In this document: piece by piece, positions 1 through 64,000 of the stretch
How positions within the stretch are numbered: the first letter of the stretch is position 1
Layout: the number at the start of each line of letters is the position of its first letter
DNA from: a virus
Length of the DNA stretch: 64,000 nucleotides
Virus record (IMG/VR): IMGVR_UViG_3300033146_002242
Location: 1-64,000 of that record
Direction: 5' to 3' (one strand)
Position numbers and translations under genes: made by a program
Notes under the pieces: model-generated
Seen by the model: the letters and a program-made list of their open reading frames with translations, nothing else
Database searches by the model: none
What the model was told of the DNA's origin: nothing

Positions 1-1
1 T

Positions 2-373
2 GATGATGAAACAAAAAAAGAAATATCTGAATATTTTAAAGATTTAACAGATAATTTATTTGATTCTGAAAATATAACTTGTTATGAATATGCAGAAAAT
101 AAAGAAAAATATGAAAAAATTACCCCGTGGGTTTTATGTGATGTTTTTAAAAATTATCAGGTGTATCATCATCCAATGTCATTTATTATAATTTTAAAAG
201 ATGATAAATTATATAATTGTATATTTAATGAAGGTGAAGCTAATTGTACTGATAAATTAATAGTAGCAACTAATTTTGATTTTAATAAAGAAATAGGTTA
301 TGATGACTTAGTAACTTTTCATGTTCAAGCTTCCGTATTAGAAAAATTAGAGGGTGAAATTGATATAGAATAA
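2..373 (+). CDS. C-terminal part of an unknown protein (runs off left edge)
   Basis: The reading frame is open from base 2, well upstream of the first internal ATG at 161, and stops at 373, so this is the last 123 residues of a gene that begins outside the window. The visible part is acidic and Lys/Asn-rich, as expected for AT-rich phage coding sequence. I see no recognisable motif. It converges on the next minus-strand gene, with a hairpin between them. Function unknown. Confidence 0.6.
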   Translation, partial: DDETKKEISEYFKDLTDNLFDSENITCYEYAENKEKYEKITPWVLCDVFKNYQVYHHPMSFIIILKDDKLYNCIFNEGEANCTDKLIVATNFDFNKEIGYDDLVTFHVQASVLEKLEGEIDIE

Positions 374-393
374 TAAACAATTGATGTATCAGT

Positions 394-430
394 TTTTGGC
401 TATTTCTGATTTAACAAAAAATAGCTAATT
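394..430. terminator. Bidirectional hairpin between convergent genes
   Basis: TTGGCTATTT and AAATAGCTAA form a 10-bp stem (one G.T pair) with T-runs on both sides. It lies exactly between the stop codons of two convergent genes, the usual place for a two-way intrinsic terminator. Confidence 0.55.
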
Positions 431-709
431 TTTATTTGAATATATAAATGATATTTCCTTAGCTTTTTCTTCTATTAATTGCCATAAAAAATCTTTTTTC
501 ACCAAATAACAATCAATTCTAAAATCAACACTATGTTCTTTTTCAATCTTATCAATATAATTGTCAGTGATATTTTTAGCTAATGATTGTTGTAATAAAT
601 GTTTTATTACATTTTCTAATCCATCATAATTATTTTCAAATTCTTGTTTTGATATAGTATGTACAACATGTAAATCTATTATATTTTTATTATCGGTTAG
701 TGTAATCAT
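425..709 (-). CDS. Hypothetical protein, 94 aa
   Basis: Small soluble protein with no motif I recognise. Three in-frame ATGs lie close together (721, 715, 709). GGAG sits 6 bases before the one at 709, so I choose that start (MITLTDN). A perfect AGAACATATAAATA motif lies about 40 bases upstream at 747-760, so it is probably transcribed singly from a T4-late-like promoter. Confidence 0.6.
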   Translation of the reverse strand: MITLTDNKNIIDLHVVHTISKQEFENNYDGLENVIKHLLQQSLAKNITDNYIDKIEKEHSVDFRIDCYLVKKDFLWQLIEEKAKEISFIYSNKN

Positions 710-746
710 ATTCATCTCCATTTAACTAATATGATAATATTATTTA

Positions 747-760
747 TATTTATATGTTCT
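747..760 (-). promoter_or_regulatory. T4-late-like promoter motif AGAACATATAAATA
   Basis: Reverse complement reads AGAACATATAAATA, which contains TATAAATA, the T4 late promoter -10 element. The same 14-mer or close variants recur 35-50 bases before many starts in this window (5560, 12811, 34193, 35954, 51454). Confidence 0.6.
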
Positions 761-780
761 TAAAAAATATAATTCAATCT

Positions 781-924
781 TTATTCATTTTGATATTTTC
801 CTTTCCATTCTGATAAATCACTAATTTTTATTTTTTTATCATATTTAAATTTCTTAACTTTCATTAGAGCTAATTTACGAGGTGAATAATCGTCTTTTTT
901 ATTTTTTTGTTTCAATTCTGCCAA
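781..924 (-). pseudogene. C-terminal remnant of an AT-rich gene cut by the GC-rich island
   Basis: The minus frame carries a lysine-rich tail (ending SDLSEWKGKYQNE) with codon use like the rest of the phage. Upstream of about 924 the same frame enters GC-richer sequence that belongs to another unit read on the plus strand, and no ribosome binding site precedes the available ATG at 1002. I infer that the 5' part was replaced when the 925-1640 island arrived. A very short intact gene with an unusual start is the alternative. Confidence 0.35.
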
Positions 925-941
925 AGAAGTCCGGTGCCATA

Positions 942-1241
942 GTGGCTCAGTGTTTTGTCTGGAGATCAGATGAAACACTGGTGATTGATTCAATTGAATC
1001 ACCGGACCACATAAACCTGGTAAATCGTATATCAGGTTTATTATATAACGGTATCAAGTCGGTACTGGGTAGACTTGGTATTAAACAAGTCCATATCGGG
1101 AACACCCCGTATGGCATAACAGAGTTATTTTTCACTTGGGATGGGCCATGGCACGACATCGTAAAAGATGTCGATAACCCGATTCTCCCGATAACTCTAT
1201 ATTCTGATGCACGGCGGCAGGTGAGACTGTGCATCGAGTAA
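942..1241 (+). CDS. Unknown protein in a GC-rich hairpin island
   Basis: Open frame from GTG 882 or GTG 942 to 1241. I prefer 942 because composition changes abruptly near 925 and residues before that are read from AT-rich DNA of the opposite gene. Neither start has a clear Shine-Dalgarno. About 99 aa, no family recognised. Base use is much GC-richer than neighbours, and nearly every stretch pairs locally: GTCCGGTG (930) with CACCGGAC (1000), CAGTGTTT with AAACACTG, and CCATA..CGGG with CCCG..TATGG. The stop overlaps the start of the next ORF, suggesting translational coupling. It could be one half of a two-part protein with that neighbour. Confidence 0.45.
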   Translation: MAQCFVWRSDETLVIDSIESPDHINLVNRISGLLYNGIKSVLGRLGIKQVHIGNTPYGITELFFTWDGPWHDIVKDVDNPILPITLYSDARRQVRLCIE

Positions 1242-1627
1242 TAAAAACAATAACCCGTTTAGAAAGGGAGATTTATCCCTATTCTTATCGACAGATGCAA
1301 TGGGTTAAATCCTTTAAAGATTTAGCCGAATATTGCGAAAGTCGCCCATATGTCCACGTATGGGAAACGGGTTATTTATTATATACGAAGCGAGAAATCG
1401 TGGACCTCGCTTCAAAATCTCCAATGTCCATATCCCAGTTAATGGATATTGTGAGAAAATTAAAATCTTTTTATGGAAGTCATTCCATCGAAGCTGATTT
1501 CCGTGAAAAGACTTCATATAAAATTTTAACCTTTGGTGAACGAAAAAATATCATTCATATTATATCTGATTATGAATATGAATGGGATAGAGAAATATTC
1601 CATGAAGTGGAATTTAAATTTCTCTAA
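1229..1627 (+). CDS. Possible GNAT-type acetyltransferase-like protein, 132 aa
   Basis: GTG start overlaps the previous stop by 13 bases. Features include LEREIYPYSYRQM, DLAEYCESRP, EIVDLASK and ADFREKTSYKIL, with the alternating helix-strand feel of small GNAT-like phage proteins. I cannot identify the acetyl-CoA loop with certainty, so this is a weak assignment. Like its partner it is GC-richer than the phage background and full of local inverted repeats, for example GAAGCGAG..CTCGCTTC, CCCATATG..CGTATGGG, and a 12-bp pair between about 1250 and 1375. The island may have been acquired as a unit. Confidence 0.5.
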   Translation: MHRVIKTITRLEREIYPYSYRQMQWVKSFKDLAEYCESRPYVHVWETGYLLYTKREIVDLASKSPMSISQLMDIVRKLKSFYGSHSIEADFREKTSYKILTFGERKNIIHIISDYEYEWDREIFHEVEFKFL

Positions 1628-1648
1628 TTTCGTTCACCCCCAGTTTTC

Positions 1649-1679
1649 ATGATGTTTCTGGGTTATCAAAAAACATCAT
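1649..1679 (+). terminator. Hairpin after the GC-rich ORF pair
   Basis: ATGATGTTT pairs perfectly with AAACATCAT across a 13-base loop, 20 bases after the stop at 1627. The T-rich stretch begins only about 20 bases later, so it is a weak terminator or an mRNA 3' stabilising hairpin. Confidence 0.35.
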
Positions 1680-1800
1680 ATGTTATTTAGAAAATTTAAT
1701 TTTTTTTTGTTTTAATAAACCAATCTCACTATATCAAAAATTAATAAATATTAAAATATTTATTTTAAAAACTTCATACCAACTATATATATTAATTAGT

Positions 1801-1848
1801 GTATAAGAGAAATTGATTTCTTATACCTTGTAGATGATCCACTACAAG
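1801..1848 (+). promoter_or_regulatory. Two perfect hairpins upstream of leader copy 1
   Basis: GTATAAGA..TCTTATAC (1801-1826) is followed directly by CTTGTAG..CTACAAG (1827-1848). They sit in the 335-base gene-free stretch 1628-1962, which otherwise holds only the 1649 hairpin, AT-rich filler, and the leader RNA below. All three copies of the leader have a strong hairpin immediately upstream, so these may be part of the element. Confidence 0.45.
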
Positions 1849-1866
1849 TAAAATATTAAACGGAAA

Positions 1867-1943
1867 CCGCAGACCGGGTGCGGGATATAAGACGGTAAAG
1901 TTCCTTAATAGGATGGGAACTTTTAAAAATAAAAAAGATCCTA
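1867..1943 (+). ncRNA. CCGCAG pseudoknot leader RNA, copy 1
   Basis: Stem CCGCA/TGCGG (1867-1883) closes a loop GACCGGG. Loop bases ACCG (1873-1876) can pair with CGGT (1893-1896), giving an H-type pseudoknot. A second hairpin AAAGTTCC/GGAACTTT (1897-1923) follows. Its loop TAGGAT (1909-1914) can pair with ATCCTA (1938-1943), just before the ribosome binding site of the 1963 gene. Copy 2 at 2485 preserves both pairings with compensatory changes. Probably a cis-regulatory leader. I cannot match it to a named riboswitch class. Confidence 0.6.
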
Positions 1944-1962
1944 ATTGCTACAAGGAGGTATT

Positions 1963-2151
1963 ATGAACGAATGTAAACACCCCGCAACTCTGGACGATAT
2001 TCGCAAATTTAACATGGACGATAAAAACCCACATCATCCGAAGGGACGGGTGTGGGAAACACATAACGAGGTATTCTATATACCTCGTTATGATGGAGTG
2101 GAAGGAACAGATGGAGCAGTCACTGACATCCTTCCTCTTGATCTTGAATAG
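1963..2151 (+). CDS. Small GC-rich hypothetical protein, 62 aa
   Basis: Start MNECKHPATLDD is chosen over the upstream ATG at 1945 because AAGGAGG sits 5 bases before it. Acidic, His-containing protein with no recognised domain. The gene is preceded by pseudoknot leader copy 1 and followed by a second CCGCAG pseudoknot with a T-run, so it looks like a self-contained transcription unit. The coding sequence holds a perfect 11-bp hairpin (TAACGAGGTAT..ATACCTCGTTA near 2066-2090), CCCACA..TGTGGG, and GGAAGGA..TCCTTCC. Base use is clearly GC-richer than the surrounding phage genes. Confidence 0.6.
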   Translation: MNECKHPATLDDIRKFNMDDKNPHHPKGRVWETHNEVFYIPRYDGVEGTDGAVTDILPLDLE

Positions 2152-2158
2152 TAATAAC

Positions 2159-2205
2159 CCGCAGCTGGACCTACTGCGGAATATAAATTAATAGGTCTTT
2201 TTTTT
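2159..2205 (+). terminator. CCGCAG H-type pseudoknot followed by a U-run
   Basis: CCGCAG (2159-2164) pairs with CTGCGG (2174-2179). The loop bases GACCTA pair with TAGGTC (2192-2197), which is followed directly by a run of T. The fold has the same CCGCAG...GCGG-AATATAA outline as the leader copies but ends in a terminator-like tract. It could stop transcription of the 1963 gene or act as a switch. Confidence 0.5.
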
Positions 2206-2302
2206 ATTTTAAAAAAATATTTTTATTATATATATTAATTATTGCTATAAAATATATTTGATATTTTATAGTATTATTTCAACTTTAAAAAGGAGGCTAG
2301 TG

Positions 2303-2443
2303 ATGAGAAAATCACTTGAGCTGTTCTTTTTGGAATTGTCTGTTAAGTTCCATCCAACCCATCCCATAGTCAGAGATATTCTATATAAGATATCTTTGAC
2401 CCTGGGCAATTATCCAAACACGGATGATTGGGGTTGGGATTAA
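2303..2443 (+). CDS. Small GC-rich hypothetical protein, 46 aa
   Basis: Start at 2303 is supported by AAGGAGG 8 bases upstream; the longer frame from 2258 reads through AT-rich non-coding DNA. The protein (MRKSLELFFLELS...) ends in DDWGWD and has no recognised family. The start codon lies inside a small hairpin AGTGAT/ATCACT, and another hairpin (AGATAT..ATATCT flanked by GTCA..TGAC) lies downstream. It sits between the two pseudoknot leader copies in the same island. Confidence 0.5.
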   Translation: MRKSLELFFLELSVKFHPTHPIVRDILYKISLTLGNYPNTDDWGWD

Positions 2444-2451
2444 CTTGTTGC

Positions 2452-2560
2452 GTACAGGGAATTCGATTGGCGAATCCCTGTACACCGCAGACCGGGCGCG
2501 GGATATAAGACGGTATATCTCCTCATACGGATGGGAGATCTCATAAATAAAAAAGATCCG
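2452..2560 (+). ncRNA. CCGCAG pseudoknot leader RNA, copy 2
   Basis: A long hairpin (GTACAGGG, ATTCG / CGAAT, CCCTGTAC; 2452-2483) precedes CCGC/GCGG with loop ACCG pairing to CGGT (2511-2514). The second hairpin is ATCTCC/GGAGAT. Its loop CGGAT (2528-2532) can pair with ATCCG (2556-2560). Compared with copy 1 the second stem changes two pairs (G-C to U-A, U-A to C-G) and the loop-tail pairing changes A-U to C-G, all compensatory. No ORF with a ribosome binding site follows; instead a hairpin-rich non-coding segment does. Confidence 0.6.
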
Positions 2561-2790
2561 CTAACCCCCGGAGAATAGTAGCTAACTCCGTTATCAAAAA
2601 AGCATGTAACTGGGTGATGCAATGTCGTCACCTGCGGTACTGTAGAGTCAAGTACCCGTCTAGGAGTTGGGAACCTAGGGACATATACACGTTAAAACTC
2701 AGCATTCCCGTGTGTGGATTAATTCGGGACAGATATAGCAAGACTATATCGAAGCCAACATGGTGGTATACCATGCTCTGCATTTTTTTT
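2561..2790 (+). ncRNA. Hairpin-rich non-coding segment downstream of leader copy 2
   Basis: No convincing ORF on either strand. The plus strand folds as a chain of hairpins: CGGAG..CTCCG, GGTGATG..CGTCACC, GGTACT..AGTACC, CTAGG..CCTAG, ACACG..CGTGT, ATATAG..CTATAT and CATGGT..ACCATG, ending near a run of T before the stop codon of the minus-strand ribonucleotide reductase gene. Probably a structured RNA expressed with leader copy 2. Identity unknown. Confidence 0.4.
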
Positions 2791-2798
2791 TAATCAAA

Positions 2799-5018
2799 TT
2801 ATCCACATGCTGAATAACCACATGAATGGCAAATAGAACAACCTGATTCATAAGATATAATTCCACCACAATCAGGACATGAACCTCCCTTGTGAATATC
2901 TGTAAAATTTTCAATATCATTTTTTTTGTCTTTATTACCATTCATTTTAATATGTTTTTTAATACATTGTGCAATAGCATCAGCACATGATAAAACTTTA
3001 TTTTCACCAAATCCAATTGGTCTATGACATGATATACCAATTAGTTGTTTAACAATTTCTTCTGGTTTTTGACCACTTCTACATGCTAAAGAAATTAATC
3101 GTCCTATAGCTTCACATTGACTGGATGAACACCCACCCGCTTTTCCAATTGTATTAAAGATTTCAAAAACATTACCATCTTCATCTTCATTAATTGTTAT
3201 ATAAATATCACCACAACCAGTTGTAAATTGATATGTATATCCTTTTAATACATTAGGTCTTTCTTTTTTAATTCTTTCTTTTTGAGCATATTCTTCTTTA
3301 TTTTCTTTTTTTGATTTAATATTTAAAACTTGATTTTGACGGCAATTATTTCTATAGACAGTTACACCTTTACAACCACTTTCAAAAGCCATCATATATG
3401 CTTTTTCAATATCTTTTTCTGTAGCTGATTCTGGAAAATTAATTGTTTTACTAACAGCATTGTTTGTATATTTTTGAAAAGCTGCTTGAATTTTAATATG
3501 TTCTTCTGGTTTAATATCATGTGCAGTTTGTAAAAATAATTTATATTCAGATGGGATATCTTCACAATTTTGACATGTTCCTTCTTCTGCAACTTGTTTG
3601 ATTATTTTTTCTTTATCAATTTTATATCTATCATTTATTTCATCAAGAATTTTATCAAAAACTGGATTTACTTCGAAAAATTCTTTGCCATCCATAATAC
3701 GTCTGACATATGCTAATGAAAATAATGGTTCGATACCACTAGAACAATTAGCTATAATTGATATTGTTCCGGTAGGCGCAATAGTTGTTCTAGTGGAATT
3801 ACGTATGGGGTCTTCTTTGCACTCTGGATATGCACCTCTTTCTTCTGCTAATTGTATTGATTTACCTTTAGCTGTATTATTAATAACTTGCATAACCACA
3901 GATGCAAATTCAACTGCTTTTTGAGAAGAATATGGAATACGTAATTTTATCAATGTATCCGCAAATCCCATAACTCCTAATCCAATATTACGAGTTTTTT
4001 TAGTTTCTTGTTCAATCATTTTTAATGGATACTTATTCATTTCAATTACATTATCTAAAAAATGAACAGCATTATCAACAATGGTTTTCAAACTATTGAA
4101 ATCAAAATATCTTTTTTCTTCATCAACAAATTTTGATAAATTAATTGAACCTAGATTACAACTATCACCAGCTCGCAACACCTGTTCACCACATGGATTA
4201 GTAGCTTCATATTTACCTAAATGTGGTGTTGGATTATAATCATTCATTCTATCAATAAAAATAATTCCAGGTTCACCTGTTTTCCATGCTTGATGTACAA
4301 TTTTATTAAAAACTTCTTTTGCGTTTAATTGTTTAACTATTTTATTATTTCGTGGATTTATTAAATTATATGTGGTGTTATTTTTTACTGCGTCCATAAA
4401 AGAATCGGTGACAGTAACAGAAATATTGAAATTATTTAACTGTGTCAAATCGGCTTTACATTCAATAAATTCAAGTATATCAGGGTGGTCAATACGAAGT
4501 ATACCCATGTTAGCCCCCCGCCTTGTACCACCTTGTTTGACCTCTTCTGTAGCCGCATTATATATTTTCATAAAGGAAATTGGACCTGATGAAACACCAG
4601 ATGTTGATTGCACTTTATCATTTGATGGTCTTAATCGAGAAAAAGAAAACCCTGTACCACCACCAGCTTTATGTATCATTGCAGTATGTTTTAATGTATC
4701 AAATATACTTTCCATTGAATCTTCAATAGGTAAAACAAAACAAGCTGATAACATTGGATTTTTCTTACCAGCATTCATTAATGTTGGAGAGTTTGGCATA
4801 AATTTTTGATTTATCATCATTGAAAAAAATTTATCAGCAGTTTCATCTATATATTCAGATCCATAATTCAAATCACCTTTGGCAATAAAATCAGCAACTC
4901 TATGAAACATTCCATCGGGAGTTTCTAAAAAATTCATATCTTTATCTTTCAATAAATATCTTGTTTCTATTACGTTTTTAGATGTTACTGTTAAATTAAA
5001 AATATTTTTTTCCAACAT
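2799..5018 (-). CDS. nrdJ: Adenosylcobalamin-dependent (class II) ribonucleotide reductase
   Basis: 739 aa, a complete class II enzyme that reduces ribonucleotides to deoxyribonucleotides with a B12-generated thiyl radical. Visible family features are [11 protein letters not shown], the [12 protein letters not shown] region, NPCGEQ near residue 285 with its catalytic Cys, [27 protein letters not shown], and a C-terminal Cys-rich tail ([14 protein letters not shown]). Start at 5018 (MLEKNIF) is chosen because GGAG lies 7 bases upstream; an ATG 21 bases further out lacks one. A terminator lies just upstream, so it needs its own promoter. No nrdA/B or thioredoxin gene is adjacent. Confidence 0.93.
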
Positions 5019-5036
5019 GAATATTCTCCTATTGAG

Positions 5037-5074
5037 CAAAAAAATCCTGATGATGAAAATTCACCATCAGGATT
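5037..5074 (-). terminator. Intrinsic terminator after the 5092-5529 gene
   Basis: AATCCTGATG and CATCAGGATT form a perfect 10-bp stem. On the minus strand it is followed by seven T. It lies 20 bases before the nrdJ start and separates that gene from its upstream neighbour. Confidence 0.8.
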
Positions 5075-5091
5075 ATTGAAAAATACATTTA

Positions 5092-5529
5092 TTAAATATG
5101 CGGAAGTGTATTAATGATTAGAAACAATTCTTCTTTGCAGCTCTGATGCACCATAAAATCACCCATTAATGAACTGATAAAACATTTATCGACATAATAT
5201 AAAATAGCAATTCCTTCTACACACCCTCTTTTAATTTTATCATAATGATTTTCTATATAATCAGATACAAATCCAACAAAATTTCGCATACATTGAATAT
5301 CATCTTTCATACCATATGTTTCGTTGAATTTATCAACAGCTTCATAAAAAATATTATCTAAATCGGATAAAGAAATATCACAAATTAAAGAAACAAAAAG
5401 AGGCCATCCTTCTAATTGGTATTTACGTACAATAAGGGGGGAATAATTTTTATCTAATAATCTGGTTGAAGTATTATACTCACGTCCTAAATTTGATTTG
5501 GTTATATCGGCTACAACTTCTTTTGACAT
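5092..5529 (-). CDS. Hypothetical protein, 145 aa
   Basis: Soluble protein of unknown family with scattered Cys and acidic patches. AAGGAG lies 7 bases before the ATG. It has a promoter-like motif ACAACATATAAATA about 30 bases upstream and an intrinsic terminator directly downstream, so it appears to be a monocistronic unit. No function proposed. Confidence 0.65.
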   Translation of the reverse strand: MSKEVVADITKSNLGREYNTSTRLLDKNYSPLIVRKYQLEGWPLFVSLICDISLSDLDNIFYEAVDKFNETYGMKDDIQCMRNFVGFVSDYIENHYDKIKRGCVEGIAILYYVDKCFISSLMGDFMVHQSCKEELFLIINTLPHI

Positions 5530-5559
5530 ATCAACTCTCCTTAACTAAAAATTTAATGG

Positions 5560-5573
5560 TATTTATATGTTGT
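5560..5573 (-). promoter_or_regulatory. T4-late-like promoter motif ACAACATATAAATA
   Basis: One-base variant of the AGAACATATAAATA motif, about 30 bases upstream of the start at 5529. Confidence 0.55.
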
Positions 5574-5618
5574 ATTTTTTGTTAAAATCATCTTTATATC
5601 ATAATCATAATTAAGATA

Positions 5619-5858
5619 TTATCTTTCATCCTCAAAATTACTAAATTCTAAAATCCTATTTTGGCATATCTTTAAATGTATTGTTACTTTATTTTTAATC
5701 ACTGGTTCCCCAAATTGTGGACACCAGTCACCACATATACCAGAATAACGACAATATTGTTGTTTATATTGTTTACCTCTTAAAATATATAAATATCCAT
5801 CAGAATCAATTTTTCCATTTAAATAATTGAACTTAGCCAAAAGAGGAGTTTCATTCAT
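5619..5858 (-). CDS. Small Cys-containing hypothetical protein, 79 aa
   Basis: AAAGGA precedes the ATG. The middle holds YCRYSGICGDWCPQFGEP, with three Cys within eleven residues, and a fourth Cys follows near residue 65, so metal binding is possible. The rest resembles a small beta-rich domain. No family recognised. It is bounded downstream by a short AT-rich gap and upstream by the 5883-5920 terminator. Confidence 0.6.
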   Translation of the reverse strand: MNETPLLAKFNYLNGKIDSDGYLYILRGKQYKQQYCRYSGICGDWCPQFGEPVIKNKVTIHLKICQNRILEFSNFEDER

Positions 5859-5882
5859 AATAAATCCTTTCTAATAGAATTT

Positions 5883-5920
5883 AAAAAAGGAGAGCCTGTT
5901 AATAAGACTCTCCTTTTTTT
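5883..5920. terminator. Strong intrinsic terminator
   Basis: AAAAAAGGAGAG and CTCTCCTTTTTT form a 12-bp stem with A/T tracts on both outer flanks. It sits immediately downstream of the 5928-6689 gene on the minus strand. Confidence 0.85.
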
Positions 5921-5927
5921 GAATAAA

Positions 5928-6689
5928 TTAAATTAAACAGGTTCCACAATTACTACAATATTTCTTATTTGATTTATATTTTCGCCCACAATTTTCACAT
6001 TGAATTTTTGTTTGGGTAGTTATTATTTTATCAACTTTTTTCTTTTTTCTATGTCCAAATAATTGGATAATCAATCTTTTTTCTTCACCATAATGATTAA
6101 AATCATATATTTCATTGAAATTCTGTTCAACTGGTTTTCCTTTAACAGTTATTCCATCTGCAGATTTTGTACCTCTAACATTAGACATTATATTATTATT
6201 AACAGTAGAACAATATGTCACATTATCATCTATTGAGCCACATGTTGTATATGGAGGGCGATAATTATAATCAACCCAATGATTGGTGTTATAATATTGT
6301 GGTTGATTTGTTGTTATATTTGATGTAGTAATAAATTGTTTACAATTTGCAAATTGATATGTAATAACAATCAAACCATCTTCAGGATTGTCGCCACGAA
6401 AATTTGAAATTTCAGCAGTTTTTTCTATAAATCGAAATTTATTTTTAGCTTTGTTTCCATCTAAAAAACCTTTTAACTCTATGTCATTATTACCATCTAA
6501 TAATATAGAATGGCCATCTAATACATCTTTACCATCAATTTCAATTTTAATTTTGCATTTAGTAGTATTTAGATTTTTTAAATAAATTGAATAATCACAC
6601 CCAAATGGTAAATATACTTTATCACCATCTTCTCTGATTATTTTACCATTGACCTTGATACACGCGACGAGTTTTTCACAATACATCAT
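5928..6689 (-). CDS. Probable phage protein with N-terminal LPFG-type beta domain and C-terminal zinc ribbon
   Basis: 253 aa. The N-terminal 115 residues carry VYLPFGCDYSIYLKN, KIEIDGKDVLDG and FRFIEKT, a pattern I associate with a conserved phage family of unknown role. The middle is Asn/Tyr-rich and low in complexity. The tail has CENCGRKYKSNKKYCSNCG, a four-Cys zinc ribbon. GGAG lies 7 bases before the first ATG. The leader contains a long-loop hairpin (6716-6754) and a degenerate promoter motif at 6778-6791; the terminator follows directly, so it is monocistronic. Confidence 0.6.
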   Translation of the reverse strand: MMYCEKLVACIKVNGKIIREDGDKVYLPFGCDYSIYLKNLNTTKCKIKIEIDGKDVLDGHSILLDGNNDIELKGFLDGNKAKNKFRFIEKTAEISNFRGDNPEDGLIVITYQFANCKQFITTSNITTNQPQYYNTNHWVDYNYRPPYTTCGSIDDNVTYCSTVNNNIMSNVRGTKSADGITVKGKPVEQNFNEIYDFNHYGEEKRLIIQLFGHRKKKKVDKIITTQTKIQCENCGRKYKSNKKYCSNCGTCLI

Positions 6690-6715
6690 TTTAATGCTCC
6701 TTTATTTAACGGGCC

Positions 6716-6754
6716 ACCGGCTAAGGTCCCAATTAATAAAAATTTAAAGCCGGT
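6716..6754 (-). promoter_or_regulatory. Leader hairpin upstream of the 5928-6689 gene
   Basis: ACCGGCT (6716-6722) and AGCCGGT (6748-6754) make a GC-rich stem in an otherwise AT-rich 5' leader. No T-run follows on the minus strand, so it is not a terminator. The motif AGAACATATTATTG at 6778-6791 is the likely promoter. Confidence 0.4.
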
Positions 6755-6807
6755 TAAAAGGAATAAAATATTTTATTCAATAATATGTTCTTCGAAAATT
6801 AAATTAT

Positions 6808-7908
6808 TTATATAATTCTAATTCTGGTATCAAAACATATTCTTTCTTTAGAATAAGTTGTTTTTTGATTAAATAAAAATAAATCTTCTTGTGCTAATAA
6901 TATTTTAATCATATCTGCGTTTATAAAAGTTTTAAAAATATTTAAATCATCTACATTGTCATTTGAAAAAATATGATTATATATTTCCATACAAAAATGC
7001 ATATAATCAGAAATAATAAATTTATTTTGAAATATTTGATGATATTTTTTAATTATATATCCTGCATCATTTTCATGAAAATTTAATCTAGTGTGTATTG
7101 TACATTGCTTAGAAATTGACCATAATATAAATGGTAATGATTCAATATCTTGTGATGCTAAAAAATTATAAATATCAATTGTTGTATCATTATAATCATT
7201 AATAATAGATAACAACATATCAACATCTAAACATTTATCAAAAAACTTTTCTTGTTTATTATTTTCATCATTGATATAAACACAAGGTCTCACATCATCA
7301 TGTATAGTAAAATTCCATTGACTATAAAAATCATTTGATTTGCTATTTTCCCCATTTATTGTAAATTCTAAATGTGGTGAATTATCAATAACAATATCTT
7401 TAATAGCAGTTGTATCAAAAAATTCATTAAATTTTTTCATTATTAATTTAGATGTAAATAAACCGTGATATGAATTTAAATCGGAACAACCACCATATAA
7501 TTCATAATTTAAAAAAATAGTTTTATAATCTAATACAGTATCGTTTTTTAATTTGTGTTTTAAAATTTTATAATTACTATAATTATCTGGAACAATTACA
7601 TGAATATTTTTAAATTTATTTATCAATAATTTTAATATAGATCCAAAATTTCTAAAATGCTCAAAAACTCTACTTAAATATAATGTGTAATTTGAATAAT
7701 CTTTTTCTACACATGTGAAAAAATCAATAATATCATCAGTATTTATAACAACAACATTTTTATCTTTAAAAAAATTCAGAGAATATTCTAGAAAATCCGA
7801 TTTGTTAATTTTATAATTTTCATATGGAAAATCTTCAATACCCAAAATAGCAATATTATCATTTTCACAATTATTAATCCAATCTATCATATATTCAATA
7901 TGTCTCAT
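6808..7908 (-). CDS. Unknown protein, possible methyltransferase-like N-terminus, 366 aa
   Basis: Asn/Ile-rich protein. The stretch LYLSRVFEHFRNFGSILKLL followed by NIHVIVPDNYSN recalls phage SAM-dependent methyltransferase-like proteins, where a SRVFEH motif precedes a strand ending in VPD, but I cannot see a clean glycine-rich SAM loop. The C-terminal half is unrecognised. Its ATG overlaps the stop of the ferritin-like gene upstream, so it belongs to the operon that runs from 9831 to 6808. Confidence 0.5.
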   Translation of the reverse strand: MRHIEYMIDWINNCENDNIAILGIEDFPYENYKINKSDFLEYSLNFFKDKNVVVINTDDIIDFFTCVEKDYSNYTLYLSRVFEHFRNFGSILKLLINKFKNIHVIVPDNYSNYKILKHKLKNDTVLDYKTIFLNYELYGGCSDLNSYHGLFTSKLIMKKFNEFFDTTAIKDIVIDNSPHLEFTINGENSKSNDFYSQWNFTIHDDVRPCVYINDENNKQEKFFDKCLDVDMLLSIINDYNDTTIDIYNFLASQDIESLPFILWSISKQCTIHTRLNFHENDAGYIIKKYHQIFQNKFIISDYMHFCMEIYNHIFSNDNVDDLNIFKTFINADMIKILLAQEDLFLFNQKTTYSKERICFDTRIRII

Positions 7909-8204
7909 TACTCCTCCATTTCATCGACTTCTGATTTACCATCAGATTTGGCTTTTAAAAAAGTAGGATCTAAAGAATTAGCTAATTCTTCAAATTCTCC
8001 TATATGAGTTTTTTCTTCATTTGCTATATCTAAAAATACTTTTTTAACTATTTGATTTTTACATAATGATGCAAATCTTTCATACATATTAACAGCATCA
8101 TATTCAGCAATAATTGCAGCTCGCAAACATTCAATATCTGTCATAGGTTTTTTAGTTGCAATAGATGATTCAATTAATGTATCCAGATAAGTTTTTGGTT
8201 CCAT
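7908..8204 (-). CDS. Ferritin-like (rubrerythrin/encapsulated-ferritin type) diiron protein
   Basis: 98 aa, two predicted long helices. Helix one has AAIIAEYDAVNMYERFA and helix two ANEEKTHIGEFEELA, giving the E..Y...E and EExxH metal-ligand pattern of two-helix ferritin-like proteins that dimerise into a diiron site. Encapsulated ferritins are similar in length. It overlaps the radical SAM gene upstream by 35 bases and the next gene by its stop codon. Role in the phage is unknown; iron handling or peroxide protection is the family expectation. Confidence 0.7.
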   Translation of the reverse strand: MEPKTYLDTLIESSIATKKPMTDIECLRAAIIAEYDAVNMYERFASLCKNQIVKKVFLDIANEEKTHIGEFEELANSLDPTFLKAKSDGKSEVDEMEE

Positions 8205-8901
8205 TTTTATTCTCCTGCTTGTATTTTTTATATGCTTTGCCCCAAAAATTTTTATTAAGTTTTATATCTGAATCTGAATGTCCACAATATTTACACAATA
8301 TTGGAATCATATTTTTGAATTTATTTATTGTAATATCTGATAAATTTTTAATACCTATATTGAATGATAAAACTCTATCTATTGCAGCTCCAGCACCACA
8401 TATATAAAATCCATTAAATGTATATGCTATACCACACACTCTTGGTATAATACAAATTCGTGGATTGTCATTTACAACATCCATTTTATCAAAACGTTCG
8501 CAAGCTTGTGGTTTCAAACTTCTTTCAATATAGCATAAATTTTTTTTATGCATATAATCTAATAATAAATTTGATTTTTTAGAATAAGCATTACTGATAA
8601 TTTTAATAAATGTATGATGTTTAATTTTCAGAATTTGTAATTTTTCTAAAATATCAATTATTTCTGGATGCAGTGTTGGTTCACCACCTAATATATGAAT
8701 ACTTTTAAACCGATGATTTATATCAATGGATTTTTTTACAAAATCATCAATCATTTTCGAAGGCATATTATAATTCAATGGAGCTGTTGCAATTCTACGA
8801 TCACAATCTTCACATAATATATTACAATTTGTAGTAATTTCAATTTCAATTTTATGTATATCTATATATGGTTTTAAATTAGGTGAAAAAATTGATTTCA
8901 T
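8170..8901 (-). CDS. Radical SAM protein
   Basis: 243 aa. EITTNCNILCEDCDRR contains the CxxxCxxC [4Fe-4S]-SAM motif near residues 26-33, and ILGGEPTLHPE is the following GGE SAM-binding motif. Later Cys residues (VCGIAY, YICGAGAA, CKYCGH) may bind an auxiliary cluster as in SPASM-type proteins. It catalyses an unknown radical reaction. It lies between an epimerase and a ferritin-like gene in a tightly packed operon, so modification of a sugar, peptide or virion protein are all possible. Confidence 0.85.
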   Translation of the reverse strand: MKSIFSPNLKPYIDIHKIEIEITTNCNILCEDCDRRIATAPLNYNMPSKMIDDFVKKSIDINHRFKSIHILGGEPTLHPEIIDILEKLQILKIKHHTFIKIISNAYSKKSNLLLDYMHKKNLCYIERSLKPQACERFDKMDVVNDNPRICIIPRVCGIAYTFNGFYICGAGAAIDRVLSFNIGIKNLSDITINKFKNMIPILCKYCGHSDSDIKLNKNFWGKAYKKYKQENKNGTKNLSGYIN

Positions 8902-9831
8902 TTATAATGTTTTTATTATTTGTTTAATTCCATCTGTTATGGATATAGTTGGTTTCCAATCTAATTTGTTAATAGCTATTGATATATCAGGTTTTCTTTT
9001 CATCGGGTCATTTTCTAAAAAAGATTCATATTTAATTGCCGATGTAGATTCTGTTAAATCCAATATTAGTTTAGCTAAATTATTTATAGATATTTCTTCT
9101 GGATTACCAATATTAACAGGGCCGATAAAATTATTATCATCTTCCATTAATTTAATTAAACCATTTATCATATCATCAATATAACAAAAAGATCTTGTTT
9201 GTTCACCATCACCATATATAATCAATGGATTATTTAAATATGCTTGATAAATAAAATTTGGTATAACTCTACCATCTGTTATTTTCATATATGGCCCATA
9301 TGTATTAAAAATTCTAGCTATTTTTATTTTTGTATTAAATAATTTATAATATGTATAAAAATATGTTTCAGCACATCTTTTACTTTCACTATAACATGCA
9401 CGTGGCCCAATGGGTGATATATTACCATTGTATTGTTCATTTTGTGGATGTACCAATGGATTGCCGTATATTTCACTGGTAGATGCTTGTAATATTTTAG
9501 CATTATATTCTCTAGCTATTTCTAAAATATTATTAACACCACTTGTATTAGTTTGTATAGTTTTTAAAGAATTATTTTGATATGTTTTTGGAGATGCTGG
9601 ACATGCTAAATTATAAATTTCATCAAAATCAGATTTAATTTTTAAAGTATTTCGAATATCATGATTTAAAAAAAAGAATTTATTATATGATCTTAATTGT
9701 TCTAAATCTATATTTAAACTAGATGAACAATCATCCACACATATAACTTGATGGCCATCTTTGAGTAATCGTAAACATAAGTGGTACCCGATAAATCCAA
9801 TACCACCTGTAACTAAGATATTTTTACTCAT
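8902..9831 (-). CDS. NAD-dependent UDP-glucuronate decarboxylase-like epimerase
   Basis: 309 aa, full length for the extended SDR family. TGGIGFIG near the N-terminus is the Rossmann dinucleotide loop, IYNLACPASPKTYQ is characteristic of UDP-glucuronic acid decarboxylases, STSEIYGNP supplies the catalytic Ser region, and YSESK is the YxxxK motif. GPRACYSESKRCAET and YGDGEQTRSFCYIDD match UDP-xylose synthase. It probably makes a nucleotide sugar used by the phage glycosyltransferases at 42-50 kb. One base separates it from the radical SAM gene. Confidence 0.88.
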   Translation of the reverse strand: MSKNILVTGGIGFIGYHLCLRLLKDGHQVICVDDCSSSLNIDLEQLRSYNKFFFLNHDIRNTLKIKSDFDEIYNLACPASPKTYQNNSLKTIQTNTSGVNNILEIAREYNAKILQASTSEIYGNPLVHPQNEQYNGNISPIGPRACYSESKRCAETYFYTYYKLFNTKIKIARIFNTYGPYMKITDGRVIPNFIYQAYLNNPLIIYGDGEQTRSFCYIDDMINGLIKLMEDDNNFIGPVNIGNPEEISINNLAKLILDLTESTSAIKYESFLENDPMKRKPDISIAINKLDWKPTISITDGIKQIIKTL

Positions 9832-9833
9832 CT

Positions 9834-10073
9834 TTATTTTTTTTCCCGTCTAAAAATTTTATCAAAAAATAAAAAATGTGGCCATATAAAAAATAAAATA
9901 ATAAGACCTTGTAAAATAACATATTTAGATGCAACTAAATTTTTTATTTCTTTTTTATCAGGAGCATTATAAACCGTATCATTTGCTATTTTTTTTAAAA
10001 AAGTATATGAATCTAAAAATACACCATATGAATATATAAATCCACATAACCATATTAATATAACATATTTCAT
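9834..10073 (-). CDS. Small two-helix membrane protein, 79 aa
   Basis: Hydrophobic segments at about residues 3-22 and 51-71, separated by a charged loop, and a Lys/Arg-rich C-terminus (FRREKK). No family recognised. It abuts the epimerase gene in the same operon. Confidence 0.6.
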   Translation of the reverse strand: MKYVILIWLCGFIYSYGVFLDSYTFLKKIANDTVYNAPDKKEIKNLVASKYVILQGLIILFFIWPHFLFFDKIFRREKK

Positions 10074-10082
10074 ATTAATCCT

Positions 10083-10370
10083 CTATTTTTTATCATTTAA
10101 TAATCGCAACTCTTTGTCATAATCACTTCGCCACAAATACTCATCTGTAAATTTATCTATTTCACAATATCCACTACAATTAGAAATAAATCCTTTAATA
10201 TCATATTTCCATATAAGTTTTAAACATTCATTATAATATTTACATGATAAATATTTTTTACATCGAACATTTAATTTTTTAAAAAGATAAATTGTACAAC
10301 CTCGTTCATTGGTTAATTTTTTAATAAATTTTACTTTTTTGGTGTGGTTAAATCTGGAAGGATTTGTCAT
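10083..10370 (-). CDS. Cys-rich hypothetical protein, 95 aa
   Basis: Basic protein with seven Cys, several in the pattern RCKKYLSCKYYNEC and CSGYC, suggesting a metal-binding or disulfide core. The start overlaps the stop of the RNA polymerase fragment by four bases (ATGA), so it is co-translated. It contains no intein C-half or beta' sequence that I can see. Function unknown. Confidence 0.55.
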   Translation of the reverse strand: MTNPSRFNHTKKVKFIKKLTNERGCTIYLFKKLNVRCKKYLSCKYYNECLKLIWKYDIKGFISNCSGYCEIDKFTDEYLWRSDYDKELRLLNDKK

Positions 10371-11890
10371 TTATATTTTATTATATATTTATTTTCTGGA
10401 TTTTGTAATAAATCAATTGGAGAAATTTTTTGATACATATCATACTTAGAATCATACACAATCATAGAATGGTCATCTGAAACCCAGAAATCTTTAAATC
10501 TATTTTTGGTGTCACTAATCTTATACATTTTTAAATTTCTATGCTCACTATAATCTCTTATTAATTTCCGTTTTATATGACCTGTTTGTAAATCAATAGC
10601 ATCAATAAATAATTCCTTAACTGGATTATAATGACTTATATTTGGTTTTTCTTTATTTATATCATGCACAAATAAATCAGTATTTTTTAATTCAGATATA
10701 TGTTGGGAAAAAGGTGTGTTATCAACACTATAAATAGTGCAATCACACAAAACAGAATCTCCATCAAAATCTGCATTATGACCCCCAACTTTAGTGGGGT
10801 GTATTTTTATTGTATCACCATCATGAATAACTGGTCTATATCCTTGATAACTTTCTGGTAATAAAACAGGATCCCGTTTTGCTATAACATATCTTTTCTG
10901 AGCAACAATTTCAACAGCTTCTTTTATAAAATTATATAATTTATCAGAAATTTTATCATCAGCTTTGATTGAAGTTAAAATAGTTTTTAAATTTTCAACA
11001 CTAACTTCATAATTATCTTTATATTCATTAAATATTTCTTGTAGATAATCTGTTTTATATCTACCGCTTCTCATAATTAAATGAAGTATAAATGGTTCAA
11101 ATAAAGAAACAGCCGCCCTTAATGGAACACCTATTTCATCAGGTTTCAATGTTGGCTCGGTTGTGATTACACCAAATGCACAAAAATCAACTCTTTTGCC
11201 CATTAATTTATTACGAATAATACCAGTCTTTTTTTCAATTTTATTTTTTATAAATTCATGATGTACATTAACAGCTTTTTGAATACCATAAAAAAGCAGA
11301 TCTCCTAATACACCCGAATTTTCATTTTGAGATTTGACAGATAAACTTTTTCTTATAATTGAAACATATATTTCATTTAATTCATCTATAATCCATTGGT
11401 TGTTTGAATCTTGATATATTTCACGATAAAAAGGTGGTATAACAGGAATTTTATTTATAAACAAATTATTATCAGTATAAACTTTATTTATTAATTGTAT
11501 TAATCTTTCTCTTTCAGGAGTTCCACCACGAAATTTTATTTTTGCAAAATTCCTAATAAAATTAGTTAAACCTGTCATTCCATCTTCAACTTCAACTAAC
11601 TCACCTTTTTCCGTTATATCAAAATAATTTAACGTCGAAATATATCCATTAATTTTTCTATCAAGTCTTATTAAAATATTTAACATAACAGGATGGATAA
11701 CATTTGCATTTAAATTAATATATGAAAATGTATCCATCCTGTTTTTAGATTCTAACGGTCCAAAAATAATTTCTGAATATATACCATTTGGGTGAAATTC
11801 ACCAGATGATGTAGATCCAGAAAATATATCTGGAGATGTAACAGGTTTTAATTTTTTAGAAAATTTTGATAAATCCAGAATTTTAATCAA
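10367..11890 (-). CDS. RNA polymerase beta' N-terminal part fused to a probable split-intein N-half
   Basis: 507 aa. Residues 1-381 follow bacterial beta': FGPLESKNRMDTFSYINL and VIHP near the clamp, and GGHNADFDGDS with the catalytic Mg-binding NADFDGD at residues 372-378. Right after it, from Cys382, the sequence stops resembling polymerase. TIYSVDN..ISEL and FWVSDDHSMIVYD followed by KISPIDLL look like Hint/intein blocks A and B, and the ORF ends at residue 507 without an intein C-terminus. I infer a split intein with its C-half and the rest of beta' encoded elsewhere. No matching C-half is in this window. Confidence 0.8.
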   Translation of the reverse strand: MIKILDLSKFSKKLKPVTSPDIFSGSTSSGEFHPNGIYSEIIFGPLESKNRMDTFSYINLNANVIHPVMLNILIRLDRKINGYISTLNYFDITEKGELVEVEDGMTGLTNFIRNFAKIKFRGGTPERERLIQLINKVYTDNNLFINKIPVIPPFYREIYQDSNNQWIIDELNEIYVSIIRKSLSVKSQNENSGVLGDLLFYGIQKAVNVHHEFIKNKIEKKTGIIRNKLMGKRVDFCAFGVITTEPTLKPDEIGVPLRAAVSLFEPFILHLIMRSGRYKTDYLQEIFNEYKDNYEVSVENLKTILTSIKADDKISDKLYNFIKEAVEIVAQKRYVIAKRDPVLLPESYQGYRPVIHDGDTIKIHPTKVGGHNADFDGDSVLCDCTIYSVDNTPFSQHISELKNTDLFVHDINKEKPNISHYNPVKELFIDAIDLQTGHIKRKLIRDYSEHRNLKMYKISDTKNRFKDFWVSDDHSMIVYDSKYDMYQKISPIDLLQNPENKYIIKYK

Positions 11891-11895
11891 TTCAA

Positions 11896-12324
11896 TTACC
11901 TCGATTGTGACTGCAAAGCATTTATAACATCATTCAGTCTCATCGTAGATTTTCTTTTTAACATAGCTTGTTTAAATGGTCTAGCTGGCCCACCAGAATA
12001 TCGTTTATGCAACATTATTAGTTTTTTTAATGTTTTTGTTAATTGAATTTGATCTACTGTTTCATTGTTAGTTAATTTTTTAGCAAGTTTAATAGCGGAT
12101 GCTATCATATCAGTATTTACAACACCACTGCGATTACAAATAACAAAAAATGGTTGAAAGGTTTCTTCATTAATTTTTTTCAATGGCAAAAAACATTCTG
12201 GTTTATCTTCAAATAATTTATCACGCGCATCTTTATTACGAAGCCAATCTAATTTATCGTTAGGTGACATACCCGCTAGTAAACTATCTGCATATCTAAT
12301 TAATTCTTGCAACAAAGTATTCAT
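11896..12324 (-). CDS. Hypothetical protein, 142 aa
   Basis: Helical, mixed-charge protein with a basic C-terminus (KQAMLKRKSTMRLNDV). Not recognised. It lies five bases upstream of the beta' gene and is probably co-transcribed with it, so an accessory role in transcription is possible but unproven. Confidence 0.55.
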   Translation of the reverse strand: MNTLLQELIRYADSLLAGMSPNDKLDWLRNKDARDKLFEDKPECFLPLKKINEETFQPFFVICNRSGVVNTDMIASAIKLAKKLTNNETVDQIQLTKTLKKLIMLHKRYSGGPARPFKQAMLKRKSTMRLNDVINALQSQSR

Positions 12325-12343
12325 AATTTTATCCTATAAATTT

Positions 12344-12775
12344 TTATTCAGTATTAACAATAATTTCCATACCATTGACTCTTATATAAACTTTTCTTTT
12401 TAATGTACCCGGTGGTGCGGGTGGAATAGTGTCGATACGTGTAGTAACTTCATTTGATGGTTTTGAAATATTAATACCATCAGTTGATGTAACAACATAA
12501 TAATATCTTCCTTCATATGGTTCACTAATAACATCTTTATAAGTAACTAGATTTGATTCTGAATCTGGTGTAGTTATCATTTTAGAATTTAATGGTTTTG
12601 AAAAATCATATGTATTACTTTTGGTTGATCGATACACATTATATCCTGTAACATCTTTAGATGCAACAGCGTCCCATTCTAATTCGATGATTTGAACTGT
12701 ATTTGATGAAGCCGCAAAAATTGTTAATGGAAATAATACAAAAATTAATAAAAAAATAAATACCTTTTTAAACAT
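12344..12775 (-). CDS. Secreted fibronectin type III-like protein
   Basis: 143 aa. The first 21 residues (MFKKVFIFLLIFVLFPL then TIFAAS) form a classic signal peptide with basic n-region, hydrophobic core and Ala cleavage site. The rest has the FN3 hallmark pattern IELEWDA, GYNVYRST, and YYYVVTSTDG..S..SNEV. Likely exported to the periplasm or cell surface during infection. GGAG precedes the ATG, and a promoter motif lies at 12811-12824. Confidence 0.75.
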   Translation of the reverse strand: MFKKVFIFLLIFVLFPLTIFAASSNTVQIIELEWDAVASKDVTGYNVYRSTKSNTYDFSKPLNSKMITTPDSESNLVTYKDVISEPYEGRYYYVVTSTDGINISKPSNEVTTRIDTIPPAPPGTLKRKVYIRVNGMEIIVNTE

Positions 12776-12810
12776 AATGATTCTCCTTTTATATAAAGGG
12801 TATATTAATT

Positions 12811-12824
12811 CAATTATATGTTCT
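12811..12824 (-). promoter_or_regulatory. T4-late-like promoter motif AGAACATATAATTG
   Basis: Variant of the repeated AGAACATATAAATA motif, 36 bases upstream of the start at 12775 and abutting the stop of the preceding gene. Confidence 0.5.
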
Positions 12825-14377
12825 TATAATTCTATATAAATATTCTGTCTTATTTTATCAATAACACTATCTAATTTTCCAGCAAATAAATAAATATAAA
12901 ATTCAATCAAACTGGGTTCTAATTTATTAACTGAAAAACCATCTTTTATTTCACCTGTGTATAAATCCATATAACCATTTTTATTTCTAGAAATCACACC
13001 AATAAAATGACAGATTATTTTATGAAGAATAGTTTTATTTTTAAAAGTATAAAAACTATTAAATTCATTAGTTAAATTAATAAATTGTTCACCATATTTA
13101 ATTTGAAAAGTTGTTGATACAGCAGGATGTTTTATCACACCATATTTTAAAACTTCGAAAAAATCATGAAATTTATTATGTGGGGTAATATTTTTTTCAG
13201 TTAACAATCTATATAAATATAAAGATAAAATACAAGCATGTGATGCACTAATTGTTTTCATATGATAATAAGGAATATCACAAATTCTAGATAGCAATGG
13301 AAATGTTAAACAATGATGAATAGGGGCGTGAATAGTCATTTTATCAATATTATTATTTAATTTAATAATTTCATCTCTATTGGCGTCATCAATAATATTA
13401 CTACCATCAATATTCACAGTTGCATATTTTTTAATTGATGCATGTATTTTTTTATATGCTAATGATTTTAAATGCCCCAATACTTCATTGTATGCATATG
13501 TTTTTAAATTATCAGATGTAATTGTATGAATATCTTCGGTTGATAATTGCCCTTCATATTGAATATTTTGTACATATATAGAATGAAGAACCCACCTCGA
13601 ATTATTATTAATTACAATAACCATGAAAGTTATAGGATTTTTATCATATTCACAAAAAACTATAATATTATTCATCAAAAAATTAAAAGTTTCACCTATA
13701 TGTGCATCGATAGTTTTTCCTTGAAAATTTTTTAGATATTCCCACATGGATCTATCTGTCATATTATAACGATAAGTTTTTGTTTTTACTATATTATATA
13801 TTTTTTCAATAATTTCAGTTTTAATAAAATCTTTAATTAATAAATTATATATTTTTCTATGTAATGATTGCCCTAAAGCTTTTTTCGTTGAATAAGAAAT
13901 AAAACAATAAATTTTCATACAACAAGATACTTCTAAAACAGTTCGTACTTCACCTTCGTCAAATTTAATATTATTATCTTTTAAATTTGCATATGATGTG
14001 AATTGGGTAAAATCAAAATTAATCTTATCATAAAAATCATGTACATATTTTTTTATTTTATCAATATTATCATATAATACTGCATATCGATTACATTTTG
14101 AATTGTCAATACCCGTTGATTTATTTTCCATTTGCTTTAAATCTTCTTTATAAGCAGAATCATATGTATGAACTATATTCCACAACCATTCACCAAAATC
14201 ATCTCCAAAATCATCTGTTTCAATTTTTAAACATTCATTTATAAAATCAATAATAGTATTGAATTTATTTAATATTGAAACTGAACCCCCTAATGGATAT
14301 TCAATTGTTTTATTTAATTTATTGTGATGAATAGAAATTATTTTCTGACTTTCGGGCATTTCAATCGACAAAATCAT
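12824..14377 (-). CDS. Hypothetical protein, 517 aa
   Basis: Large soluble Asn/Ile/Lys-rich protein without recognisable motifs or membrane segments. It lies between probable virion genes and a secreted protein. AAGGAG precedes the ATG. A structural or host-takeover role cannot be distinguished from sequence alone. Confidence 0.6.
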   Translation of the reverse strand: MILSIEMPESQKIISIHHNKLNKTIEYPLGGSVSILNKFNTIIDFINECLKIETDDFGDDFGEWLWNIVHTYDSAYKEDLKQMENKSTGIDNSKCNRYAVLYDNIDKIKKYVHDFYDKINFDFTQFTSYANLKDNNIKFDEGEVRTVLEVSCCMKIYCFISYSTKKALGQSLHRKIYNLLIKDFIKTEIIEKIYNIVKTKTYRYNMTDRSMWEYLKNFQGKTIDAHIGETFNFLMNNIIVFCEYDKNPITFMVIVINNNSRWVLHSIYVQNIQYEGQLSTEDIHTITSDNLKTYAYNEVLGHLKSLAYKKIHASIKKYATVNIDGSNIIDDANRDEIIKLNNNIDKMTIHAPIHHCLTFPLLSRICDIPYYHMKTISASHACILSLYLYRLLTEKNITPHNKFHDFFEVLKYGVIKHPAVSTTFQIKYGEQFINLTNEFNSFYTFKNKTILHKIICHFIGVISRNKNGYMDLYTGEIKDGFSVNKLEPSLIEFYIYLFAGKLDSVIDKIRQNIYIEL

Positions 14378-14409
14378 ATCGTTTCATCTCCTTTTTATTA
14401 ATAGAAATA

Positions 14410-14454
14410 AATAAAAAAAATTGTTTTCGTTATATTCATATATATAACGAAAAC
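14410..14454 (-). terminator. Intrinsic terminator after the amidase gene
   Basis: GTTTTCGTTATA and TATAACGAAAAC form a 12-bp stem. On the minus strand it is followed by AA and a run of eight T. Confidence 0.85.
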
Positions 14455-14474
14455 ACAGGAATTAAGATGATAAT

Positions 14475-15008
14475 TTAATATGATGATTTGACAACAAATC
14501 TGTTAACTTGTGAAATTATAACAGCTTTGTCTACAAATAAACCTGGACATGTTTGTTTATCTGGATTGGTAGATACTTCTGAATGTAATTTAATATTTTT
14601 GACAGGTATATGAAATACTCTAACTAATGGATTTAAACATCTATATGCTAAAGTTTCATACATTCTTTTGGAGGGGATTTTAAAATCATAACTACCTAAT
14701 AATGCTATATGAATAGAATGATTTTCAATTTCTAAAGGTATATCATCAAAATGACATGAATATACAAAAGGTTTTGCTGTAAATATTTGAACGTCGTCTT
14801 TTATCTGTTCAGCAACAAAATTATAATTTATATCACCTGATTTATTTTCAAGAACAGCTTTTGATAAGGCTGGAAACTGATATTTTTGATTATCAATAGC
14901 AATTGTTTCTTGGGGATATAAACATCGTGTATGATGTAAAATTAAAAATTGCACTTTGCCACTTCTCGGTTTTAATAAGGAAGGTCTGTATTGTATTTTA
15001 ATAGCCAT
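14475..15008 (-). CDS. N-acetylmuramoyl-L-alanine amidase (amidase_2/PGRP fold)
   Basis: 177 aa, one catalytic domain. LILHHT supplies the first zinc His, INYNFV the following strand, HSIHIALLGSYDF the core strand, KLHSEVS the second zinc His, and TCPGLF the zinc Cys. It would cleave the peptidoglycan amide between MurNAc and L-Ala. No signal peptide or wall-binding domain, so it is either an endolysin needing a holin or a baseplate-associated lysin. The upstream hub gene, 2.3 kb away in the same direction, favours the latter slightly. Confidence 0.85.
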   Translation of the reverse strand: MAIKIQYRPSLLKPRSGKVQFLILHHTRCLYPQETIAIDNQKYQFPALSKAVLENKSGDINYNFVAEQIKDDVQIFTAKPFVYSCHFDDIPLEIENHSIHIALLGSYDFKIPSKRMYETLAYRCLNPLVRVFHIPVKNIKLHSEVSTNPDKQTCPGLFVDKAVIISQVNRFVVKSSY

Positions 15009-15027
15009 AATATTTTCTCTCTCTATA

Positions 15028-17346
15028 TTAAATATTTCGTATATAACTACGTAATTTTTCTCTTAAATAAATATATTTTTTTCTTTCTATAATTTTTTTA
15101 ATACCTGCTTCTGGTTGAACATTTTTAAGAATATTAAATATATCATCTAAATTTTTATCAGTAACTTTTTTACCCCAAAATTTTGGTAATAAATAATCTA
15201 TAATAATACTTGGTATTTTAACTACATTTGCAGAACAAATAGCATTATATACCAAACGTGGATCCCCAATAATACTAACAATTTTAACTAATTTATCAAT
15301 TTTTCCAATTTCATATTTATCAGCATTTAAAATAAAAAACCCAACTACACCCAATCTATGATTATCATATGGTATATCAAAACCACTGACATGGGTTAAT
15401 CTACTTCCAATATATAAAGTTTTTTGATAAATATTTCTATTATCAAAATCTTTAATAATTTTATTCAAAAATAAATTTGTAATATTAACAAGTCCTATGT
15501 CATATTTACTTTGAGCATAATGGATATGATAATTTTTACCATCTTTTGTGTAATCGTGATTTACAGAGTGCCTTCTATATTTATAATATTGTACAATAAT
15601 ATTATAACACCAACTTGGTATTAAAAATTTAATTTTTGGATTTGAAAAATTTTTACTTAATAATGTATTTACTATTTCACCATAATAATAATAATATGAT
15701 AAATAAGAACCTGGAAATTTTAATAAAATACTTTCTAAAGTAGATAAAATTCTATTTGGTTTAATGCCCTTATATTCAGCTATTGACAATAAATTGTTAT
15801 ATGTTTTTAAAACAACATCAATGGCTGTATGATTTAATTTGGTTACATCTGTTGAAATATCTGTATTAAAAAAATCTTTTTTAAAGGCTACCAATGTATT
15901 TAAAAAGGCATGATTCATATAATACAAATATTTTGAGCTCACATCTTTTATCAAATCCAATGTTTTATCTACAAATTTATATAATATTTTGGAATATAAA
16001 TATGAATTTTTTTGATATAAAATATCAACCAAATTAATTACAATATTAGCTTTGTAATACACTTCACTAGAGGGATCTTTGGTATCTATTTTATCTAAAT
16101 AATCATTGATTAAATCAATATATGATTCTGATATAATATATTTATTTGAAGTAATTTTATAAAGTAAATTATTTAAATACATGTAAATAACATCATCATA
16201 AAAATATGATCTATATGATAAACCTCTTGATATAGTTCGTAAATACTCAAAAACAATAGCTTGTTTTAATTCTTCATTTTGTAAACTATTATAATATCCA
16301 GTTAATTTTTCTTGACAATAACCTGTAGTAGAAACATAATTTTCTCCAACACAATAATGCATGTAAAATCCAGTTGTTGTACCATCTATATTTTTTGTTT
16401 GAACATATAAACGATGATATTTAATAACTTTTCCCTCGTTATTTGTCCAAGATGCCAAAGTAGGACCGTGTAAATACACATCAAATTTATTTTTCCATTT
16501 AACCCAATAATATTTTTTAAGTTGCTCACCCGTTTCACTATAATATTTATTAGGTATAAAGTCAAATTTTCTATGAGCTAAAACATCATTAATAAAAGCT
16601 CCATATGCAGCAGATAAAACATCTGTATTCATAGAGCTAAAAAAATCTGTAATTCTATTTTGTAACTTGATTATTTTAGGATGGTCATGTGGTATGCAAT
16701 CATCTCGTGTTAATCTTAGATTATAATTAATATCTAATAAATATTTTTCAGATACAATTTCCTCATTTAATGTTCCTGTAAAATAATCAAATCCTCCATT
16801 TAAAAATTCTGGATTTTTTTTAAAATTAAAAATATCATCGGGGTCGGGGTCATTTGACCACGGTATATAATTTGGAAATAATTCTTTTTGATGTAATAAA
16901 AAATAATTTTCTAAAATATGAAAACTAGAATATTTTATTTTTATAGCATGTAAATAATCAAGTTGTGTTTTATCATTTTTTAAAAATCTAAAAAATTCTT
17001 TAAAATTAGACATATATGATGTTTTAAATTTTATAACAACAACAGCTTCATTTGTAATTGTATTTTCTTTTTCAGAATCAGATGTAGTTGGTAATAACGA
17101 TGCTTCTTGGGAATTATTATCATTATGTTTTATATTATTTGATTCTGTTGTATCATCATTAATAATCTCAGTTATAAATTCAACATTATATTCATATACA
17201 GTTTTATTAAATTTTTCAATATTTTTATAATTTTTACAAAATTCAAATGTAATAGCTTTTAATTTTCTTATTGCATAATCACTATGGAATCCATATGTTC
17301 TATCTAAATCATCTGGTTCCCATACAACTGAAACAACTCTACCCAT
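15028..17346 (-). CDS. Large probable baseplate/tail protein, 772 aa
   Basis: Tyr/Asn/Ile-rich protein with no motif I recognise. It starts four bases after the gp5-like hub gene and ends just before the amidase gene, placing it in a baseplate-type cluster. Assignment rests on neighbourhood only. Confidence 0.55.
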   Translation of the reverse strand: MGRVVSVVWEPDDLDRTYGFHSDYAIRKLKAITFEFCKNYKNIEKFNKTVYEYNVEFITEIINDDTTESNNIKHNDNNSQEASLLPTTSDSEKENTITNEAVVVIKFKTSYMSNFKEFFRFLKNDKTQLDYLHAIKIKYSSFHILENYFLLHQKELFPNYIPWSNDPDPDDIFNFKKNPEFLNGGFDYFTGTLNEEIVSEKYLLDINYNLRLTRDDCIPHDHPKIIKLQNRITDFFSSMNTDVLSAAYGAFINDVLAHRKFDFIPNKYYSETGEQLKKYYWVKWKNKFDVYLHGPTLASWTNNEGKVIKYHRLYVQTKNIDGTTTGFYMHYCVGENYVSTTGYCQEKLTGYYNSLQNEELKQAIVFEYLRTISRGLSYRSYFYDDVIYMYLNNLLYKITSNKYIISESYIDLINDYLDKIDTKDPSSEVYYKANIVINLVDILYQKNSYLYSKILYKFVDKTLDLIKDVSSKYLYYMNHAFLNTLVAFKKDFFNTDISTDVTKLNHTAIDVVLKTYNNLLSIAEYKGIKPNRILSTLESILLKFPGSYLSYYYYYGEIVNTLLSKNFSNPKIKFLIPSWCYNIIVQYYKYRRHSVNHDYTKDGKNYHIHYAQSKYDIGLVNITNLFLNKIIKDFDNRNIYQKTLYIGSRLTHVSGFDIPYDNHRLGVVGFFILNADKYEIGKIDKLVKIVSIIGDPRLVYNAICSANVVKIPSIIIDYLLPKFWGKKVTDKNLDDIFNILKNVQPEAGIKKIIERKKYIYLREKLRSYIRNI

Positions 17347-17350
17347 TTAT

Positions 17351-18616
17351 TTACACCGTGAATGTTCTTTCAAATACATCGTTAACGGTTATACCATCAG
17401 GTAATAAACCTTCATCTGGTGTTGAATTATTTGGTTTATCTGTGGCTTCATCTGGTGGTTCTTTTTCACTTGGTGGTTTAGATTGTATATTATCTTTAGG
17501 TGTTAATTCTGGATGTTTTGGATTAATACAATCTTTATTAGTGGTTCTATCACCATACATCACAGGTGAGGCAGCTTCACCTGCATCTCCTGCAATTGCA
17601 GCATCCACCGCTGGAGCTTTTCTTGGAACTACAAGTCCTACGTTAACATCACCACCTAATAAATTTAAACTAGTATACTGATGAATTGTTTCATAACCTG
17701 TTAATAATAAATCAGTCTCCGCTAAAATATGAATATTTTCACCATATACAAAAGTATTTTTAATTGAATTTAAATTTAATGTTTCATTATTTGAAATAAA
17801 AGTATTTGTTGAAGCAATATTTAAAGTATTTTTTGTAGTTAAATAAGTATCATTCAAAGATTTTATATTTATATCTTGTGCTTCAACAAATAAAGTACCA
17901 TCTGTTTTTATAGAAATATTATCATGAAAATAACAAAATAATTGTCTGGCAGAAATATCAATATTTATATAATCACCTTGCCATGTACGTATTAATAATT
18001 TTTCATTTCCTTCTGTTTCTTCTAATAAAATTGTTGTTTGATTTCCATCTATTTGATAAACAGAATTAATATCTCCTTCTGGCATTGCATTATTTTTAAC
18101 ATATTGTCTTTTTTTACCAGTTATTTCAATTCTTTCATCACAATCATCTGATATAATAATAGTTCTACCTTGTGATGATTTAAAAACAGTCCATTTATTT
18201 TGATATTCACGACCCGCTTGGTTTTCTGGTAATACCCTACTTGTTTCTAATTCAATAGATCCAAAATACCAAGGTCGATTTATATTACCGCCTTCAAAAA
18301 ATATCCATACATATGAGCCCAATTTTGGAATATAACATGTACCCTGCCCCCATTGATCATTATTTTCTTCACCACTTCTACCTCCAACTGGATTGTTGGC
18401 TGGATGGGCCCATAATCCTTCATCTAAATTTACATTTTCAGCACCTGGTTCATCACCAAGTACAGACAACTCTTTAATTTTAGGATGTATATGAGGCGTG
18501 ATTTCTGGCATTATATCAGGGACCCAAATTTTAATTCGACCAAATTTTTTTGGGTCTTTATTTTCTAATACTTTGGCTCGATAAAAGCCATAATGATGAA
18601 GAATATCTACAGCCAT
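17351..18616 (-). CDS. gp5/VgrG-like baseplate hub spike protein
   Basis: 421 aa. Residues 8-35 (YRAKVLENKDPKKFGRIKIW) and 105-135 (CYIPKLGSYVWIFFEGGNIN..PWYFG) match the OB-fold of T4 gp5 and related spike proteins. Residues about 230-330 are repetitive Asn/Thr/Ile/Leu-rich strands consistent with a triple-stranded beta-helix needle. The C-terminus is Pro/Glu-rich. T4 gp5 carries a lysozyme domain between these parts; here it is absent, and a separate amidase gene lies downstream. Confidence 0.78.
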   Translation of the reverse strand: MAVDILHHYGFYRAKVLENKDPKKFGRIKIWVPDIMPEITPHIHPKIKELSVLGDEPGAENVNLDEGLWAHPANNPVGGRSGEENNDQWGQGTCYIPKLGSYVWIFFEGGNINRPWYFGSIELETSRVLPENQAGREYQNKWTVFKSSQGRTIIISDDCDERIEITGKKRQYVKNNAMPEGDINSVYQIDGNQTTILLEETEGNEKLLIRTWQGDYINIDISARQLFCYFHDNISIKTDGTLFVEAQDINIKSLNDTYLTTKNTLNIASTNTFISNNETLNLNSIKNTFVYGENIHILAETDLLLTGYETIHQYTSLNLLGGDVNVGLVVPRKAPAVDAAIAGDAGEAASPVMYGDRTTNKDCINPKHPELTPKDNIQSKPPSEKEPPDEATDKPNNSTPDEGLLPDGITVNDVFERTFTV

Positions 18617-18619
18617 GAT

Positions 18620-19519
18620 TTAATATATAATTCTAATTATTTTTAAAATATTATTAAATACTTGTTTATTATATTTCGAAATAAAAGCTGGCGCAATTCC
18701 ATTACCAGATATAGCTGATACAGAAATCATAGCAATAAATCGTCCAAAATCTTCAAATGCAGCTAAAAAAGAAACTCCGAATGAGGTATAAAATCTACCT
18801 AATAATTTATAAACATTAAAACCTGGGAATATATCATAATCAGATAATGTTTGAACAAAACCATTTACACTTTTAAAATCATATTTTTTCAAATCATCAA
18901 TATTATCAACAATGTATGTACTATAAGATTGTGCTTTTGAATATAATTCGTGGTTTTTCAATCCAAAATAAGATGCTAATACATAACAAGAAATGAAAAA
19001 TTTTAATTTAGGAATTTTACTTGTATATATTCCAATCATACCATATTGTTTTCCAAACATTGACATGAACAAAGCTGTGTAATAATTGATTATATTAGCA
19101 GATATATCAACAGGGAATTTAATTTTTTTCGAATGAATTTTATATAAAATATAATTATAAACAAAAATTGAATACAATGCTTTGGCAGATGGTTTAGTAA
19201 TAGAAATATCATTTATTTGATAAAAACCAATGTTGATTAATTGTTTTTTATTATGTAAATTATAGCATCCTGGTAGATGATATTCTGGGATTGTATCAGG
19301 AAAAACAACTACATCAAATATATTTTTCGTTAATTTTTCATTTGATATAATTCTAGTTATTGTTTTAAGACCATCATGCTTAAATCCACTGTCTAATAAA
19401 CCAAAAATATTTGAAATTTTCCTATACCAATCAGGTACTTCTATTGTTTTAACTCTTGAAAAATTTACAATATTTTCTGCATTTCGAACTAATTCAAAAT
19501 CTTTTTTTATTATCTGCAT
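18620..19519 (-). CDS. Probable virion protein, 299 aa
   Basis: Unrecognised protein; the segment FYTSFGVSFLAAFEDFGRFIAMISVSAISG is rather hydrophobic and could be a membrane-active or buried structural helix. It sits three bases upstream of the hub gene and its start overlaps the preceding stop. Baseplate role inferred from context. Confidence 0.5.
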   Translation of the reverse strand: MQIIKKDFELVRNAENIVNFSRVKTIEVPDWYRKISNIFGLLDSGFKHDGLKTITRIISNEKLTKNIFDVVVFPDTIPEYHLPGCYNLHNKKQLINIGFYQINDISITKPSAKALYSIFVYNYILYKIHSKKIKFPVDISANIINYYTALFMSMFGKQYGMIGIYTSKIPKLKFFISCYVLASYFGLKNHELYSKAQSYSTYIVDNIDDLKKYDFKSVNGFVQTLSDYDIFPGFNVYKLLGRFYTSFGVSFLAAFEDFGRFIAMISVSAISGNGIAPAFISKYNKQVFNNILKIIRIIY

Positions 19520-19971
19520 TACATTACTCTCATTTGAGATTCACGTTCTTGTCTAGCTTTGTCTTTAAAAATATTTTTATGTTCGTATAAATCACGTAAT
19601 TGTCTGTCTAATATATCAATTTTTCGTTGTACTTTATCTCGACATTCATCGGGTTTTCTAGATTTGGAGCATAAACTTTGTTTTGATTTCAATGTATTTT
19701 TTTGCATTTCTAATCCACGTATCTTATAATCAATTGTACATAGATTTTTTGATGCTCCAACTAAATGATTGCATGCTCGACCAGCTTTTGTCATATAATC
19801 ATTCAAAAATCCTGAACCATATCTTAATATCATAGTAGCTGCCATTAAACCACTCATCCACGGAGAAATAGCCGCTAATACAGCTGAGGCACCCTCATTT
19901 AAAGATTTATTTTTATTATTGTCCTGTAAAAATTCAAGATACAATTTTAAATTTTTTCTAGATTTTACCAT
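19519..19971 (-). CDS. Hypothetical protein with hydrophobic helix and coiled coil, 150 aa
   Basis: Residues about 28-50 (AVLAAISPWMSGLMAATMIL) are hydrophobic. Residues about 85-145 are charged with heptad-like spacing and contain paired Cys (SLCSKSRKPDECRDK). It overlaps both neighbours by a few bases. Role unknown, presumably virion assembly. Confidence 0.5.
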   Translation of the reverse strand: MVKSRKNLKLYLEFLQDNNKNKSLNEGASAVLAAISPWMSGLMAATMILRYGSGFLNDYMTKAGRACNHLVGASKNLCTIDYKIRGLEMQKNTLKSKQSLCSKSRKPDECRDKVQRKIDILDRQLRDLYEHKNIFKDKARQERESQMRVM

Positions 19972-20357
19972 TGTACAGCCTCAATATTTTTATTTTTATC
20001 ATATGCGGATAAATTATCCTGACTAATACTTATTAATGCGGTTAAATTGGGTATAACTACTGTTTCTAAATTGAAATCTTCTGTGCAATACACACCATTT
20101 ACATACATAATTATATCACCTAAAAATGGTGTCCCGTATTCATCATATGATAAATATGAAGGTTTCATTACATATTTTTTTTCAAATAATTTTTCTATAG
20201 AATTTTTTAATATATAAAAAAGATTTTTTTCTAGTGCTTCCAAAGATGGACTAGGAAATGTATAAATTCCAGATTTAGTTTTATATTTTTTACTTTTTCT
20301 AGAAATATCTAATGGTGATTGTAACTGTTTAAATGCTTCCTCAGTAATTGTAATCAT
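19965..20357 (-). CDS. Hypothetical virion-cluster protein, 130 aa
   Basis: Mixed alpha/beta protein with YGTPFLGDIIMYVNG and no recognised family. Size and position in the hub cluster resemble small baseplate wedge components. This is inference from neighbourhood only. Confidence 0.5.
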   Translation of the reverse strand: MITITEEAFKQLQSPLDISRKSKKYKTKSGIYTFPSPSLEALEKNLFYILKNSIEKLFEKKYVMKPSYLSYDEYGTPFLGDIIMYVNGVYCTEDFNLETVVIPNLTALISISQDNLSAYDKNKNIEAVQW

Positions 20358-20361
20358 TTAT

Positions 20362-21009
20362 TTACACCTGATTTGCAGTAGGGTAATTATTTCTAATCCA
20401 TTGACAATTACTTTGATTTATTTGTAATAAATTATTTAAATTATCTAAATCTTCAGAATCTAAAAATCGAGAATAATTATTAATAAATTCCATATAATTA
20501 CCATTTATAGATTCAATTGGAACTTCTAAAAACCCATTATGATATTTTTCATGCATTGATTTACACATCATAGCATATCCAATTTGATTTTTAAAATGAA
20601 TTTCCATAACTCTAGTAGCAATATCATATGTACAAAAAAATTCGCCGTTTTCCATAGCCTCATTCAAAATTGCTTTAACTATTAAATACAATGATGGTAC
20701 ATGATGATGTACTTCTAAAGTAAGCTCTGATAAATTTTCATCAGTTATAACACATGTTGTTAAACCTAATACATCTATTAAATATGATTTCCATAATTTA
20801 TATTCATATGAAGATCGAACCATTCTTTCAACAGATTTAATAAATTTATTATAGGTACTATCATTTTCAAATTTTTTAATTCGCATTGATAACTCAAAAG
20901 GCGAATTAGTTGAGTACAATTTTAATATATTTTCATCTGCCTTGATTTCATCTTTTATATTATTTTCAGCATCTTTTACCATTTCAGATAAATTTAAATC
21001 ATCAGACAT
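20362..21009 (-). CDS. HNH-like conserved phage protein, 215 aa
   Basis: Start at 21009 (MSDDLNLS) is preferred, with GGTGA upstream. The frame extends four codons further but would overlap the previous gene. A candidate zinc/HNH-like core is TTCVITDENLSELTLEVHHHVPSL followed by MEIHFKNQIGYAMMCKSMHEKYHNG; the histidine-rich strand plus ...HEKYHNG resembles HNH-fold proteins. Whether it is an active nuclease or a structural relative is unclear. Confidence 0.5.
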   Translation of the reverse strand: MSDDLNLSEMVKDAENNIKDEIKADENILKLYSTNSPFELSMRIKKFENDSTYNKFIKSVERMVRSSYEYKLWKSYLIDVLGLTTCVITDENLSELTLEVHHHVPSLYLIVKAILNEAMENGEFFCTYDIATRVMEIHFKNQIGYAMMCKSMHEKYHNGFLEVPIESINGNYMEFINNYSRFLDSEDLDNLNNLLQINQSNCQWIRNNYPTANQV

Positions 21010-21021
21010 AATTTTCACCAT

Positions 21022-22710
21022 TTATTTTAAAACTAATAAAGGAACTAAATTTAAAAAGACATATAAATTACGTTTTATAATTTCTTGTCTTTCTTCATCT
21101 GAATCAAAATCATGATATTTTAGAATAGAAGTTGTTTTATTGAAAACATCTACAATAGTCCTAAATAAAATAACTTTGTTATCTATTTTATCATTTTTAT
21201 TCTTATTTAAATCATAAATAAATTGTTTTAAAAGGTCACGTAATCTAGGTAATTGATTTGGACCTCGCATATTTGCACTTCGATATGCAATAATATAAGA
21301 TAATATTTCTAAATCATTATCAGATAATTCAAATGGTACAGAATTTTTAATTACTTTTTTTGCAAAAGTATAAAGCTTTTTAAAATTTTTAGAATTTTTA
21401 TTAATAAAAGAATTTAATTCAGCTGGTGTTTTAGTTGGAAAAGATGATAATTTATGCTGTATATCAGATAAATCAGATGATTTACTTATAAATCTAATTT
21501 TTTTATACATTTCTATTGCTAAATCTGGATTGGTTAAATATTTTTCAGAATTTTCTTGTAGATATACCGATTCAATTAAATGTTTTCTAATATCAATCAT
21601 AGAATATGCGGCTTGCATTTCACCAAATAATTTTGTTATTCTTGATTTTTTAGTTCTGAATACAGATGATACTGCATTTTGAACTTCGTCAATATCTTGA
21701 TATGCTTGCCCCATACCTTTATTCATAGTTGAATGAATTAAAACTCTGTATGGCAAAACAGCGCACATACCTCTTTGAGATTGCATACAAAAAGAAACTT
21801 GTTGATTCACATCATCCATAAAAATCAAAGAACACCACTTTAGTACACTAAATAAATGTTTAAAAGATACTTCATTAACATCTACTGGTATATTATTTTT
21901 ATTTAATACAATAAATAAATTATGTTTCAAACTTGATGTAGCAAAAATAACTTTATTTTTAATTTTTATTCCCTGTGGTGCTTTTCTATCAAAGATTTCC
22001 CACCCTAACATATCAGCCATTTTTTCAACTGGGCTTAATAATCTTCTATACCATCCTTTTATACCTCGTTTAAATCCTTCAAAAATTAATTTCAAACCTT
22101 TTTTATAAGATAAATCTTTCATTAATTCATTTACAAGAGTGGTTTCATCTTTAAAATATATGGGTATCACTTTAATACCTAACATGAAAGTGCTATCATT
22201 ATAAGTGACTTGAAGCCATGTTGGTTCTATTGAAACGACTGCCCTGTTAATATCACCGGGTCTGGTCTGTGTTTTTATTTCTGGTTTATCTGTTACACTT
22301 CCACTTCCTTTTCCACCACCAATAATAGGTTTAGAACCACTTTTAGGTGTGGTGTTTATCTTACCACCACCTCTGTTACCTGTACCTGCATTACCTGTAC
22401 TTTGTGGTGGATTTTTTGTACCGGTATTCATATTTTGTTCTGTTAATAAAGATGTATATATTTTAAAATCAGAAATTTCAACAATTTCTTTTCCATCTTC
22501 TGTTAAAGGTACATCTGATTCTGCAACAATTTTATATTTTTTTCCACCAGAACCTGCTTTAACAAATTGTTTATTTGAATTTTTTGATAATTCGGATAAA
22601 ACATCATCCAGACTATAAGTTAAAATATATAATTCTAAATATTTTAAAATAATCGGGACATAATTTTTATCTAAAGTTGCTGAACAATATGCACCATATG
22701 TTATAATCAT
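21022..22710 (-). CDS. Probable virion structural protein with Gly-rich linker, 562 aa
   Basis: N-terminal domain of about 95 residues, then a Gly/Thr/Ser/Pro-rich linker (about 96-145), then a larger domain containing SIEPTWLQVTYND and a helical C-terminus. This two-domain, flexible-linker layout is common in tail or baseplate proteins. Family not recognised. Confidence 0.5.
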   Translation of the reverse strand: MIITYGAYCSATLDKNYVPIILKYLELYILTYSLDDVLSELSKNSNKQFVKAGSGGKKYKIVAESDVPLTEDGKEIVEISDFKIYTSLLTEQNMNTGTKNPPQSTGNAGTGNRGGGKINTTPKSGSKPIIGGGKGSGSVTDKPEIKTQTRPGDINRAVVSIEPTWLQVTYNDSTFMLGIKVIPIYFKDETTLVNELMKDLSYKKGLKLIFEGFKRGIKGWYRRLLSPVEKMADMLGWEIFDRKAPQGIKIKNKVIFATSSLKHNLFIVLNKNNIPVDVNEVSFKHLFSVLKWCSLIFMDDVNQQVSFCMQSQRGMCAVLPYRVLIHSTMNKGMGQAYQDIDEVQNAVSSVFRTKKSRITKLFGEMQAAYSMIDIRKHLIESVYLQENSEKYLTNPDLAIEMYKKIRFISKSSDLSDIQHKLSSFPTKTPAELNSFINKNSKNFKKLYTFAKKVIKNSVPFELSDNDLEILSYIIAYRSANMRGPNQLPRLRDLLKQFIYDLNKNKNDKIDNKVILFRTIVDVFNKTTSILKYHDFDSDEERQEIIKRNLYVFLNLVPLLVLK

Positions 22711-22726
22711 TTTAACAAATCTCCAT

Positions 22727-23632
22727 TTATAATAAAAATTTATGTTTTGTTTTTACAGGTTCTATAACCTGATGTAATTTTTTTATATTTTTTGGTTTAT
22801 CATGTTTTGATATTTTTTTATCTTTACCATTATTTTTAACATCATTATTTATATTAATTTGACAATTCTTTTTATAAACACATACCCGGCATAACTCACT
22901 GTTATCTTCATCAGGTTTTGTTTTTTGTTTTATTTTATTAAATAATAAATCTATTTTATTTATAAGAGATACATCAGATGTATCAAAATCTACGTCAGAT
23001 AAAGTAATATTATCAAATGATTTATTAAATTTAATAATTTTTATAATTGATATTTTTTCATTTATTGACGTATTTAAATTATATAACAATGCTTTTAATT
23101 TAAATACATCTTCTGAAATAAAATCATTAATTATAAAATCTATCATTATATTATCTTGAATACCATATATTATATCCTTAACTTTGTTTTTATAATTTAT
23201 AAATGTATTATATTTTTTAAAATTAGCTAATTCTAAAATAATATTTCTATAAGTTGTATTTATTATATAATTTTTATAAAAATTCAAATATTCATCTGAT
23301 ATAGTAAAATCATAATTTAAAAATTCAAAAAATACTTTTCTATGACATCCACATATATCTGAACATGTATAAAAATTTTTAGCTATTAATAATTCATTAT
23401 TAATATCTGTTTTTAATGAATTATTAATAGCTAAAATAAATTTTTCATTATTTTGTAAATTAAAATTACTGAAAAATTGTTTAATTCTTTTTGGTTCAAT
23501 ATTATCAACTACTGGTTCATTTCTAATACCATTTTTTGTTTTAATACTATCAATTTTATTAGAAGCTTTTTTATTAATATATTCAATAATTTGTTGATAT
23601 TCAGATTTAACATTCACATGATTGTTTTTCAT
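22727..23632 (-). CDS. Possible Cas4/RecB-like Fe-S nuclease-family protein, 301 aa
   Basis: The Cys arrangement is one cluster CSDICGCHRKVFFEF (residues about 100-114) and a distal CRVCVYKKNC (about 249-258), separated by about 150 residues. That is the 1+3 Cys layout of Cas4, Dna2 and AddB iron-sulphur nucleases, and RK.FFEF resembles the usual helix after the first Cys. I cannot locate the PD-(D/E)xK catalytic residues with confidence, so activity is uncertain. Start at 23632 (MKNNHVN) overlaps the upstream gene's end, as is common here. Confidence 0.4.
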   Translation of the reverse strand: MKNNHVNVKSEYQQIIEYINKKASNKIDSIKTKNGIRNEPVVDNIEPKRIKQFFSNFNLQNNEKFILAINNSLKTDINNELLIAKNFYTCSDICGCHRKVFFEFLNYDFTISDEYLNFYKNYIINTTYRNIILELANFKKYNTFINYKNKVKDIIYGIQDNIMIDFIINDFISEDVFKLKALLYNLNTSINEKISIIKIIKFNKSFDNITLSDVDFDTSDVSLINKIDLLFNKIKQKTKPDEDNSELCRVCVYKKNCQININNDVKNNGKDKKISKHDKPKNIKKLHQVIEPVKTKHKFLL

Positions 23633-24209
23633 TATCAGTTTTTTCTGATTCAGTTGTAACATTCTTATTTTCTAAAATTTCTAAAGCAGTTTCAATTAAA
23701 GAATTTCTTAGAGCTTTATACGTATCTTCTAATAAACGCCCTTCAAATGTATTCATTTCATCAATTTTTTCTGATTCATTTAAGGCTCGTGCAATTAACA
23801 TATTATCCAAACCTAGTTGAAAAGCCTTTTCCTGAATAGTAAAATTAACTATGGTATCAATATTTTCACTTTCATTTAATTTAACGGCTTCAAAAACAGT
23901 GTTTACAACATTTGTTTTTCCTTCTTGGCATGTTAATAATTTTCTAACATTACCCCGAGCTGTAATAGCTGTTTTAATTGCCATTTTTTCAATATCAGAT
24001 TCAGTTAAAATTTCAGCAATTTCAGGTGGATTATGTTCCATGAAATTATACATTTCAATTAAAGCTGAACATAATGCACCTTTTAATTCTAAATATTGTT
24101 GGGCTACTTCAGTTGAAACATCTATTTCATGTATAGTTTTTCCAAAAAATAAATAATCCAACGAAAGAAAATTTTCAAGAATTCTGATTTTACTTTCTTT
24201 TTTTAACAT
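23607..24209 (-). CDS. Hypothetical acidic helical protein, 200 aa
   Basis: Largely helical and acidic, ending in Lys/Glu-rich low complexity with CEC at the terminus. No family recognised. It lies two bases after the KH-domain gene and overlaps the next gene. Confidence 0.5.
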   Translation of the reverse strand: MLKKESKIRILENFLSLDYLFFGKTIHEIDVSTEVAQQYLELKGALCSALIEMYNFMEHNPPEIAEILTESDIEKMAIKTAITARGNVRKLLTCQEGKTNVVNTVFEAVKLNESENIDTIVNFTIQEKAFQLGLDNMLIARALNESEKIDEMNTFEGRLLEDTYKALRNSLIETALEILENKNVTTESEKTDNEKQSCEC

Positions 24210-24211
24210 GA

Positions 24212-24499
24212 TTATAATCCTTTATTTTCTTCAATAATTTCAATATTGGTCATACGTTTATCTTGTGGAAAATGTTTTTGTTTAATAATTGAAGCAAGAT
24301 AATTAATAGATCTAACTGTTTTACCATGTTTACCTACAATTTTTCCAAAATCCAATGGATTTACTTTTAAATAAATTGTAATAGTTTTAGGAGTAGTTAG
24401 AATATCATGAATAAATGCATCATCAGGTTCATCCACAAGAGCTTTAATTATTGAATTGATTACGGGTGTTAAAATCTCATTTATTGTATTATTAGTCAT
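24212..24499 (-). CDS. KH-domain RNA-binding protein (KhpA-like)
   Basis: 95 aa. VNPLDFGKIVGKHGKTVRSI is a type II KH signature with the GKHGKT nucleic-acid-gripping loop, and the overall size matches bacterial KhpA, which binds structured RNA. Start at 24499 (MTNNTINE) is chosen because GAGG lies 8-9 bases upstream; the longer frame has none. A GGAACATAAAAATG promoter-like motif lies at 24552-24566. Given the many structured RNAs in this phage, an RNA chaperone of its own is notable. Confidence 0.75.
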   Translation of the reverse strand: MTNNTINEILTPVINSIIKALVDEPDDAFIHDILTTPKTITIYLKVNPLDFGKIVGKHGKTVRSINYLASIIKQKHFPQDKRMTNIEIIEENKGL

Positions 24500-24590
24500 T
24501 TTATTATCCTCGGAATATATAAATTTGTTTAAAAACAAAGAATAAAATTATTCATTTTTATGTTCCGAGAATTAAATGAAAAAAAGATCT

Positions 24591-25856
24591 TTAATTATCA
24601 AATCCAGTATTGTCAAGATTCTCATTACTATATTTATCAATAATTTCAACTTTTATAGCATCTTCAACTTCTTTATTAAATGCTTCTCTGAATGTAAAAT
24701 TTTCATTATATTTTAAAGGCGCATCTTTTGTTCTAAATTTTTCAGTTGGGTAATTAACTAAATAATTCCAAGCTCCAGATTTCAACCTTTTTGTTTCAAC
24801 TAAAAACATATAATTTGTCCAAAAATTAGAAAACCCTTTTGTAAAATTACCAATTAATTTTACTTCAATATTGGGTCGAAATGCTTTATTTTTAACACAT
24901 TTGGATACCACTTCAATACCATCAAATGAAAATTTAGATTCATCTAGTACAGCTTTAACTTTCATTTCCAATAAATGAAATGCATTAAATTTTAATGAAT
25001 TACCACCGGGCATTGATTTATGAGATGATAACATTTTTAGATCTCGTGGGGCAGAATAAGGTCCCATAGAAATAACATCTCTCAATTGATTAATAGCAAT
25101 TAAACCTATATTATATTGTGAACATTTTTTTATATATTGTGGAAGAAAATGTGTCAAAAACCTAGCTTTGTAACCAATTGCACTATTTGGATCATCTACT
25201 TCAAATTCTTTTTCTGTCAAAGTATTAGCAATTGAATCCCATACTATAATAGCTGGATTATCTTGTAATCCTTTTGCATCTTTAAATTTACATAAATTAT
25301 CAATAACCTTAAAAACTTTTTCTAAAGTTAACTGAGTAATTGGTTTAATTTTTGGTTTATTAACACCGAGCATCGCCAATCGTTCAGTAGTAGTAGATTC
25401 TTCTGAATCAATATAAACAACCATACAACAATCTTTTAATTTTCGTTGTGCTTGGGCCATTGTTTGCATAGCAATCATTGATTTCCCACAACCCGGCGCA
25501 CCTACTAAAATAGATAAACCACCTATAACCAATCCACCACCTAACGAGGCATCTAATAAATTCAATCCAGTTGTGCAAAATAATTTTTCATTTTTATCAG
25601 TAACTATTTTATCATTAGTATCCAAAATATTCATAAATTCATTATAAAGCATATTTGCTTCTTCATCATTTGTATGCTCCATATGATTTATAACTTCATC
25701 ATCGGTCATTGATTCTACTTCTTCTGGTGTTGGTTCATCTTTTTTTATTTTTGGTGTAGTTTCCTCAACAATTTCTTCTTTATTTAAATCTTCTGAATCT
25801 AATGAAATATCGCCTAATATATCATCATTATCAATTAATTGACTCGAGTTTGACAT
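24591..25856 (-). CDS. uvsX: RecA/UvsX-family recombinase
   Basis: 421 aa. Residues about 100-360 form a RecA core: LVGAPGCGKS is Walker A, VVYIDSEES and PAIIVWDSIA supply the catalytic Glu region and Walker B, and LIAINQLRDVI is the strand ending in the conserved Gln/Arg. The first 90 residues are an acidic extension. It would form the ATP-dependent presynaptic filament for recombination-dependent replication. It overlaps the upstream coiled-coil gene by 26 bases and sits with clamp, primase and resolvase genes. Confidence 0.9.
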   Translation of the reverse strand: MSNSSQLIDNDDILGDISLDSEDLNKEEIVEETTPKIKKDEPTPEEVESMTDDEVINHMEHTNDEEANMLYNEFMNILDTNDKIVTDKNEKLFCTTGLNLLDASLGGGLVIGGLSILVGAPGCGKSMIAMQTMAQAQRKLKDCCMVVYIDSEESTTTERLAMLGVNKPKIKPITQLTLEKVFKVIDNLCKFKDAKGLQDNPAIIVWDSIANTLTEKEFEVDDPNSAIGYKARFLTHFLPQYIKKCSQYNIGLIAINQLRDVISMGPYSAPRDLKMLSSHKSMPGGNSLKFNAFHLLEMKVKAVLDESKFSFDGIEVVSKCVKNKAFRPNIEVKLIGNFTKGFSNFWTNYMFLVETKRLKSGAWNYLVNYPTEKFRTKDAPLKYNENFTFREAFNKEVEDAIKVEIIDKYSNENLDNTGFDN

Positions 25857-26244
25857 GCGATTCTCCCTTATGTCTTAAATGCTCTCTTTCTTTCTTTTGT
25901 TTTTCATGTGTCTGTTTTAATTTACTAATAGTTTGTTCAATTTCATCCATATCAATATCATCTAAAATTGTATCTTTTTCATCGACTTCTTGTAAAATTT
26001 TTCTTAATTCAAATTCTGTTTTTACACTTTTCATTATTTCTTTTCTTACATCAAGTATTGTTCCAAATAATGATGATAATGATTTCATTTTTTCTTCAAA
26101 AAAATTTATATACCTTTTATCTAATGATTCTGGAAACAACTTATTGATTTTAGATTTTACTTGCTCTAAATCTAAAATCATTTCTTTTAATGCTTTTCGT
26201 TGTTCAACAAATTCTTCTACTAAATTATTTAAATTATCATCCAT
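25831..26244 (-). CDS. Coiled-coil protein, 137 aa
   Basis: Almost entirely charged helical sequence (Glu/Lys/Leu heptads), ending in a basic segment rich in His/Arg. No family recognised. Its position immediately upstream of the recombinase suggests a UvsY- or mediator-like partner, but I see no sequence evidence for that. Confidence 0.5.
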   Translation of the reverse strand: MDDNLNNLVEEFVEQRKALKEMILDLEQVKSKINKLFPESLDKRYINFFEEKMKSLSSLFGTILDVRKEIMKSVKTEFELRKILQEVDEKDTILDDIDMDEIEQTISKLKQTHEKQKKEREHLRHKGESHVKLESIN

Positions 26245-26254
26245 AATAAATATC

Positions 26255-26575
26255 CTATTTAATCATAATTCTTACATTTTTTCTTAATTCTTTCCAATGT
26301 ACATCAGAGGATCGAATATTTGCTTTGATGAAATAACATATTTTTAAAATTTTTTGTTTATCAAATGAATCAAAAATTTCTCTTTTTTCTAATCCATTTA
26401 AATATGATAACATCTTTTCAAAAGGTGTTCTTCTATCAATTTTAATTTTATTAATTCTACCCTCTAACATTTTAAAAATAAAATCAATTTCTGCTCGCAA
26501 AGACCATACTTTTGTTTTATTTTTTTCACTAATAAATTCAACATTATCATCTTCTTGTAAATAGTCTTTAGCCAT
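26255..26575 (-). CDS. Hypothetical protein, 106 aa
   Basis: Helical, basic C-terminus. No family recognised. A promoter-like motif ACAACATATAAATG lies very close upstream (26589-26602), so the leader would be short. Confidence 0.5.
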   Translation of the reverse strand: MAKDYLQEDDNVEFISEKNKTKVWSLRAEIDFIFKMLEGRINKIKIDRRTPFEKMLSYLNGLEKREIFDSFDKQKILKICYFIKANIRSSDVHWKELRKNVRIMIK

Positions 26576-26588
26576 TTTAATTTTACCT

Positions 26589-26602
26589 CATTTATATGTT
26601 GT
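26589..26602 (-). promoter_or_regulatory. T4-late-like promoter motif ACAACATATAAATG
   Basis: Variant of the repeated motif; only about 14 bases from the downstream ATG, so transcription would start almost at the ribosome binding site GAGGT. Confidence 0.4.
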
Positions 26603-26616
26603 AATTATTTATTATA

Positions 26617-26751
26617 TCAACACATTCCTCGCCCACAATTAGGACAATAATTTTGATTTTTATTAATTAAAGTATCACATTTATCACAATATATTTTATT
26701 GTTATTTTGTTGATTTTGTTCATCGAAAGATATTTGATAAATAATTTCCAT
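26617..26751 (-). CDS. Tiny zinc-ribbon protein, 44 aa
   Basis: ATG at 26751 overlaps the TAA of the upstream phosphoesterase gene (TAATG). The protein ends in YCDKCDTLINKNQNYCPNCG plus RGMC, a textbook CxxC..CxxC zinc ribbon, preceded by a short Gln/Asn-rich stretch. Translational coupling and the intact motif argue that it is real despite its length. Similar ribbons occur at the end of the 5928-6689 protein. Confidence 0.6.
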   Translation of the reverse strand: MEIIYQISFDEQNQQNNNKIYCDKCDTLINKNQNYCPNCGRGMC

Positions 26752-27191
26752 TATGATTGATTCTTTGCTTTAAAAAATAAAAAAGCCTTGTATTTCTGGC
26801 CTTTTGTTTGAGATTTATTATTAAATTTTGCATAATATGAAGAAAGAAAATGATATCTCCCTTTTATTTTTCGACCTTTAAATACAACTATAATATGACG
26901 TGGATTATATTTTTCAATAATAATGTCACCAGAATCCCAAAGACTTAATTTACCAGCTCCATATCCTTCATCAATTTCACCGGTAAAAAGAGCTTCTTTT
27001 TCTGAGTGTACACGTGTTCTAAAAACAAGAATTTTTTCATTATTATTATTTAAAGGTATTTCTTTTTTAGTTGCAAAAGAATCCCAATTACCACTTCCAT
27101 CAGGTTTTTGAAATCTAATATCATGATGGCGACCCGCTCTTTTTGCTTCATGTAAATGTATTGCAAATTTTTTAACTACTGGTAGATTCAT
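26751..27191 (-). CDS. LigD-type 3'-phosphoesterase domain protein
   Basis: 146 aa, the size of a stand-alone PE domain. FAIHLHEAKRAGRHHDIRFQ (residues 9-28) corresponds to the conserved H.H.A...H.DLR active-site segment of LigD phosphoesterase, and EGYGAGKLSLWDSGD and GRYHFL match the later conserved stretches. The family trims 3'-phosphates and ribonucleotides at DNA ends. In bacteria it is usually fused to a ligase and polymerase; here it is separate, and a LigD-POL-like gene lies at 52140. It overlaps the resolvase gene by 20 bases. Confidence 0.72.
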   Translation of the reverse strand: MNLPVVKKFAIHLHEAKRAGRHHDIRFQKPDGSGNWDSFATKKEIPLNNNNEKILVFRTRVHSEKEALFTGEIDEGYGAGKLSLWDSGDIIIEKYNPRHIIVVFKGRKIKGRYHFLSSYYAKFNNKSQTKGQKYKAFLFFKAKNQS

Positions 27192-27654
27192 AATAATCCC
27201 TACAATACCTTGCTAATGCATACGCATCAGCTAAATCTGAATTATCAAATTCTATTTTCCATTTTTTATATATTTTCATAAGCATTAATTCTTTTTTACA
27301 TTGGCCTTTACCAGTTACAAATTTTTTTAATACAGTTGGTTCACAAACAATATTGAAAATATTATGTTTTTTTAATAGAATACGAATATAATTGTGTAAA
27401 GATCCTTGTTGAATTACACCTCTGCCGTGTGAACCATATGAAATTCCTTCTATACAACAAAAAATTTCATTATCTTTTTCACTGCATTTAAGCAGTTCAA
27501 ATAATAAATCATCACCTATTTGCATAATTCTTTCATAATTTTCCAAATTAGTATCTGATGATATAATCATTTTTTTTTGTATATTATAATTGGTATCGAT
27601 AAATACAATACCAGTTGAATTCATTGATTGGTCTATACCAACATAAATATTCAT
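27172..27654 (-). CDS. RuvC-like Holliday junction resolvase
   Basis: 160 aa. VGIDQSMNSTG carries the first catalytic Asp, CIEGISYGSHG the catalytic Glu, VTGKGQCKKE the conserved basic loop, and NSDLADAYALA the last acidic pair. Length and motif spacing match RuvC and phage relatives. It would cut four-way junctions from recombination before packaging, in place of T4 gp49. The start overlaps the stop of the Tad1-like gene (TAATG). Confidence 0.85.
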   Translation of the reverse strand: MNIYVGIDQSMNSTGIVFIDTNYNIQKKMIISSDTNLENYERIMQIGDDLLFELLKCSEKDNEIFCCIEGISYGSHGRGVIQQGSLHNYIRILLKKHNIFNIVCEPTVLKKFVTGKGQCKKELMLMKIYKKWKIEFDNSDLADAYALARYCRDYYESTSS

Positions 27655-28013
27655 TACTTATTATATCCTTCTATATTTTTTTGTATTCTATCTTCCGTTC
27701 TTTTATTTATCATAAATAAACTATGATATAAATTATCTAAAATAGTTTCATTTTCATCACATGGAAGTTTAGTATTTTTTTGAAAATATTCAAATCTATC
27801 AATTAAAACTGAAATAAGGGAAGCTTCTGTGATTCCATTTATACCAACTTCATTTATCGGACCTTCTTGAAATTTTATAACTTGTGATAAATCACTATAG
27901 TTATCAATTTTTTCATCTGGATTTTCTGTTGGTATTAAAAAATATTTGTGATTAGAAGTATTTTTAAAAATAGAAACCGTATCTTTTGTTATATCAGCTT
28001 TTACTTTTTTCAT
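27654..28013 (-). CDS. Tad1-like anti-Thoeris protein
   Basis: 119 aa. VIKFQEGPINEVGINGITE, then LISVLIDRFEYFQ, then LPCDENETILDNL, then NKRTEDRIQKNIEG follow the order and spacing of the Tad1 (Thoeris anti-defence 1) family as I remember it (IxFQxGPIxExGVNG..., PCxENxxAxxxL, RTxxRxxxGxEG). Tad1 proteins sequester cyclic ADP-ribose isomers, and some bind cyclic oligonucleotides, blocking Thoeris and sometimes CBASS. Start at 28013 (MKKVKADI) follows the upstream stop; an earlier in-frame Met overlaps that gene. It is embedded in the replication operon rather than in a defence island. Confidence 0.72.
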   Translation of the reverse strand: MKKVKADITKDTVSIFKNTSNHKYFLIPTENPDEKIDNYSDLSQVIKFQEGPINEVGINGITEASLISVLIDRFEYFQKNTKLPCDENETILDNLYHSLFMINKRTEDRIQKNIEGYNK

Positions 28014-28020
28014 AATAATT

Positions 28021-28740
28021 TTATCCAAAAACAACACTAATATTTGGGGTGAAAAGAGTATCCATTTTTTGTTCTAATTCTGATAATTTAGTTTGACCTT
28101 CGTCAAAAATTTCATCTCCAATTGGTATATCACCAAATGGTGTTCTTAAATTACCATTTGCATATTTTTTTCTAATGCGCCCTATCATTATCATTATACT
28201 CGCTAATGCATAATCTAAGAATAAAACATGTAAATCAGTTGGTATTTTTCTAAAATCTGGTGGTTGTAATCGTTCATATTCAACCACACATCTATCCCAT
28301 TTAAAGTTTAAAGAACTAATTCTTACAATATTAGGTGGTATAAATTCCCATGTTTTATCACAGTCTGAAAACATTCGTACAGTCATTGAATTTTCAACAT
28401 TTAAAGCCCATTCTCTAATTGATGGTATTCCATGCCCACCCATAATTGGATGGCCTGTCATTAAATAATCTCCCTGCATAGGAATCAATTCAACAATATT
28501 CATAATATCCAATCCTTCTGGATCTCTTACAAAATATTCATTTTTCCTAGAAGGTACTTTATTTTGGGGACTATTTAAATTTAAGGAAATTTTATTTTTA
28601 TCAGGAACCCAATAAGAAAATTTTCGAATTGTAAATTTTTTGGTGTATTCTAGAATTTTATCATCATCTATTTCCAATTTTTGAAAAGGAAAACCTAAAT
28701 TATCTTTAATATAATCTAGAACCAATGAATCATTTAACAT
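28021..28740 (-). CDS. Probable virion protein, 239 aa
   Basis: N-terminal VLDYIKDNLGFPFQKLEID and FSYWVPDKNKI resemble head/neck or tail proteins of large myoviruses that begin with a similar helical segment, but I cannot name a family. There is no membrane segment. It lies between the exonuclease and Tad1-like genes. Confidence 0.45.
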   Translation of the reverse strand: MLNDSLVLDYIKDNLGFPFQKLEIDDDKILEYTKKFTIRKFSYWVPDKNKISLNLNSPQNKVPSRKNEYFVRDPEGLDIMNIVELIPMQGDYLMTGHPIMGGHGIPSIREWALNVENSMTVRMFSDCDKTWEFIPPNIVRISSLNFKWDRCVVEYERLQPPDFRKIPTDLHVLFLDYALASIMIMIGRIRKKYANGNLRTPFGDIPIGDEIFDEGQTKLSELEQKMDTLFTPNISVVFG

Positions 28741-28757
28741 AATAAATTCCTCTTGTA

Positions 28758-30017
28758 TTAAAAGGTTTTTAAAATGTCATTAAATGAAGTAGATGGTGAT
28801 AAAAACAATTTATTATAATGTTTTTCATCTATAAATATTTTTGTTTTATGTAATGATTCTAATAATATATCTGGATTAACTGATTCATCGGTCTTAGCTA
28901 TTTCATGGATATATTTTCTTTTTTCTAATAATGTATTATCACCATAATTATCTAAATATCTTGATAAAACTTCAAATGACATTAATCTTGTATTTCGCAG
29001 AATTTTATCATTGTTATCTATAAATTTCTGTAGTGTACTATTCAAATTTATGTTCTTAAAATTATCATTATTTATATCCAAAAATTCAGTTGCATTTTTA
29101 TCACTAGCAATAGCTATAATATTATCTAATCCACCACATATTTCTACAAATTCTTTTAAATTTTTATTTATTGTAGCTGGACCAGCTCCTCTGAAAGGTT
29201 TTGGTATTCCATCACCAGTATCACCTGTACATGCAATAAAAAATGGATAATAGTCTGGTGTTAAATCAGTTTTAAAATTTTTTATTTTTGAATAATGTTC
29301 AATTATTTTTGTTTTGTCAATTATTAATAATTTTTGTTTTCGTCTATAATATATATAACTTCTTGGTGTGCATAATGTATTTTGATATAAATCATGATCT
29401 GTAGAATATGTTAAATTAATAATATGATTACCTTCTGGTATCAATTTTCTAGACATTAAATAATAAGGTATAAAATCAGCTTCTAAATTCTCTAAATGAA
29501 ATACTCTAACATTGGGTAATTTATTACCAACTTTATTTATTAATATTAAATTCTTTTGTAAAATATCCCTATTTAATCTTAATTCAGATTCAGTTAATCC
29601 AAAAGCTTTATCAATCGATCTATTACTTTTATAATCTTTAAAAATTCTTTTATGATAACCGGAATCACCTGTTTCGAAAAATACATAAAAATTAGCAGTT
29701 AAACTTCTGGATAAAACATATTCCTTATGAAAACCTAAAAATGCCATAAATGATTCAAAAATCAATGATGAAATTTGACCTTTTTCTTTAGAATCATTTA
29801 TTAAATATTGGATTGCAAATTCCAAATAAGTTGTTTGCATAATATTTTTTAAATCAATAAAAAAATTAATATGGCTTACATTTGGGTTTGCGGTTAATAA
29901 TTCATCCAATAAATGATGACGGGGATAATAGTTAATCAACTGTTCAAAAGAAAACGATCTTTCAGTTGAATAACTATTACCCCGTGATTGTTGAATATGT
30001 TTATATTTATTATTCAT
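28758..30017 (-). CDS. 5'-3' exonuclease / RNase H of the FEN family (T4 Rnh-like)
   Basis: 419 aa. INFFIDLKNIMQTTY supplies the first metal-binding Asp, HLENLEADFIPYYL the middle acidic cluster, TYSTDHDLYQN the DxD, and CTGDTGDGIPKPFRGAGPATI the helix-three-turn-helix that grips duplex DNA. These are in FEN order. It would remove RNA primers from lagging-strand fragments. Start at 30017 (MNNKYKH) overlaps the clamp gene's stop; the longer frame has no ribosome binding site. Confidence 0.78.
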   Translation of the reverse strand: MNNKYKHIQQSRGNSYSTERSFSFEQLINYYPRHHLLDELLTANPNVSHINFFIDLKNIMQTTYLEFAIQYLINDSKEKGQISSLIFESFMAFLGFHKEYVLSRSLTANFYVFFETGDSGYHKRIFKDYKSNRSIDKAFGLTESELRLNRDILQKNLILINKVGNKLPNVRVFHLENLEADFIPYYLMSRKLIPEGNHIINLTYSTDHDLYQNTLCTPRSYIYYRRKQKLLIIDKTKIIEHYSKIKNFKTDLTPDYYPFFIACTGDTGDGIPKPFRGAGPATINKNLKEFVEICGGLDNIIAIASDKNATEFLDINNDNFKNINLNSTLQKFIDNNDKILRNTRLMSFEVLSRYLDNYGDNTLLEKRKYIHEIAKTDESVNPDILLESLHKTKIFIDEKHYNKLFLSPSTSFNDILKTF

Positions 30018-30759
30018 CTTCAGAATTAAATTGAGTTCTACTATATATAGTGAAATCAACTTCTTTGATAGATGTTTCAGTTTTATTAATTATAATTGCA
30101 TTTTGTTCAGCTGTTTCAAAATAACATGTTAATCTTGTTTCAGAATCTCTATCAACAATAAATGGTGTAATTTGTAAATTACAATATGTATTTTGAATTT
30201 CCACTTCCAATGGAATAGAATCAACAATAACAGCTGATTGGTCATTTGAATCAGTTGTGGCAATTAATTTTGCATCATCACCATTAAATAACATTGTAAA
30301 TGCTGTAATATTATAATTAGATGCAATAATTTTCATTCTTTCACAAATTTTCAAAGAAAAATTTGTTGATAGTAAAACAGTTTGTTCATCCCATGCAAAT
30401 AGATTTGCTATTTCTTCATCTGACATATATGGATTATCAATAAATTGTAAATTTGGTTTCACAAAAGTAATTTTTGAAAAATTATCTTTAAATGTAAAAA
30501 ATTCATCATTTGAATCAATCTCAATATTATCACTACCTAAAAACATTCTTAATAAATCAATTTTCTGTTTAATAATTGTAAATGGTAAATTAATATCTTC
30601 AAGAAAATCCGTCATATCAATATCAAAAATTGCATTATGCGAATTTGTTTTTTGACGAATTTTACCTCCCACAATATCAATATCATTACACTCATCTTTT
30701 AATAATGAAATAATTGAATAAAAACTTTCATACTGATTGGCATCTAAATTGATTGACAT
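30010..30759 (-). CDS. Sliding clamp (T4 gp45-like), probable
   Basis: 249 aa, close to T4 gp45 length. Strand-helix repeats such as LPFTIIKQKIDLLRMFLG..IEIDSNDEFFTF in the first half and a similar repeat in the second half fit the two-domain clamp monomer. No single motif proves it, but it is followed directly by the FEN exonuclease and lies two genes from the clamp loader, as in T4-like replication clusters. Confidence 0.62.
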   Translation of the reverse strand: MSINLDANQYESFYSIISLLKDECNDIDIVGGKIRQKTNSHNAIFDIDMTDFLEDINLPFTIIKQKIDLLRMFLGSDNIEIDSNDEFFTFKDNFSKITFVKPNLQFIDNPYMSDEEIANLFAWDEQTVLLSTNFSLKICERMKIIASNYNITAFTMLFNGDDAKLIATTDSNDQSAVIVDSIPLEVEIQNTYCNLQITPFIVDRDSETRLTCYFETAEQNAIIINKTETSIKEVDFTIYSRTQFNSEDE

Positions 30760-31151
30760 TACTCGATTCCTCCTATCGTATTAATCGACAAATTTTTGTA
30801 AATTACTAAATATGTTGCTGAATTTTCTGTTATAATTTTTGTTTGATCTAATGATATAAATAAATCTTCTAATATAGAAACTAAATTCATAATTTTTTCT
30901 GATAATTTTTTATTAGTATCTAAATTATTTACCATATAAATTATAATAATACCACTTGTACCATTTTGTTTATGATTTATAAAAAATAAATTGTCATTAT
31001 CAAATGAAACTGCACAGTCATATTGCATAGCTTTGCTATATAGATTATAAAAATCGATATTATCAATATCGAAATTATCACTTAAATCATATCCATTTTC
31101 CAATGTCTTTTCATATAAATCTAATACTCTTTGTTTTAAATGTTTTCTCAT
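30759..31151 (-). CDS. Hypothetical protein, 130 aa
   Basis: Alpha/beta protein with long hydrophobic strand SGIIIIYMVNN. Its last base overlaps the clamp start (TAATG-type coupling). Position between primase and clamp suggests a replication accessory role, unproven. Confidence 0.5.
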   Translation of the reverse strand: MRKHLKQRVLDLYEKTLENGYDLSDNFDIDNIDFYNLYSKAMQYDCAVSFDNDNLFFINHKQNGTSGIIIIYMVNNLDTNKKLSEKIMNLVSILEDLFISLDQTKIITENSATYLVIYKNLSINTIGGIE

Positions 31152-31185
31152 CTTATTCCCCTAATATTTTCATCAATATATAAAT

Positions 31186-32184
31186 TTAAATAATAATTTT
31201 TTCAGGATTACAAAATGAATCCCCAAAATCATCTCCATGTGTATTATAAAAAATTTTAATATCATTACAAAAATTTTTCAATTTTCTTTTTAATTTTTTA
31301 TAATAATTAATACTTATATTACCATCAGATAATATAACAACATCTGGCATATAAATATTATCATGGAAAATGATAGATTTTATAAGAGATTCAAATCTTT
31401 GACTAAGGGAGCAATAATAACCAAAAGCTTTGTTTCTACACCCCGTATAATCAAATATGTGATCATTAAATATATCAAATAAACCTTCACCAATAACAAT
31501 TAAATTAGAATCATTTATATGGTGTGTTATTTTATAATAATCTAGTAAATCCATATCTTTTTGGATATTGAATTTATAGTATCTGAAATCAGATGTTTTA
31601 TCAGTATTTCTAAAAATAACTTTAGTTTTATTTTCCAATAGAAATCCTATAAAATTATTTTGTAAAAAATAAATCATTTTCTTATCTGAGTCAGAAAGAA
31701 TATTCTGTAAATTATTTAATTCAATAAATTTTTCTACATCAAAAATTAATCCTTTAATATTTTTTATATCAAATGGAGCATATGATAATCTTGCTCGTAA
31801 ATAATTTTCTTTATCTGGAAATTCACCTTTATGTAATTCAGGTAATTTAACATCTTTACTAAATACAAATTCAGTATTTGAAAAATTTAATTTTTTATAA
31901 TTTTTTATTTTATTTAATGCTTCATCATCAATATATTTACTGTATGAATGTGTTCCCGTAATTTTATTTATGAACTTTTTAATTGTACCACTTTGATTAC
32001 AACCAGCTTTAAAACAATTAAATATTGGTTTATCTAATGAAATATATAAATGATTGTGGTGATGATGTAATCTATTTATTTCACACCACGGACATTTACA
32101 TATTATATTACTACTTGTTATTTTTACTTCACCAAGATATTCTTCAATGAAATCTATAAATTTGTCTTGGTAAATACCAATCAT
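31186..32184 (-). CDS. DnaG-type primase
   Basis: 332 aa. The N-terminal zinc-binding domain has KCPWCEINRLHHHHNHLYIS..FNCFKAGCNQSG. A TOPRIM-like core has LIVIGEGLFDIFN with the catalytic Glu and VVILSDGNIS with the acidic pair. It is shorter than bacterial DnaG and resembles T4 gp61-sized primases. It makes RNA primers for lagging-strand synthesis. Followed directly by clamp-associated genes and preceded by the clamp loader with one base between. Confidence 0.78.
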   Translation of the reverse strand: MIGIYQDKFIDFIEEYLGEVKITSSNIICKCPWCEINRLHHHHNHLYISLDKPIFNCFKAGCNQSGTIKKFINKITGTHSYSKYIDDEALNKIKNYKKLNFSNTEFVFSKDVKLPELHKGEFPDKENYLRARLSYAPFDIKNIKGLIFDVEKFIELNNLQNILSDSDKKMIYFLQNNFIGFLLENKTKVIFRNTDKTSDFRYYKFNIQKDMDLLDYYKITHHINDSNLIVIGEGLFDIFNDHIFDYTGCRNKAFGYYCSLSQRFESLIKSIIFHDNIYMPDVVILSDGNISINYYKKLKRKLKNFCNDIKIFYNTHGDDFGDSFCNPEKIII

Positions 32185-32185
32185 T

Positions 32186-33169
32186 TTATTTTACCAATTT
32201 AACATATTTTTTGACAGCTTCTATACTATCAAAAAGCATGGCCATAAAATTCATTGATGGTGATAAACAATCTTTATGTTTAATTGAATACTGATTAATT
32301 TTAATTTTTATATATGGTGGTATTTTTTCTTTATTAAATAAATCTTCATATACCTTACGATAATCAATTTCATAAGCATATTTATTTAAAGTTTCAATTA
32401 TTAATTGAATAATTTTAGAATTAGCTGATGAATTCTGTTGAATAATATTTTGCATAATTTCAATAAATTTAGATACTAAAATATTTTCCTGAGTAACAAT
32501 TGATTGTTTATCAATATTTAATTTTCCATCAACAGAGAATTTTTGAAGTCTATCAATTATTTTACGTACATCCGGGTACATAAAAGAAACTATATAATTA
32601 ACATCCTCAATATCATATTTAATATTTTCTTCTTTTAAAATATTTTCACAAAATTCAATTATAATTTCAGATGGTAATAATTGAAATTTATATTCTGTTA
32701 ATCTTGATTGTAGTGCATCTGGAATATTTGCTACATAATTACAAGTTAATATAAATCTATTTGTTTCAGAATATTTTTCAATAATAGCTCTTAATGAATG
32801 AAATGCGTGATCTGTTAAATAATCTGCTTCATCAATGAAAACAATTTTTAATTTATCAGGTGGCGCAACAGGAATTTTTAAGAAAGGTTCTATAACATTA
32901 GATACAAAATTGATACCTCTATTTTCTTGTGCTGACCCATTCAAAGCTAATACATTAGCTTTTCTATTTTGTATAATACCATTTTTAGATGTAATAATTC
33001 TTGCAATTGATGATTTACCTGTTCCCGGTGGTCCGTGTAATAATAAAGATGGTACATCATTATTGTTGATATATTCTTTAAATTTAACACTATATTTTTC
33101 TGGTAAAACTAAATCATCTATTTTCTTCGGTCTATATTTTTCAACCCATAAAGAATTTAAAATTTCCAT
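32186..33169 (-). CDS. Clamp loader AAA+ subunit (T4 gp44/RFC small-like)
   Basis: 327 aa. WVEKYRPKKIDDLVLP is the RFC opening box, LLHGPPGTGKSSIARI Walker A, KIVFIDEADYLT Walker B, and ILTCNYVANIPDALQSRLTEY sensor 1 plus the arginine-finger SRC-like motif. It opens and loads the sliding clamp encoded nearby. The 208-aa unknown protein at 33178 lies where T4 has the gp62 partner. Confidence 0.92.
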   Translation of the reverse strand: MEILNSLWVEKYRPKKIDDLVLPEKYSVKFKEYINNNDVPSLLLHGPPGTGKSSIARIITSKNGIIQNRKANVLALNGSAQENRGINFVSNVIEPFLKIPVAPPDKLKIVFIDEADYLTDHAFHSLRAIIEKYSETNRFILTCNYVANIPDALQSRLTEYKFQLLPSEIIIEFCENILKEENIKYDIEDVNYIVSFMYPDVRKIIDRLQKFSVDGKLNIDKQSIVTQENILVSKFIEIMQNIIQQNSSANSKIIQLIIETLNKYAYEIDYRKVYEDLFNKEKIPPYIKIKINQYSIKHKDCLSPSMNFMAMLFDSIEAVKKYVKLVK

Positions 33170-33177
33170 TACTTACC

Positions 33178-33804
33178 TCAACAAGTTGGCATATTTTCAA
33201 TTGGTATTTCTTCTAAAATTTTCCCATGCATTTCTATTTTTGCTTCCATAGTTAATTCTTTCATGCAATGATAATAATAATGAAACATAAAAGCTTTTTC
33301 AGCTTCTAAATATTGTGTTGATATACCAATTTTATCATCAGATTGTTTGACATATAAATATGATTCCTTAATAACAAAACCTATTAAATTATCAATATTT
33401 AAATTACTTAATACAATTCCAAAATTAATTAACATATTGGCACTAGTTATTTCTACAAAAGGATTAATAAGTAGAAAATATTTTTCTTTATTTTCATTTT
33501 CTTTTAAAACATCATCTGGAACTAATTCTTTTTGTGAAAATTCCTCATAAGGAATCATTGTAATATCACCAATCAAAGTTACCATGATTTCTAATTTATC
33601 GACCTTTTTAAAATCATATATATCAAATGAGATTGATTGGTATAAATGATATTTTTCAATAATTGTTTTAATAATATTTTTAAAAGTATCTGAAATATTT
33701 TCAATTTTATCTATATCTAATTTTTTATCAATTTCAGAATATAATGGTTGATATCCATTTTTAATTAAATCTAGAATTGCTGAACTATCGGCAGTATTTA
33801 TCAT
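33178..33804 (-). CDS. Unknown protein, candidate small clamp-loader subunit, 208 aa
   Basis: No recognised motif. In T4 the small clamp-loader subunit gp62 (about 187 aa) is encoded next to gp44; here this gene is adjacent to the gp44-like gene in the same operon with nine bases between. That positional match is the only evidence. It ends in a Cys. Confidence 0.4.
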   Translation of the reverse strand: MINTADSSAILDLIKNGYQPLYSEIDKKLDIDKIENISDTFKNIIKTIIEKYHLYQSISFDIYDFKKVDKLEIMVTLIGDITMIPYEEFSQKELVPDDVLKENENKEKYFLLINPFVEITSANMLINFGIVLSNLNIDNLIGFVIKESYLYVKQSDDKIGISTQYLEAEKAFMFHYYYHCMKELTMEAKIEMHGKILEEIPIENMPTC

Positions 33805-33817
33805 AATACAAACTCCT

Positions 33818-34156
33818 TTAACAACTATAATCTTTTAAGTAATCAATTAAATTTTTTTCCAATAATTCACTAATATTTTTAAAAAATTTATCTTCTACAT
33901 ATTCGTTAGGAAATTTTATTGAATCATATTTTTCAGATATATGTTTATTAATCATATTTTTTATTTTCATTATTTCGATATTTTTTTTAGATGCTAAATC
34001 ATCATTTGTATGTTGTATTTTTTTTAGTTTTACATCTTGTGTTTTACCTTTATTAGCGGCAACTGGACAAATACCGTTTTCTGGTTTTGGATGTATATAT
34101 CCACACTCAGGACATAATTCACCAGATAAATTTATTAATCCATCAGTTTTATTCAT
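33818..34156 (-). CDS. Zinc-finger-containing hypothetical protein, 112 aa
   Basis: The N-terminus has ELCPECGYIHPKPENGICPVA, a likely zinc knuckle (three Cys plus His), followed by a helical, lysine-rich tail. First gene of the leftward replication operon: AAGGAG precedes the ATG, and a perfect AGAACATATAAATA promoter motif lies at 34193-34206. Confidence 0.58.
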   Translation of the reverse strand: MNKTDGLINLSGELCPECGYIHPKPENGICPVAANKGKTQDVKLKKIQHTNDDLASKKNIEIMKIKNMINKHISEKYDSIKFPNEYVEDKFFKNISELLEKNLIDYLKDYSC

Positions 34157-34192
34157 TATAATATCTCCTTTAATAACACAAATATTACTTTG

Positions 34193-34206
34193 TATTTATA
34201 TGTTCT
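34193..34206 (-). promoter_or_regulatory. T4-late-like promoter AGAACATATAAATA for the leftward block
   Basis: Perfect match on the minus strand, 37 bases upstream of the first gene of the leftward replication operon. Confidence 0.62.
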
Positions 34207-34332
34207 ATTTTTGGATTTTTATATCTCTATATTTTATAAATGAAAATAAAATCTCTTATTTTTATGCATATCTACATATAAAATAATTTTATAATTATAA
34301 AAATATAAATACTCTAAAATTTTATGATTTGA

Positions 34333-34366
34333 GATGAAATCTCTATTAAATTTTAGAGATTTCATC
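34333..34366. repeat. Perfect 13-bp inverted repeat
   Basis: GATGAAATCTCTA and TAGAGATTTCATC flank an 8-base A/T loop. Could extrude as a cruciform, bind a protein dimer, or form an RNA hairpin. Confidence 0.6.
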
Positions 34367-34470
34367 GCAAAGTTAACTAAGTAATTGATATTATTCAGAT
34401 CCACATCTCATTTTATTTTCGAAAAAAAAGAGAACACATTAATGTATTTAAGCAAGAGGATGTTTATACT

Positions 34471-34530
34471 ACCCGGGCTCCACCGGCGCACAACGTCATC
34501 CGGTGGGTTGCTTCGCAACTACAGCTGGGT
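34471..34530 (+). ncRNA. GC-rich three-way-junction element
   Basis: Closing helix ACCCGGGCT/AGCTGGGT (34471-34479 with 34523-34530, one bulged G and one G.U), then hairpin CCACCGG/CCGGTGG (34480-34506) with a 13-base loop, then hairpin GTTGC-TTC-GCAAC (34507-34519). All three helices account for most of a 60-base GC island in otherwise almost pure A/T DNA. It could be a small RNA, a self-cleaving or replication-initiation structure, or a folded single-strand DNA site. It does not match a ribozyme class I can name. Confidence 0.45.
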
Positions 34531-34807
34531 GATAAATTTTGATTGATTTTCATTTCTAAATTTTTATTCCAAAAATATATTTCTAGAAAAATTTTTTCGA
34601 ATGTTATTTTTATCTGATCACATATTAAATTAAATTTTTATTAAAATAATCATTTGAGATTGTCAAGATAGAAATATTAAATATAAAAACACAATTTAAA
34701 AATAAGTTTATATAAATCTTTTTTATTTTTAAATATCATTTATAAAAATTAATTTTGAACAACTTAAAATATAAATAATAAGAATAAACCTCATCTGTGT
34801 TTCCCGG

Positions 34808-34850
34808 AAAAAAAATTACACGGGTTCCCAAGACCCGTGGAATTTTTTTT
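34808..34850. terminator. Long hairpin with A8/T8 flanks
   Basis: CACGGGT/ACCCGTG stem extended by AAAAAAAATT pairing with AATTTTTTTT. The symmetrical A/T tracts make it an intrinsic terminator on both strands, insulating the two halves of the divergent region. Confidence 0.7.
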
Positions 34851-35953
34851 TGTATCGGTACTAACAAATTTATATAAAAAATATATTTACGGTGGATTAA
34901 ATAAAAAATTTTAAAAATAAATATTAAAAGACGATAGTCTCCAGAATAGATTTTATTCTAAAAAATATATTTCATTATATAATAAATAAAGTTATTAATT
35001 TCAAATATCAATAAATAATGTTTTTATTTTGATGTTAATTTTTAATTTTTAATTTTAATAATCTTTTTTATTTATCTTTATCTGAAATAGATGTTTTGGA
35101 ATATTGGAAATTTGATTTAAGTTATTATAATATCTGAAATAAATATTAATATTAAATATAGATATTTTAATATTGATAAGATTAGATTAACAATAATTCA
35201 AATTATTAATTTTTAGTTTAGTATATATAATTATTATTATTTCAAACTAAAAATATAATTACTAAAATATTAATCAGCTTTCAGCTTTTGTTATCATAAA
35301 TTAATTTTAAGTTGAAATTGCTATTTTGTTATAGATCATTAAATCAATAATACTATAATTTAATATTAAAATTAAAATATTGAAATAACAATTTCACTTA
35401 AAAAGCGAAATTTTACATAAAAATATATATCATATACATGATATCATGTTATAATATAAAAATATAAATACGTGTCGGATATTAGTTGATATTAATATGT
35501 ATTCAAATAGTATTCAACAAATAATAATTCAATTATATGATATACTAGTTTAAAGTTGTATGAATAATATTCAACAATATATTTAAAAGTTTATTTTTTT
35601 TATTTGATAATCTCGTGTAATCTAGTAATATTTCAATTCCACTATTCAGAATTATATGATATTCAAACATAATATTTTAATGTGATAATAACATTTTATA
35701 TAAGATCTACATTATAATTAATTTGTTGAATTTATTTATTAAGATTGTTAGTGTAAATAGAAAAAATTTTGAAATATTTTTTAAGAACATAATAAAACAG
35801 ATGAATAAATAAGATGATTAAGCTAGAAATTTTAAATTTAGCTAAAGATATTAATTTAAATATTTATTTTAAAAACTTTTCAAATTTTATTTTTTTGGCG
35901 CCGGCCCCGAGTGGAACTTAGAATTTTATTTTGGGTTTTTATCTTTGAAAATT

Positions 35954-35967
35954 ACAACATATAATTG
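35954..35967 (+). promoter_or_regulatory. T4-late-like promoter motif ACAACATATAATTG
   Basis: Variant of the recurrent motif on the plus strand, about 50 bases upstream of the first gene of the rightward block. A second copy of the AGAACAT core is at about 35784. Confidence 0.5.
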
Positions 35968-36016
35968 CTACATATTATATATAGAAAAGTTTAGCTAAGT
36001 GAGGTGACGTAGAGAA

Positions 36017-38170
36017 ATGTTAATTAAACAAGGACCAGAGTATGAAAATGCGGTAAAAATTTTAATATCTCATAAAGATGATAAATATTTTAATAATTGT
36101 AGCTTTACATTGTCAGGTACGAAAGCCAAAAAAATAAATGATGATAAGATTCATAGTTGGAGTGAATTAAAATTTAATTTTGAATTTAAAAATCATGATA
36201 TAAAATTTGGTAGTATTGGTGGTTATAAAAATATAGTATTAGATAGAAGTTCTTTTTTGAGTTGGTTATTATCTATACAAGATGCTGTTAATGACCCTAA
36301 TTGTTATGAAAATGAAGTTACAATTAAAAGAAGAATAAAAGATATAGATTTTTTTGTGAAATTTGCTATTTCGCAAAAATTTAATTGTAATGCAGTTATG
36401 ATAGGGGTATCGACTGCAAAAAGTGGTTTAATATATCTAGGCATTGATTCTAATTTATTTAATCAATATATGATGCAATTAGGTCGATTGTCTATTGATA
36501 TTTTAAATTTTGAAATGGCGTTTGACCAAAGTATTTTATTATATAAAAATAATCAGATTTTAGAATATCAAATTAATCAAAATGAACAAATTCTAAATTT
36601 ATTATCAAATGGTAATTCAATTAATACACCAGTAATTGAAGTAAATAGTGATAATATAGAAATATCAAATCCAGATAATATAATAAGTGATGAACATAAA
36701 TCAGTTGAAGAAGAAAATAATGAAAATATTATTTCAGAAAATGTTGATGAATTTTTAGAAAATTTAGAAGAAAATTTAGAAAAAACTGAATTAGAACCTT
36801 TGTTTGAACAACGTGAAAAAGAATTAACATCTCCACCTGATAGAGAATCAAAAGAAGAACCTACCTTAATTGAAAATTATATAATTGAAAACAAAATTGG
36901 TATAAAGCAATTATTTATTGATTTATATAACAAAGCTGCTAATTCAACATCTTTTACTTTCGATAGTCTATCATATTTTTTTGATTTATTAAAAACTGAA
37001 ATTTATATAGACAAATATATTATAGAAGAAGATAAAAAATCATTATTTTATTTATCTCAAATACAATATTTTAAATTATTAAGTGAATACAATACAACAA
37101 GTAATATTGATAATTTTTATCCAATTCATTTAAAATTTGATATTGCGGAAGATCAAGTAACTGATTTAGAAACAATTAAAAACATCAATGATATTTTAAG
37201 TATTTATATTTATTTATTATCTTTATCTGAAAAATTATCAAATAGAGAAACTGATATAACAAAAAATAAATTATTTTTATGTCAGATTGTTAGATTAATT
37301 TTTGAACCATATTATTTATCGTATTATTGTGCAATGGAATTGATTCCAAATAATTTTGAGACTACTATACTCAATCATTTTTATAAAATTAAAAAAACTG
37401 GATTTTTTAATGATTTTGATTCATTATTAAATGATTATGAATTGGCACCTATATCTGAAAAAGATTTAAGAAAGAATATTCTTAATATAAAAGAATTGAT
37501 TACTGAAAATAGACGACCGTTAAAAAGAATTCATCAAGACTTATTAAAAATAGGTATTATTAAATTATCTTATAAAAATGTTTTTGAATGGGAACATATA
37601 AATGATATATGTAGAATAGAAACTATTTTGAAAGATGGTTATTATACTAAAGAAGAAATTATTGAAATAGTTAGTAAAAACAATATAAAGAATAAAAATA
37701 TTGTTAAATTTTTGAAAAAAGCTTATATTAAAAAACGAAAAGAAGGAGAAGCAGTTCCGTTTTCAGATTTAACTCTAGATGAATTAGAACAAATTGTTTC
37801 TCATATATCTGGTGCAGATAACACACCATTGGTAAGATATATAAATAAATATTTAAAAGATGTATCTTATAAAAATGAATTAATAGAATTTGCTAAATTA
37901 CATAGAGACAAAGATATAAATTTATTAGAATTACCGGAATCGATTAATATACATCAGCTACCTGAAAATATATTAATAGCTTTATATAAATGGAAAAATG
38001 TTAAAAATGATAAAAATTTAAAAAGTTATTCATATTTTATCAAATTAATAGAAAATTGTATTGAATCAAAAAGTGATATTATAGCTGTTTATGTAGCTGA
38101 AAAAGAAAATATTTTAAATAACATAGAGAATAAAAATGTCGATGATTGGTCGATATTAGACGGGGATTAA
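36017..38170 (+). CDS. Large probable virion or assembly protein, 717 aa
   Basis: First gene of the rightward block; GAGGTGA lies 10 bases before the ATG. N-terminal 190 residues appear globular; residues about 200-290 are a highly acidic Asn/Glu-rich linker; the C-terminal 430 residues are helical and lysine-rich. No family recognised. Followed within two bases by another unknown gene and then a large beta-rich protein, which suggests a structural cluster. Confidence 0.55.
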   Translation: MLIKQGPEYENAVKILISHKDDKYFNNCSFTLSGTKAKKINDDKIHSWSELKFNFEFKNHDIKFGSIGGYKNIVLDRSSFLSWLLSIQDAVNDPNCYENEVTIKRRIKDIDFFVKFAISQKFNCNAVMIGVSTAKSGLIYLGIDSNLFNQYMMQLGRLSIDILNFEMAFDQSILLYKNNQILEYQINQNEQILNLLSNGNSINTPVIEVNSDNIEISNPDNIISDEHKSVEEENNENIISENVDEFLENLEENLEKTELEPLFEQREKELTSPPDRESKEEPTLIENYIIENKIGIKQLFIDLYNKAANSTSFTFDSLSYFFDLLKTEIYIDKYIIEEDKKSLFYLSQIQYFKLLSEYNTTSNIDNFYPIHLKFDIAEDQVTDLETIKNINDILSIYIYLLSLSEKLSNRETDITKNKLFLCQIVRLIFEPYYLSYYCAMELIPNNFETTILNHFYKIKKTGFFNDFDSLLNDYELAPISEKDLRKNILNIKELITENRRPLKRIHQDLLKIGIIKLSYKNVFEWEHINDICRIETILKDGYYTKEEIIEIVSKNNIKNKNIVKFLKKAYIKKRKEGEAVPFSDLTLDELEQIVSHISGADNTPLVRYINKYLKDVSYKNELIEFAKLHRDKDINLLELPESINIHQLPENILIALYKWKNVKNDKNLKSYSYFIKLIENCIESKSDIIAVYVAEKENILNNIENKNVDDWSILDGD

Positions 38171-38172
38171 AA

Positions 38173-38754
38173 ATGAGTTTAACATTAGGAAAATCATTTA
38201 ACAGACAATATAAATTAAGATTACCATTCAGAGATTATTTTTATGATATAAGTGTTTTTTATCATACTGATATAAATTTTAATTTGTTTGATATCAATCC
38301 AATAATGAAATATAATTCAAATAAAGATTTAAAAGCCGTAAATATAAATATGTTTAAAAATATAGAATCGTCTGATTTTTGTATTAATTGTTTAGATTTG
38401 AAAACAATTAATAATAGATTGTCTAAATATGAAAATATCAAAGATGAATGGAAAAATGATATAACTTGTGTTGGTAAAGAAAGAGTAAATATTTCATCAG
38501 ATAATTATTTAAAAGTAATAACTTTTAGAATAAAAAGTTATAATAATATAAAAGATGATTTTATTTTTTTATTAGTGGAAAGAAAAAATTATTTAAAAAA
38601 ATATAAAGATGATAGAATTACAACTACTTTATCAGGTATCCAAATAGCAACTAATTCACCTATAGATTATATAAAAAGTGAAAATCAAAATCAATTTATT
38701 TCATCAACAGTAATAACAAATGATTATGATACCAATACTATCATTAAATTATAG
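38173..38754 (+). CDS. Hypothetical structural-cluster protein, 193 aa
   Basis: Start at 38173 (MSLTLGKSFN) is preferred; the frame extends into the previous gene without a ribosome binding site. Beta-rich (LRLPFRDYFYDISVFYHTD) with an Asn-rich middle. No family recognised. Confidence 0.5.
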   Translation: MSLTLGKSFNRQYKLRLPFRDYFYDISVFYHTDINFNLFDINPIMKYNSNKDLKAVNINMFKNIESSDFCINCLDLKTINNRLSKYENIKDEWKNDITCVGKERVNISSDNYLKVITFRIKSYNNIKDDFIFLLVERKNYLKKYKDDRITTTLSGIQIATNSPIDYIKSENQNQFISSTVITNDYDTNTIIKL

Positions 38755-38762
38755 GATATATA

Positions 38763-40067
38763 ATGTCTATACAATCTGAACAAAATTATTTTTTTATACA
38801 TAATGTATTTGCGCATTTTTTTGATGATTCATTAAATTATTTTGCAGATTATTTATATCCTAGATTTAAACATCAGGTGGTTGGTACATATGATAAAGCA
38901 GTTGAATATATTAATAAAAAAGCTGAATATGGTAATGAACATGATATGCCCAATTTACCTGCTATAATATTGAATCCATCGGGTGAGTTTAATATATCAG
39001 ATGCTATTACAGGGGCACACCAATTATGGCGGTTTCCAAATATTTCAAATGGTAATGAACATTTAAAATGTGTTTTATATGATCCTATTTATCAAGATGG
39101 AAATGTAACGGTCAATCCAATTTTTGTTAGATTGAAGGGTGATTTTGAATTAATAATGTTATTAAATTCTTTTTATGAATATTGTGATATGAAATTATAT
39201 ATGTTACAAATGTTTGGTGGAATGAATAGACCGATATATCCATCCACGTTTAGAACATTTTTAATAATACCAGATGAAATGTTAAATTATGAGTATATTA
39301 ATCCTGTTGATGGGAGTAGTTATTTTTTAAATTGGGAAAGTGCTGGTGCATATGAAACATTAGTTAAAACAACTAATAGAAATGAAATTGTTGTTCCTGT
39401 AAATATTACACCTCGTTATACATTAGTTGGATTATCTGATGCTAGTATGAAATATGGCGGCTCTGATAAATTAGCTGATTGGCGATTATCTGTAACTGTT
39501 GAATATGAAATAGAAATGCCGTGGTATGTTTTTATAAATACTGATTATTTAATTGAAAATGTTAATTTTAATTTTTCATTAATTTCTTATATGGGAGATA
39601 CTTCAAAGGTTTTACAAGACGCAACATCATATGATGAATTTTTAAATTATTTCAATTGGAATGATATTTATCAAACATCTGTTGATTATGATTGGGGATA
39701 TCAAGATGGTGTGCATAATCCTCCAGCTGATGTTGAACAAGTAGATGCAACAAAAACTATTGATTCATCTACATGGGAAAAAGCAGGATTTTATTTTTAT
39801 ACTTTTACAGAAGATGATATTAATAATTTAGATAATAATATACCGACTGATGGATTTATTATTCCATTTAAACCAGATGCAGATAATATTTTACATGTAA
39901 TGTCTAAATATGGACAATTGACTTTGAATTTAGATTATACAATTGAAGATTCTGGCACAGGATCAAATGATATTTTGATTAGAATTATTAAAAATACTGA
40001 GAATCAAAATATTATATGGAAGGTTGATGATATTTTAGAAATTTATACTTTTATTAAAATAGTATAG
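38763..40067 (+). CDS. Probable virion structural protein, 434 aa
   Basis: Begins MSIQSEQNYFFIHNVF, and is Tyr/Trp/Asp-rich with many predicted strands (YTLVGLSDASMKYGG, WRLSVTVEYEIEMPWYVF). Aromatic beta-rich composition and size fit a tail, neck or fibre-adaptor protein, but no family is recognised. The last base is followed 11 bases later by the NUDIX gene. Confidence 0.5.
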   Translation: MSIQSEQNYFFIHNVFAHFFDDSLNYFADYLYPRFKHQVVGTYDKAVEYINKKAEYGNEHDMPNLPAIILNPSGEFNISDAITGAHQLWRFPNISNGNEHLKCVLYDPIYQDGNVTVNPIFVRLKGDFELIMLLNSFYEYCDMKLYMLQMFGGMNRPIYPSTFRTFLIIPDEMLNYEYINPVDGSSYFLNWESAGAYETLVKTTNRNEIVVPVNITPRYTLVGLSDASMKYGGSDKLADWRLSVTVEYEIEMPWYVFINTDYLIENVNFNFSLISYMGDTSKVLQDATSYDEFLNYFNWNDIYQTSVDYDWGYQDGVHNPPADVEQVDATKTIDSSTWEKAGFYFYTFTEDDINNLDNNIPTDGFIIPFKPDADNILHVMSKYGQLTLNLDYTIEDSGTGSNDILIRIIKNTENQNIIWKVDDILEIYTFIKIV

Positions 40068-40078
40068 GGGATGTTAAA

Positions 40079-40669
40079 ATGAAAGAAATTTTATATATAA
40101 GAGAATCAATGATTGATAATATAGATCCTGATGTTGCGAGAGTTGATGTAGCGGGAGCAATTATTTTTAAAAATTTTAAGTCAGATAAAGGAAAATTGTT
40201 GATTATACAACGAGCTAAAGATGACCATTGGCCGAATTTTTGGGAAATTCCACGGGGGAAAGTCGATGAAGGTGAAAAAATAAAACAAGGTCTGTTAAGA
40301 GAAGTCAAAGAAGAAGTTGGCTTAGATATTGAGATTTTACAATATTTTAATAAGTTTAATTATGTTGTTAAACATAATGGTATTATTGAAAGAGTTTCAA
40401 CACAATATAATTTTATCTGTCGTATGAAAAATGAGGATGATGAAGTAAAATTATCACATGAACACCAAAATTATAAATGGATTTCATATGATGCCGAAGC
40501 TGAACTTTATTTAAATGGTGAAATAAAACAAACTGTTATGATGGCATTAAATAAATTTGGTGATTTTAATATAAATACAGGATATGATTATAAACCAGAA
40601 AAAGCCGATTTGTTGGATATTACAGAATCTATTCACAGAACTTCATTTTTCAAAGGTAATAATTTTTAA
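40079..40669 (+). CDS. NUDIX hydrolase
   Basis: 196 aa. The NUDIX box GKVDEGEKIKQGLLREVKEEVGL (residues about 60-82) matches Gx5Ex7REUxEExGU with all catalytic Glu residues. VAGAIIFKN precedes it and LLIIQRAKDDHWPNFWEIPRG supplies the usual strand before the box. It hydrolyses a nucleoside diphosphate linked to another group; substrate could be a damaged dNTP, nucleotide sugar, or RNA cap. The extra C-terminal 60 residues are unassigned. Confidence 0.9.
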   Translation: MKEILYIRESMIDNIDPDVARVDVAGAIIFKNFKSDKGKLLIIQRAKDDHWPNFWEIPRGKVDEGEKIKQGLLREVKEEVGLDIEILQYFNKFNYVVKHNGIIERVSTQYNFICRMKNEDDEVKLSHEHQNYKWISYDAEAELYLNGEIKQTVMMALNKFGDFNINTGYDYKPEKADLLDITESIHRTSFFKGNNF

Positions 40670-41185
40670 ATGTATCTTTTAATAGAGCAGCCGGGTTTAA
40701 CTTTTGTTTATAATAATAAGGAATATACGTCTCCTATTGAATTTGAATTTGATAAACATAATTTACCAAATTTATTGATGCAATTAAGAGATGCTGATAT
40801 TGAGCAATTTACTATTTCACCTAATTCTAAAAAAAGACATAGTAGCCGTGTTGTTCAAAATATTGTTAAAAAAGAAAAACATGTAGAAAAAAATATTGAT
40901 AAAGATCAGTTATTATATCTTTTAATGAAGGTTTCTGATAAATTAAATAGCATTGAACAAAATATTCAAAATCAGAAATCTTCTGTTACATATGTTACAA
41001 ATAATGAAGTTATTCAACAATCTCAAAATAAATCTGAATCATCTGATTTATTTATACCTGAAATAGATGTACAAGGAATGGAAGTTGATTTTGCATCAAA
41101 TATAAAAAGTGAAAAAAATGAATCAAATCAAGAAGATAGTGCAGATTTTTTAAGAAAATTATTAGGAGATAAAACTAATGAGTGA
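40670..41185 (+). CDS. Hypothetical protein with coiled coil, 171 aa
   Basis: ATG directly follows the NUDIX stop. N-terminal 60 residues look globular (FTISPNSKKRHSSRVV), followed by a basic stretch and a predicted coiled coil (LYLLMKVSDKLNSIEQNIQ), then an acidic tail. Its end overlaps the actin-like gene by 8 bases. It could be an adaptor for the filament, but that is only positional. Confidence 0.5.
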   Translation: MYLLIEQPGLTFVYNNKEYTSPIEFEFDKHNLPNLLMQLRDADIEQFTISPNSKKRHSSRVVQNIVKKEKHVEKNIDKDQLLYLLMKVSDKLNSIEQNIQNQKSSVTYVTNNEVIQQSQNKSESSDLFIPEIDVQGMEVDFASNIKSEKNESNQEDSADFLRKLLGDKTNE

Positions 41186-42194
41186 AAATAAAAAAACATC
41201 TGTTGCAATTGGTTTAGATGTTGGAACAATGAATTTAGTTGCAACAAGATCAGATACAAAAGAATCAAAAATAATGAGAAATGTATTTCTTCCTGTCACA
41301 AAAGATGAAATTGGAATTTCCGATTTAGCAGATTTATCATATATTAAAAATGAAGATGATGATTTATTTATCATTGGTGATGATGCATTTAAATTTTCAA
41401 ATATTTTTGGGCAGGAAGTTAGACGCCCTATGAAACGTGGTGTTATATCATCTGATGAAATAGATGCTATTGATATTTTAACATTAATGATTAAATCATT
41501 GATTGGTAAATTAAAAGTTCCTGCATATTGTACTTATTCAATACCTGCTGAATCAATTGATTCAAATAAGAGTATTACATATCATGAAAAAGTATTTGGA
41601 AGAATTTTATCATCTTTAGGTATTAATGCATCACCTCTTAATGAAGCAATGGCTATTATTTTTTCTGAATGTCAAAATGAGAGATTTAGTGGAATTGGTA
41701 TTAGTTTTGGAGCGGGTATGTGTAATGTTCAAATTGCATATGCTGGTATTGAAACATTAAAATTTTCAACAGAACAATCAGGTGATTGGATAGATAAAAA
41801 TGTAGCCGATTCATTAAATATGGTAACAAATCGAGTTACTAATATAAAAGAGAAATATTTAGATCTAAGTGGTGACTTTAAGGAACATAAGAATAAGAAA
41901 ATTAGACGTGTTATCGAGGCATTGCAATATTATTATACTGCGATGATTAATAATACTGTTAAGAAAATACTTAAAGAATTTGATGATAAAGTTGATTTAG
42001 ATATTGATGAATCAATTCCAATTGTTATTGCTGGTGGTTCTTCTAAACCAAAAGGTTTTTTAGAATTGTTTAAAAGTGAGTTTGAAAAATATGATCTTCC
42101 TTTTGAAATAAGTGATATTAGATTAGCAAGTAATCAATTGACAGCTGTATCAAATGGCTTACTTATTAAAGCAATGGCAAGCATACCAAAATAA
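41178..42194 (+). CDS. Actin-like ATPase (ParM/MreB-type)
   Basis: 338 aa. IGLDVGTMNLVATRSD is the phosphate-1 loop, YSIPAESID the connect region, GIGISFGAGMCNVQIAYAG the phosphate-2 loop, and PIVIAGGSSKPKGFLELF the adenosine motif. Order and length match plasmid and phage actins that assemble dynamic filaments for DNA segregation or positioning. Flanking small coiled-coil genes (40670, 42203) are candidate adaptors. No tubulin-like gene is visible. Confidence 0.82.
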   Translation: MSENKKTSVAIGLDVGTMNLVATRSDTKESKIMRNVFLPVTKDEIGISDLADLSYIKNEDDDLFIIGDDAFKFSNIFGQEVRRPMKRGVISSDEIDAIDILTLMIKSLIGKLKVPAYCTYSIPAESIDSNKSITYHEKVFGRILSSLGINASPLNEAMAIIFSECQNERFSGIGISFGAGMCNVQIAYAGIETLKFSTEQSGDWIDKNVADSLNMVTNRVTNIKEKYLDLSGDFKEHKNKKIRRVIEALQYYYTAMINNTVKKILKEFDDKVDLDIDESIPIVIAGGSSKPKGFLELFKSEFEKYDLPFEISDIRLASNQLTAVSNGLLIKAMASIPK

Positions 42195-42202
42195 GGAGTA
42201 TT

Positions 42203-42364
42203 ATGATGTCAAATGAACATTTGAAAGAAAAATTATTAGAAGCTGAACAAAAAACTAAAGAAATTTTATCCAAAATAGAACAAATAGATGATAAAAAACA
42301 TATACAAGAGAATGAACAAAATGATAAAGTTGAAAAATTAATACAGTGGATGCAAGCAAAATAG
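42203..42364 (+). CDS. Small coiled-coil protein, 53 aa
   Basis: Eight bases after the actin-like stop, with AAGGAG before ATGATG. Sequence is a single charged helix (LKEKLLEAEQKTKEIL) ending WMQAK. Too short for most gene finders but well placed with its own ribosome binding site. In plasmid ParMRC systems a small adaptor follows parM, so a ParR-like partner is a reasonable hypothesis. Confidence 0.6.
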   Translation: MMSNEHLKEKLLEAEQKTKEILSKIEQIDDKKHIQENEQNDKVEKLIQWMQAK

Positions 42365-42394
42365 GTTTTTATTAATTAAGGATTCGTTTATATT

Positions 42395-43738
42395 ATGAGA
42401 AAAAAACAGGTAAAAAGAAAAAAGAAAAAATTAATTGATAATACTTTAAAAACAACACCCATTGGTAATAATAAAAGACATACTTTAAATGAATTAAAAA
42501 ATTTATTTGGTTTGGATATAACTAGTACAGATATGGTAGATACCATTGATACTTTAAGAAAAAACAAACCAAATATAATTATCGGGACTTGTACTAATAA
42601 TTTTATGTTTCGGCAGAATAATGGGCCTATACAAAAATTACAAAAAAAAGAAAATTATGTAATGTCATTATCAGTATACGCAAATTTGGAATTTGATAGA
42701 TATAAAACAAATCCAAAAACAGGTTTGGGTGTTAGAAATTTAAAACCAGCAAAAATTAAATTTTATGATATTTATAGACCTTATGAAGGGCAAGATTTAT
42801 CCAATAAAACTTTATTAGTTATGCGTACTGGTGGGATAGGTGATTTATTATTTATTCAACCAAATTTAATTTATTTAAAAAATAAATATCCTACATGTAA
42901 AATAGTTTTTGCTAGTAGCGCGCCATATCATCCAATGTTAGAAAATTGGGATTGTATTGACAAAGTTATTAGTTTACCATTTGGAGCTAAAATCTTATAT
43001 CAAAGTAATTACCATTTAATTTTTGAAGGTGTAATAGAACGAACGAAAGAAGCACATCATATAAATGCGTATGAATTGTTTTCTAAATGGATGTGTTTAA
43101 ATTTATCGAAAGATTTATTACGACCGATTCAACCAGTAAGAATTGATAGATATACAGAAATTAGTCAGGTTTTAAAGAATAAATTTAATATAGATGATTC
43201 ATCTGATAAAATATGTACTGTTCAATTAAAGGCATCATCTCCTATTCGTACACCCCATCCTGAGCAATTGTGGCTTCCTATATTAAAATTTATTTTGTCT
43301 AGAGGATATAAAATTGTTATTGTAGATAATCCAGCTTTACATGAACAAATTGAAAATATTATTAATACATATTTTGGTGATATAAAAGATTCTTTGGTAA
43401 ATTTTGTGAAATATTCTAAAGATATATCATATGCAATTGCGTTAGCATCAATGTCGGAAATCGTAATAGGACCAGATTCATCAATGGTACATATAGCAGA
43501 ATCAGTTGGAACAAAAAGTTTTGGTATTTATGGGCCATTTCCTGGATCTATTAGATTATCAACATATAAGTATAATAGTTGGATAGATTGTAAAGCTGAT
43601 TGTTCACCTTGTTTTACACATGGGCATCGTCCTTGTATTTATGGTGGACAAAATGGCGGGTGTTCACCATGTTATCAAAATATTAATATGTCTGAATTTA
43701 TTAAAAAATTTAAAGAATTAGAAATAAGAAATGTATAA
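42395..43738 (+). CDS. Glycosyltransferase family 9-like (heptosyltransferase fold)
   Basis: 447 aa. LLVMRTGGIGDLLFIQPNL (near residue 145) is the GT9 N-terminal loop and VIGPDSSMVHIAESVGTKSFG the nucleotide-sugar site, followed by IYGPFPGSIRL. An unusual basic N-terminal extension of about 140 residues precedes the GT-B fold, and a Cys-rich tail (CKADCSPC..GGCSPC) follows. First gene of an eight-gene sugar cluster; its last eight bases overlap the next gene. Confidence 0.85.
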   Translation: MRKKQVKRKKKKLIDNTLKTTPIGNNKRHTLNELKNLFGLDITSTDMVDTIDTLRKNKPNIIIGTCTNNFMFRQNNGPIQKLQKKENYVMSLSVYANLEFDRYKTNPKTGLGVRNLKPAKIKFYDIYRPYEGQDLSNKTLLVMRTGGIGDLLFIQPNLIYLKNKYPTCKIVFASSAPYHPMLENWDCIDKVISLPFGAKILYQSNYHLIFEGVIERTKEAHHINAYELFSKWMCLNLSKDLLRPIQPVRIDRYTEISQVLKNKFNIDDSSDKICTVQLKASSPIRTPHPEQLWLPILKFILSRGYKIVIVDNPALHEQIENIINTYFGDIKDSLVNFVKYSKDISYAIALASMSEIVIGPDSSMVHIAESVGTKSFGIYGPFPGSIRLSTYKYNSWIDCKADCSPCFTHGHRPCIYGGQNGGCSPCYQNINMSEFIKKFKELEIRNV

Positions 43739-44558
43739 AATATGTATATGTGTTAGGAATAGATTAGGTATTACAAAAAAATGTATAGAATCTATTCAAC
43801 GTCATAGCAGGATTCCACATGAAATTTATATTTATGATAATTTAACAAATTATAGATTGAAAGAACATTTTGAATATTTTCACAATTTATTTAAAAATGA
43901 TATTATTCAACAATATACTGTTAATTCAGATAAATCAACTTTTAATGCATTTTCAAAAGTTGTAGCTTTAAATCAATTCGGATATCATCATATATCTGAT
44001 CCAAGAAAAAATATTTTTGAATTTTTAGTATTTCTTGACAATGATATGATTGTTATGCCGGGATGGGATAAATATATCAATGAAGCTTGGAAACATTTAA
44101 AAAAATTAGATCACACCAATATTAAAATTGTTACACAATACCCAGGTGGAATTAAATATGCGACACCTTATCAAAATAAAATAAAAAATGTAGATACATA
44201 TACAGGTAAATTAGGCGGTTCTGGATTTTGGGCTGTTAATACAGATTTTTTTTCAGATGTAGGATTTTTGGATTGTAAACATTTTATAGGACAACATAAA
44301 AAACATGATCAAATGTATTGGCATAAGTTAAATAGAGCTGCAAAAAATAAAAACTATATATTGGCGATTCATACTAATTTAGCTATTCATGCAGGTGGTA
44401 TAGCTGGAAGTGTTTGTAATAGTTTGACTAAAATTAATGATGATAAAAGTAAATTAGAAAAAATCAAGTTTAAAGAAGTTGATGCAAAAATAGAGAAATT
44501 ATCATTTGATGATTTCTTTAATGCTATAAGACAAAAAAATAAACTTTTTAAATGGTAA
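43731..44558 (+). CDS. GT-A type glycosyltransferase
   Basis: 275 aa. ICICVRNRLGITKKCIESIQRHS is the family-2 opening strand and helix, FLVFLDNDMIVMPGWD supplies the DxD metal site, and GKLGGSGFWAVNTDFF the acceptor loop. Single soluble domain, so it probably acts in the cytoplasm. Part of a tightly spaced operon (overlaps the GT9-like gene). Confidence 0.78.
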   Translation: MYKICICVRNRLGITKKCIESIQRHSRIPHEIYIYDNLTNYRLKEHFEYFHNLFKNDIIQQYTVNSDKSTFNAFSKVVALNQFGYHHISDPRKNIFEFLVFLDNDMIVMPGWDKYINEAWKHLKKLDHTNIKIVTQYPGGIKYATPYQNKIKNVDTYTGKLGGSGFWAVNTDFFSDVGFLDCKHFIGQHKKHDQMYWHKLNRAAKNKNYILAIHTNLAIHAGGIAGSVCNSLTKINDDKSKLEKIKFKEVDAKIEKLSFDDFFNAIRQKNKLFKW

Positions 44559-44564
44559 TTATAT

Positions 44565-45491
44565 ATGAAAAAACAAGATGTTATTTTAGTTGGGCCTTTT
44601 ACAGGTGAATTGTATTGGGAATTTTTTAGATTTGCACCATATATTTTTTTCCAACAAAAACAACATAATAATATACCATTAGTGGTTTTAACACGACCAG
44701 ATCGATATGATATATATGGAGAGAGATGTATTGAATTTGCACCTCTTACTATTAAAGGAGATTCTGAATATAGATTTGCTGAATGTTTTAGAATGATGGG
44801 ATTGGATTATATAGATTATATGAAAATTGTTAAAGTTTTTAATATTCAAATGGCAAAAAAATATAATATAATTCAACATTATTATCCACCTCATAAAAAA
44901 CCAGATTATTTATTAAAAGATTATTATCCACTATGTAATAGATTGTTTGATTACAAAGTTAGGAAAGATAATAGAAAATTAATAAAAAAATTTATTAAAA
45001 AAGTAACGAAACCAATTGTAATTTTAGCTCCTAGATATAGAAAAAATTTTAAAAGAAATTGGCCTTATTGGAATGATTTATATGATAAATTGGAAAAAAC
45101 AGGATGGAATAAAAAAATAGAATTTATAATATGTGGTAAAAAAGGTGAATATGTACCTGATAGGAAAAAGAGATATAAAGATATAAACGAAATTACTTTA
45201 ACAAATAATTCATCTTTATTTGGTTTGTTATTAGAATTAATGATATATAACAATTTGACAATTGGATCCCAATCAGCAATTCCAAATATTTCGTTATTAT
45301 ATAAAAAACCTGTAATTGAATGGGGTAATCAACGACATTTACATACAGTGACATATAATTTATATAATACACCAGTTATATTTTTTGATACAAATGATTT
45401 TAAAATACCCCTAGATAGAATGTTTAATACAATAGTTGTAAAATTAACTGATATTTGTTTAGAATATCAAAAACAAGGAGAAGTCGCATGA
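44565..45491 (+). CDS. GT-B type glycosyltransferase-like protein
   Basis: 308 aa. VGPFTGELYWEFFRFAPYI opens the protein; VILAPRYRKNFKRNWPYW and LTIGSQSAIPNISLLYKKPVIEWG resemble the C-terminal nucleotide-sugar half of GT9/GT-B enzymes. Substrate unknown. Its stop overlaps the start of the small gene at 45488. Confidence 0.62.
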   Translation: MKKQDVILVGPFTGELYWEFFRFAPYIFFQQKQHNNIPLVVLTRPDRYDIYGERCIEFAPLTIKGDSEYRFAECFRMMGLDYIDYMKIVKVFNIQMAKKYNIIQHYYPPHKKPDYLLKDYYPLCNRLFDYKVRKDNRKLIKKFIKKVTKPIVILAPRYRKNFKRNWPYWNDLYDKLEKTGWNKKIEFIICGKKGEYVPDRKKRYKDINEITLTNNSSLFGLLLELMIYNNLTIGSQSAIPNISLLYKKPVIEWGNQRHLHTVTYNLYNTPVIFFDTNDFKIPLDRMFNTIVVKLTDICLEYQKQGEVA

Positions 45492-45721
45492 GTGAGAATA
45501 ATCAAGAAGGAAAATTAAATTTATGGTCTAGTAATAAAAAAGGTATGATTGATGGTATTTTTAAAAATTTAAAAGCATTACGTTATAAAGGTGAATACTA
45601 TGAAGAAATTGGGTTACCACAAATAGATTTAGTTATTCGTGGGTTATTACAAGATGTGGATACTTTAAAACGTGAAAATACATTATTAAAAAATAAATTA
45701 AAAAATGAAAATAGTATTTAA
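45488..45721 (+). CDS. Small coiled-coil protein in the sugar cluster, 77 aa
   Basis: ATG at 45488 overlaps the previous stop (ATGA) with AAGGAGA upstream. The C-terminus is a Leu-zipper-like helix (LLQDVDTLKRENTLLKNKLK). It overlaps the next glycosyltransferase by 17 bases. Possibly a scaffold or chaperone for the cluster. Confidence 0.58.
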   Translation: MSENNQEGKLNLWSSNKKGMIDGIFKNLKALRYKGEYYEEIGLPQIDLVIRGLLQDVDTLKRENTLLKNKLKNENSI

Positions 45722-46691
45722 TTCAATGAACTGTGGTTTGGGTAATAATGGGGGTACTCAAACCATAGTTCATTCAGCTAATTTATTATCTGAATTAGGG
45801 CATGATGTTGAAATAATTGATACTATGAAAAATTGTTTTACATGGCACCCTTTAAAAGTCAAACATACAATAATTAAAAATAATTATCCAAGTTGTGATA
45901 TTATTATTGGTACTGGAATAAAAACATTAGAAACAACTGCAAATTATAAAAAAGCTAAAAAAAGATTTCATTGGATACGTGGATGGGAAACATGGCAATT
46001 ATCTGAAAAAGATATGGTAAATTTATTTAAACAATATGAAGATAAAATTATATATGTGACGAATGGGATTGCTATTCAGAAAAAATTAGAAAAATTTGGA
46101 ATTAAATCATATATTCAATATGCGGGTCTTGATATTGATAATACAAATATTTTACATGTTTATAATGAAAAATTAGATAAACAATTTGTAATTGGTGGTT
46201 TAATAAATTTTAGGCATCGTACAAAAAATTCTGAATGGATTTTTCAAATATTTAATTATCTTAAACAAAAATATAATATTTTGTTATATACATATGGTAC
46301 ATCAGATATAAATTGTAATCAGAATCATTATCATTTTAAATCACCATCAAAAAAACAAAAAAATAAAATTTATAAAAAAATAGATTTCTGGCTATCAACA
46401 AGTGTTAATGAAGGTTTTCATATTCCACCAGCTGAATTTATGTTAACAAGTGGTGTTGTTGTTGGTGTGGATTCAGAGTTTAATGGTACACGAAGTTATT
46501 TATTTGATAACGAAACAGGTTTTTTATGTGATAAAAATTGGAAAGCAATAGCGAATAAAATTTTAAAGATTAAAAATGATTATGATAATTTAAATATTGT
46601 TGCTAATAATAGTAAAAATTACATATGTAATATAATCGGAAGTCGACGATATAACATGAAAAAATTTATAAAGATTATGGAAAATGTATAA
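45705..46691 (+). CDS. Family 4-like glycosyltransferase (GT-B)
   Basis: 328 aa. GLGNNGGTQTIVHSANLLSELGHDV is the N-terminal GT4 motif; FWLSTSVNEGFHIPPAEFML is the EGFxxPxxE nucleotide-sugar motif near residue 235. Single-domain, soluble. Sugar identity cannot be read from sequence. Confidence 0.8.
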   Translation: MKIVFNSMNCGLGNNGGTQTIVHSANLLSELGHDVEIIDTMKNCFTWHPLKVKHTIIKNNYPSCDIIIGTGIKTLETTANYKKAKKRFHWIRGWETWQLSEKDMVNLFKQYEDKIIYVTNGIAIQKKLEKFGIKSYIQYAGLDIDNTNILHVYNEKLDKQFVIGGLINFRHRTKNSEWIFQIFNYLKQKYNILLYTYGTSDINCNQNHYHFKSPSKKQKNKIYKKIDFWLSTSVNEGFHIPPAEFMLTSGVVVGVDSEFNGTRSYLFDNETGFLCDKNWKAIANKILKIKNDYDNLNIVANNSKNYICNIIGSRRYNMKKFIKIMENV

Positions 46692-47511
46692 TATAAAATT
46701 AAAAAGAGAAATCTTAAATCATGTGAATAATTCTATTAATTATAATAAACCATTTTCATTGATTCGATTTGGTGATGGTGGTTTAAAAATGATGTTATCA
46801 TATATAAAAAATAAAGAAGGGAATTTAAAAATTATATCAGAAAAGGAAGGTATACCTTTAGATAAATTTCAATTTGTTATTAATTTATGGGCTATATATG
46901 CTAACAAATCTGATTATATAGATACACCACATGTATATGAAAATACATATAATTTTTGGAAAAGATATAAGCTCGATTTTAAACCTATTAATGTAAAAAC
47001 AAATGAACTATTAAAAAATTGGGAGAATGTTTATAATAGTATACATATAAATACAAAAGATAGATTATATTGTAATCCTGAATTTAATTGGTTATCTATT
47101 TTAAATTATCCCCCAAATATTTTTAACGTGTTACATAAACGAAAAATATGTTTTATATCAATATTTGATGATATTCCTGTTTTATCAGATAAATTTGATG
47201 TAACATATAAAAAAATAGTAGGTCATTATGATAATCAATTTGAAAATAGCTTTCAAGAAACAATTGAATATATTGAAGAAAATATAGATAATTTTGATTT
47301 GTGGTTAAATTCATCTGGTGAATTAGGAAGAATTTATTCTGGTAGAATACGAGAATTAGGCGGCCGTGTTATTGATATGGGATTTGTAGCTCAATATTGG
47401 AAGGATGGTAAAATGCCATTGAGATTTAATAAATTTATAAGGCCTGATGAACAAAATCCATTATGTATAAAATTAACAACATTGGGTGAAAGTTATAGGA
47501 ATTTCATATGA
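46684..47511 (+). CDS. GT-D fold (DUF1792-like) glycosyltransferase
   Basis: 275 aa. FSLIRFGDGGLKMML near residue 25 is the conserved RFGDGE-type motif of GT-D enzymes (the last acidic residue is Gly here), and LWLNSSGELGRIYSGRIRELGGRVIDMG matches the C-terminal Rossmann part. GT-D enzymes add glucose to a serine-linked glycan in streptococcal adhesins. Replacement of the final Glu in RFGDGE is a point to check. Confidence 0.6.
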   Translation: MYNIKLKREILNHVNNSINYNKPFSLIRFGDGGLKMMLSYIKNKEGNLKIISEKEGIPLDKFQFVINLWAIYANKSDYIDTPHVYENTYNFWKRYKLDFKPINVKTNELLKNWENVYNSIHINTKDRLYCNPEFNWLSILNYPPNIFNVLHKRKICFISIFDDIPVLSDKFDVTYKKIVGHYDNQFENSFQETIEYIEENIDNFDLWLNSSGELGRIYSGRIRELGGRVIDMGFVAQYWKDGKMPLRFNKFIRPDEQNPLCIKLTTLGESYRNFI

Positions 47512-48248
47512 TTGATATAACTATTACAGCAACTATCAGACCTATATTATTAAAACGAACATTAACATCTTTTTTTAAAAATTGTTTTAATGATTTTAGT
47601 ATTAGAAATAAACTTAAAAATAAAATTCATATTATAATAAATGTAGATCCAATAGGAGAAAATAGATATTCACAAAAACACATGTATGATATTTGTAAAA
47701 GATTTTCTGATAATGTAACATATAATGCTCCAAAAAAACCAAATTTTGCAAAAGCTGTTATATGGTGTTGGAAACAATGTAAAAATAAGTATGTTTTTCA
47801 TTTAGAAGATGATTGGATATTAAATGATAGAATCAATTTAGAAAATTTAATATCAATGATACAAAATAGAGATGTTGCAGCTGTTAGGTTATATAAAAGA
47901 GATTATCCTAAAAAACCACCTTATATGATGTTTGATTGTGAATATACATATGAGAATAATTTATTTATAGCAACTGATAGTTCAAATCAATTTGGTTTAA
48001 ATCCTGTTTTAATTGACAGAAAATTTATAGATACTGCTTTGATATTAATGACGGGAGATCTTAATCCAGAAAAACAATTTCGAGTTAGTAATAAAAAAAT
48101 GAAGCAATTTGTATTAGCACATAAATATGCTATTTATGGAAAACCTGGAATGAAAGCATTAGTTAGTGATATTGGATTATCTTGGAGAAAACAACGTAAT
48201 ATTGAAAAACCAAAAGGTGCAACTTTTATTAATTGGAAAGTTAAATGA
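47508..48248 (+). CDS. GT-A type glycosyltransferase
   Basis: 246 aa. ITATIRPILLKRTLTSFFKN opening, KAVIWCWKQCKNKYVFHLEDDWIL with the acidic metal-binding EDD, and a C-terminal acceptor region ending GLSWRKQRNIEKP. Overlaps both neighbours by four bases (ATGA). Confidence 0.75.
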   Translation: MIDITITATIRPILLKRTLTSFFKNCFNDFSIRNKLKNKIHIIINVDPIGENRYSQKHMYDICKRFSDNVTYNAPKKPNFAKAVIWCWKQCKNKYVFHLEDDWILNDRINLENLISMIQNRDVAAVRLYKRDYPKKPPYMMFDCEYTYENNLFIATDSSNQFGLNPVLIDRKFIDTALILMTGDLNPEKQFRVSNKKMKQFVLAHKYAIYGKPGMKALVSDIGLSWRKQRNIEKPKGATFINWKVK

Positions 48249-49162
48249 AAATATTAATTATTTCTGAAAATCAAATTAATAAATATAATTGGGGACACCA
48301 ATTATTTAGAAATGAAATAGCTAGACAGCATGATGTATTATTTTTTGGGCCTGGGTATACTACATCATCTTTAAAAAAATTTTTAATTAAAAATAAAACT
48401 GATTTTGATGATATTGATTTTGTTTTTACATATGGTTTAAAATATACAAAAAAAATAGAAGATATTTGGACAATTCCTGATAATGTAACAAAGGTGCATT
48501 ATGTTATTGATTTTTTTGTAAAAAAAGATGGATTTAAAGGACGAGAACAATCACAGTATGATTTTTTAAATAAATATAAACCTGATATAATTTTTTCTGT
48601 TTATCACAATTCAATCAGACCTATTAAAAAAAATACAGGTAATGAAAAAGTTTTTGTGTTACCATTTAGTGTGTGTACACAAACATATAAAAAAATACAT
48701 TTATTAAAAGAAAATAAAATAATGACTTGTTTTTCGACAAGACCTGATGCTTATCCAAATAGAGGTAAAGCAATACAATATTTAAATGATAATAATTTTA
48801 AAATAGTACAAAGACAAAAAAGATACGATTATATTAAAGCTATTAATAAATGTAAAATATCATTGGGAGTGTGTGATATTTTTAAAAGTTTGAATATGAG
48901 AGTTACTGAAATATTAGCATGTGGTGGTTTATTTTTAACAGATAAACCTAATTATATTGAGGAATTAGGTTTAATTGAAAATAAGCATTATGTAACATAT
49001 AAAAGTTTTAAAGATATGGCATATAAAATTAAATATTATTTTTTACATGATAAAGAAAGAACAAGAATTGAAAACGAAGGTATGCGATTTGTAAGAGAGA
49101 ATCATAGTTGTGAAAAGCGTGTAAAACAAATGATTAAAATAATTAATAAATGTAATAGGTAG
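48245..49162 (+). CDS. CgeB-like GT-B glycosyltransferase
   Basis: 305 aa. SLGVCDIFKSLNMRVTEILACGGLFLTDK followed by ELGLIENKHYVTYKSFKDM and LHDKERTRIENEGMRFVRENHS are the characteristic C-terminal blocks of CgeB/spore-maturation-type transferases. Part of the same overlapping operon. Confidence 0.75.
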   Translation: MKILIISENQINKYNWGHQLFRNEIARQHDVLFFGPGYTTSSLKKFLIKNKTDFDDIDFVFTYGLKYTKKIEDIWTIPDNVTKVHYVIDFFVKKDGFKGREQSQYDFLNKYKPDIIFSVYHNSIRPIKKNTGNEKVFVLPFSVCTQTYKKIHLLKENKIMTCFSTRPDAYPNRGKAIQYLNDNNFKIVQRQKRYDYIKAINKCKISLGVCDIFKSLNMRVTEILACGGLFLTDKPNYIEELGLIENKHYVTYKSFKDMAYKIKYYFLHDKERTRIENEGMRFVRENHSCEKRVKQMIKIINKCNR

Positions 49163-49166
49163 ATTA

Positions 49167-50219
49167 ATGAAAACACTTTATTTATTTCGTAGCAATTTAA
49201 AATCTTTAGAGTATTATCATAGTATTACTGATGTAGATGATTTTGAAAGAAACTGTCATGATTTTTATTTATTGATGCCTTTTTATTTTTTAAAAATGGG
49301 GATTTTTGATAAAGTTTATATTTATAGATTATCTGATAAAAAAAGAAATACAATAAAATTCAAGGTAAAAAATAGAAAAGGTACAAAGGGTATATTTTAT
49401 CAGGTATTTTCAACTGATAATTTTAAAGATGTTTTTCAAAATCCAGATAAACCAGATGTATCTATATTCAGAGGTGGATTTAAAGAGTATGATACTTTAA
49501 TAAATATGAATAGAAAATTTTTTGGAAAATCTTTTTATTTGGGAGCAAGTCGTAGATTTCATCCTAATTATGGTGGTGAATATGATTATATTTTATATGA
49601 ATCAGAACATGATTTGTTTATGAATCAAAAAAATAATTTCAAGTATAAGAGATTTTTTAAAACAGCTAATCCAAAAATATTTTATCCTAAAGAATTAAAA
49701 AAAGAATTTGATATTATTTGGCCGTGGAAATATACATCTGATTTTCGTAAAGGGGAAAAATTCTTTTTAAATGCTGTTAAAAATAATAATGGTTTAAAAC
49801 AATTAAGGATATATCATTGTGGAAATGAACCGGAAAAAGCTAAAAAACTTTTTAGACAATATGGAATTAATAATATTGTTTGTGATAGTAATAAGCATTA
49901 TCATGACATGGCTGATGTATTAAATATGGGTTTTTGTGGTTTGGTAACAAGTGACAAAGAAGATGGCTGCCCTCGTTTATCTACTGAAATAATGGCATGT
50001 GCCACACCATTGGTAATAAGAGATAAAACTCGTATATTGAATTATTATCGAGGTGGTGGAATGTTAAGATATTATGATGAACATTCAATGTATAATCAAA
50101 TTATATATGCTATTAAAAAATATGATTCTATAAGAAATTCTTTAAAAGAACGATTGCTACATGATTTATCAATTGAAACAATATGTGAAATGAATTTAAA
50201 AGAATGGGGAATTATATAA
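49167..50219 (+). CDS. GT-B type glycosyltransferase-like protein
   Basis: 350 aa. FCGLVTSDKEDGCPRLSTEIMACATPLVI is the nucleotide-sugar binding block; FRGGFKEYDTLI and FYLGASRRFHPNYGGEYDYIL fill the N-terminal half. Last gene of the cluster; a strong two-way terminator follows 2 bases after its stop. Confidence 0.65.
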   Translation: MKTLYLFRSNLKSLEYYHSITDVDDFERNCHDFYLLMPFYFLKMGIFDKVYIYRLSDKKRNTIKFKVKNRKGTKGIFYQVFSTDNFKDVFQNPDKPDVSIFRGGFKEYDTLINMNRKFFGKSFYLGASRRFHPNYGGEYDYILYESEHDLFMNQKNNFKYKRFFKTANPKIFYPKELKKEFDIIWPWKYTSDFRKGEKFFLNAVKNNNGLKQLRIYHCGNEPEKAKKLFRQYGINNIVCDSNKHYHDMADVLNMGFCGLVTSDKEDGCPRLSTEIMACATPLVIRDKTRILNYYRGGGMLRYYDEHSMYNQIIYAIKKYDSIRNSLKERLLHDLSIETICEMNLKEWGII

Positions 50220-50221
50220 AA

Positions 50222-50260
50222 AAAAATCTTCCTTCCCAAATGAGAGGAAGGAAGATTTTT
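50222..50260. terminator. Bidirectional terminator between convergent operons
   Basis: AAAAATCTTCCTTCC pairs perfectly with GGAAGGAAGATTTTT over 15 bp, with A/T tracts at both outer ends. It ends the glycosyltransferase operon and the convergent membrane-protein gene. Confidence 0.9.
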
Positions 50261-50265
50261 CCGGA

Positions 50266-51198
50266 TTAGTTATTCCAGTTTATCTGACCTGGAGTAACTT
50301 TTCCATAACAGTTAATGGTGATGTTGAAATTAGCCTGAGCTATTTCAACATCACCATTTTCTGTTATTTTAATTTTCACCGGGGCCGGCGAAACAACCGC
50401 CAACCCCGGCTTTCCATTGATATCAATTCCCGACCCAGGGATTACAATAGCTGGATCGGGGATATCTTCTTCATCGCCATCACTACAAATGATGGCGATG
50501 TCATCTACACCTCCCTTCTTTTTTAATACACCTCCGATTACAAGGTGTTCCATTTTGCTATCATTGGGGTCGGCTGCGAACCACGCCGCTAAATCCCGCA
50601 GCCGATCGTTTAATATTTTTTTCTCAATAGGTGAATCTGGTACCAGGCCTCGATTCACCCACACTTCAAAACCCCCAGCTTCCACCTTGTAGAAACTGGG
50701 AGTAACTAATTGCTTAGCCTTGTCCATAAAGGACTCGGCTTTTTTATTTTTTGTTGCGGTTTCTGTCTTATTATTAATCAAGTCAGTGGAGCAATTCCTG
50801 ACTTGATTAATGGCCCATGGCGCTGCTGTTGCCATGATTCCAATAGCAACAGCAGCAACTATGTGTCCTTGAAGGAGATTGGCCGACTCCTCCAAACCCT
50901 TGCCGACAATCAGGTTCTTTACGAACCAAATTCCGGCAAGGGAACCAATTCCTAGAATAATTAACCCGCCCAATGGATGGTTTCCCATCCACCAGCGGGT
51001 TATATAAAAACCAGCTGGGGCCGAGCATATTGCCCAGCACCACAGCCAGAATCCCCTATGGGATTCATCAAGACGACGAATCCCATAGAATGCCCCAATA
51101 ATGGTCAGGAAGGTCCCGACCATTAATAGATCATTTACTGTTATAGCGATGCTGTGCAGCACCGCCATTACTTGTTCATAAATAGTTTGTTCGTTCAT
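50266..51198 (-). CDS. GC-rich hairpin-saturated membrane protein, 310 aa
   Basis: Three or four hydrophobic segments (about residues 20-40, 48-66, 74-95 and 112-130) are followed by a soluble C-terminal domain with a Pro/Gly-rich tail. No signal peptide or known family. The DNA is strikingly GC-rich against the phage background, and the coding sequence is a chain of perfect inverted repeats: AATGGTGATGTTGAAAT (17 bp), ATTAATCAAGTCAG (14 bp), CTATGGGATTC, GCTGCTGTTGC and CATCGCCATCA (11 bp each), all with short loops. A CCGCAG pseudoknot leader and an SD-in-loop hairpin lie upstream. Confidence 0.65.
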   Translation of the reverse strand: MNEQTIYEQVMAVLHSIAITVNDLLMVGTFLTIIGAFYGIRRLDESHRGFWLWCWAICSAPAGFYITRWWMGNHPLGGLIILGIGSLAGIWFVKNLIVGKGLEESANLLQGHIVAAVAIGIMATAAPWAINQVRNCSTDLINNKTETATKNKKAESFMDKAKQLVTPSFYKVEAGGFEVWVNRGLVPDSPIEKKILNDRLRDLAAWFAADPNDSKMEHLVIGGVLKKKGGVDDIAIICSDGDEEDIPDPAIVIPGSGIDINGKPGLAVVSPAPVKIKITENGDVEIAQANFNITINCYGKVTPGQINWNN

Positions 51199-51217
51199 AC
51201 CAAACCTCCTTTGGTAT
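51197..51217 (-). promoter_or_regulatory. Ribosome binding site in a hairpin loop
   Basis: On the minus strand ATACCAAA and TTTGGTAT form an 8-bp stem with GGAGG in the 5-base loop; the AT of the start codon lies in the stem. Translation of the 310-aa membrane protein would depend on this hairpin opening. Confidence 0.6.
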
Positions 51218-51232
51218 TAAAATTAAAAGATT

Positions 51233-51306
51233 ACCGTTTTATATTCCGCGCCCGGTCTGCGGTCTCCTATTTAATTTATATACCATAGTAGGATTAACTA
51301 TGGTCA
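51233..51306 (-). ncRNA. CCGCAG pseudoknot leader RNA, copy 3
   Basis: Minus strand CCGC/GCGG with loop ACCG able to pair to CGGT, the same core as the copies at 1867 and 2485. Immediately upstream is a hairpin CCATAG..CTATGG whose loop TCCTA can pair with TAGGA just before the core. The second downstream hairpin of copies 1 and 2 is replaced by the SD-in-loop hairpin. Together they form the 5' leader of the GC-rich membrane-protein gene. Confidence 0.55.
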
Positions 51307-51453
51307 CAATAACAATAAGATTGTTATTAGTATTAATTAATATATATAATAAAGTTGAGTTAAATAAATTGATAATTTATTATTTTTATTATAATTAAAT
51401 AGTGTTATTATATATATTCATTCTTGATATTTGAGATTGGTTTTTATTTTTAG

Positions 51454-51467
51454 AGAACATAAAAATA
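51454..51467 (+). promoter_or_regulatory. T4-late-like promoter motif AGAACATAAAAATA
   Basis: Close match to the recurrent motif, 37 bases before the QueC-like start at 51504. Confidence 0.5.
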
Positions 51468-51503
51468 CATTCATATATTATATTGCAAGGAGGTTTAAAC
51501 GAT

Positions 51504-52094
51504 ATGAATTCTATAGAGAAACCATCATATAATTATGATTTGATTATTTTATTTTCGGGTGGTGCTGATAGTGCCATGTTACATGATTTAGCAATATCAT
51601 CAAAAAGACATCCAATTTATTTAATGATTGATTATGAACAATTGCATAAAGAAGAATTACAATATGCTAAAAGATTGTTAGAATATTGTAAATCTATTCA
51701 ACATTCACAAACTGTAAAAATTCAGAATTTAAAAATAAATTCTGGTTTGACAGGTGATGGTGAAGTAAATCAATATAATAATGTTCATCCTTTTCATGTA
51801 CCATCTAGAAATCTTATGTTTATCTCGATTGCAGCTTCTATTGCAGAAGCTAATAATATTGATACTATTTGGTATGGCGCTGATTTATCAGATAGGGAAA
51901 ATTTATTTCCTGATTGTTATCAGGAATGGATTATAAAAGTTAATGAACTTTTGAAAATAAATGGAAGTAAACCAATAAAATTGGAAGCTCCATTAATAGG
52001 AATGACAAAAGATTCTATTTTACAATATTTGAAATCTAGAGGTTATAGAGAAGAAATTATTTTTTCTGGATATGGTAATTTAGATAAAAATTAA
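51504..52094 (+). CDS. queC: QueC-like 7-cyano-7-deazaguanine synthase, lacking the zinc Cys cluster
   Basis: 196 aa. LFSGGADSAMLHDLA is the PP-loop ATP pyrophosphatase motif, FHVPSRNLMFISIAASIAEA and YGADLSDRENLFPDCYQEW are QueC signatures. Bacterial QueC ends with a four-Cys zinc site; here the protein ends EEIIFSGYGNLDKN without it. Start at 51504 follows AAGGAGG. QueC converts carboxy-deazaguanine to preQ0, used for queuosine or for 7-deazaguanine DNA modification in phages. No queD, queE, folE or dpdA partner is in the window. Confidence 0.78.
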   Translation: MNSIEKPSYNYDLIILFSGGADSAMLHDLAISSKRHPIYLMIDYEQLHKEELQYAKRLLEYCKSIQHSQTVKIQNLKINSGLTGDGEVNQYNNVHPFHVPSRNLMFISIAASIAEANNIDTIWYGADLSDRENLFPDCYQEWIIKVNELLKINGSKPIKLEAPLIGMTKDSILQYLKSRGYREEIIFSGYGNLDKN

Positions 52095-52107
52095 GAACAT
52101 ACACCAA
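52094..52107 (+). promoter_or_regulatory. Weak AGAACAT promoter-like motif
   Basis: AGAACATACACCAA keeps the AGAACAT half but not TATAAATA. It lies about 33 bases before the ATG at 52140 and overlaps the preceding stop. Weak support. Confidence 0.25.
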
Positions 52108-52139
52108 AACAATTATTTTGGAGGAAAAATATTTATATC

Positions 52140-52820
52140 ATGGACGATACAAGAATTTTAATTACAAATGAATATTATCCAAAAGGATTAAATGATGTGC
52201 AAGTGCAAAAACATTATAAGAAATATCAAAAAGAAATTTTATTAGAAGTACAACGAAGAAAAGTTGCTCTTGTAATCTGTCCAGATACAAATAATTTAGT
52301 TTGGTTAAGGAATATTAAAAATAAACCTATTTATTTAAAGAATAGGAGAGATTTTCAAAATATAATTCATGAAAGAGTTTTATCAATTTTTCCTGAAATT
52401 CAACAGTATGAAAAGAAATTAGTTGTTGATATTGATTGTACTAATATTAATAATGCAAAAAAAGTAGCAAAATTATTATATAATATATTTACAAAGTCTG
52501 GATATATTACTGATGTAAAAATATTTTTTACTGGACAAACATCTTTTCATTTACATTTATTTTTACCTAATAAAACAAATATTGAGAGAGGTAAAGAATT
52601 AGTTGATGGGTTAATTAGGAGAGATGCATTTGCTCCAAAATTAATGACAATCAATCAAAGAAGGCCCAAAGATGAATTCCCAAATATAGATTTTTCAACT
52701 TTTAAAGAAAGATCAATTTATATTTGTCCATATTCATTATCAAAATTTGGGTTAATTGCGGGAGAAGTAAAAATAAATGAAATAGATTCATTTAATATAC
52801 AACATTATAAAGTTAAATAG
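52140..52820 (+). CDS. LigD-POL-like archaeo-eukaryotic primase/polymerase, probable
   Basis: 226 aa. NEYYPKGLNDVQVQKHYKKY resembles the LigD polymerase-domain opening (YYP..GLTK.DL..YY). LVVDIDCTNINNAKKVAKLL carries the DxD metal site and FFTGQTSFHLHLFLP corresponds to the sGgkGfHlhl motif of archaeo-eukaryotic primases. DFSTFKERSIYICPYSLS would supply the third acidic residue. LigD-POL fills gaps and adds ribonucleotides in end joining. A separate LigD-type phosphoesterase gene lies at 26751. GGAGG precedes the ATG at 9-10 bases. Confidence 0.6.
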   Translation: MDDTRILITNEYYPKGLNDVQVQKHYKKYQKEILLEVQRRKVALVICPDTNNLVWLRNIKNKPIYLKNRRDFQNIIHERVLSIFPEIQQYEKKLVVDIDCTNINNAKKVAKLLYNIFTKSGYITDVKIFFTGQTSFHLHLFLPNKTNIERGKELVDGLIRRDAFAPKLMTINQRRPKDEFPNIDFSTFKERSIYICPYSLSKFGLIAGEVKINEIDSFNIQHYKVK

Positions 52821-52825
52821 TTTAT

Positions 52826-53391
52826 TCACTAAATAAGAGTGAGGCGGGCCTCGGCTAAGCAGAATAAATATTATATATATTTGCTCACTAAATAAGTGAG
52901 ATATTGTTGTGTTGTTTGGATAAATATTATATATGTTTGCTCACTTATTTAGTGAGACTGGATTTTTCCCTATCATCAGAATATTAATTAGATAAAAACA
53001 TATTTGCTCATTAAATAAATGAGATATAACCTGGCCGTTATTTTAATTAAATATTATGTATTTGCTCACTAAATAAGTGAGAGATTATGTTCTTTTGATT
53101 TAGGTATTAAAGTATTTTGAATAATATATGTTTGCTCATTAAATAAATGAGACAGGGCGTAAGAAGGTAAAAATAAATGAAATAGATTCATTTATAATAT
53201 ACAACATTATAAAGTTAAATAGTTTGTTCACTAAATAAGTGAAATGAGATTATTTTGTTTTTTATTAGATTATTAATCAAATAAAAACATGTTTGCTTAC
53301 TAAACAAGTGAGATGGGGATAGAGAGTTTGGACGTAAATCAGGTTTTTAAAATAAAATATATGTTTGCTCATTAAATACAATAAAAATGAG
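52826..53391 (+). repeat. Array of nine covarying hairpin repeats
   Basis: Nine copies of a 17-base inverted repeat, typically CTCACTAAATAAGTGAG, start near 52826, 52884, 52940, 53007, 53065, 53135, 53227, 53296 and 53369. Most are preceded by an AT-rich arm ending TATGTTTG, giving a repeat of about 38 bases separated by unrelated 15-45-base stretches. Stems covary: CTCAC/GTGAG, CTCAT/ATGAG and TTCAC/GTGAA. The loop of the third copy is inverted. This fills the 660-base gene-free region 52821-53484. It is not a CRISPR array because repeats diverge and spacers are irregular. Confidence 0.75.
53164..53240 (+). repeat. Duplicated 3' end of the 52140-52820 gene inside the hairpin array
   Basis: About 75 bases here match 52764-52838, covering the last codons of the LigD-POL-like gene plus the first hairpin, with a two-base insertion and a few substitutions. 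It shows that the array grew by duplication of gene-end plus hairpin. Confidence 0.75.
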
Positions 53392-53484
53392 AAAAGTAGC
53401 TAATGTAATTTGTTTTAAAAAATAAAAAGAGTTATATATATTTATAAATAGTAGAAATGATTATAATTTTATATAGGTAATAAA

Positions 53485-54015
53485 ATGAAAGCTAATATTG
53501 AAAAAGAAAAACTTTTTAAAAAGTTTATAGATAATGGAGAAATTTGGGCTGATAAATATGGTAATATTTATAAGAAAAATGGAACTTGTAAATATCATTT
53601 AAATAATACTGGTTATTATAGATTATCATATAAATCAATAACTATTTTTGTGCATAGGTTGGTTTGGATTTATTTCAAAGGATTGATATATGATGATAAG
53701 CTACAAATTAATCATATTGATGGGGATAAATTAAATAATACTTTGGAAAATTTAGAAATTGTTGATAATAAAACTAATACAAAACATGCTATACTAATGG
53801 GTTTACGAACACCCATATCAGAAAAAACAAAACAATATTTTTCTGAAAAGATAAGGGGGTGCAAAAATATAAATGCAAAATTTACACAATCCGATGTTAT
53901 TTTATATAGGTATTTATATAAAATGGGCAAAATAAATATAAAAACAATTTCTGAAAAATACGATATAACACAACGAAGTGTAAAAAATATGTTGAGTGGA
54001 AAAACATATAATTAA
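53485..54015 (+). CDS. HNH homing endonuclease
   Basis: 176 aa. [20 protein letters not shown] then [19 protein letters not shown] and NKTNTKHA make the HNH_3/NUMOD-type nuclease core (residues about 50-105). The C-terminus ([31 protein letters not shown]) is a helix-turn-helix of the kind used by phage homing enzymes for DNA recognition. It ends seven bases before the tRNA-Leu gene that carries a group I intron, so it is the likely mobility factor for that intron although it lies outside it. Confidence 0.85.
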
Positions 54016-54022
54016 GTTATAT

Positions 54023-54382
54023 GCCCGGATGGCGGAATAGGTAGACGCAAGGGACTTGACTCGTAAATAAATTGAGCGGCATATTTGAAAAAATATGTTT
54101 GAATCGGGTGAATTCAGGGGAACCTTCTTAATTTTATTTAGAATTAAATGGCAATCCTGAGCCAAGACATCAACGCTTTGATGGAAGGTGCAGAGACTAG
54201 ATGGTGAGGAAAGATACGTTTCTCGTAAAACATCATAAGCGCCCGACACCTAAGGATTTTATTTTAATCTATGGTGATGATATAGTCCAGACCACAAACA
54301 TTGTAAAATGGCAATGAAAATTGTAGTGGTACGAAAATCCCTCGTTCGTAAGAACGTGCCGGTTCGATTCCGGCTCCGGGCA
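54023..54382 (+). tRNA. tRNA-Leu(UAA) interrupted by a group I intron
   Basis: Exon 1 is 54023-54057 and exon 2 is 54334-54382, giving an 84-nt tRNA. Acceptor GCCCGGA/TCCGGGC with discriminator A, anticodon stem AGGGA/TCCCT with loop CTTAAAA (anticodon UAA), long class II variable arm CGTTCGTAAGAACG, and T arm GCCGGTTCGATTCCGGC. No CCA is encoded. The exon junction falls after U34, inside the anticodon. It would supply a tRNA for TTA, a very frequent Leu codon in this AT-rich genome. Confidence 0.9.
54058..54333 (+). ncRNA. Group I intron in the anticodon loop of tRNA-Leu(UAA)
   Basis: 276 nt. The upstream exon ends in U and the intron ends in G, as group I splicing requires. An internal GAG can pair with exon CUU to give the P1 U.G pair. 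Core elements are visible: a Q-like AATCCTGAGCCAAG near 54155, R-like GCAGAGACTAGATGG, and S-like GATATAGTCCAGA, with GACTA (54195-54199) pairing to TAGTC (54283-54287) as P7. Insertion after U34 is the same site as the ancient cyanobacterial and plastid tRNA-Leu intron (subgroup IC3). No ORF inside. Confidence 0.85.
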
Positions 54383-54407
54383 TCAATTTAATTTAAAAGG
54401 AGGATGA

Positions 54408-54638
54408 ATGGAACAACAACATATGTCGAATAGTAAACCCTTATACATACACACATCAGATGGGTGTGTATATCGGGAAGATATATCGTTATATGCCTGT
54501 GATATATCATTTGAAGAAGTTATGGAAAAAGAAGTGAACTATTATATAAATAATGGATATAAAAATATCACTCCTAATGGAGTTGATGTCACTTTTTATC
54601 CTCCCAGTCAAATCCTAAAGTTTACTTATAAACGATAG
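54408..54638 (+). CDS. Small hypothetical protein, 76 aa
   Basis: AGGAGG precedes the ATG. Starts MEQQHMSNSKPLYIHTSDG, no family recognised. Like the other GC-richer small genes here it is rich in perfect hairpins: ATACACAC/GTGTGTAT, ACTCC/GGAGT, and AAATCCTA/TAGGATTT enclosing GTTTA/TAAAC at the 3' end. It lies between the tRNA-Leu and structured RNA A. Confidence 0.55.
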   Translation: MEQQHMSNSKPLYIHTSDGCVYREDISLYACDISFEEVMEKEVNYYINNGYKNITPNGVDVTFYPPSQILKFTYKR

Positions 54639-54639
54639 G

Positions 54640-55115
54640 ATTTAAAAGAATCGACAAAAACTTTTCGTTGTGGTAAATTGTAGTTCGCGAACACCACAAC
54701 ATAGGTGGGTAGATTGCACCTCTCCACCAAAAGTTACAAAACGATTGCCATTCTCGGCCAAGAATGGAAAAAGGTATTATTCGTTTATTGCTCGGAATGA
54801 ATAATATGCTTCGGTGAAGGCATCGGAGAATATAAAAAGAATTAAATAGCTTTGAAAATCAGGATTAACAAATATTGATACTCTCAGATTGCGAAGCCTC
54901 AGAGCTCTTAGATGAGCAGCCGGAGGATAGGCTGAGAGTTGGAGTCGTCGATACAGGGAGTCCAGAGAATACTGTCAAGTCTTAAGGCTTCGGTAGCAGT
55001 ATTTGATGACGGACCCGGTGCAGTGTAGAAGCTAGTCTGGTAACAGAAGGCAAGGCCACCGAAAGGCGCATGGCCCATGCCTCGGATTTGCTTGCGGGGC
55101 TTTTTATCCTAAGGA
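54640..55115 (+). ncRNA. Structured RNA A (copy with long 5' domain)
   Basis: No credible ORF in 54639-55123. The 5' part folds into strong hairpins (GTTGTGGT/ACCACAAC, GGTGG..CCACC, CCATTCT/AGAATGG, ATTATTC..GAATAAT). The 3' part starts with stem ACTCTCAG/CTGAGAGT (54880-54939), then a 112-base block (54940-55051) identical to structured RNA B, then a GC-rich hairpin and a T-run near 55105. Variable 5' half plus invariant 3' half next to tRNA genes is reminiscent of the large phage RNAs GOLLD and ROOL, but I cannot confirm either. Confidence 0.72.
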
Positions 55116-55123
55116 GCGAAATT

Positions 55124-55303
55124 ATGTTATATGAGTGTAATACCGGACTTAACTGTTCTGAGTGTAGAGGGTGTGCTACGCAACTTGAAGTTTGTTCGGA
55201 CTTTATCTCCCTTGAATACCTTTCAGAAGAGTGTACGCACAGAAATCTAGAAATGGAGTTGGAAGTGCCTATAACCAGAGAAAAAACCCCGAGAATATCT
55301 TAG
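55124..55303 (+). CDS. Small Cys-rich hypothetical protein, 59 aa
   Basis: AAGGAGC lies 7 bases before ATG 55124. LYECNTGLNCSECRGCATQLEVC holds five Cys within twenty residues, suggesting a zinc-binding knuckle. It is sandwiched between the two related structured RNAs and is GC-richer than typical phage genes here. No family recognised. Confidence 0.55.
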   Translation: MLYECNTGLNCSECRGCATQLEVCSDFISLEYLSEECTHRNLEMELEVPITREKTPRIS

Positions 55304-55378
55304 CTACTTGTTAGTTTTGTGGGGCGTAGGGCAAGTTAACTCACGATGTTTTTGAAAAATTGAATAAGGAGTTAGACC

Positions 55379-55816
55379 ATGAAAGTATATCTTACAAGAC
55401 GAGTTGCTAATATGACAGATGGTATGGGGCCCATGCAAATCGACAAGTGCTTTCTTTACGAAGGGCATGCTAACAAGTATATAAATGCCCAACCAGGAAT
55501 TATGGGAAGGCGAGCATGTTGGAGCAAGAGAGAGGTTGGAGACTGGGATGTTATCCCTTTAGAAGTTATTGAAGAAGATATTATTGGTAACACCCGGTCT
55601 GCTAATGAGATTAAAATAGAAGACTTGGAAGACTGGACTACGCAAATTTGGAAAGAATACGCTGCCGAATTATATCAAGGGAAATGTCTGATACTATCGG
55701 TTTCTTTGGGAAGAGGGGAATACCAGGTAACTCTTGGTAAAGAAGTTCTCTACCGAGGGTCTGATAAAAGTAAGGCTAAGTATGCGTATGAGGAAGTCAC
55801 AAAACTGGACGACTAG
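55379..55816 (+). CDS. Hypothetical protein between the two structured RNAs, 145 aa
   Basis: AAGGAG precedes the ATG. Mixed-charge soluble protein (MKVYLTRRVANMTDG) with an acidic middle. No family recognised. Base use is GC-richer than the phage background. Its fixed position between RNA A and RNA B suggests the RNA-gene-gene-RNA block was acquired or duplicated as a unit. Confidence 0.6.
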   Translation: MKVYLTRRVANMTDGMGPMQIDKCFLYEGHANKYINAQPGIMGRRACWSKREVGDWDVIPLEVIEEDIIGNTRSANEIKIEDLEDWTTQIWKEYAAELYQGKCLILSVSLGRGEYQVTLGKEVLYRGSDKSKAKYAYEEVTKLDD

Positions 55817-55829
55817 GGTTAAAGTTAAG

Positions 55830-56140
55830 GGTATCTGTGCATAATAGGGTTAAAGTTCCTCCCTGCTGGATGTGTATAAACCAGTCTACACTTGGTATAA
55901 AGACTAAAGGTGGGGTCGACTCCCATTGCCCGCACTATTTTGACACCTCTGGATTGCGAAGCCTTGTACCCTTGTTTAGAGGGAGCCGAGAGGATAGGCC
56001 AGAGGTTGGAGTCGTCGATACAGGGAGTCCAGAGAATACTGTCAAGTCTTAAGGCTTCGGTAGCAGTATTTGATGACGGACCCGGTGCAGTGTAGAAGCT
56101 AGTCTGGTAACAGAAGGCGCGGGGCGTTTTTTAAAAAAAT
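55830..56140 (+). ncRNA. Structured RNA B (copy with short 5' domain)
   Basis: Outer pairing GTGC..GCAC and GGG..CCC (about 55836-55934) encloses hairpins including ACCAG/TTGGT and a GTGGG-GTCGACT-CCCAT arm that mimics a tRNA T arm. Stem ACCTCTGG/CCAGAGGT (55945-56006) replaces the ACTCTCAG/CTGAGAGT stem of RNA A with full covariation. Then comes the same 112-base block (56007-56118) as RNA A, followed by GCGGGGCG and six T, a plausible terminator. 56141-56312 is AT-rich with nothing evident. Confidence 0.72.
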
Positions 56141-56312
56141 AATAAAATGTATAATGGATATTTATATCTAAGAAAAAATATTAAAAAATTAATAAAATTA
56201 TATAGGCAGTATAATAAAAGTTTTATGAAAAAGGATTGAAAGAAAATATAATAAACATCGGAATAAATATAATTGATTTTTTTTATTACATCAAATTAGT
56301 TGAGAGGAGATT

Positions 56313-58355
56313 ATGGAGTTTATTGATTTTGTCGGGAAAATAAAAAAGAATTTTGAATATATGAAATCAAAATCTGATATTTTATTTTATACTACAAGAG
56401 ATAGAAATAAAATATGGGAAACATATTTACAATCATTTCCAGAAGGATCAAATCCAATATATAAAGAAAGAACTGAACATGATTGTAATGCATGTAAATC
56501 ATTTATAAGACAATTTGGATCCATTGTTGTCATAGATCCATCTGATTTAAAGATGTTATCTATATGGGATATGGAAATAGGTGGTTCATATCAAGATGTT
56601 GCTGATGCAATGTCACGATATGTTAAATCACATCCTATTGAAAATATTTTTATGCATAATGAAAAAAATATGGGAATTGAATGTAATAGACAAGAAGTAG
56701 GTGGTAAAATTCTGAAATGGCATCATTTTCATTTAAAAACACCATCTAATATATTAGTCAATAAAGATGTAATAAATGAAATCAAATCAGAATCAAGAGC
56801 CAACAAAGAAGTATTATATAGAAGTTTAACTGAATTAACAATTGAATCTGCTGAAATTGTATTAGATTTAATTGAACAAAATACATTGTATCGTGGCCGT
56901 GAGCATAAAAAAGTTGTGGAACTATTTATTGAATTAAAGAAACAGTTTAATAAAGTACCAGATAATTTAAAAGATCATTGTTGTTGGCTAACATCAGTTT
57001 CATTTAAATCATTATCAAAAATTAGAAATACTGTTATAGGTACATTATTATCTGATTTATCAGAAGGAAAAGATATTGAAGATGCTGTAAAAGCATATGA
57101 ATTTAAAGTAGCTCCTTCGAATTATAAAAGACCGAAAGCTATTGTAACTAAATCAATGATTTTACAAGCTCAAAATACTCTTAAAGATTTGGGTTTATTA
57201 GAATCATTGGAAAGAAGATATGCAACAATATCAGATATATCTGTTAATAATGTATTGTTTGCAGATAGATCTGTTAAACCAGCAATGAAAGATGTGTTTG
57301 ATGAATTATTAGAACAAACACCTGAAAAAATAAAAAAATATGATAATGTTGAAAAAATTCATATTGAAAAATTTATATCTGATGTATTACCAAAAATTAA
57401 TACACTTGAATTATTTATTGATAATAAACATTTAAATAATTTAGTAAGCTTAACAACAGCTGTTAATCAGGATGCACCTTTTTTATTTAAATGGCCGAAT
57501 CATTGCGCATGGTCATATACAGGTGACGTGGCAGATTCGATCAAAGAAAAAGTAAAGCAAGCTGGTGGAAAAGTTGATGGTGTTATACGGTGTTCTTTAT
57601 CATGGTATAATACAGATGATTTAGATATACATGTAATTGAACCCAATCAAAATGAGATTTATTATTTAAATAATACTTCATTCACATCTGGAAAATTAGA
57701 TGTTGATATGAATGCCTCTGCACGAAAAGCTGTGAGAGGTGCTGTTGAAAATATTACATGGAACAACAGAAATAGAATGTTGGAAGGTAATTATGATTTG
57801 ATTATTCATAATTATAAAGTTCGTGAACGTAATATTGATGTTGGGTTTGAAGTTGAAATTGAACATAATGGACATGTATATAGTTTTAATTATCCAAAAC
57901 ATGTTAGCCATTCAAAGCCAATTAAAGTTGCAACATTTTATTATAATCCAAGAACAGATGAATTCAAATTAATATCATCCATACAATCAACTGAAAATAT
58001 AAAAGTTATAGATGAATGGAATATAAAAACAAATCATTTTCATAAAGTCCAATTATTATTGATGTCTCCCAATTTCTGGGATAATGGTAATGGATTTGGT
58101 ATTGGTAATAAACATTATTTCTTTATGTTAGAAAATTGTAAAAACCCAGATAATTGTCGGGGTTTTTATAATGAATATTTAAAAGCTGATTTAACTAAGC
58201 ATAGAAAAGTATTTGAGATTTTAGGGTCTAAAATGAAAGCTCCATATACTGACAATCAATTAAGTGGTATTGGATTTTCAGAGACACAAAAAAATAGAGT
58301 TATTGTTAAAGCGAGTGGGTCTTTCAATAGGCCATTAGAATTAATTTTCCAGTAA
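56313..58355 (+). CDS. Conserved large-phage protein with HDCxxC motif and DUF2135-like C-terminal domain
   Basis: 680 aa. TEHDCNACKSFIRQFGSIVVID near residue 50 is a highly conserved motif in a protein found in many unrelated large phages; its function is unknown to me. Residues about 430-530 contain RCSLSWYNTDDLDIHVIEP, EIYYLNNT and GKLDVDMNA, a DUF2135/YfaP-like beta domain. GAGAGGAG precedes the ATG. The next two small genes are often found beside this one in other phages. Confidence 0.62.
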   Translation: MEFIDFVGKIKKNFEYMKSKSDILFYTTRDRNKIWETYLQSFPEGSNPIYKERTEHDCNACKSFIRQFGSIVVIDPSDLKMLSIWDMEIGGSYQDVADAMSRYVKSHPIENIFMHNEKNMGIECNRQEVGGKILKWHHFHLKTPSNILVNKDVINEIKSESRANKEVLYRSLTELTIESAEIVLDLIEQNTLYRGREHKKVVELFIELKKQFNKVPDNLKDHCCWLTSVSFKSLSKIRNTVIGTLLSDLSEGKDIEDAVKAYEFKVAPSNYKRPKAIVTKSMILQAQNTLKDLGLLESLERRYATISDISVNNVLFADRSVKPAMKDVFDELLEQTPEKIKKYDNVEKIHIEKFISDVLPKINTLELFIDNKHLNNLVSLTTAVNQDAPFLFKWPNHCAWSYTGDVADSIKEKVKQAGGKVDGVIRCSLSWYNTDDLDIHVIEPNQNEIYYLNNTSFTSGKLDVDMNASARKAVRGAVENITWNNRNRMLEGNYDLIIHNYKVRERNIDVGFEVEIEHNGHVYSFNYPKHVSHSKPIKVATFYYNPRTDEFKLISSIQSTENIKVIDEWNIKTNHFHKVQLLLMSPNFWDNGNGFGIGNKHYFFMLENCKNPDNCRGFYNEYLKADLTKHRKVFEILGSKMKAPYTDNQLSGIGFSETQKNRVIVKASGSFNRPLELIFQ

Positions 58356-58391
58356 ATATATTTTTGTTTAATTCCAAACAAGGAGATAAAG

Positions 58392-58775
58392 ATGAGTGAT
58401 GTGAATTTGTTTGAACTTGCAAGTCGTATGAAATTTCGTTTTGATACCACAAAAGGGCAGTTATCCGTAGAAGATTTATGGGATATTCCCATGACTGGAA
58501 AAGTGTCATTAGATGCCATTGCTATTGATTTAAATAAAAAATTGAAGGACACCAATGAAAGTTTTGTAGTCCAAAAAAGCAGTGCTAATAAAATTATTGA
58601 ATATAAATTTGATTTAGTTAAATATGTAATTCAGACCCGCTTGGCTGAAATTGAAGCGCGGCAAAAAGAGAAAGAAAATAAAGAAAAGAAACAAAAGATT
58701 CTACAAATTATCGAAGAAAAGGAAAACGAATCATTGAAAAATATGTCTATTGAAGAATTGAAAAAAATGATTTAA
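58392..58775 (+). CDS. Conserved phage protein, 127 aa
   Basis: FRFDTTKGQLSVEDLWDIPMT followed by LDAIAIDLNKKLKD and a Lys/Glu-rich helix ending SIEELKKMI matches a small helical family I recall next to HDCxxC proteins in large phages. Function unknown. The 5' third is GC-richer than the rest. AAGGAGA precedes the ATG. Confidence 0.65.
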   Translation: MSDVNLFELASRMKFRFDTTKGQLSVEDLWDIPMTGKVSLDAIAIDLNKKLKDTNESFVVQKSSANKIIEYKFDLVKYVIQTRLAEIEARQKEKENKEKKQKILQIIEEKENESLKNMSIEELKKMI

Positions 58776-58776
58776 T

Positions 58777-58827
58777 TTTATTTTGTCGAGAGTGGATTAA
58801 TTTAATTTCCACTCTCGACAAAATAAA
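58777..58827 (+). promoter_or_regulatory. 19-bp perfect intergenic hairpin
   Basis: The arm centred on GTCGAGAGTGG pairs perfectly with CCACTCTCGAC plus flanking A/T pairs. The RNA is followed by AATAGGAG rather than a U-run, so it is more likely an mRNA processing or stability element upstream of the 58842 ORF than a terminator. Confidence 0.6.
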
Positions 58828-58841
58828 TAGGAGATTTTATA

Positions 58842-58937
58842 ATGGAATCTTTGCAATATAAATATAGTAATGATGTTAATTTTCGTAAACTTGTTGATAG
58901 TTTAGATGCAGTTATAGAGAGAAAAACAAATGAATAA
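58842..58937 (+). CDS. Very short ORF, 31 aa
   Basis: MESLQYKYSNDVNFRKLVDS plus DAVIERKTNE. TAGGAG lies 9 bases before the ATG and the stop overlaps the next gene's start. F.KLVDSL resembles the third member of the conserved trio with the two preceding genes. Likely real but unproven. Confidence 0.5.
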   Translation: MESLQYKYSNDVNFRKLVDSLDAVIERKTNE

Positions 58938-59181
58938 AAAATTAATTATATGTTCGGATTTTTTAAAAAATATAGATGATTTTATATATAATTATAATTT
59001 ATCATTAAATGAATGTGTAAGAATTGTAAAATATGATTTTTATTATAAAATTCGAGGGTATAAAAATTTACCATTTATTATTATACCTCCAATAACGTTT
59101 ATATGTGAATTTTATGAAATTGCTAAAATACAACAATTTTTTGAAATACAAGAAAATCAAATAGAAGAATATTTTTTTTAA
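58930..59181 (+). CDS. Hypothetical protein, 83 aa
   Basis: Tyr/Ile-rich small protein, overlapping the preceding 31-aa ORF by eight bases. No motif recognised. Confidence 0.5.
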   Translation: MNKKLIICSDFLKNIDDFIYNYNLSLNECVRIVKYDFYYKIRGYKNLPFIIIPPITFICEFYEIAKIQQFFEIQENQIEEYFF

Positions 59182-59242
59182 AATGTATTTTGAACTATAT
59201 ATAATAAATAGTATTATGAAGAATATATTTTTATTATTTTAA

Positions 59243-59256
59243 AGAACATAGGAATA
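59243..59256 (+). promoter_or_regulatory. AGAACATAGGAATA promoter-like motif
   Basis: Variant of the recurrent motif, but only 8 bases from ATG 59264; the embedded AGGA may instead be the ribosome binding site. Ambiguous. Confidence 0.3.
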
Positions 59257-59263
59257 TATAATA

Positions 59264-59479
59264 ATGAAAATGGAACTTCCTGTTAAAACGATTTTTAAAT
59301 GCACCTCATATTGTAATTTTACAATAGAAGTTATTGAAAATGACGATCTTACATGTTCAGATTGCTTTTTTGATGATAGAAAAATAGATTATGATTCGGA
59401 CACAATGTGGTGTCATTTATTAAAATGTGCAAAAGATGAAAGAACTGATCATAAAAATGTGATATTTAAAAGAGTGTGA
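59264..59479 (+). CDS. Cys-rich hypothetical protein, 71 aa
   Basis: Six Cys (FKCTSYC, TCSDC, WCHLLKC) suggest a zinc-binding fold. AGGA precedes the ATG. It ends four bases before tRNA-Thr. No family recognised. Confidence 0.55.
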   Translation: MKMELPVKTIFKCTSYCNFTIEVIENDDLTCSDCFFDDRKIDYDSDTMWCHLLKCAKDERTDHKNVIFKRV

Positions 59480-59483
59480 TTAT

Positions 59484-59556
59484 GCCGGGTTAGCTCAATT
59501 GGCAGAGCAGTTGATTTGTAATCAACAGGTTGTGGGTTCGATTCCCATGCTCGGCT
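59484..59556 (+). tRNA. tRNA-Thr(UGU)
   Basis: 73 nt. Acceptor GCCGGGT/GCTCGGC, D arm TAGCTCAATTGGCAGAGCA, anticodon stem GTTGA/TCAAC with loop TTTGTAA (anticodon UGU), T arm GTGGGTTCGATTCCCAT. No CCA encoded. Confidence 0.92.
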
Positions 59557-59579
59557 TTCAATTTAACGAGGAGTTGAAG

Positions 59580-59891
59580 ATGGATGAAACTTTAAAAAAA
59601 ATTTATGGTATGATTCCAAGATTGCCACAAAGACAAGATTCATTAGCAGCACAATTTGCTGATTTAAAAATATTTGCAAATTCAATGGGAATGTATGATG
59701 CTGCTGATGCAATATCTCAATGGATTGTTAATATGCCTAAATTAAAATTTGGGTGTTATTGTGATTTGGAAGAAGGGCATAAACCTGATGAATGTGTGAT
59801 TAATTTGGGTAAAAAATCCAATTGTATATATGCAAAAAATATTGAACGCCCCGAACAATGTGAGTATTGGAGACCTATATCTAATGAGTAA
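59580..59891 (+). CDS. Hypothetical Cys-containing protein, 103 aa
   Basis: Start at 59580 has GAGGAG 8 bases upstream; the longer frame would run through the tRNA. YCDLEEGHKPDECVINLGKK and NCIYAKNIERPEQCEYW give four or more Cys. No family recognised. Overlaps the next gene by eight bases. Confidence 0.6.
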   Translation: MDETLKKIYGMIPRLPQRQDSLAAQFADLKIFANSMGMYDAADAISQWIVNMPKLKFGCYCDLEEGHKPDECVINLGKKSNCIYAKNIERPEQCEYWRPISNE

Positions 59892-60192
59892 TTGGGTATT
59901 TATAATTAAAGTTTGTATTTTATGTCAATTAGTAGTATTTTTTATATGTATGCAAATAAGTAAATATGAGGGGTATCCACCATCAGTTTGGAATGTTGCG
60001 GAATTAAAAACTAATATTATTATCTCAATTATTTTTCCAATTGGGATAGTATTTATTATATATTGGTCTTTAAATATAATTGGTGATATTGTTTCAGACA
60101 AAATAGAATACATAAAATCTAAATTGCGAATACATAGCAAATGGCAATATATAATTGATAATATATGGCCAAAGTTAACAAAAAAATTATAG
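59884..60192 (+). CDS. Small membrane protein, 102 aa
   Basis: Two hydrophobic segments (FIIKVCILCQLVVFFIC and IIISIIFPIGIVFIIYW) around a short loop ISKYEGYPPSVWNVAEL. The loop and second helix are paralogous to the 61492-61710 protein (GYP..W...E...I...IFPIG). It overlaps the preceding gene's stop. Confidence 0.6.
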   Translation: MSNWVFIIKVCILCQLVVFFICMQISKYEGYPPSVWNVAELKTNIIISIIFPIGIVFIIYWSLNIIGDIVSDKIEYIKSKLRIHSKWQYIIDNIWPKLTKKL

Positions 60193-60201
60193 GAGTGATT
60201 A

Positions 60202-60525
60202 GTGGCAGATGAAATTTTGGATAATGATTATATATTAGAATTGAAATTATTATCTAGAGTGAGAAAGCGGTGTTTTTTAGATCCAGGGTTTCTCACGAAA
60301 GTAATTCAAGCGGGAGTAGCTGGTATCCAAGAATATGCGGATACACAATCTCGCCGGGCTGCTGACATGGAAACATTCGCGTCAGCTATGGCCTTTCTTC
60401 AAAAACAAGAAAGATTATCACCAAAATTAAAAAAACAAATGAATGATTTAGCTTTAGCTAAACTAGAAAAATGGATGGGCAAAACATCTCTTAGATGGGA
60501 TGATGATATAATAAAAAAGGAGTGA
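60202..60525 (+). CDS. Hypothetical helical protein, 107 aa
   Basis: GTG start with AGGAGTG upstream. Helical, ends WMGKTSLRWDDD. No family recognised. The middle (FASAMAFLQKQERLSPKLKKQ) is amphipathic. Confidence 0.55.
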   Translation: MADEILDNDYILELKLLSRVRKRCFLDPGFLTKVIQAGVAGIQEYADTQSRRAADMETFASAMAFLQKQERLSPKLKKQMNDLALAKLEKWMGKTSLRWDDDIIKKE

Positions 60526-60529
60526 TATT

Positions 60530-60703
60530 ATGGATAAATCCCTTAAAAATAAAAATGCTTGGGGTAAATTTTTTGAGCAAATGAAAAAAGAAGAAAATAT
60601 AGAAATAACTGTTGATTCTAAAAAACATATGCGGCATATTGAAAAATCATATGAAAAAACTAATCAAGCATATTTACACGCTAGACATATGGTGGTTAAA
60701 TAA
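60530..60703 (+). CDS. Short hypothetical protein, 57 aa
   Basis: AAGGAG precedes ATG 60530 at good spacing and the frame closes 57 codons later. Charged, Lys/His-rich (FFEQMKKEENIE..KHMRHIEKSYEK). Operon spacing of four bases from the previous stop supports translation. Confidence 0.5.
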   Translation: MDKSLKNKNAWGKFFEQMKKEENIEITVDSKKHMRHIEKSYEKTNQAYLHARHMVVK

Positions 60704-60713
60704 AGGATGTAAA

Positions 60714-60977
60714 ATGGAATGGATTGATGTAAAATCAAAATTGCCTATGGAAGAATTAAAAGGTCAAAAAGTTATTGATCGTTATATGGTTACTGTTTAT
60801 CCAAAAGATATGGATCCTGTTGAAGGTCCAAGAGTATTGATTTTATGGTTTTCAGCAGAAAATATGGAATTTTCAACTGAACCTGGTGGGTTTAAATATG
60901 AAAAAATGCACGATCATTTTGTATCACATTGGGCAGAATTACCGTGTCCAGCTAAATTAAATAATGAAAAAAATTAG
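60714..60977 (+). CDS. DUF551-like protein, 87 aa
   Basis: Start at 60714 follows AAAGGA. MEWIDVKSKLPMEELKG and the C-terminal HFVSHWAELPCPAKLN match the DUF551 pattern (W..V...LP ... VTHW..LP.P) common in phage and prophage early regions. Function unknown. Confidence 0.65.
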   Translation: MEWIDVKSKLPMEELKGQKVIDRYMVTVYPKDMDPVEGPRVLILWFSAENMEFSTEPGGFKYEKMHDHFVSHWAELPCPAKLNNEKN

Positions 60978-61374
60978 AAGAAAAATTAAAAGATTAGATT
61001 TAGAAAATTGGCAAAAAATGGTATGTGAAATAAATGATAATGATTATGTAGGAATGAAAGAAATAACACCTATAATAAATAAAAATGGATGTTATTTAGA
61101 GGAAAATAAGTGTTGGTTTGAATATAGTGGCAGAGCATTTACATATAACAAGGAGGATTTTTTATACACATTGAAAATTCTATCGATGCCAAATTTTAGT
61201 GAATTACAAAAAAAATCATTAGAAGATTTTATAAAATATAATAAAAAAATTGCAAGTAAACATCAAAAAGAAATGTTATATATGATGAAACAAGAGGAAG
61301 ATTTGAAAAAAGCTATTAGAGATATAAAAAAAATAAAATTCAAAATAAAAAAGATAAAAAAGATGAAAAAATAA
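60964..61374 (+). CDS. Hypothetical lysine-rich protein, 136 aa
   Basis: Overlaps the DUF551-like gene by 14 bases. N-terminal half mixed alpha/beta; C-terminal 70 residues are a strongly basic helix ending in repeated KKIK. Possible nucleic-acid binder. No family recognised. Confidence 0.5.
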   Translation: MKKIRRKIKRLDLENWQKMVCEINDNDYVGMKEITPIINKNGCYLEENKCWFEYSGRAFTYNKEDFLYTLKILSMPNFSELQKKSLEDFIKYNKKIASKHQKEMLYMMKQEEDLKKAIRDIKKIKFKIKKIKKMKK

Positions 61375-61389
61375 ATTAAATTGTAATAT

Positions 61390-61462
61390 GGGTCATTAGC
61401 TCAGTTGGTAGAGCAACTGACTTTTAATCAGTAGGTCCGGAGTTCGATTCTCCGATGACCCA
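61390..61462 (+). tRNA. tRNA-Lys(UUU)
   Basis: 73 nt. Acceptor GGGTCAT/ATGACCC, D arm TAGCTCAGTTGGTAGAGCA, anticodon stem ACTGA/TCAGT with loop CTTTTAA (UUU), T arm CCGGAGTTCGATTCTCCG. No CCA encoded. Confidence 0.93.
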
Positions 61463-61491
61463 TCATTTATTTATAAAAAGAGAGGTGTTTT

Positions 61492-61710
61492 ATGAAAATA
61501 CAAATTTGGCAGATATATTTACTGGTAGTATGCATTCAATTATTAACTTTTTTAATAATAAGTCATATAGCTCGAAAATATGGTTATCCTATAAAGACGT
61601 GGACACTGAGAGAATGGTCATTCGCTATTTTAATGACTTTTATATTTCCCATAGGGTGGTTAGAAATATTCAGAGCTTCTATATGGCCATTTCTTATTAA
61701 AGAAAGATAA
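61492..61710 (+). CDS. Small membrane protein paralogous to 59884-60192, 72 aa
   Basis: GAGAGGTG precedes the ATG. Two hydrophobic segments; KYGYPIKTWTLREWSFAILMTFIFPIG aligns with the earlier protein's loop and second helix. Placed between tRNA-Lys and tRNA-Ser. Confidence 0.6.
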   Translation: MKIQIWQIYLLVVCIQLLTFLIISHIARKYGYPIKTWTLREWSFAILMTFIFPIGWLEIFRASIWPFLIKER

Positions 61711-61734
61711 ATATTTAAAATATTAATTTAATAA

Positions 61735-61823
61735 GGAGAGGTGGTCGAGTTGGTTTAAGGCACCGGTCTTGAAAACCGGCGAGGGTTTATAGCCTTCCGT
61801 GGGTTCGAATCCCACCCTCTCCG
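61735..61823 (+). tRNA. tRNA-Ser(UGA)
   Basis: 89 nt. Acceptor GGAGAGG/CCTCTCC, discriminator G, anticodon stem CCGGT/ACCGG with loop CTTGAAA (UGA), long variable arm, T arm GTGGGTTCGAATCCCAC. Long variable arm and G73 are typical of tRNA-Ser. Confidence 0.92.
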
Positions 61824-61856
61824 TCAAAATATTAATATTATTTAAAAAGGATTAAT

Positions 61857-62030
61857 ATGATAAATACAATTTTATTAGTAATATCTATAATTGGGTTATT
61901 GGTATTAATAGTGTTGGGTATTTTATTTATAATCGAGATAAATAAAATATTTAATCGAGGTATATCAAATGAAACAATCGAAAAAATATTAGATAGAAAA
62001 CCAATTTTTTGGATACCTCCATTTAATTAA
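61857..62030 (+). CDS. Short membrane protein, 57 aa
   Basis: Hydrophobic N-terminal helix (LLVISIIGLLVLIVLGILFI) then a short polar tail ending IPPFN. AAGGA precedes the ATG at 6-7 bases. Single-pass; no family recognised. Confidence 0.55.
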   Translation: MINTILLVISIIGLLVLIVLGILFIIEINKIFNRGISNETIEKILDRKPIFWIPPFN

Positions 62031-62094
62031 AAAATTTACATTTGCATATTAAGTAAATATGACGATTTATACTTTTTATTTATAAATTTAATGT

Positions 62095-62168
62095 GTGGGT
62101 GTGGCCTAGTCTGGTAAGGCACCTGATTTGGGATCAGGAAATCGGAGGTTCAAATCCTCTCACCCGCA
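62095..62168 (+). tRNA. tRNA-Pro(UGG)
   Basis: 74 nt. Acceptor GTGGGTG/CACCCGC (one U.G), anticodon stem CCTGA/TCAGG with loop TTTGGGA (UGG), T arm CGGAGGTTCAAATCCTCTC, discriminator A. No CCA encoded. Confidence 0.9.
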
Positions 62169-62333
62169 TCAATTTTGTAATTTTTAAATTTGCACTATGA
62201 ACAATAGTGACAAATAGCAGAGGATTGTAAATGAGGAGATACAGATTGATATATATTATCATTAGTATATATTCCATAATAATTTATAAATATTACACAT
62301 TATACTAATGTGGCGGCTGGCGTTGGATTTAAT

Positions 62334-62570
62334 ATGATTATATATCGATGTGATAGATGTAATAAAAAAATGGATGAAGATGAGAATCGTAGAATTGAAG
62401 GATTTAATAAATTTTCATCTAATGATATTATGCATTTTACAATTTCAATAAAGCCAGATAATAAACATTTTTGTCATGATTGTATCAGGCTTATGGTAAT
62501 CAATGCATTAGAAGATCCCAACAATAATATATTATATGGGTGTAATACAAAATATATTAGTAATAAATAA
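62334..62570 (+). CDS. Zinc-ribbon-type small protein, 78 aa
   Basis: Start at 62334 (MIIYRCDRCNKK) is preferred over 62310 because composition and alignment of the CxxC suggest a complete domain. YRCDRCNKK near the N-terminus and HFCHDCIRL near residue 50 form two CxxC pairs, likely binding one zinc. No strong ribosome binding site is visible, which lowers confidence in the exact start. Confidence 0.55.
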   Translation: MIIYRCDRCNKKMDEDENRRIEGFNKFSSNDIMHFTISIKPDNKHFCHDCIRLMVINALEDPNNNILYGCNTKYISNK

Positions 62571-62649
62571 ATTTATTTATGCATTACACATTTTAAATGT
62601 GACAATATAATATTGTATTATTTTTTAAAAAAAGTGAAAGGAGCTTTGT

Positions 62650-64000
62650 ATGAAGAAAGTTGTTGTGAGAAAATATAGATGTTGGGAGCCTTTGAATATG
62701 GGGCAGGATGTAATTACCCAGTTGTGGTTGCAAAATCAAATGTGGAATAAATTAGTAGAGATGGAACAAAATTTATATAAGAAGTATAGAGAAGTTATGT
62801 CTACTGATACAGCAGTAGCTGAAATTGAAGAAAAATTAACTCAAAATGATACTGCTATTAAAGCATATATGGAAGAAAGAAATGAAATAAGGAAAAAACT
62901 TAAAAAGAAGAAATGTGCTGAAACAGCATATTTTGATGAACAAATTAAAGAATTATCAGCAGAATCAAAAGAGCTTCGTAAGATAGCTCGGGAAAAAAGA
63001 AAAGAAGCAAAAGAAAAAGTTAAACCTTTACTTGATGAAATCAATCAAGAAAGAAAGGAAAGAAGAAAAAAAATATATCAAAATTCGGGGTTGTTTTGGG
63101 GTAATTATAACAGAGTCATGGCATCATTTGATATCGCTGTATCAAAATCGATGAAAACTGGCAGCACTTTACGTTTTCATCGATTTGATGGAACTGGAAT
63201 TTTTAAAAATTTCTTGTCCCCCGGCCGAACAAATGATGACATGTTAAATGGAAAGTTAAGTTACTTACATTTACAGGACATTCCTGCTGAGTCATTTAAT
63301 GATTATATCGGTAGAAATAATCCATGTAAAATGGTTCTCGGTAGTCGTAGAGAAAGATCACGAAAATATGGGCTTCTCAAATTCACGATTTATCGAGGAA
63401 AAGATGAAGAAGGAAATAGAATAAATAGAATGTTAGAAATGCCAGTGCTGCTTCACCGTCCATTGCCAGATGATGAAGATTTATTAATTAAAGAAGCCGT
63501 TGTACGGCGGGAGTGTGTATCACCCGGTGAATATAGATGGTTTTTTATATTAACATATGTTGGTGGTGAATTTCAGCCAGTTCAACATGTTAATACTGGT
63601 AGTGTTGCTGGTATTAACATGGGTTGGAAAACTGTCAATAATAATACATTGCGAATTGCTACTTTGGTGTCGGATAAAGAAACAGTACATTTCATTCTAC
63701 CAGAAAAAATTATGAAAACATATGATTATTTAAATCAATTAAAATCGGAAGTCGATAGCATGATTAACCATGCTATTGCTAGAATAAAAGAGATTATGAA
63801 AGATGATGATGAACTTCCTGAATCAATGGGAGTTTATTTAACCAGAATAACAAAGGCCAAACGGCCGCGATATGATTTATTAGAGAAAATGATGTGGGTA
63901 TGGGATAAAGAATTGTCATATAAACCAGAAGAATTTTCTGAGGCAAAGGCTCATTTTGATTATCTTAATCGTGTTTTATCTGAGATGAATAATTTGAGAG
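62650..64000 (+). CDS. Cas12m-like (type V) effector, 5' 450 codons, RuvC-I Asp replaced
   Basis: AAGGAG lies 8-9 bases before the ATG, and the frame is open to the window edge. LFWGNYNRVMASFDIAVSKS then STLRFHRFDGTGIFKNFL, VLLHRPLPDD, WFFILTYVG and SVAGINMGWKTVNNNTLRIA follow the order of Cas12m (c2c10) proteins. A charged coiled coil (residues about 45-140) lies in the recognition lobe. The RuvC-I Asp position is Asn323 (GINMGW), so DNA cleavage is probably lost; Cas12m proteins bind targets and silence them without cutting. The C-terminal third, with RuvC-II, RuvC-III and zinc ribbon, is outside. Composition is richer in GC than neighbours. A TnpB-like relative is the alternative. Confidence 0.78.
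   Translation, partial: MKKVVVRKYRCWEPLNMGQDVITQLWLQNQMWNKLVEMEQNLYKKYREVMSTDTAVAEIEEKLTQNDTAIKAYMEERNEIRKKLKKKKCAETAYFDEQIKELSAESKELRKIAREKRKEAKEKVKPLLDEINQERKERRKKIYQNSGLFWGNYNRVMASFDIAVSKSMKTGSTLRFHRFDGTGIFKNFLSPGRTNDDMLNGKLSYLHLQDIPAESFNDYIGRNNPCKMVLGSRRERSRKYGLLKFTIYRGKDEEGNRINRMLEMPVLLHRPLPDDEDLLIKEAVVRRECVSPGEYRWFFILTYVGGEFQPVQHVNTGSVAGINMGWKTVNNNTLRIATLVSDKETVHFILPEKIMKTYDYLNQLKSEVDSMINHAIARIKEIMKDDDELPESMGVYLTRITKAKRPRYDLLEKMMWVWDKELSYKPEEFSEAKAHFDYLNRVLSEMNNLR

What the first reader, a model, noticed from the sequence alone, without database searches (positions are those of the whole stretch)
50266..51198. A coding gene built from consecutive perfect hairpins
The GC-rich 310-aa membrane-protein gene contains many perfect inverted repeats with 8-17-bp arms and 5-15-base loops in tandem, for example AATGGTGATGTTGAAAT paired across 11 bases, ATTAATCAAGTCAG, CTATGGGATTC, GCTGCTGTTGC, CATCGCCATCA, CGGCTGCG and GGTGAATC. 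Ordinary genes in this window do not look like this. The encoded protein is intact, so synonymous and conservative choices appear tuned to make a maximally folded mRNA. Possible reasons are RNase resistance, RNA packaging, translational pausing for membrane insertion, or an RNA-level parasite or decoy.
Basis: seen in the sequence. Interest (0 to 1): 0.8.

Follow-up and report, generated by a model that had tools for sequence, protein, structure and literature searches.

The report
Phage gene written in RNA hairpins
In an uncultivated large DNA virus of bacteria, a gene for a membrane protein (and several other genes of the same virus) uses codons chosen so that its messenger RNA folds into about 20 consecutive strong hairpins, a degree of dual coding that exceeds that of two well-known RNA viruses of bacteria and whose purpose is not yet known.

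Summary
The 310-codon ORF at 50266-51198 (-) folds to about -414 kcal/mol. Codon-preserving synonymous shuffles give -285 +- 11 (z -11.6), codon-order shuffles -269 +- 8 (z -17) and dinucleotide shuffles -272 +- 10 (z -13.7). It forms about 20 discrete hairpins, one every 46 nt, spread equally over the membrane and soluble parts of the protein. Imperfect pairs inside the arms are G-U and hardly ever A-C (25:4 over eight structured ORFs of this record), so the structure is selected in the mRNA, not in the DNA and not in an RNA replicated through both strands (MS2 and Qbeta are balanced).

It is not alone. The same 118-kb phage record has further hairpin-coded ORFs (882-1241, 1229-1627, 1963-2151, 81942-82625), and a distant phage record (G020) has about nine. 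One of those encodes a homologue of the 1229-1627 protein (30% identity). The cultured relatives AR9 and phiR1-37 have none. No database held a relative of the 310-aa protein.

Best reading: accessory-gene mRNAs under a second, RNA-level selection. My preferred mechanism is a long-lived transcript in which hairpins block processive exonucleases. Dual-function RNA is the main rival. Mechanism is inference.

The parts
50266..51198 (-). 310-codon ORF (N-terminal hydrophobic segments, soluble C-terminal part) whose mRNA is a chain of about 20 hairpins
51197..51217 (-). initiation hairpin AUACCAAA-(GGAGG)-UUUGGUAU: Shine-Dalgarno in the loop, first bases of the start codon in the stem
51231..51263 (-). 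5'-UTR element ACCGCAGACCGGGCGCGGAATATAAAACGGTA (hairpin CCGC/GCGG whose loop ACCG can pair with CGGT downstream: possible H-type pseudoknot)
   Evidence: 3 copies of the core in the record, 0 expected by chance in the window; the pseudoknot is read from sequence
50222..50260 (.). 15-bp perfect hairpin with A/T tracts, terminator-like in both directions, at the 3' end of the ORF's transcription unit
50305..50367 (-). longest coding hairpin (26-nt arms, 92% complementary, 11-nt loop)
50472..50500 (-). coding hairpin, 11-bp perfect arms
50773..50811 (-). coding hairpin, 14-bp perfect arms
50822..50856 (-). coding hairpin, 14-nt arms with one G-U
51056..51088 (-). coding hairpin, 14-nt arms with one G-U
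882..1241 (+). second hairpin-coded ORF (119 codons from GTG; start uncertain)
   Evidence: excess folding energy 41%, z about -6
1229..1627 (+). third hairpin-coded ORF (132 codons from GTG; ATG at 1295); homologue in phage record G020 is hairpin-coded too
   Evidence: 57%, z -5 to -8
1963..2151 (+). hairpin-coded small ORF (62 codons), preceded by a copy of the 5' element
2303..2443 (+). small ORF (46 codons), weaker case (z -1.4 to -2.4)
1866..1898 (+). copy of the 5' element
2158..2196 (+). variant of the 5' element (CCGCAGCTGGACCTACTGCGGAATATAAATTAATAGGTC; loop GACCTA complements TAGGTC)
2484..2516 (+). copy of the 5' element, upstream of a structured region without a clear ORF
54408..54638 (+). 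small ORF (76 codons), weaker case (z -2 to -4)

Best explanation
This is a genuine protein-coding gene of a DNA phage whose mRNA is under a second selection: its synonymous codons are arranged so that the sense transcript folds into a chain of about 20 discrete, well-defined hairpins. It belongs to a sporadic class of hairpin-coded accessory genes in uncultivated phages distantly related to PBS1/AR9 and phiR1-37, most with their own ribosome-binding site, several ending in strong terminator-like hairpins. Most likely mechanism (inferred): these short accessory transcripts are made long-lived, the hairpins (with the possible 5' pseudoknot and the terminal hairpin) acting as repeated barriers to processive exonucleases from either end, so that a weakly or briefly transcribed gene still gives protein. 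Shown here by calculation: the structure, its mRNA-sense selection, its dependence on codon choice, its recurrence, including in a homologue. Inferred: that it folds so in the cell, and that stability is the trait selected.
For: Folding far beyond every null. G-U versus A-C inside strand-neutral inverted repeats is 25:4 in this record's eight structured ORFs (p = 1e-4) and 38:6 in nine ORFs of other phages (p = 9e-7), but 44:36 in 13 ordinary genes. Excess stems in the window set lie in the two codon phases in which wobble bases can be adjusted (23 and 22 stems against 10 wobble-to-wobble, shuffle null about 12 each). Positional entropy is about half of null (0.24 against 0.47), so the hairpins are well defined. 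SD and AUG accessibility is like that of 47 ordinary ORFs, so the gene looks translatable. The trait recurs in a 30%-identical homologue in a distant phage. Close relatives G001 and G007 lack such ORFs, as expected of gene-linked, exchangeable cassettes. Literature lead: mean CDS structure correlates with mRNA abundance in E. coli (PMC4619774).
Against: No expression, decay or structure-probing data exist for this phage. Single-stranded linkers are not reduced (0.098 against 0.053 null), so endonucleases would still have targets. PMC4619774 also cites work in which computed structure does not predict mRNA abundance. The host and its nucleases are unknown. The codon-phase bias was not reproduced in the other phages' set (40:45:42).
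Confidence: 0.4

Rival explanations
1. Dual-function RNA: the transcript itself is a working structured RNA (scaffold, cage-like or regulatory RNA in the manner of large phage ornate RNAs), and the ORF is a passenger or second product whose codons must keep the RNA fold.
For: In phage record G020 two copies of a composite transcript share a ~300-nt 5' frame (99.7% identical) and a ~160-nt 3' frame but carry different hairpin-coded ORFs between them; both fold at z about -10 against dinucleotide shuffles. Structured non-coding stretches lie beside several structured ORFs (window 2440-2800, 54640-55135; L093:10541-11064).
Against: No Rfam family matches. Hairpin loops in the 310-codon gene share no obvious motif. 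Whether hairpin positions are conserved between the two homologous ORFs was not tested. No such frame surrounds the 310-codon gene.
Confidence: 0.25
2. Translational control: the hairpins slow or meter ribosomes to set dosage or aid membrane insertion or co-translational folding.
For: The protein has hydrophobic N-terminal segments; mRNA stem-loops can pause ribosomes (PMC7282821 and PMC8861025, titles and abstracts only); the start codon of the 310-codon gene lies partly in a hairpin.
Against: Membrane half and soluble half are equally structured (excess 54% and 57%); most other members have no hydrophobic domain that I noticed; SD and AUG accessibility is ordinary.
Confidence: 0.12
3. Evasion of RNA-targeting defences (Cas13, type III CRISPR, ssRNA-cleaving toxins) by hiding target sites in duplex.
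For: Accessory genes in phages are often counter-defence genes (general knowledge, not tested here).
Against: Accessible single-stranded 8-mers are not reduced relative to shuffles in most members.
Confidence: 0.07
4. Co-transcriptional role: nascent hairpins prevent backtracking or R-loops for the phage's multisubunit RNA polymerase.
For: The record encodes an RNA polymerase beta subunit.
Against: Most genes of the same record, which need transcription as well, lack the trait; AR9 and phiR1-37, whose records are annotated with phage-encoded RNA polymerase subunits, have none.
Confidence: 0.06
5. RNA-level parasite, RNA-virus-derived gene or RNA packaged by a hairpin-binding coat protein.
For: Overall folding excess is of the order of that of MS2 and Qbeta genes (28-41%).
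Against: MS2 and Qbeta show balanced G-U:A-C (10:10, 23:18), here 25:4, so only one strand is selected; no replicase or coat gene nearby; no protein relative found; an own RBS and terminator-like hairpin inside a DNA phage.
Confidence: 0.04
6. DNA-level inverted repeats (cruciforms, hairpin-templated mutation) or a side effect of base composition.
For: The antisense strand also folds better than its null.
Against: G-U:A-C asymmetry; composition and codon usage are fixed in the nulls; an ordinary gene of similar GC, the capsid gene (40% GC), shows only 14% excess.
Confidence: 0.02

Closest known systems
GORS (genome-scale ordered RNA structure) of positive-strand RNA viruses
   Same: Sequence-order-dependent structure spread through coding sequence, detected as folding-energy excess over order-randomised controls, present in some relatives and absent in others (PMC3950689).
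   Different: Here single genes of a DNA phage, no RNA genome; excess about 55% against at most 16% in that paper's transcript panel (different randomisation, so only roughly comparable); perfect stems up to 17 bp where the paper reports duplexes never over 11 bp.
Coding hairpins of ssRNA phages MS2 and Qbeta (Leviviricetes)
   Same: Protein-coding RNA of a bacterial virus with pervasive hairpins; 28-41% folding excess measured here.
   Different: Strong hairpins 5-8 per kb here against 0.3-1.0 per kb; one-strand G-U bias here, none there; no replicase, coat or maturation gene.
Large ornate phage RNAs (GOLLD, ROOL, OLE)
   Same: Long, elaborately folded RNAs, GOLLD and ROOL often in phages near tRNA genes (PMC12286853); tRNA genes lie at 59-62 kb of this record.
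   Different: Those are described as non-coding and have Rfam models; no match here, and the structured stretch is itself an ORF.
TnpB/omegaRNA loci
   Same: A structured RNA overlapping the 3' end of a coding sequence (general knowledge); this record has a TnpB-like gene at about 62.7-64.4 kb (Pfam Cas12f1-like TNB domain).
   Different: There the structure is a guide RNA at the 3' end; in the 310-codon gene hairpins fill the whole ORF.

Membership tests
GORS (ordered RNA structure in coding sequence) | Folding-energy excess over order-randomised controls above 3% | tested here: met
   23-59% for the members in the window's record, 59% for the 310-codon gene; threshold from PMC3950689
GORS (ordered RNA structure in coding sequence) | Whole-genome distribution in a positive-strand RNA virus | tested here: not met
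   Only a few of 148 ORFs of a 118-kb DNA phage record
Leviviricetes (ssRNA phages) | Replicase, coat and maturation genes | tested here: not met
   No Pfam, PHROG or PDB match of the protein; neighbours are a weakly glycosyltransferase-like gene and QueC
Leviviricetes (ssRNA phages) | Structure balanced between plus and minus strands (G-U about equal to A-C), as measured in MS2 and Qbeta | tested here: not met
   25:4 against 10:10 and 23:18
Ornate non-coding RNAs (GOLLD, ROOL, OLE) | Match to the family's covariance model | tested here: not met
   No gathering-score match; permissive scans of 850-2800 and 50150-51500 gave only sub-threshold matches to other families
Ornate non-coding RNAs (GOLLD, ROOL, OLE) | Structure supported by covariation among homologues | not testable with these tools
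   No homologue of the 310-codon gene was found; the one homologous pair of structured ORFs is only 30% identical
Long-lived mRNA by hairpin protection | Longer half-life than an unstructured synonymous control | not testable with these tools
   Needs an experiment

The most novel reading that the evidence does not exclude
A previously undescribed class of genetic element in large DNA phages: exchangeable transcripts in which protein-coding sequence and a structured RNA are the same molecule, with conserved RNA frames accepting different ORFs whose codons continue the hairpin chain, so that both RNA and protein act.
Probability: 0.25. Interest if true: 0.92.

Novelty: new variant of a known kind. 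Interest (0 to 1): 0.75.

Why it matters
Pervasive ordered structure in coding RNA is known mainly from RNA viruses, where genome replication, packaging and mRNA functions cannot be separated. Here selection for coding-sequence hairpins appears at greater strength in single genes of DNA phages, with untuned neighbouring genes as built-in controls. That makes an old question (what does coding-sequence structure do for an mRNA?) directly testable with single genes in laboratory bacteria, and it supplies a simple strand test (G-U against A-C) for finding more cases.

Tried and rejected
Homology: no relative of the 310-aa protein by Pfam, PHROGs, PDB, IMG/VR peptide-pattern scans, GTDB genomes, INPHARED and PLSDB tblastn, blastn of the region in INPHARED, or 30 related phage records. 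AlphaFold2 on the single sequence was poor (mean pLDDT 47), so its Foldseek hits are not used. The 5' element as a probe: nine IMG/VR hits to the 17-nt core lack the rest of the element and look like chance; the fuller pattern found none, and none in 30 related records. DNA-level origin, composition and RNA-virus origin were rejected on strand and shuffle tests. The idea of coating the mRNA against single-strand nucleases was weakened. The structured ORF at 64048-64404 was set aside as the 3' end of a TnpB-like gene. AR9 and phiR1-37 (about 250-260 kb each), nine 20-kb stretches of a Staphylococcus S6-like record and five of Listeria LPJP1 gave no clear member (one 54-codon ORF in the S6-like record met the cut-off). 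More homologues of the 1229-1627 protein were sought in IMG/VR and GTDB; only the G020 one was found. A shuffle scan of the whole record timed out and was replaced by a regression scan.

Full report
OBSERVATION. Folded as mRNA it gives -414 kcal/mol for 933 nt. One hundred shuffles that keep the protein and the exact codon counts give -284.6 +- 11.2 (best -320.8); codon-order shuffles give -268.6 +- 8.4; twenty dinucleotide shuffles give -272.3 +- 10.4. Sixty further synonymous shuffles, with pairs limited to 100 nt, gave -246.7 +- 11.3 against -399.4 observed. In a scan of 148 mechanically called ORFs of the whole 118,287-bp virus record it is the top gene. The predicted fold has 20 hairpin apices spaced 46 +- 11 nt.

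RNA, NOT DNA. To ask which strand is selected I found inverted repeats with Watson-Crick pairs only, treating every mismatch alike, and then counted mismatch types. A G-T mismatch is a G-U pair in the mRNA; an A-C mismatch would be a G-U pair only in the antisense RNA. Eight structured ORFs of this record give G-U 25, A-C 4 (p = 1e-4); nine structured ORFs of other phages give 38 and 6 (p = 9e-7); thirteen ordinary genes give 44 and 36; MS2 gives 10 and 10, Qbeta 23 and 18. So the hairpins are selected in the mRNA sense strand of a DNA gene, unlike in the two ssRNA phages.

BY CODON CHOICE. The difference between native and synonymous shuffles (about 130 kcal/mol) is codon choice alone. Over seven structured ORFs of this record, 55 repeats were found against 35 +- 4 in shuffles, and 15 strong ones against 2.2 +- 1.2. 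The excess lies in the two codon phases in which a wobble base pairs with a first or second codon position (22 and 23 stems), not in the wobble-to-wobble phase (10), against about 12 each in shuffles. This suggests a protein-coding template tuned at synonymous sites. The other phages' set did not show this phase bias (40:45:42), so I give it modest weight.

ARCHITECTURE. The structure is a chain of discrete, well-defined hairpins: positional entropy is 0.24 against 0.47 in shuffles. It is not an attempt to remove single strands: the share of single-stranded 8-mers is 0.098 against 0.053. The membrane half and the soluble half of the protein are equally affected (excess 54% and 57%). SD and start-codon accessibility in 14 structured ORFs equals that of 47 ordinary ORFs, although in the 310-codon gene the SD sits in the 5-nt loop of an 8-bp hairpin that also holds the first bases of the AUG. 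The transcript is closed by a 15-bp terminator-like hairpin at 50222-50260.

NOT ALONE. In the same record 882-1241, 1229-1627, 1963-2151 and 81942-82625 are also far outside the shuffles, with weaker cases at 2303-2443, 54408-54638 and 81159-81371. Three copies of a GC-rich element, ACCGCAGACCGGGYGCGGRATATAARACGGTA, precede the 1963 ORF, a structured stretch at 2520-2790 and the 310-codon gene; two variants lie at 2159 and L003:17812. In each the hairpin loop can pair with bases downstream, a possible pseudoknot; this is read from sequence, not tested.

OTHER PHAGES. The phage is a distant relative of PBS1/AR9, phiR1-37 and the Staphylococcus S6 group. An alignment of a shared 219-aa protein brought in 64 related IMG/VR loci. 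A synonymous-shuffle scan of about 1,270 ORFs there and 913 ORFs in five larger records found further members, for example L053:2193-2549, L128:13920-14318 (record G029) and about nine in record G020. G020 holds a homologue of the 1229-1627 protein (30% identity, E 1e-17), and that homologue is even more structured (82% excess, z -12.8). Close relatives G001 and G007 have none, nor do the cultured phages AR9 (303 ORFs) and phiR1-37 (355 ORFs). The trait is therefore sporadic and gene-linked. G020 also carries two copies of a composite RNA with nearly identical 5' and 3' frames around different hairpin-coded ORFs.

CALIBRATION. Excess folding energy over synonymous shuffles is 23-59% for members in this record, 42-82% in the nine from other phages, 28-41% for MS2 and Qbeta genes and -2 to 21% for ordinary genes. 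Strong hairpins number 5.1 and 7.9 per kb in the two structured sets, against 0.3 and 1.0 in MS2 and Qbeta and 1.8 in the AT-rich ordinary genes. In the RNA-virus literature the GORS threshold is 3%, the highest transcript in one panel was 16%, and duplexes were said not to exceed 11 bp (PMC3950689); the randomisation used there differs from mine, so this comparison is rough.

INTERPRETATION. Established by calculation: an intact ORF whose codons encode an mRNA hairpin chain, selected on the sense strand, recurring across phages. Not established: folding in the cell and purpose. I favour transcript longevity by exonuclease barriers, because the hairpins are discrete and strong, spread evenly, independent of the protein's nature, and closed at one end by a strong hairpin. 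In E. coli, mean coding-sequence structure correlates with mRNA abundance (PMC4619774), though the same paper cites contrary data. The main rival is a dual-function RNA, suggested by the modular RNAs of G020. Pausing for membrane insertion, an RNA parasite, DNA-level repeats and shielding from single-strand nucleases are disfavoured by the tests above.

LIMITS. ORFs were called mechanically. Members in other phages were chosen by repeat score, so their weaker cases may be chance; the G-U:A-C test is not biased by that choice, since all mismatches were scored alike. Shuffle numbers are small for some genes (8-16). No homologue of the 310-aa protein exists in what I could search, so covariation, the strongest test, could not be done. 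The literature searches found no report of such genes in DNA phages, but they cover open-access papers only.

Noticed in passing
window 54028-54382: A group I intron (Rfam RF00028, 54055-54306) appears to split a tRNA-Leu-like gene whose halves can be read at about 54028-54064 and 54335-54382; ARAGORN reports no tRNA there.
   Followed up: partly
window 54872-55054 and 55937-56120: Two copies of a GC-rich ~180-nt sequence (GGAGTCGTCGATACAGGGAGTCCAGAGAATACTGTCAAG...), probably a non-coding RNA without an Rfam match; no blastn match for the first copy's region in INPHARED phages.
   Followed up: partly
window 52830-53400: About eight copies of a palindromic repeat, TTTGCTCACTAAATAAGTGAG and variants, at 56-161-nt spacing between the primase-like gene and the ORF at 53485.
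   Followed up: partly
window 62650-64000 continuing to L003:404: TnpB-like gene (C-terminal Cas12f1-like TNB domain, Pfam PF07282) with a structured 3' end followed by an 18-bp hairpin; probably a TnpB/omegaRNA locus carried by the phage.
   Followed up: partly
L091:8661-9370 (+) and L095:14694-15464 (-), record G020: Two composite RNAs with a shared ~300-nt 5' frame and ~160-nt 3' frame but different ORFs between them; no Rfam or INPHARED match.
   Followed up: partly
L093:8224-9140, record G020: Tandem accessory-gene cassettes with an identical ~95-nt leader; 8928-9020 looks like a remnant of a deleted cassette sharing the 3' end of the 9138-9782 ORF.
   Followed up: no
window 51483-52094; L004:3192-3842; L004:19116-19739: QueC (Pfam) and, by eye, QueE- and QueD-like genes: a queuosine-type pathway in the phage, perhaps for DNA modification.
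   Followed up: no
window 781-1002 (-): The minus-strand ORF at 781-1002 seems to change character near 905, where the GC-rich hairpin-coded region begins, as if that region had been inserted into an older gene.
   Followed up: no

Follow-up and report, generated by a model that had tools for sequence, protein, structure and literature searches.

An ORF-less group I intron, apparently of phage and gammaproteobacterial lineage, in a viral tRNA-Leu(UAA) gene abutted by a free-standing HNH endonuclease gene

The tRNA-Leu(UAA) gene of cyanobacteria and plastids carries a group I intron, and an intron in that gene of Pseudomonas was reported around 2002. Introns in tRNA-Leu(UAA) and tRNA-Arg(UCU) genes were noted earlier in Beggiatoa and Thiomargarita (PMC4853749). 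Phage introns tend toward conserved protein-coding genes according to a review of bacterial group I introns that also treats collaborative (trans) homing, in which an ORF-less intron is accompanied by an adjacent free-standing endonuclease gene; the known cases lie in protein genes (PMC3984707). A free-standing homing endonuclease may also be tied to phage tRNA genes, as is SegB of the T-even phages, a GIY-YIG enzyme whose activity does not involve an intron (PMC13096335). The locus described here resembles each of these in part. It shares with the cyanobacterial and plastid gene the tRNA, the insertion site and the overall group I core; its closest described counterparts are the tRNA-Leu(UAA) introns of Candidatus Achromatium palustre and of Beggiatoa and Thiomargarita; and, as in collaborative homing, a free-standing endonuclease gene lies beside an ORF-less intron, except that the candidate target is a tRNA gene. 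This tRNA seems to be one that the phage needs, since UUA is its main leucine codon.

Positions 54023-54382 of the window (the whole stretch of DNA analysed, 64,000 nucleotides from a virus record of 118,287 bases) form a complete tRNA-Leu(UAA) only after removal of 276 nt (54058-54333) following U34, the site used in cyanobacterial tRNA-Leu(UAA), as an earlier note on this DNA had recognised. ARAGORN called no tRNA-Leu at 54023-54382 when introns were disallowed and, when they were allowed, just one tRNA-Leu(taa), interrupted by 276 nt with junctions at 54057/54058 and 54333/54334, the same as those proposed in the note. A match to Rfam RF00028 at 54055-54306 spans the full model (positions 1-253) with 76.9 bits, well above the gathering score of 50 (E 8.6e-18), and is the sole group I match in the record. 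With this full-core match, U and G as the splice-site bases and a covarying P3-P9 core that includes P7, the insert belongs to the group I class: the phage tRNA gene does harbor a real and well-formed intron of this kind. The features of the locus, all on the + strand, are as follows, the helices from P3 to P9.2 coming from mapped helices and a covariation count (P7 from an alignment as well).

53485..54015, +: HNH_3 endonuclease gene, 176 aa, free-standing (PF13392; best PHROG phrog_59)
54023..54057, +: 5' exon of tRNA-Leu(UAA), from acceptor stem to U34, ending GACUU (GACTT in DNA); ARAGORN with introns allowed
54058..54333, +: group I intron, ORF-less, 276 nt (RF00028 match, ARAGORN junctions, covariation)
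54055..54076, +: P1, exon CUU (54055-54057) with intron GAG (54074-54076), U.G at the 5' splice site, read from the sequence
54080..54097, +: P2 hairpin, GAAA tetraloop at 54087-54090, covariation at 7/7 pairs
54104..54246, +: P3, UCGGGUG (54104-54110) with CGCCCGA (54240-54246)
54114..54160, +: P4, UCAGG (54114-54118) with CCUGA (54156-54160)
54123-54124 and 54150-54151, +: P5, CC with GG
54161..54189, +: P6, GCC (54161-54163) with GGU (54187-54189)
54168-54173 and 54178-54183, +: P6a, CAUCAA with UUGAUG
54195..54287, +: P7, GACUA (54195-54199) with UAGUC (54283-54287)
54200..54239, +: extra segment between P7 and P3, with a P7.1-like stem at 54200-54234 (two alignments, P7-to-P7' distances)
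54247..54276, +: P8, with CCUAAG (54249-54254) and UAUGG (54270-54274)
54291..54330, +: P9, ACCAC (54291-54295) with GUGGU (54326-54330)
54311-54324, +: P9.2, inner hairpin with GAAA loop
54334..54382, +: 3' exon of tRNA-Leu(UAA), from A35 to the discriminator base, starting AAAATC (ARAGORN)

U54057, the last base before the intron, pairs with G54074 in P1, and the last intron base is G54333; these and the two strands of P7 are the splice-site bases and group I partners that the note had claimed. The P2-P9 helices were written on the window sequence and then counted across an alignment of 28 phage, cyanobacterial and Achromatium tRNA-Leu introns, from which the wrongly trimmed row L300 had been left out. 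Pairing is standard in 96.1% of cells, and two-sided changes occur at 32 of the 49 pairs, as against 29-39% of cells and 11-16 pairs in a control in which the partners were slid. The inner P3 pairs are supported by few sequences, the aligner having gapped the remainder there, and UUGAG in the P1 region is kept in all rows of the alignment. Minimum-free-energy folding by itself is mildly unusual (z -2.28). Relative to P7 of the window, that of the cyanobacterial introns, GACUC/GAGUC, is a compensatory change. CCUAAG and UAUGG of P8 together read as what we take to be an 11-nt tetraloop-receptor motif. The extra segment at 54200-54239 aligns solely with its counterpart in the Achromatium intron, and because of it we are unsure of an assignment to subgroup IC3.

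The gene does not encode a CCA end, as would agree with a decayed intron or a tRNA pseudogene from which the mature tRNA is not made. Such decay is nevertheless very unlikely, given that the helices of the core, the bases at the splice sites and the arms of the tRNA are all preserved, that every mapped core pair is a standard pair in the window sequence (P3-P8, where the note had thought that mutations would speak against the intron, included), and that UUA dominates among the leucine codons of the phage. In 20 window ORFs (26% G+C), UUA makes up 74% of leucine codons, or 62 per 1000 codons. The record contains eight intronless tRNA matches, of which the four in the window were typed, as Thr, Lys, Ser and Pro, and the split gene is the only leucine tRNA detected. 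Because UUA is the main leucine codon and the other typed tRNAs serve other amino acids, a working tRNA-Leu(UAA) is probably important for the phage, a point in favor of efficient splicing.

A conserved core motif was used to find introns in tRNA genes among genome contigs, and these came from cyanobacteria, gammaproteobacteria, Omnitrophota, Bacteroidota and others. In a computed tree of tRNA-Leu(UAA) intron cores, the window intron and its counterpart in the gammaproteobacterium Ca. Achromatium palustre (L268) are sisters (support 100/94), nested in a set otherwise composed of phage introns, most of which were gathered by a 3'-end motif that may make the set look tighter. The Achromatium intron occupies the same site in tRNA-Leu(UAA), has the extra P7-P3 segment in common with the window intron and is 78% identical to it over 171 kept columns; it differs in residing in a cellular genome, in its length of 367 nt and in its longer 5' part. 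In the order to which Achromatium belongs (up to 99 genomes), 19 of 19 group I matches, among the matches listed, sit in tRNA genes, namely Arg(UCU), Leu(UAA) or Arg(CCU).

The identical tRNA, the position after U34 and the core motifs are what would be expected if a cyanophage had carried an intron of the cyanobacterial or plastid tRNA-Leu type, and it was on the shared site that kinship with the cyanobacterial intron had been suggested. However, the 16 rows of the cyanobacterial group lie on one side of a branch supported at 100/100, their introns have a different P7 and P9, and the sister of the window intron is gammaproteobacterial and has the extra P7-P3 segment in common with it, so that this reading is scarcely tenable. 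Because the cyanobacteria stand apart and the window intron groups with Achromatium, a cyanobacterial lineage is not supported; the comparison with cyanobacterial introns that the earlier note had itself recommended places the window intron outside their clade. The intron thus occupies the classic insertion site without being, on the evidence of the aligned cores, of cyanobacterial lineage. On the basis of the tree, a cyanobacterial origin of the intron was rejected.

Two further observations came from these collections. One contig of a Tatlockia MAG (L185), counted among the 16 rows of the cyanobacterial group, has a tRNA-Leu intron of cyanobacterial type and is likely misbinned. Group I introns with the same core motif also occur in tRNA-Asn(GUU) genes of archaeal and bacterial MAGs, many of them longer than 400 nt (L166, L168 (Pacearchaeota), L174, L183, L259 and others).

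Contrary to the expectation that phage tRNA introns are uncommon, a scan of IMG/VR for a 3'-end motif of such introns matched at least 120 viral contigs, and ARAGORN found an intron-bearing tRNA in 75 of the first 80. Fifty-six of these were labelled Leu(taa), and most of the others proved on inspection to be the same tRNA with a shifted anticodon; labels other than Leu(UAA) were distrusted for intron-bearing tRNAs because many "Gln" calls are CAU-anticodon tRNAs under the U/G splice rule. The intron-bearing viral contigs reach 379 kb, and a terminase domain was present in 10 of 20 tested. Introns at the same site of tRNA-Leu(UAA) are present in the cultured Agrobacterium phage Atu_ph07 (MF403008; 278 nt), in Lak-C1 (340 nt) and in the huge phages LR756501 (735 kb; 205 nt) and LR756511 (595 kb; 700 nt, with a phrog_10822-like HNH match within). 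The Atu_ph07 intron, which like ours has no ORF of its own type inside, differs from it in belonging to another subclade and in having extra length in P8, and the phrog_10822-like HNH gene of that phage is far away in the genome, unlike the abutting HNH gene of the window.

The examined records of these four phages lack annotation of an intron-bearing tRNA, and introns go unmentioned in the publications on Atu_ph07 and on huge phages, though genomes in both carry the tRNA-Leu intron; nor did our literature search find a paper on phage tRNA group I introns. The intron is of a known kind, in a class of carrier for which we found no description in the literature searched. Since default tRNA search settings miss split genes, phage tRNA counts are probably too low. 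Cultured cyanophages, including S-TIM5, S-SCSM1 and S-CAM4, have intronless tRNA-Leu(UAA) genes with exons 93-97% identical, and intron presence therefore varies within phage groups. A megablast search with the first 25 kb detected no near relatives of the phage, and a close empty allele was looked for but not found among relatives sharing its 680-aa gene, whose tRNA-Leu(UAA) genes are intronless, 69-81% identical and do not match in position. Separately, in Klebsiella phage Muenster (MT708547; L162, ~1890-2230) an unannotated tRNA, whose anticodon is CAU if the U/G rule is applied, seems to be interrupted by a group I intron, and an HNH gene lies 3' of the tRNA that follows it.

ORFs of 116 intron-bearing loci were scanned for HNH motifs, and HNH genes were found in three locations: inside the intron (10) and, within 1 kb, upstream (11) or downstream (13). 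The neighbouring genes are nearly all on the same strand and at most 50 nt from the tRNA, and certain upstream ORFs extend ~15-19 nt into the tRNA gene. A same-strand HNH gene lies within 300 nt of 19 of the 75 tRNA-Leu(UAA) genes with an ORF-less intron versus none of 92 intronless viral ones (Fisher p 6e-8, counting related contigs as independent), and HNH density elsewhere is equal in the two sets (7.7 and 7.4 per Mb, respectively). With loci clustered by their flanks, the contrast weakens to 3 of 22 clusters versus none of 66 (p 0.014). Where a flank-related group contains both alleles, the counts are 16/46 and 0/15 (one-sided p 0.005); flanks of paired alleles are ~60% identical there, and the comparison is thus one of presence and absence per phage group, not of near-identical alleles. 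The motif scan is cruder than a profile search, and divergent enzymes would be missed equally in both sets.

Most of the intron-linked HNH proteins have a GGNY motif in common and match phrog_10822; the motif is N-terminal in those encoded inside and downstream of the intron and C-terminal in those encoded upstream. A tree of the HNH domain, which has several long branches, requires at least six changes among the three locations. The phrog_10822-like HNH genes of cultured phages also occur in tRNA clusters without introns, and the family may therefore target tRNA genes generally. The recurrent HNH genes abutting or inside these introns fit collaborative homing at the group level, and their varied placement, within, behind or ahead of one and the same tRNA, provides a natural test set for co-travel of endonuclease and intron. 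A broader proposition, which we put forward tentatively and hold at a little under even confidence, is that tRNA-Leu(UAA) group I introns are widespread, overlooked mobile elements of phages, spread by tRNA-targeted collaborative homing through HNH genes that lie inside the intron, just downstream, or upstream and running into the tRNA gene, the window member using a different HNH family.

As had been reported, the HNH gene of the window is outside the intron: it ends at 54015, 7 nt before the start of the tRNA gene at 54023, so that an intron with no endonuclease ORF inside is paired with a free-standing endonuclease gene. Its product matches PF13392 (HNH_3) with E 1.2e-12 (47.6 bits versus a cut-off of 24.8) and phrog_59 with E 1.7e-27. 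BLASTP gave short matches only to the recurrent intron-linked HNH proteins, and its family, phrog_59 and not phrog_10822, is not the one that recurs at this intron site; a peptide-pattern search of IMG/VR confirmed no relatives. In the non-coding region upstream of the gene (52864-53385) are at least seven copies of a palindrome-like sequence, TTTGCTCAyTAAATAArTGAGA, spaced mostly 56-72 nt apart and once 161.

The HNH gene could be an independent homing endonuclease gene beside the tRNA gene, with the intron not mobilised by it but acquired through capture of a tRNA gene that held it or in a rare transfer event, and to us this account seems evenly poised. The family of the protein is free-standing and general among phages (matches at <60% identity in 527 phage records) and is not the phrog_10822 type seen in or beside other tRNA-Leu introns; tRNA-linked homing endonucleases can do without an intron, as SegB (PMC13096335) and the phrog_10822-like genes of intronless clusters illustrate; and the best-matching cellular gene, the tRNA-Leu gene of Achromatium, has similar exons together with the sister intron. 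On the other hand, with no other HNH_3 match in the 118,287-base record and few HNH ORFs in related loci (2.4 per Mb), a spacing of 7 nt is unlikely to have arisen by chance, and abutting same-strand HNH genes recur at intron-bearing but not at intronless tRNA-Leu(UAA) genes. The collaborative homing that the earlier note had envisaged thus stands as a group-level pattern, whereas the HNH of the window is of a different family; a role for that enzyme in spread of the intron is plausible in light of this analysis.

We therefore favor, with considerable confidence, a putatively self-excising intron in tRNA-Leu(UAA), belonging to a lineage of phages and gammaproteobacteria and abutted by a free-standing HNH gene which may carry it along. 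We infer that the intron splices: its transcript would fold into P1-P9, guanosine would attack after U34 at the U.G pair of P1, and the freed exon would then attack after the terminal G of the intron, joining the exons into a tRNA that reads UUA. Introns of this lineage would spread between tRNA-Leu genes, and the abutting HNH protein, as a putative free-standing homing endonuclease, would cut intronless alleles and might bring the intron with it by collaborative homing.

Two other features of the window were noted. A 129-nt direct repeat (54923-55051 and 55990-56118), 96-98% identical, is G+C-rich, non-coding and ends near terminator-like hairpins; it matches nothing in Rfam, recurs nowhere else in the record and lacks an exact 28-mer match in IMG/VR, and folding is unusual in the first stretch (z -2.3) and not in the second. 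An RNA polymerase beta-prime-like ORF lies at 10367-11890 on the - strand, with similarity that stops just after NADFDGD, and the remainder of the ORF could be an intein or other insertion.

Follow-up and report, generated by a model that had tools for sequence, protein, structure and literature searches.

Genes and features of the locus

The stretch of DNA analysed (the window) covers bases 1–64000 of a 118,287-b virus record and has a mean GC content of 26%. Neighbouring genes mark it as that of a tailed phage that encodes a clamp loader, a UvsX-like recombinase, and an RNA polymerase beta-like subunit of the phage kind (window 10367–11890; phrog_2986, E 5.6e-50). Two copies of an RNA module, c1 and c2, lie inside an island of 40–55% GC (versus the phage mean of 26%), where they adjoin tRNA genes, with tRNA-Leu upstream and more tRNAs downstream:

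54023–54384, + strand: tRNA-Leu(TAA), interrupted by a group I intron and lying upstream of the modules (ARAGORN, introns allowed)
54872–55051, + strand: RNA module copy c1, 180 nt, comprising a short 5′ leader, the P1 hairpin domain, and a 112-nt constant block (alignment with c2)
54940–55051, + strand: 112-nt constant block of c1, 100% identical to 56007–56118
55124–55303, + strand: 59-aa ORF immediately 3′ of c1, with a ribosome-binding site; no family match above cut-off
55379–55816, + strand: 145-aa ORF between c1 and c2, with a ribosome-binding site
55910–55934, + strand: tRNA T-arm-like GUGGG-GUCGACU-CCCAU, then acceptor-like UGCCCGC-A, read by eye and ending just before c2
55937–56118, + strand: RNA module copy c2, 182 nt (alignment with c1)
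56007–56118, + strand: 112-nt constant block of c2, 100% identical to 54940–55051

The intron within tRNA-Leu belongs to RF00028 (54055–54306, 76.9 bits), and an HNH endonuclease gene lies immediately 5′ of this tRNA gene (the two spanning window 53485–54384) and is itself preceded by an array of eight TTTGCTCACTAAATAAGTGAGA hairpins (window 52864–53385; spacing 56–92 b, intervening sequence variable). The two small genes that an earlier, sequence-only reading had placed between the RNAs are real-looking ORFs with ribosome-binding sites. Residues 1–69 of the 145-aa ORF resemble proteins of the Synechococcus phages B23 and S-CRM01 and of Munch-like jumbo phages (tblastn best E 7e-16), the relationship being confined to the N-terminal part; searches with the neighbouring 59-aa and 76-aa ORFs gave no useful relatives. 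No 5′ acceptor partner was found for the T-arm-like stretch, and a tmRNA or split tRNA at this position was rejected, as ARAGORN called no gene there (introns, tmRNA mode) and there was no similarity to the tmRNA of relatives.

Encoded 3′ of c2 is a 680-aa protein of phrog_1735, relatives of which (<60% identity) occur in large phages of Klebsiella, Serratia, Salmonella, and others. Related phages carry tRNAs near the homologue of this gene and, in two cases, also a tmRNA (L009, 12327–12724; L083, 1365–1824), so RNA genes are usual in the region. The edge of one related phage's locus (L079, 1–500) is a tandem array of ∼40 copies of a 12-b unit. Elsewhere in the window, ACCGCAGACCGGGYGCGGRATATAARACGGT is present in three copies (1866–1941, +; 2484–2559, +; 51263–51228, −), two of them shortly 5′ of the ribosome-binding sites of GC-rich ORFs (ATG 1963; 310-aa ORF 50266–51198) and two followed by a hairpin with compensatory differences; the two + strand copies have no Rfam family and the 24-b core has no match in IMG/VR. 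A GC-rich non-coding segment at window 2560–2790, with several hairpins and a long T tract at its end, had no phage match by blastn, and a perfect 20-bp inverted repeat with an 11-b loop is located at window 58777–58827.

Sequence and fold of the two copies

The constant blocks had been described as identical, and this is borne out by sequence and alignment: the block occurs exactly twice in the whole record, each time at 112/112 nt. The shared unit is larger than previously described, extending to ∼180 nt with its start at 54872 in c1 and 55937 in c2. Besides the block, ATTGCGAAGCCT and GAGGATAGG, both within the P1 loop, are identical between the copies; the copies differ at 10/16 positions of the P1 arms, in both stem and loop of the P1.1 tip, and at a few bases of the linkers. 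The alignment was made with attention to structure and corrected by hand at P1.1. The elements of the fold are as follows:

54880–54887 with 54932–54939, + strand: P1 stem of c1, ACUCUCAG/CUGAGAGU, both bases differing from c2 in 5/8 pairs
55945–55952 with 55999–56006, + strand: P1 stem of c2, ACCUCUGG/CCAGAGGU, all paired
54904–54907 with 54914–54917, + strand: P1.1 tip stem of c1, GCUC/GAGC (c2 equivalent CCCU/AGGG)
54892–54899 with 54985–54992, + strand: pseudoknot H of c1, CGAAGCCU (P1 loop) with AGGCUUCG (P4 loop), 8 Watson-Crick pairs
55957–55964 with 56052–56059, + strand: pseudoknot H of c2
54944–54949 with 55005–55010, + strand: P3, GUCGUC/GAUGAC, enclosing P4 (for c2 add 1067)
54967–54975 with 54996–55004, + strand: P4, GAAUACUGU/GCAGUAUUU (for c2 add 1067)
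54956–54958 and 54961–54963 with 55011–55016, + strand: PK2, a possible second, weaker pseudoknot, GGG and UCC with GGACCC (complementarity only; invariant)
55036–55047, + strand: UCUG-GUAA-CAGA hairpin with a GNRA loop, seen in folds and invariant (for c2 add 1067)
54640–54836, + strand: c1 5′ region, a three-way junction plus three more hairpins, lacking in c2 (−55.0 kcal/mol, z −4.0)

The two copies amount to a natural compensatory-mutation experiment. Between ACTCTCAG/CTGAGAGT in c1 and ACCTCTGG/CCAGAGGT in c2, all eight P1 pairs are kept, five through changes on both sides and three unchanged; the stem had been called "fully covarying", which holds for the preservation of pairing and overstates the extent of change. 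Three of the four P1.1 pairs, absent from the earlier description, are altered on both sides in the hand-corrected alignment. Given five random changes per arm, the probability that all eight P1 pairs stay Watson-Crick is ∼7.5e-5; all ten P1 changes are transitions, however, and under a transitions-only null the value is ∼0.018, making the P1 evidence weaker than its appearance. Transition-only changes fit an RNA helix evolving via G-U pairs, the route expected for RNA helices. Shifting the pairing partners ruins the pairing (28–45% versus 100%), in a structure derived from the same two sequences, and 36 of the 41 pairs counted in it are invariant between them. With 5+3 compensatory pairs from a comparison of two paralogues, P1 changes all being transitions, the claim of direct evidence of selection on RNA structure was too strong.

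Pseudoknot H, which the sequence-only reading did not describe, is the strongest helix formable by both copies (−17.1 kcal/mol, compared with −16.0 for P1, −13.5 for P4, and −13.0 for P3). Eight Watson-Crick pairs from the loop segment to the block arose in 0.2% of shuffled blocks (p 0.002), with a duplex-energy p of 0.0085, and the 5′ strand is conserved within the otherwise diverged P1 loop. P3 and P4 are invariant in both copies, and covariation speaks neither for nor against them. Folded without pseudoknots, the module is no more stable than shuffled sequence (z about 0); the energy model used is blind to pseudoknots, which may be why the folding energies look ordinary. Unusually stable folding is confined to the c1 5′ region.

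The identity of the 112-nt block, helices included, exceeds what structural selection alone would leave, so that recombination or another constraint is needed. For a block that is exactly identical next to a P1 so strongly diverged, the best explanation, we infer, is purifying selection together with recombination between the two nearby copies; such recombination probably also keeps the core identical.

Relatives and transcript ends

An Rfam gathering scan gave no match to the module. A cmscan of 54600–56300 against GOLLD, ROOL, and all Rfam models gave only two chance hits up to E=5, neither of them GOLLD or ROOL, which at this threshold rules out GOLLD, ROOL, tmRNA, and group I intron. Blastn of the module against phages and plasmids gave no match. 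Scans of IMG/VR with exact and gapped patterns from four module parts returned chance matches only, most in long open frames and none matched by covariance model, and a GTDB pattern scan returned five matches, approximately the chance level by estimate, none of which is a relative. Covariance model R1, built from c1 and c2, found only these two in their own genome, with no match in 80 loci of 680-aa gene relatives or in 50 whole records, among them the 3 searched phage records carrying relatives of the 145-aa ORF. Neither a known aptamer nor cross-species conservation was found for the module in Rfam and the searched sets. No relative having been found in these sets, a broad covariation test is impossible, with two sequences supplying all of the structural evidence; the case shows a limit, in that public sequence alone cannot establish a family this rare.

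T tracts are present downstream of both copies, each preceded by a terminator-like structure:

55079–55084 with 55095–55100, + strand: terminator-like hairpin 3′ of c1, GCCUCG/CGGGGC (−11.1 kcal/mol), then U5 at 55101–55105
56075–56132, + strand: terminator-like structure 3′ of c2, block ACG..CCC.GUGC with GCGC.GGG.CGU, then U6 at 56127–56132

In both copies GCGGGGC lies immediately 5′ of the U tract. The AAGGAG ribosome-binding site of the 59-aa gene starts at 55111, six bases past the c1 U tract, and is followed by the ATG at 55124; a promoter would not fit in between, and the 59- and 145-aa genes must therefore be transcribed by read-through or from a start further upstream. Beyond c2, the next gene on the same strand, encoding the 680-aa protein, is separated from the U tract by ∼180 nt of AT-rich DNA, and c2 therefore looks like a transcript end. 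Sigma-70 promoter-like sites were no commoner than in shuffles, and a 10-bp motif common to both copies upstream of P1, considered as a promoter, also occurs elsewhere in the genome.

Interpretation and comparison with known RNA classes

Taking trans-acting and cis-acting readings together, the module is probably a real structured RNA. That the locus encodes a structured RNA, which may belong to a new family, had been proposed, and this part of the proposal is favored by the compensatory changes, the pseudoknot, and the lack of a recognized protein or Rfam match, while the suggested link to GOLLD/ROOL did not hold. Our preferred, tentative reading is that of a new structured RNA, so far an orphan: a domain of ∼180 nt whose two paralogous copies sit in the GC-rich cargo island, lie at the 3′ ends of terminated transcripts, and probably act in trans. 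Transcription through each copy would end at the U tract that follows it, leaving the module as the 3′ terminus of the RNA. Its P1 hairpin, of free sequence, would pair through its loop with the P3/P4 hairpin loop of the block to give a pseudoknotted core, and the stable noncoding RNA may bind a common partner via this invariant core. The copies would then differ mainly where structure alone matters, with gene conversion between them plausibly keeping the core identical. The position of c1 directly before an ORF fits a cis-acting leader better.

Such a leader, an attenuator or riboswitch-like element in which the P3/PK2 core and a terminator arm (GGACCCGGUGC with GCGCGGGG) would compete, thereby controlling read-through downstream, is the main alternative and ranks somewhat below the preferred reading. 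The close spacing of the c1 U tract, ribosome-binding site, and ATG favors it, as does the GCGGGGC shared by both copies, and aptamers usually look like an invariant core with a P1 of free sequence, although here the entire 112 nt, not an aptamer core alone, is invariant. The best terminator arm of c2 is part of the block, where pairing would exclude P3/PK2, and the terminator-like structure falls from −17.4 to −10.0 kcal/mol if P3/PK2 hold its 5′ arm. However, the complementarity of the terminator arms to the block is not above that of shuffled arms (c1, p 0.39; c2, p 0.13), and no switch is claimed on this account; moreover, the local hairpin at 55079–55100 is the more obvious c1 terminator. 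A position before a gene with a terminator or ribosome-binding site fits c1 but not c2, which has no nearby ORF. We prefer the noncoding 3′-terminal RNA because it covers both copies, whereas the attenuator covers only c1 well.

The same arrangement could arise at the DNA level if the 180-bp units were direct repeats at the borders of a mobile cassette of two genes, with the palindromic P1 serving as a recombination or binding site in DNA. The repeats do flank two genes in a GC-rich island, 1067 bp apart, and a palindrome would likewise yield compensatory changes, but no recombinase or transposase was found in the cassette, the 112-bp block lacks internal symmetry and is not a typical site, and the G-U-compatible routes of the P1 changes and the long-range, RNA-style pseudoknot point to RNA; we regard this explanation as improbable. 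Far less probable still is that the block forms part of a coding sequence. It holds a 29-codon frame (TTG at 54939/56006, ending …FDDGPGAV stop) that is open in both copies, and a similar DDGP motif occurs in the long open frame that contained one of the chance pattern matches. On the upstream side, however, TGA closes the frame in c1 whereas it stays open in c2, and the block extends beyond the stop codon. Whereas the sequence-only reading had named a long conserved protein across the block as grounds for abandoning an RNA, no recognizable protein family appeared in any tested reading: the ORF, the 29-aa peptide, and a frame-shifted extension had no Pfam or PHROGs match, and the best tblastn E was 9. 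A terminase-fragment reading, prompted by a chance pattern match, was also rejected, having no protein family match.

Returning to the noncoding RNA, a more specific version, which we consider unlikely and offer as speculation, is the first example seen of a new class of pseudoknotted phage RNA with an interchangeable, address-like P1 and an invariant core binding a host or phage factor, carried as two copies in an imported island. Phages carry structured RNAs whose functions are not known, a recognized open problem to which the module, if real, would add a compact family with a testable fold.

Several known RNA classes share features with the module. A group I intron interrupts the neighboring tRNA-Leu, but the c modules have neither an RF00028 match (the only one in the region being 54055–54306) nor a recognizable P7/G-binding core. 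The tmRNAs of related phages (L009, L083) are likewise pseudoknotted RNAs in the tRNA region of this phage type, and T-arm-like sequence precedes c2; the modules nevertheless lack an ARAGORN or Rfam tmRNA call (ARAGORN in tmRNA mode found nothing over 52000–60000), a paired acceptor stem, an ALAA-ending tag frame, and similarity to the tmRNA of relatives, and identification as tmRNA was rejected. Riboswitches and attenuators are similar with respect to the conserved core, the free-sequence P1, and the terminator-like hairpin and ribosome-binding site after c1, and differ in that c2 has no gene directly after it, no known aptamer is present, and the switching complementarity is not significant. 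Assembly into RNA nanocages is a trait of GOLLD and ROOL RNAs, which the module resembles in being phage-borne, near tRNA genes, and pseudoknotted, with a 3′ part more constant than the variable 5′ part. Membership in the GOLLD/ROOL family, suggested earlier, is unsupported and the least probable of the explanations considered, as neither covariance model matches up to E=5. The shared module is 180/182 nt, or at most ∼470 nt counting the c1 5′ region, compared with more than 800 nt for many GOLLD RNAs (PMC12286853), and here two copies lie a kilobase apart.
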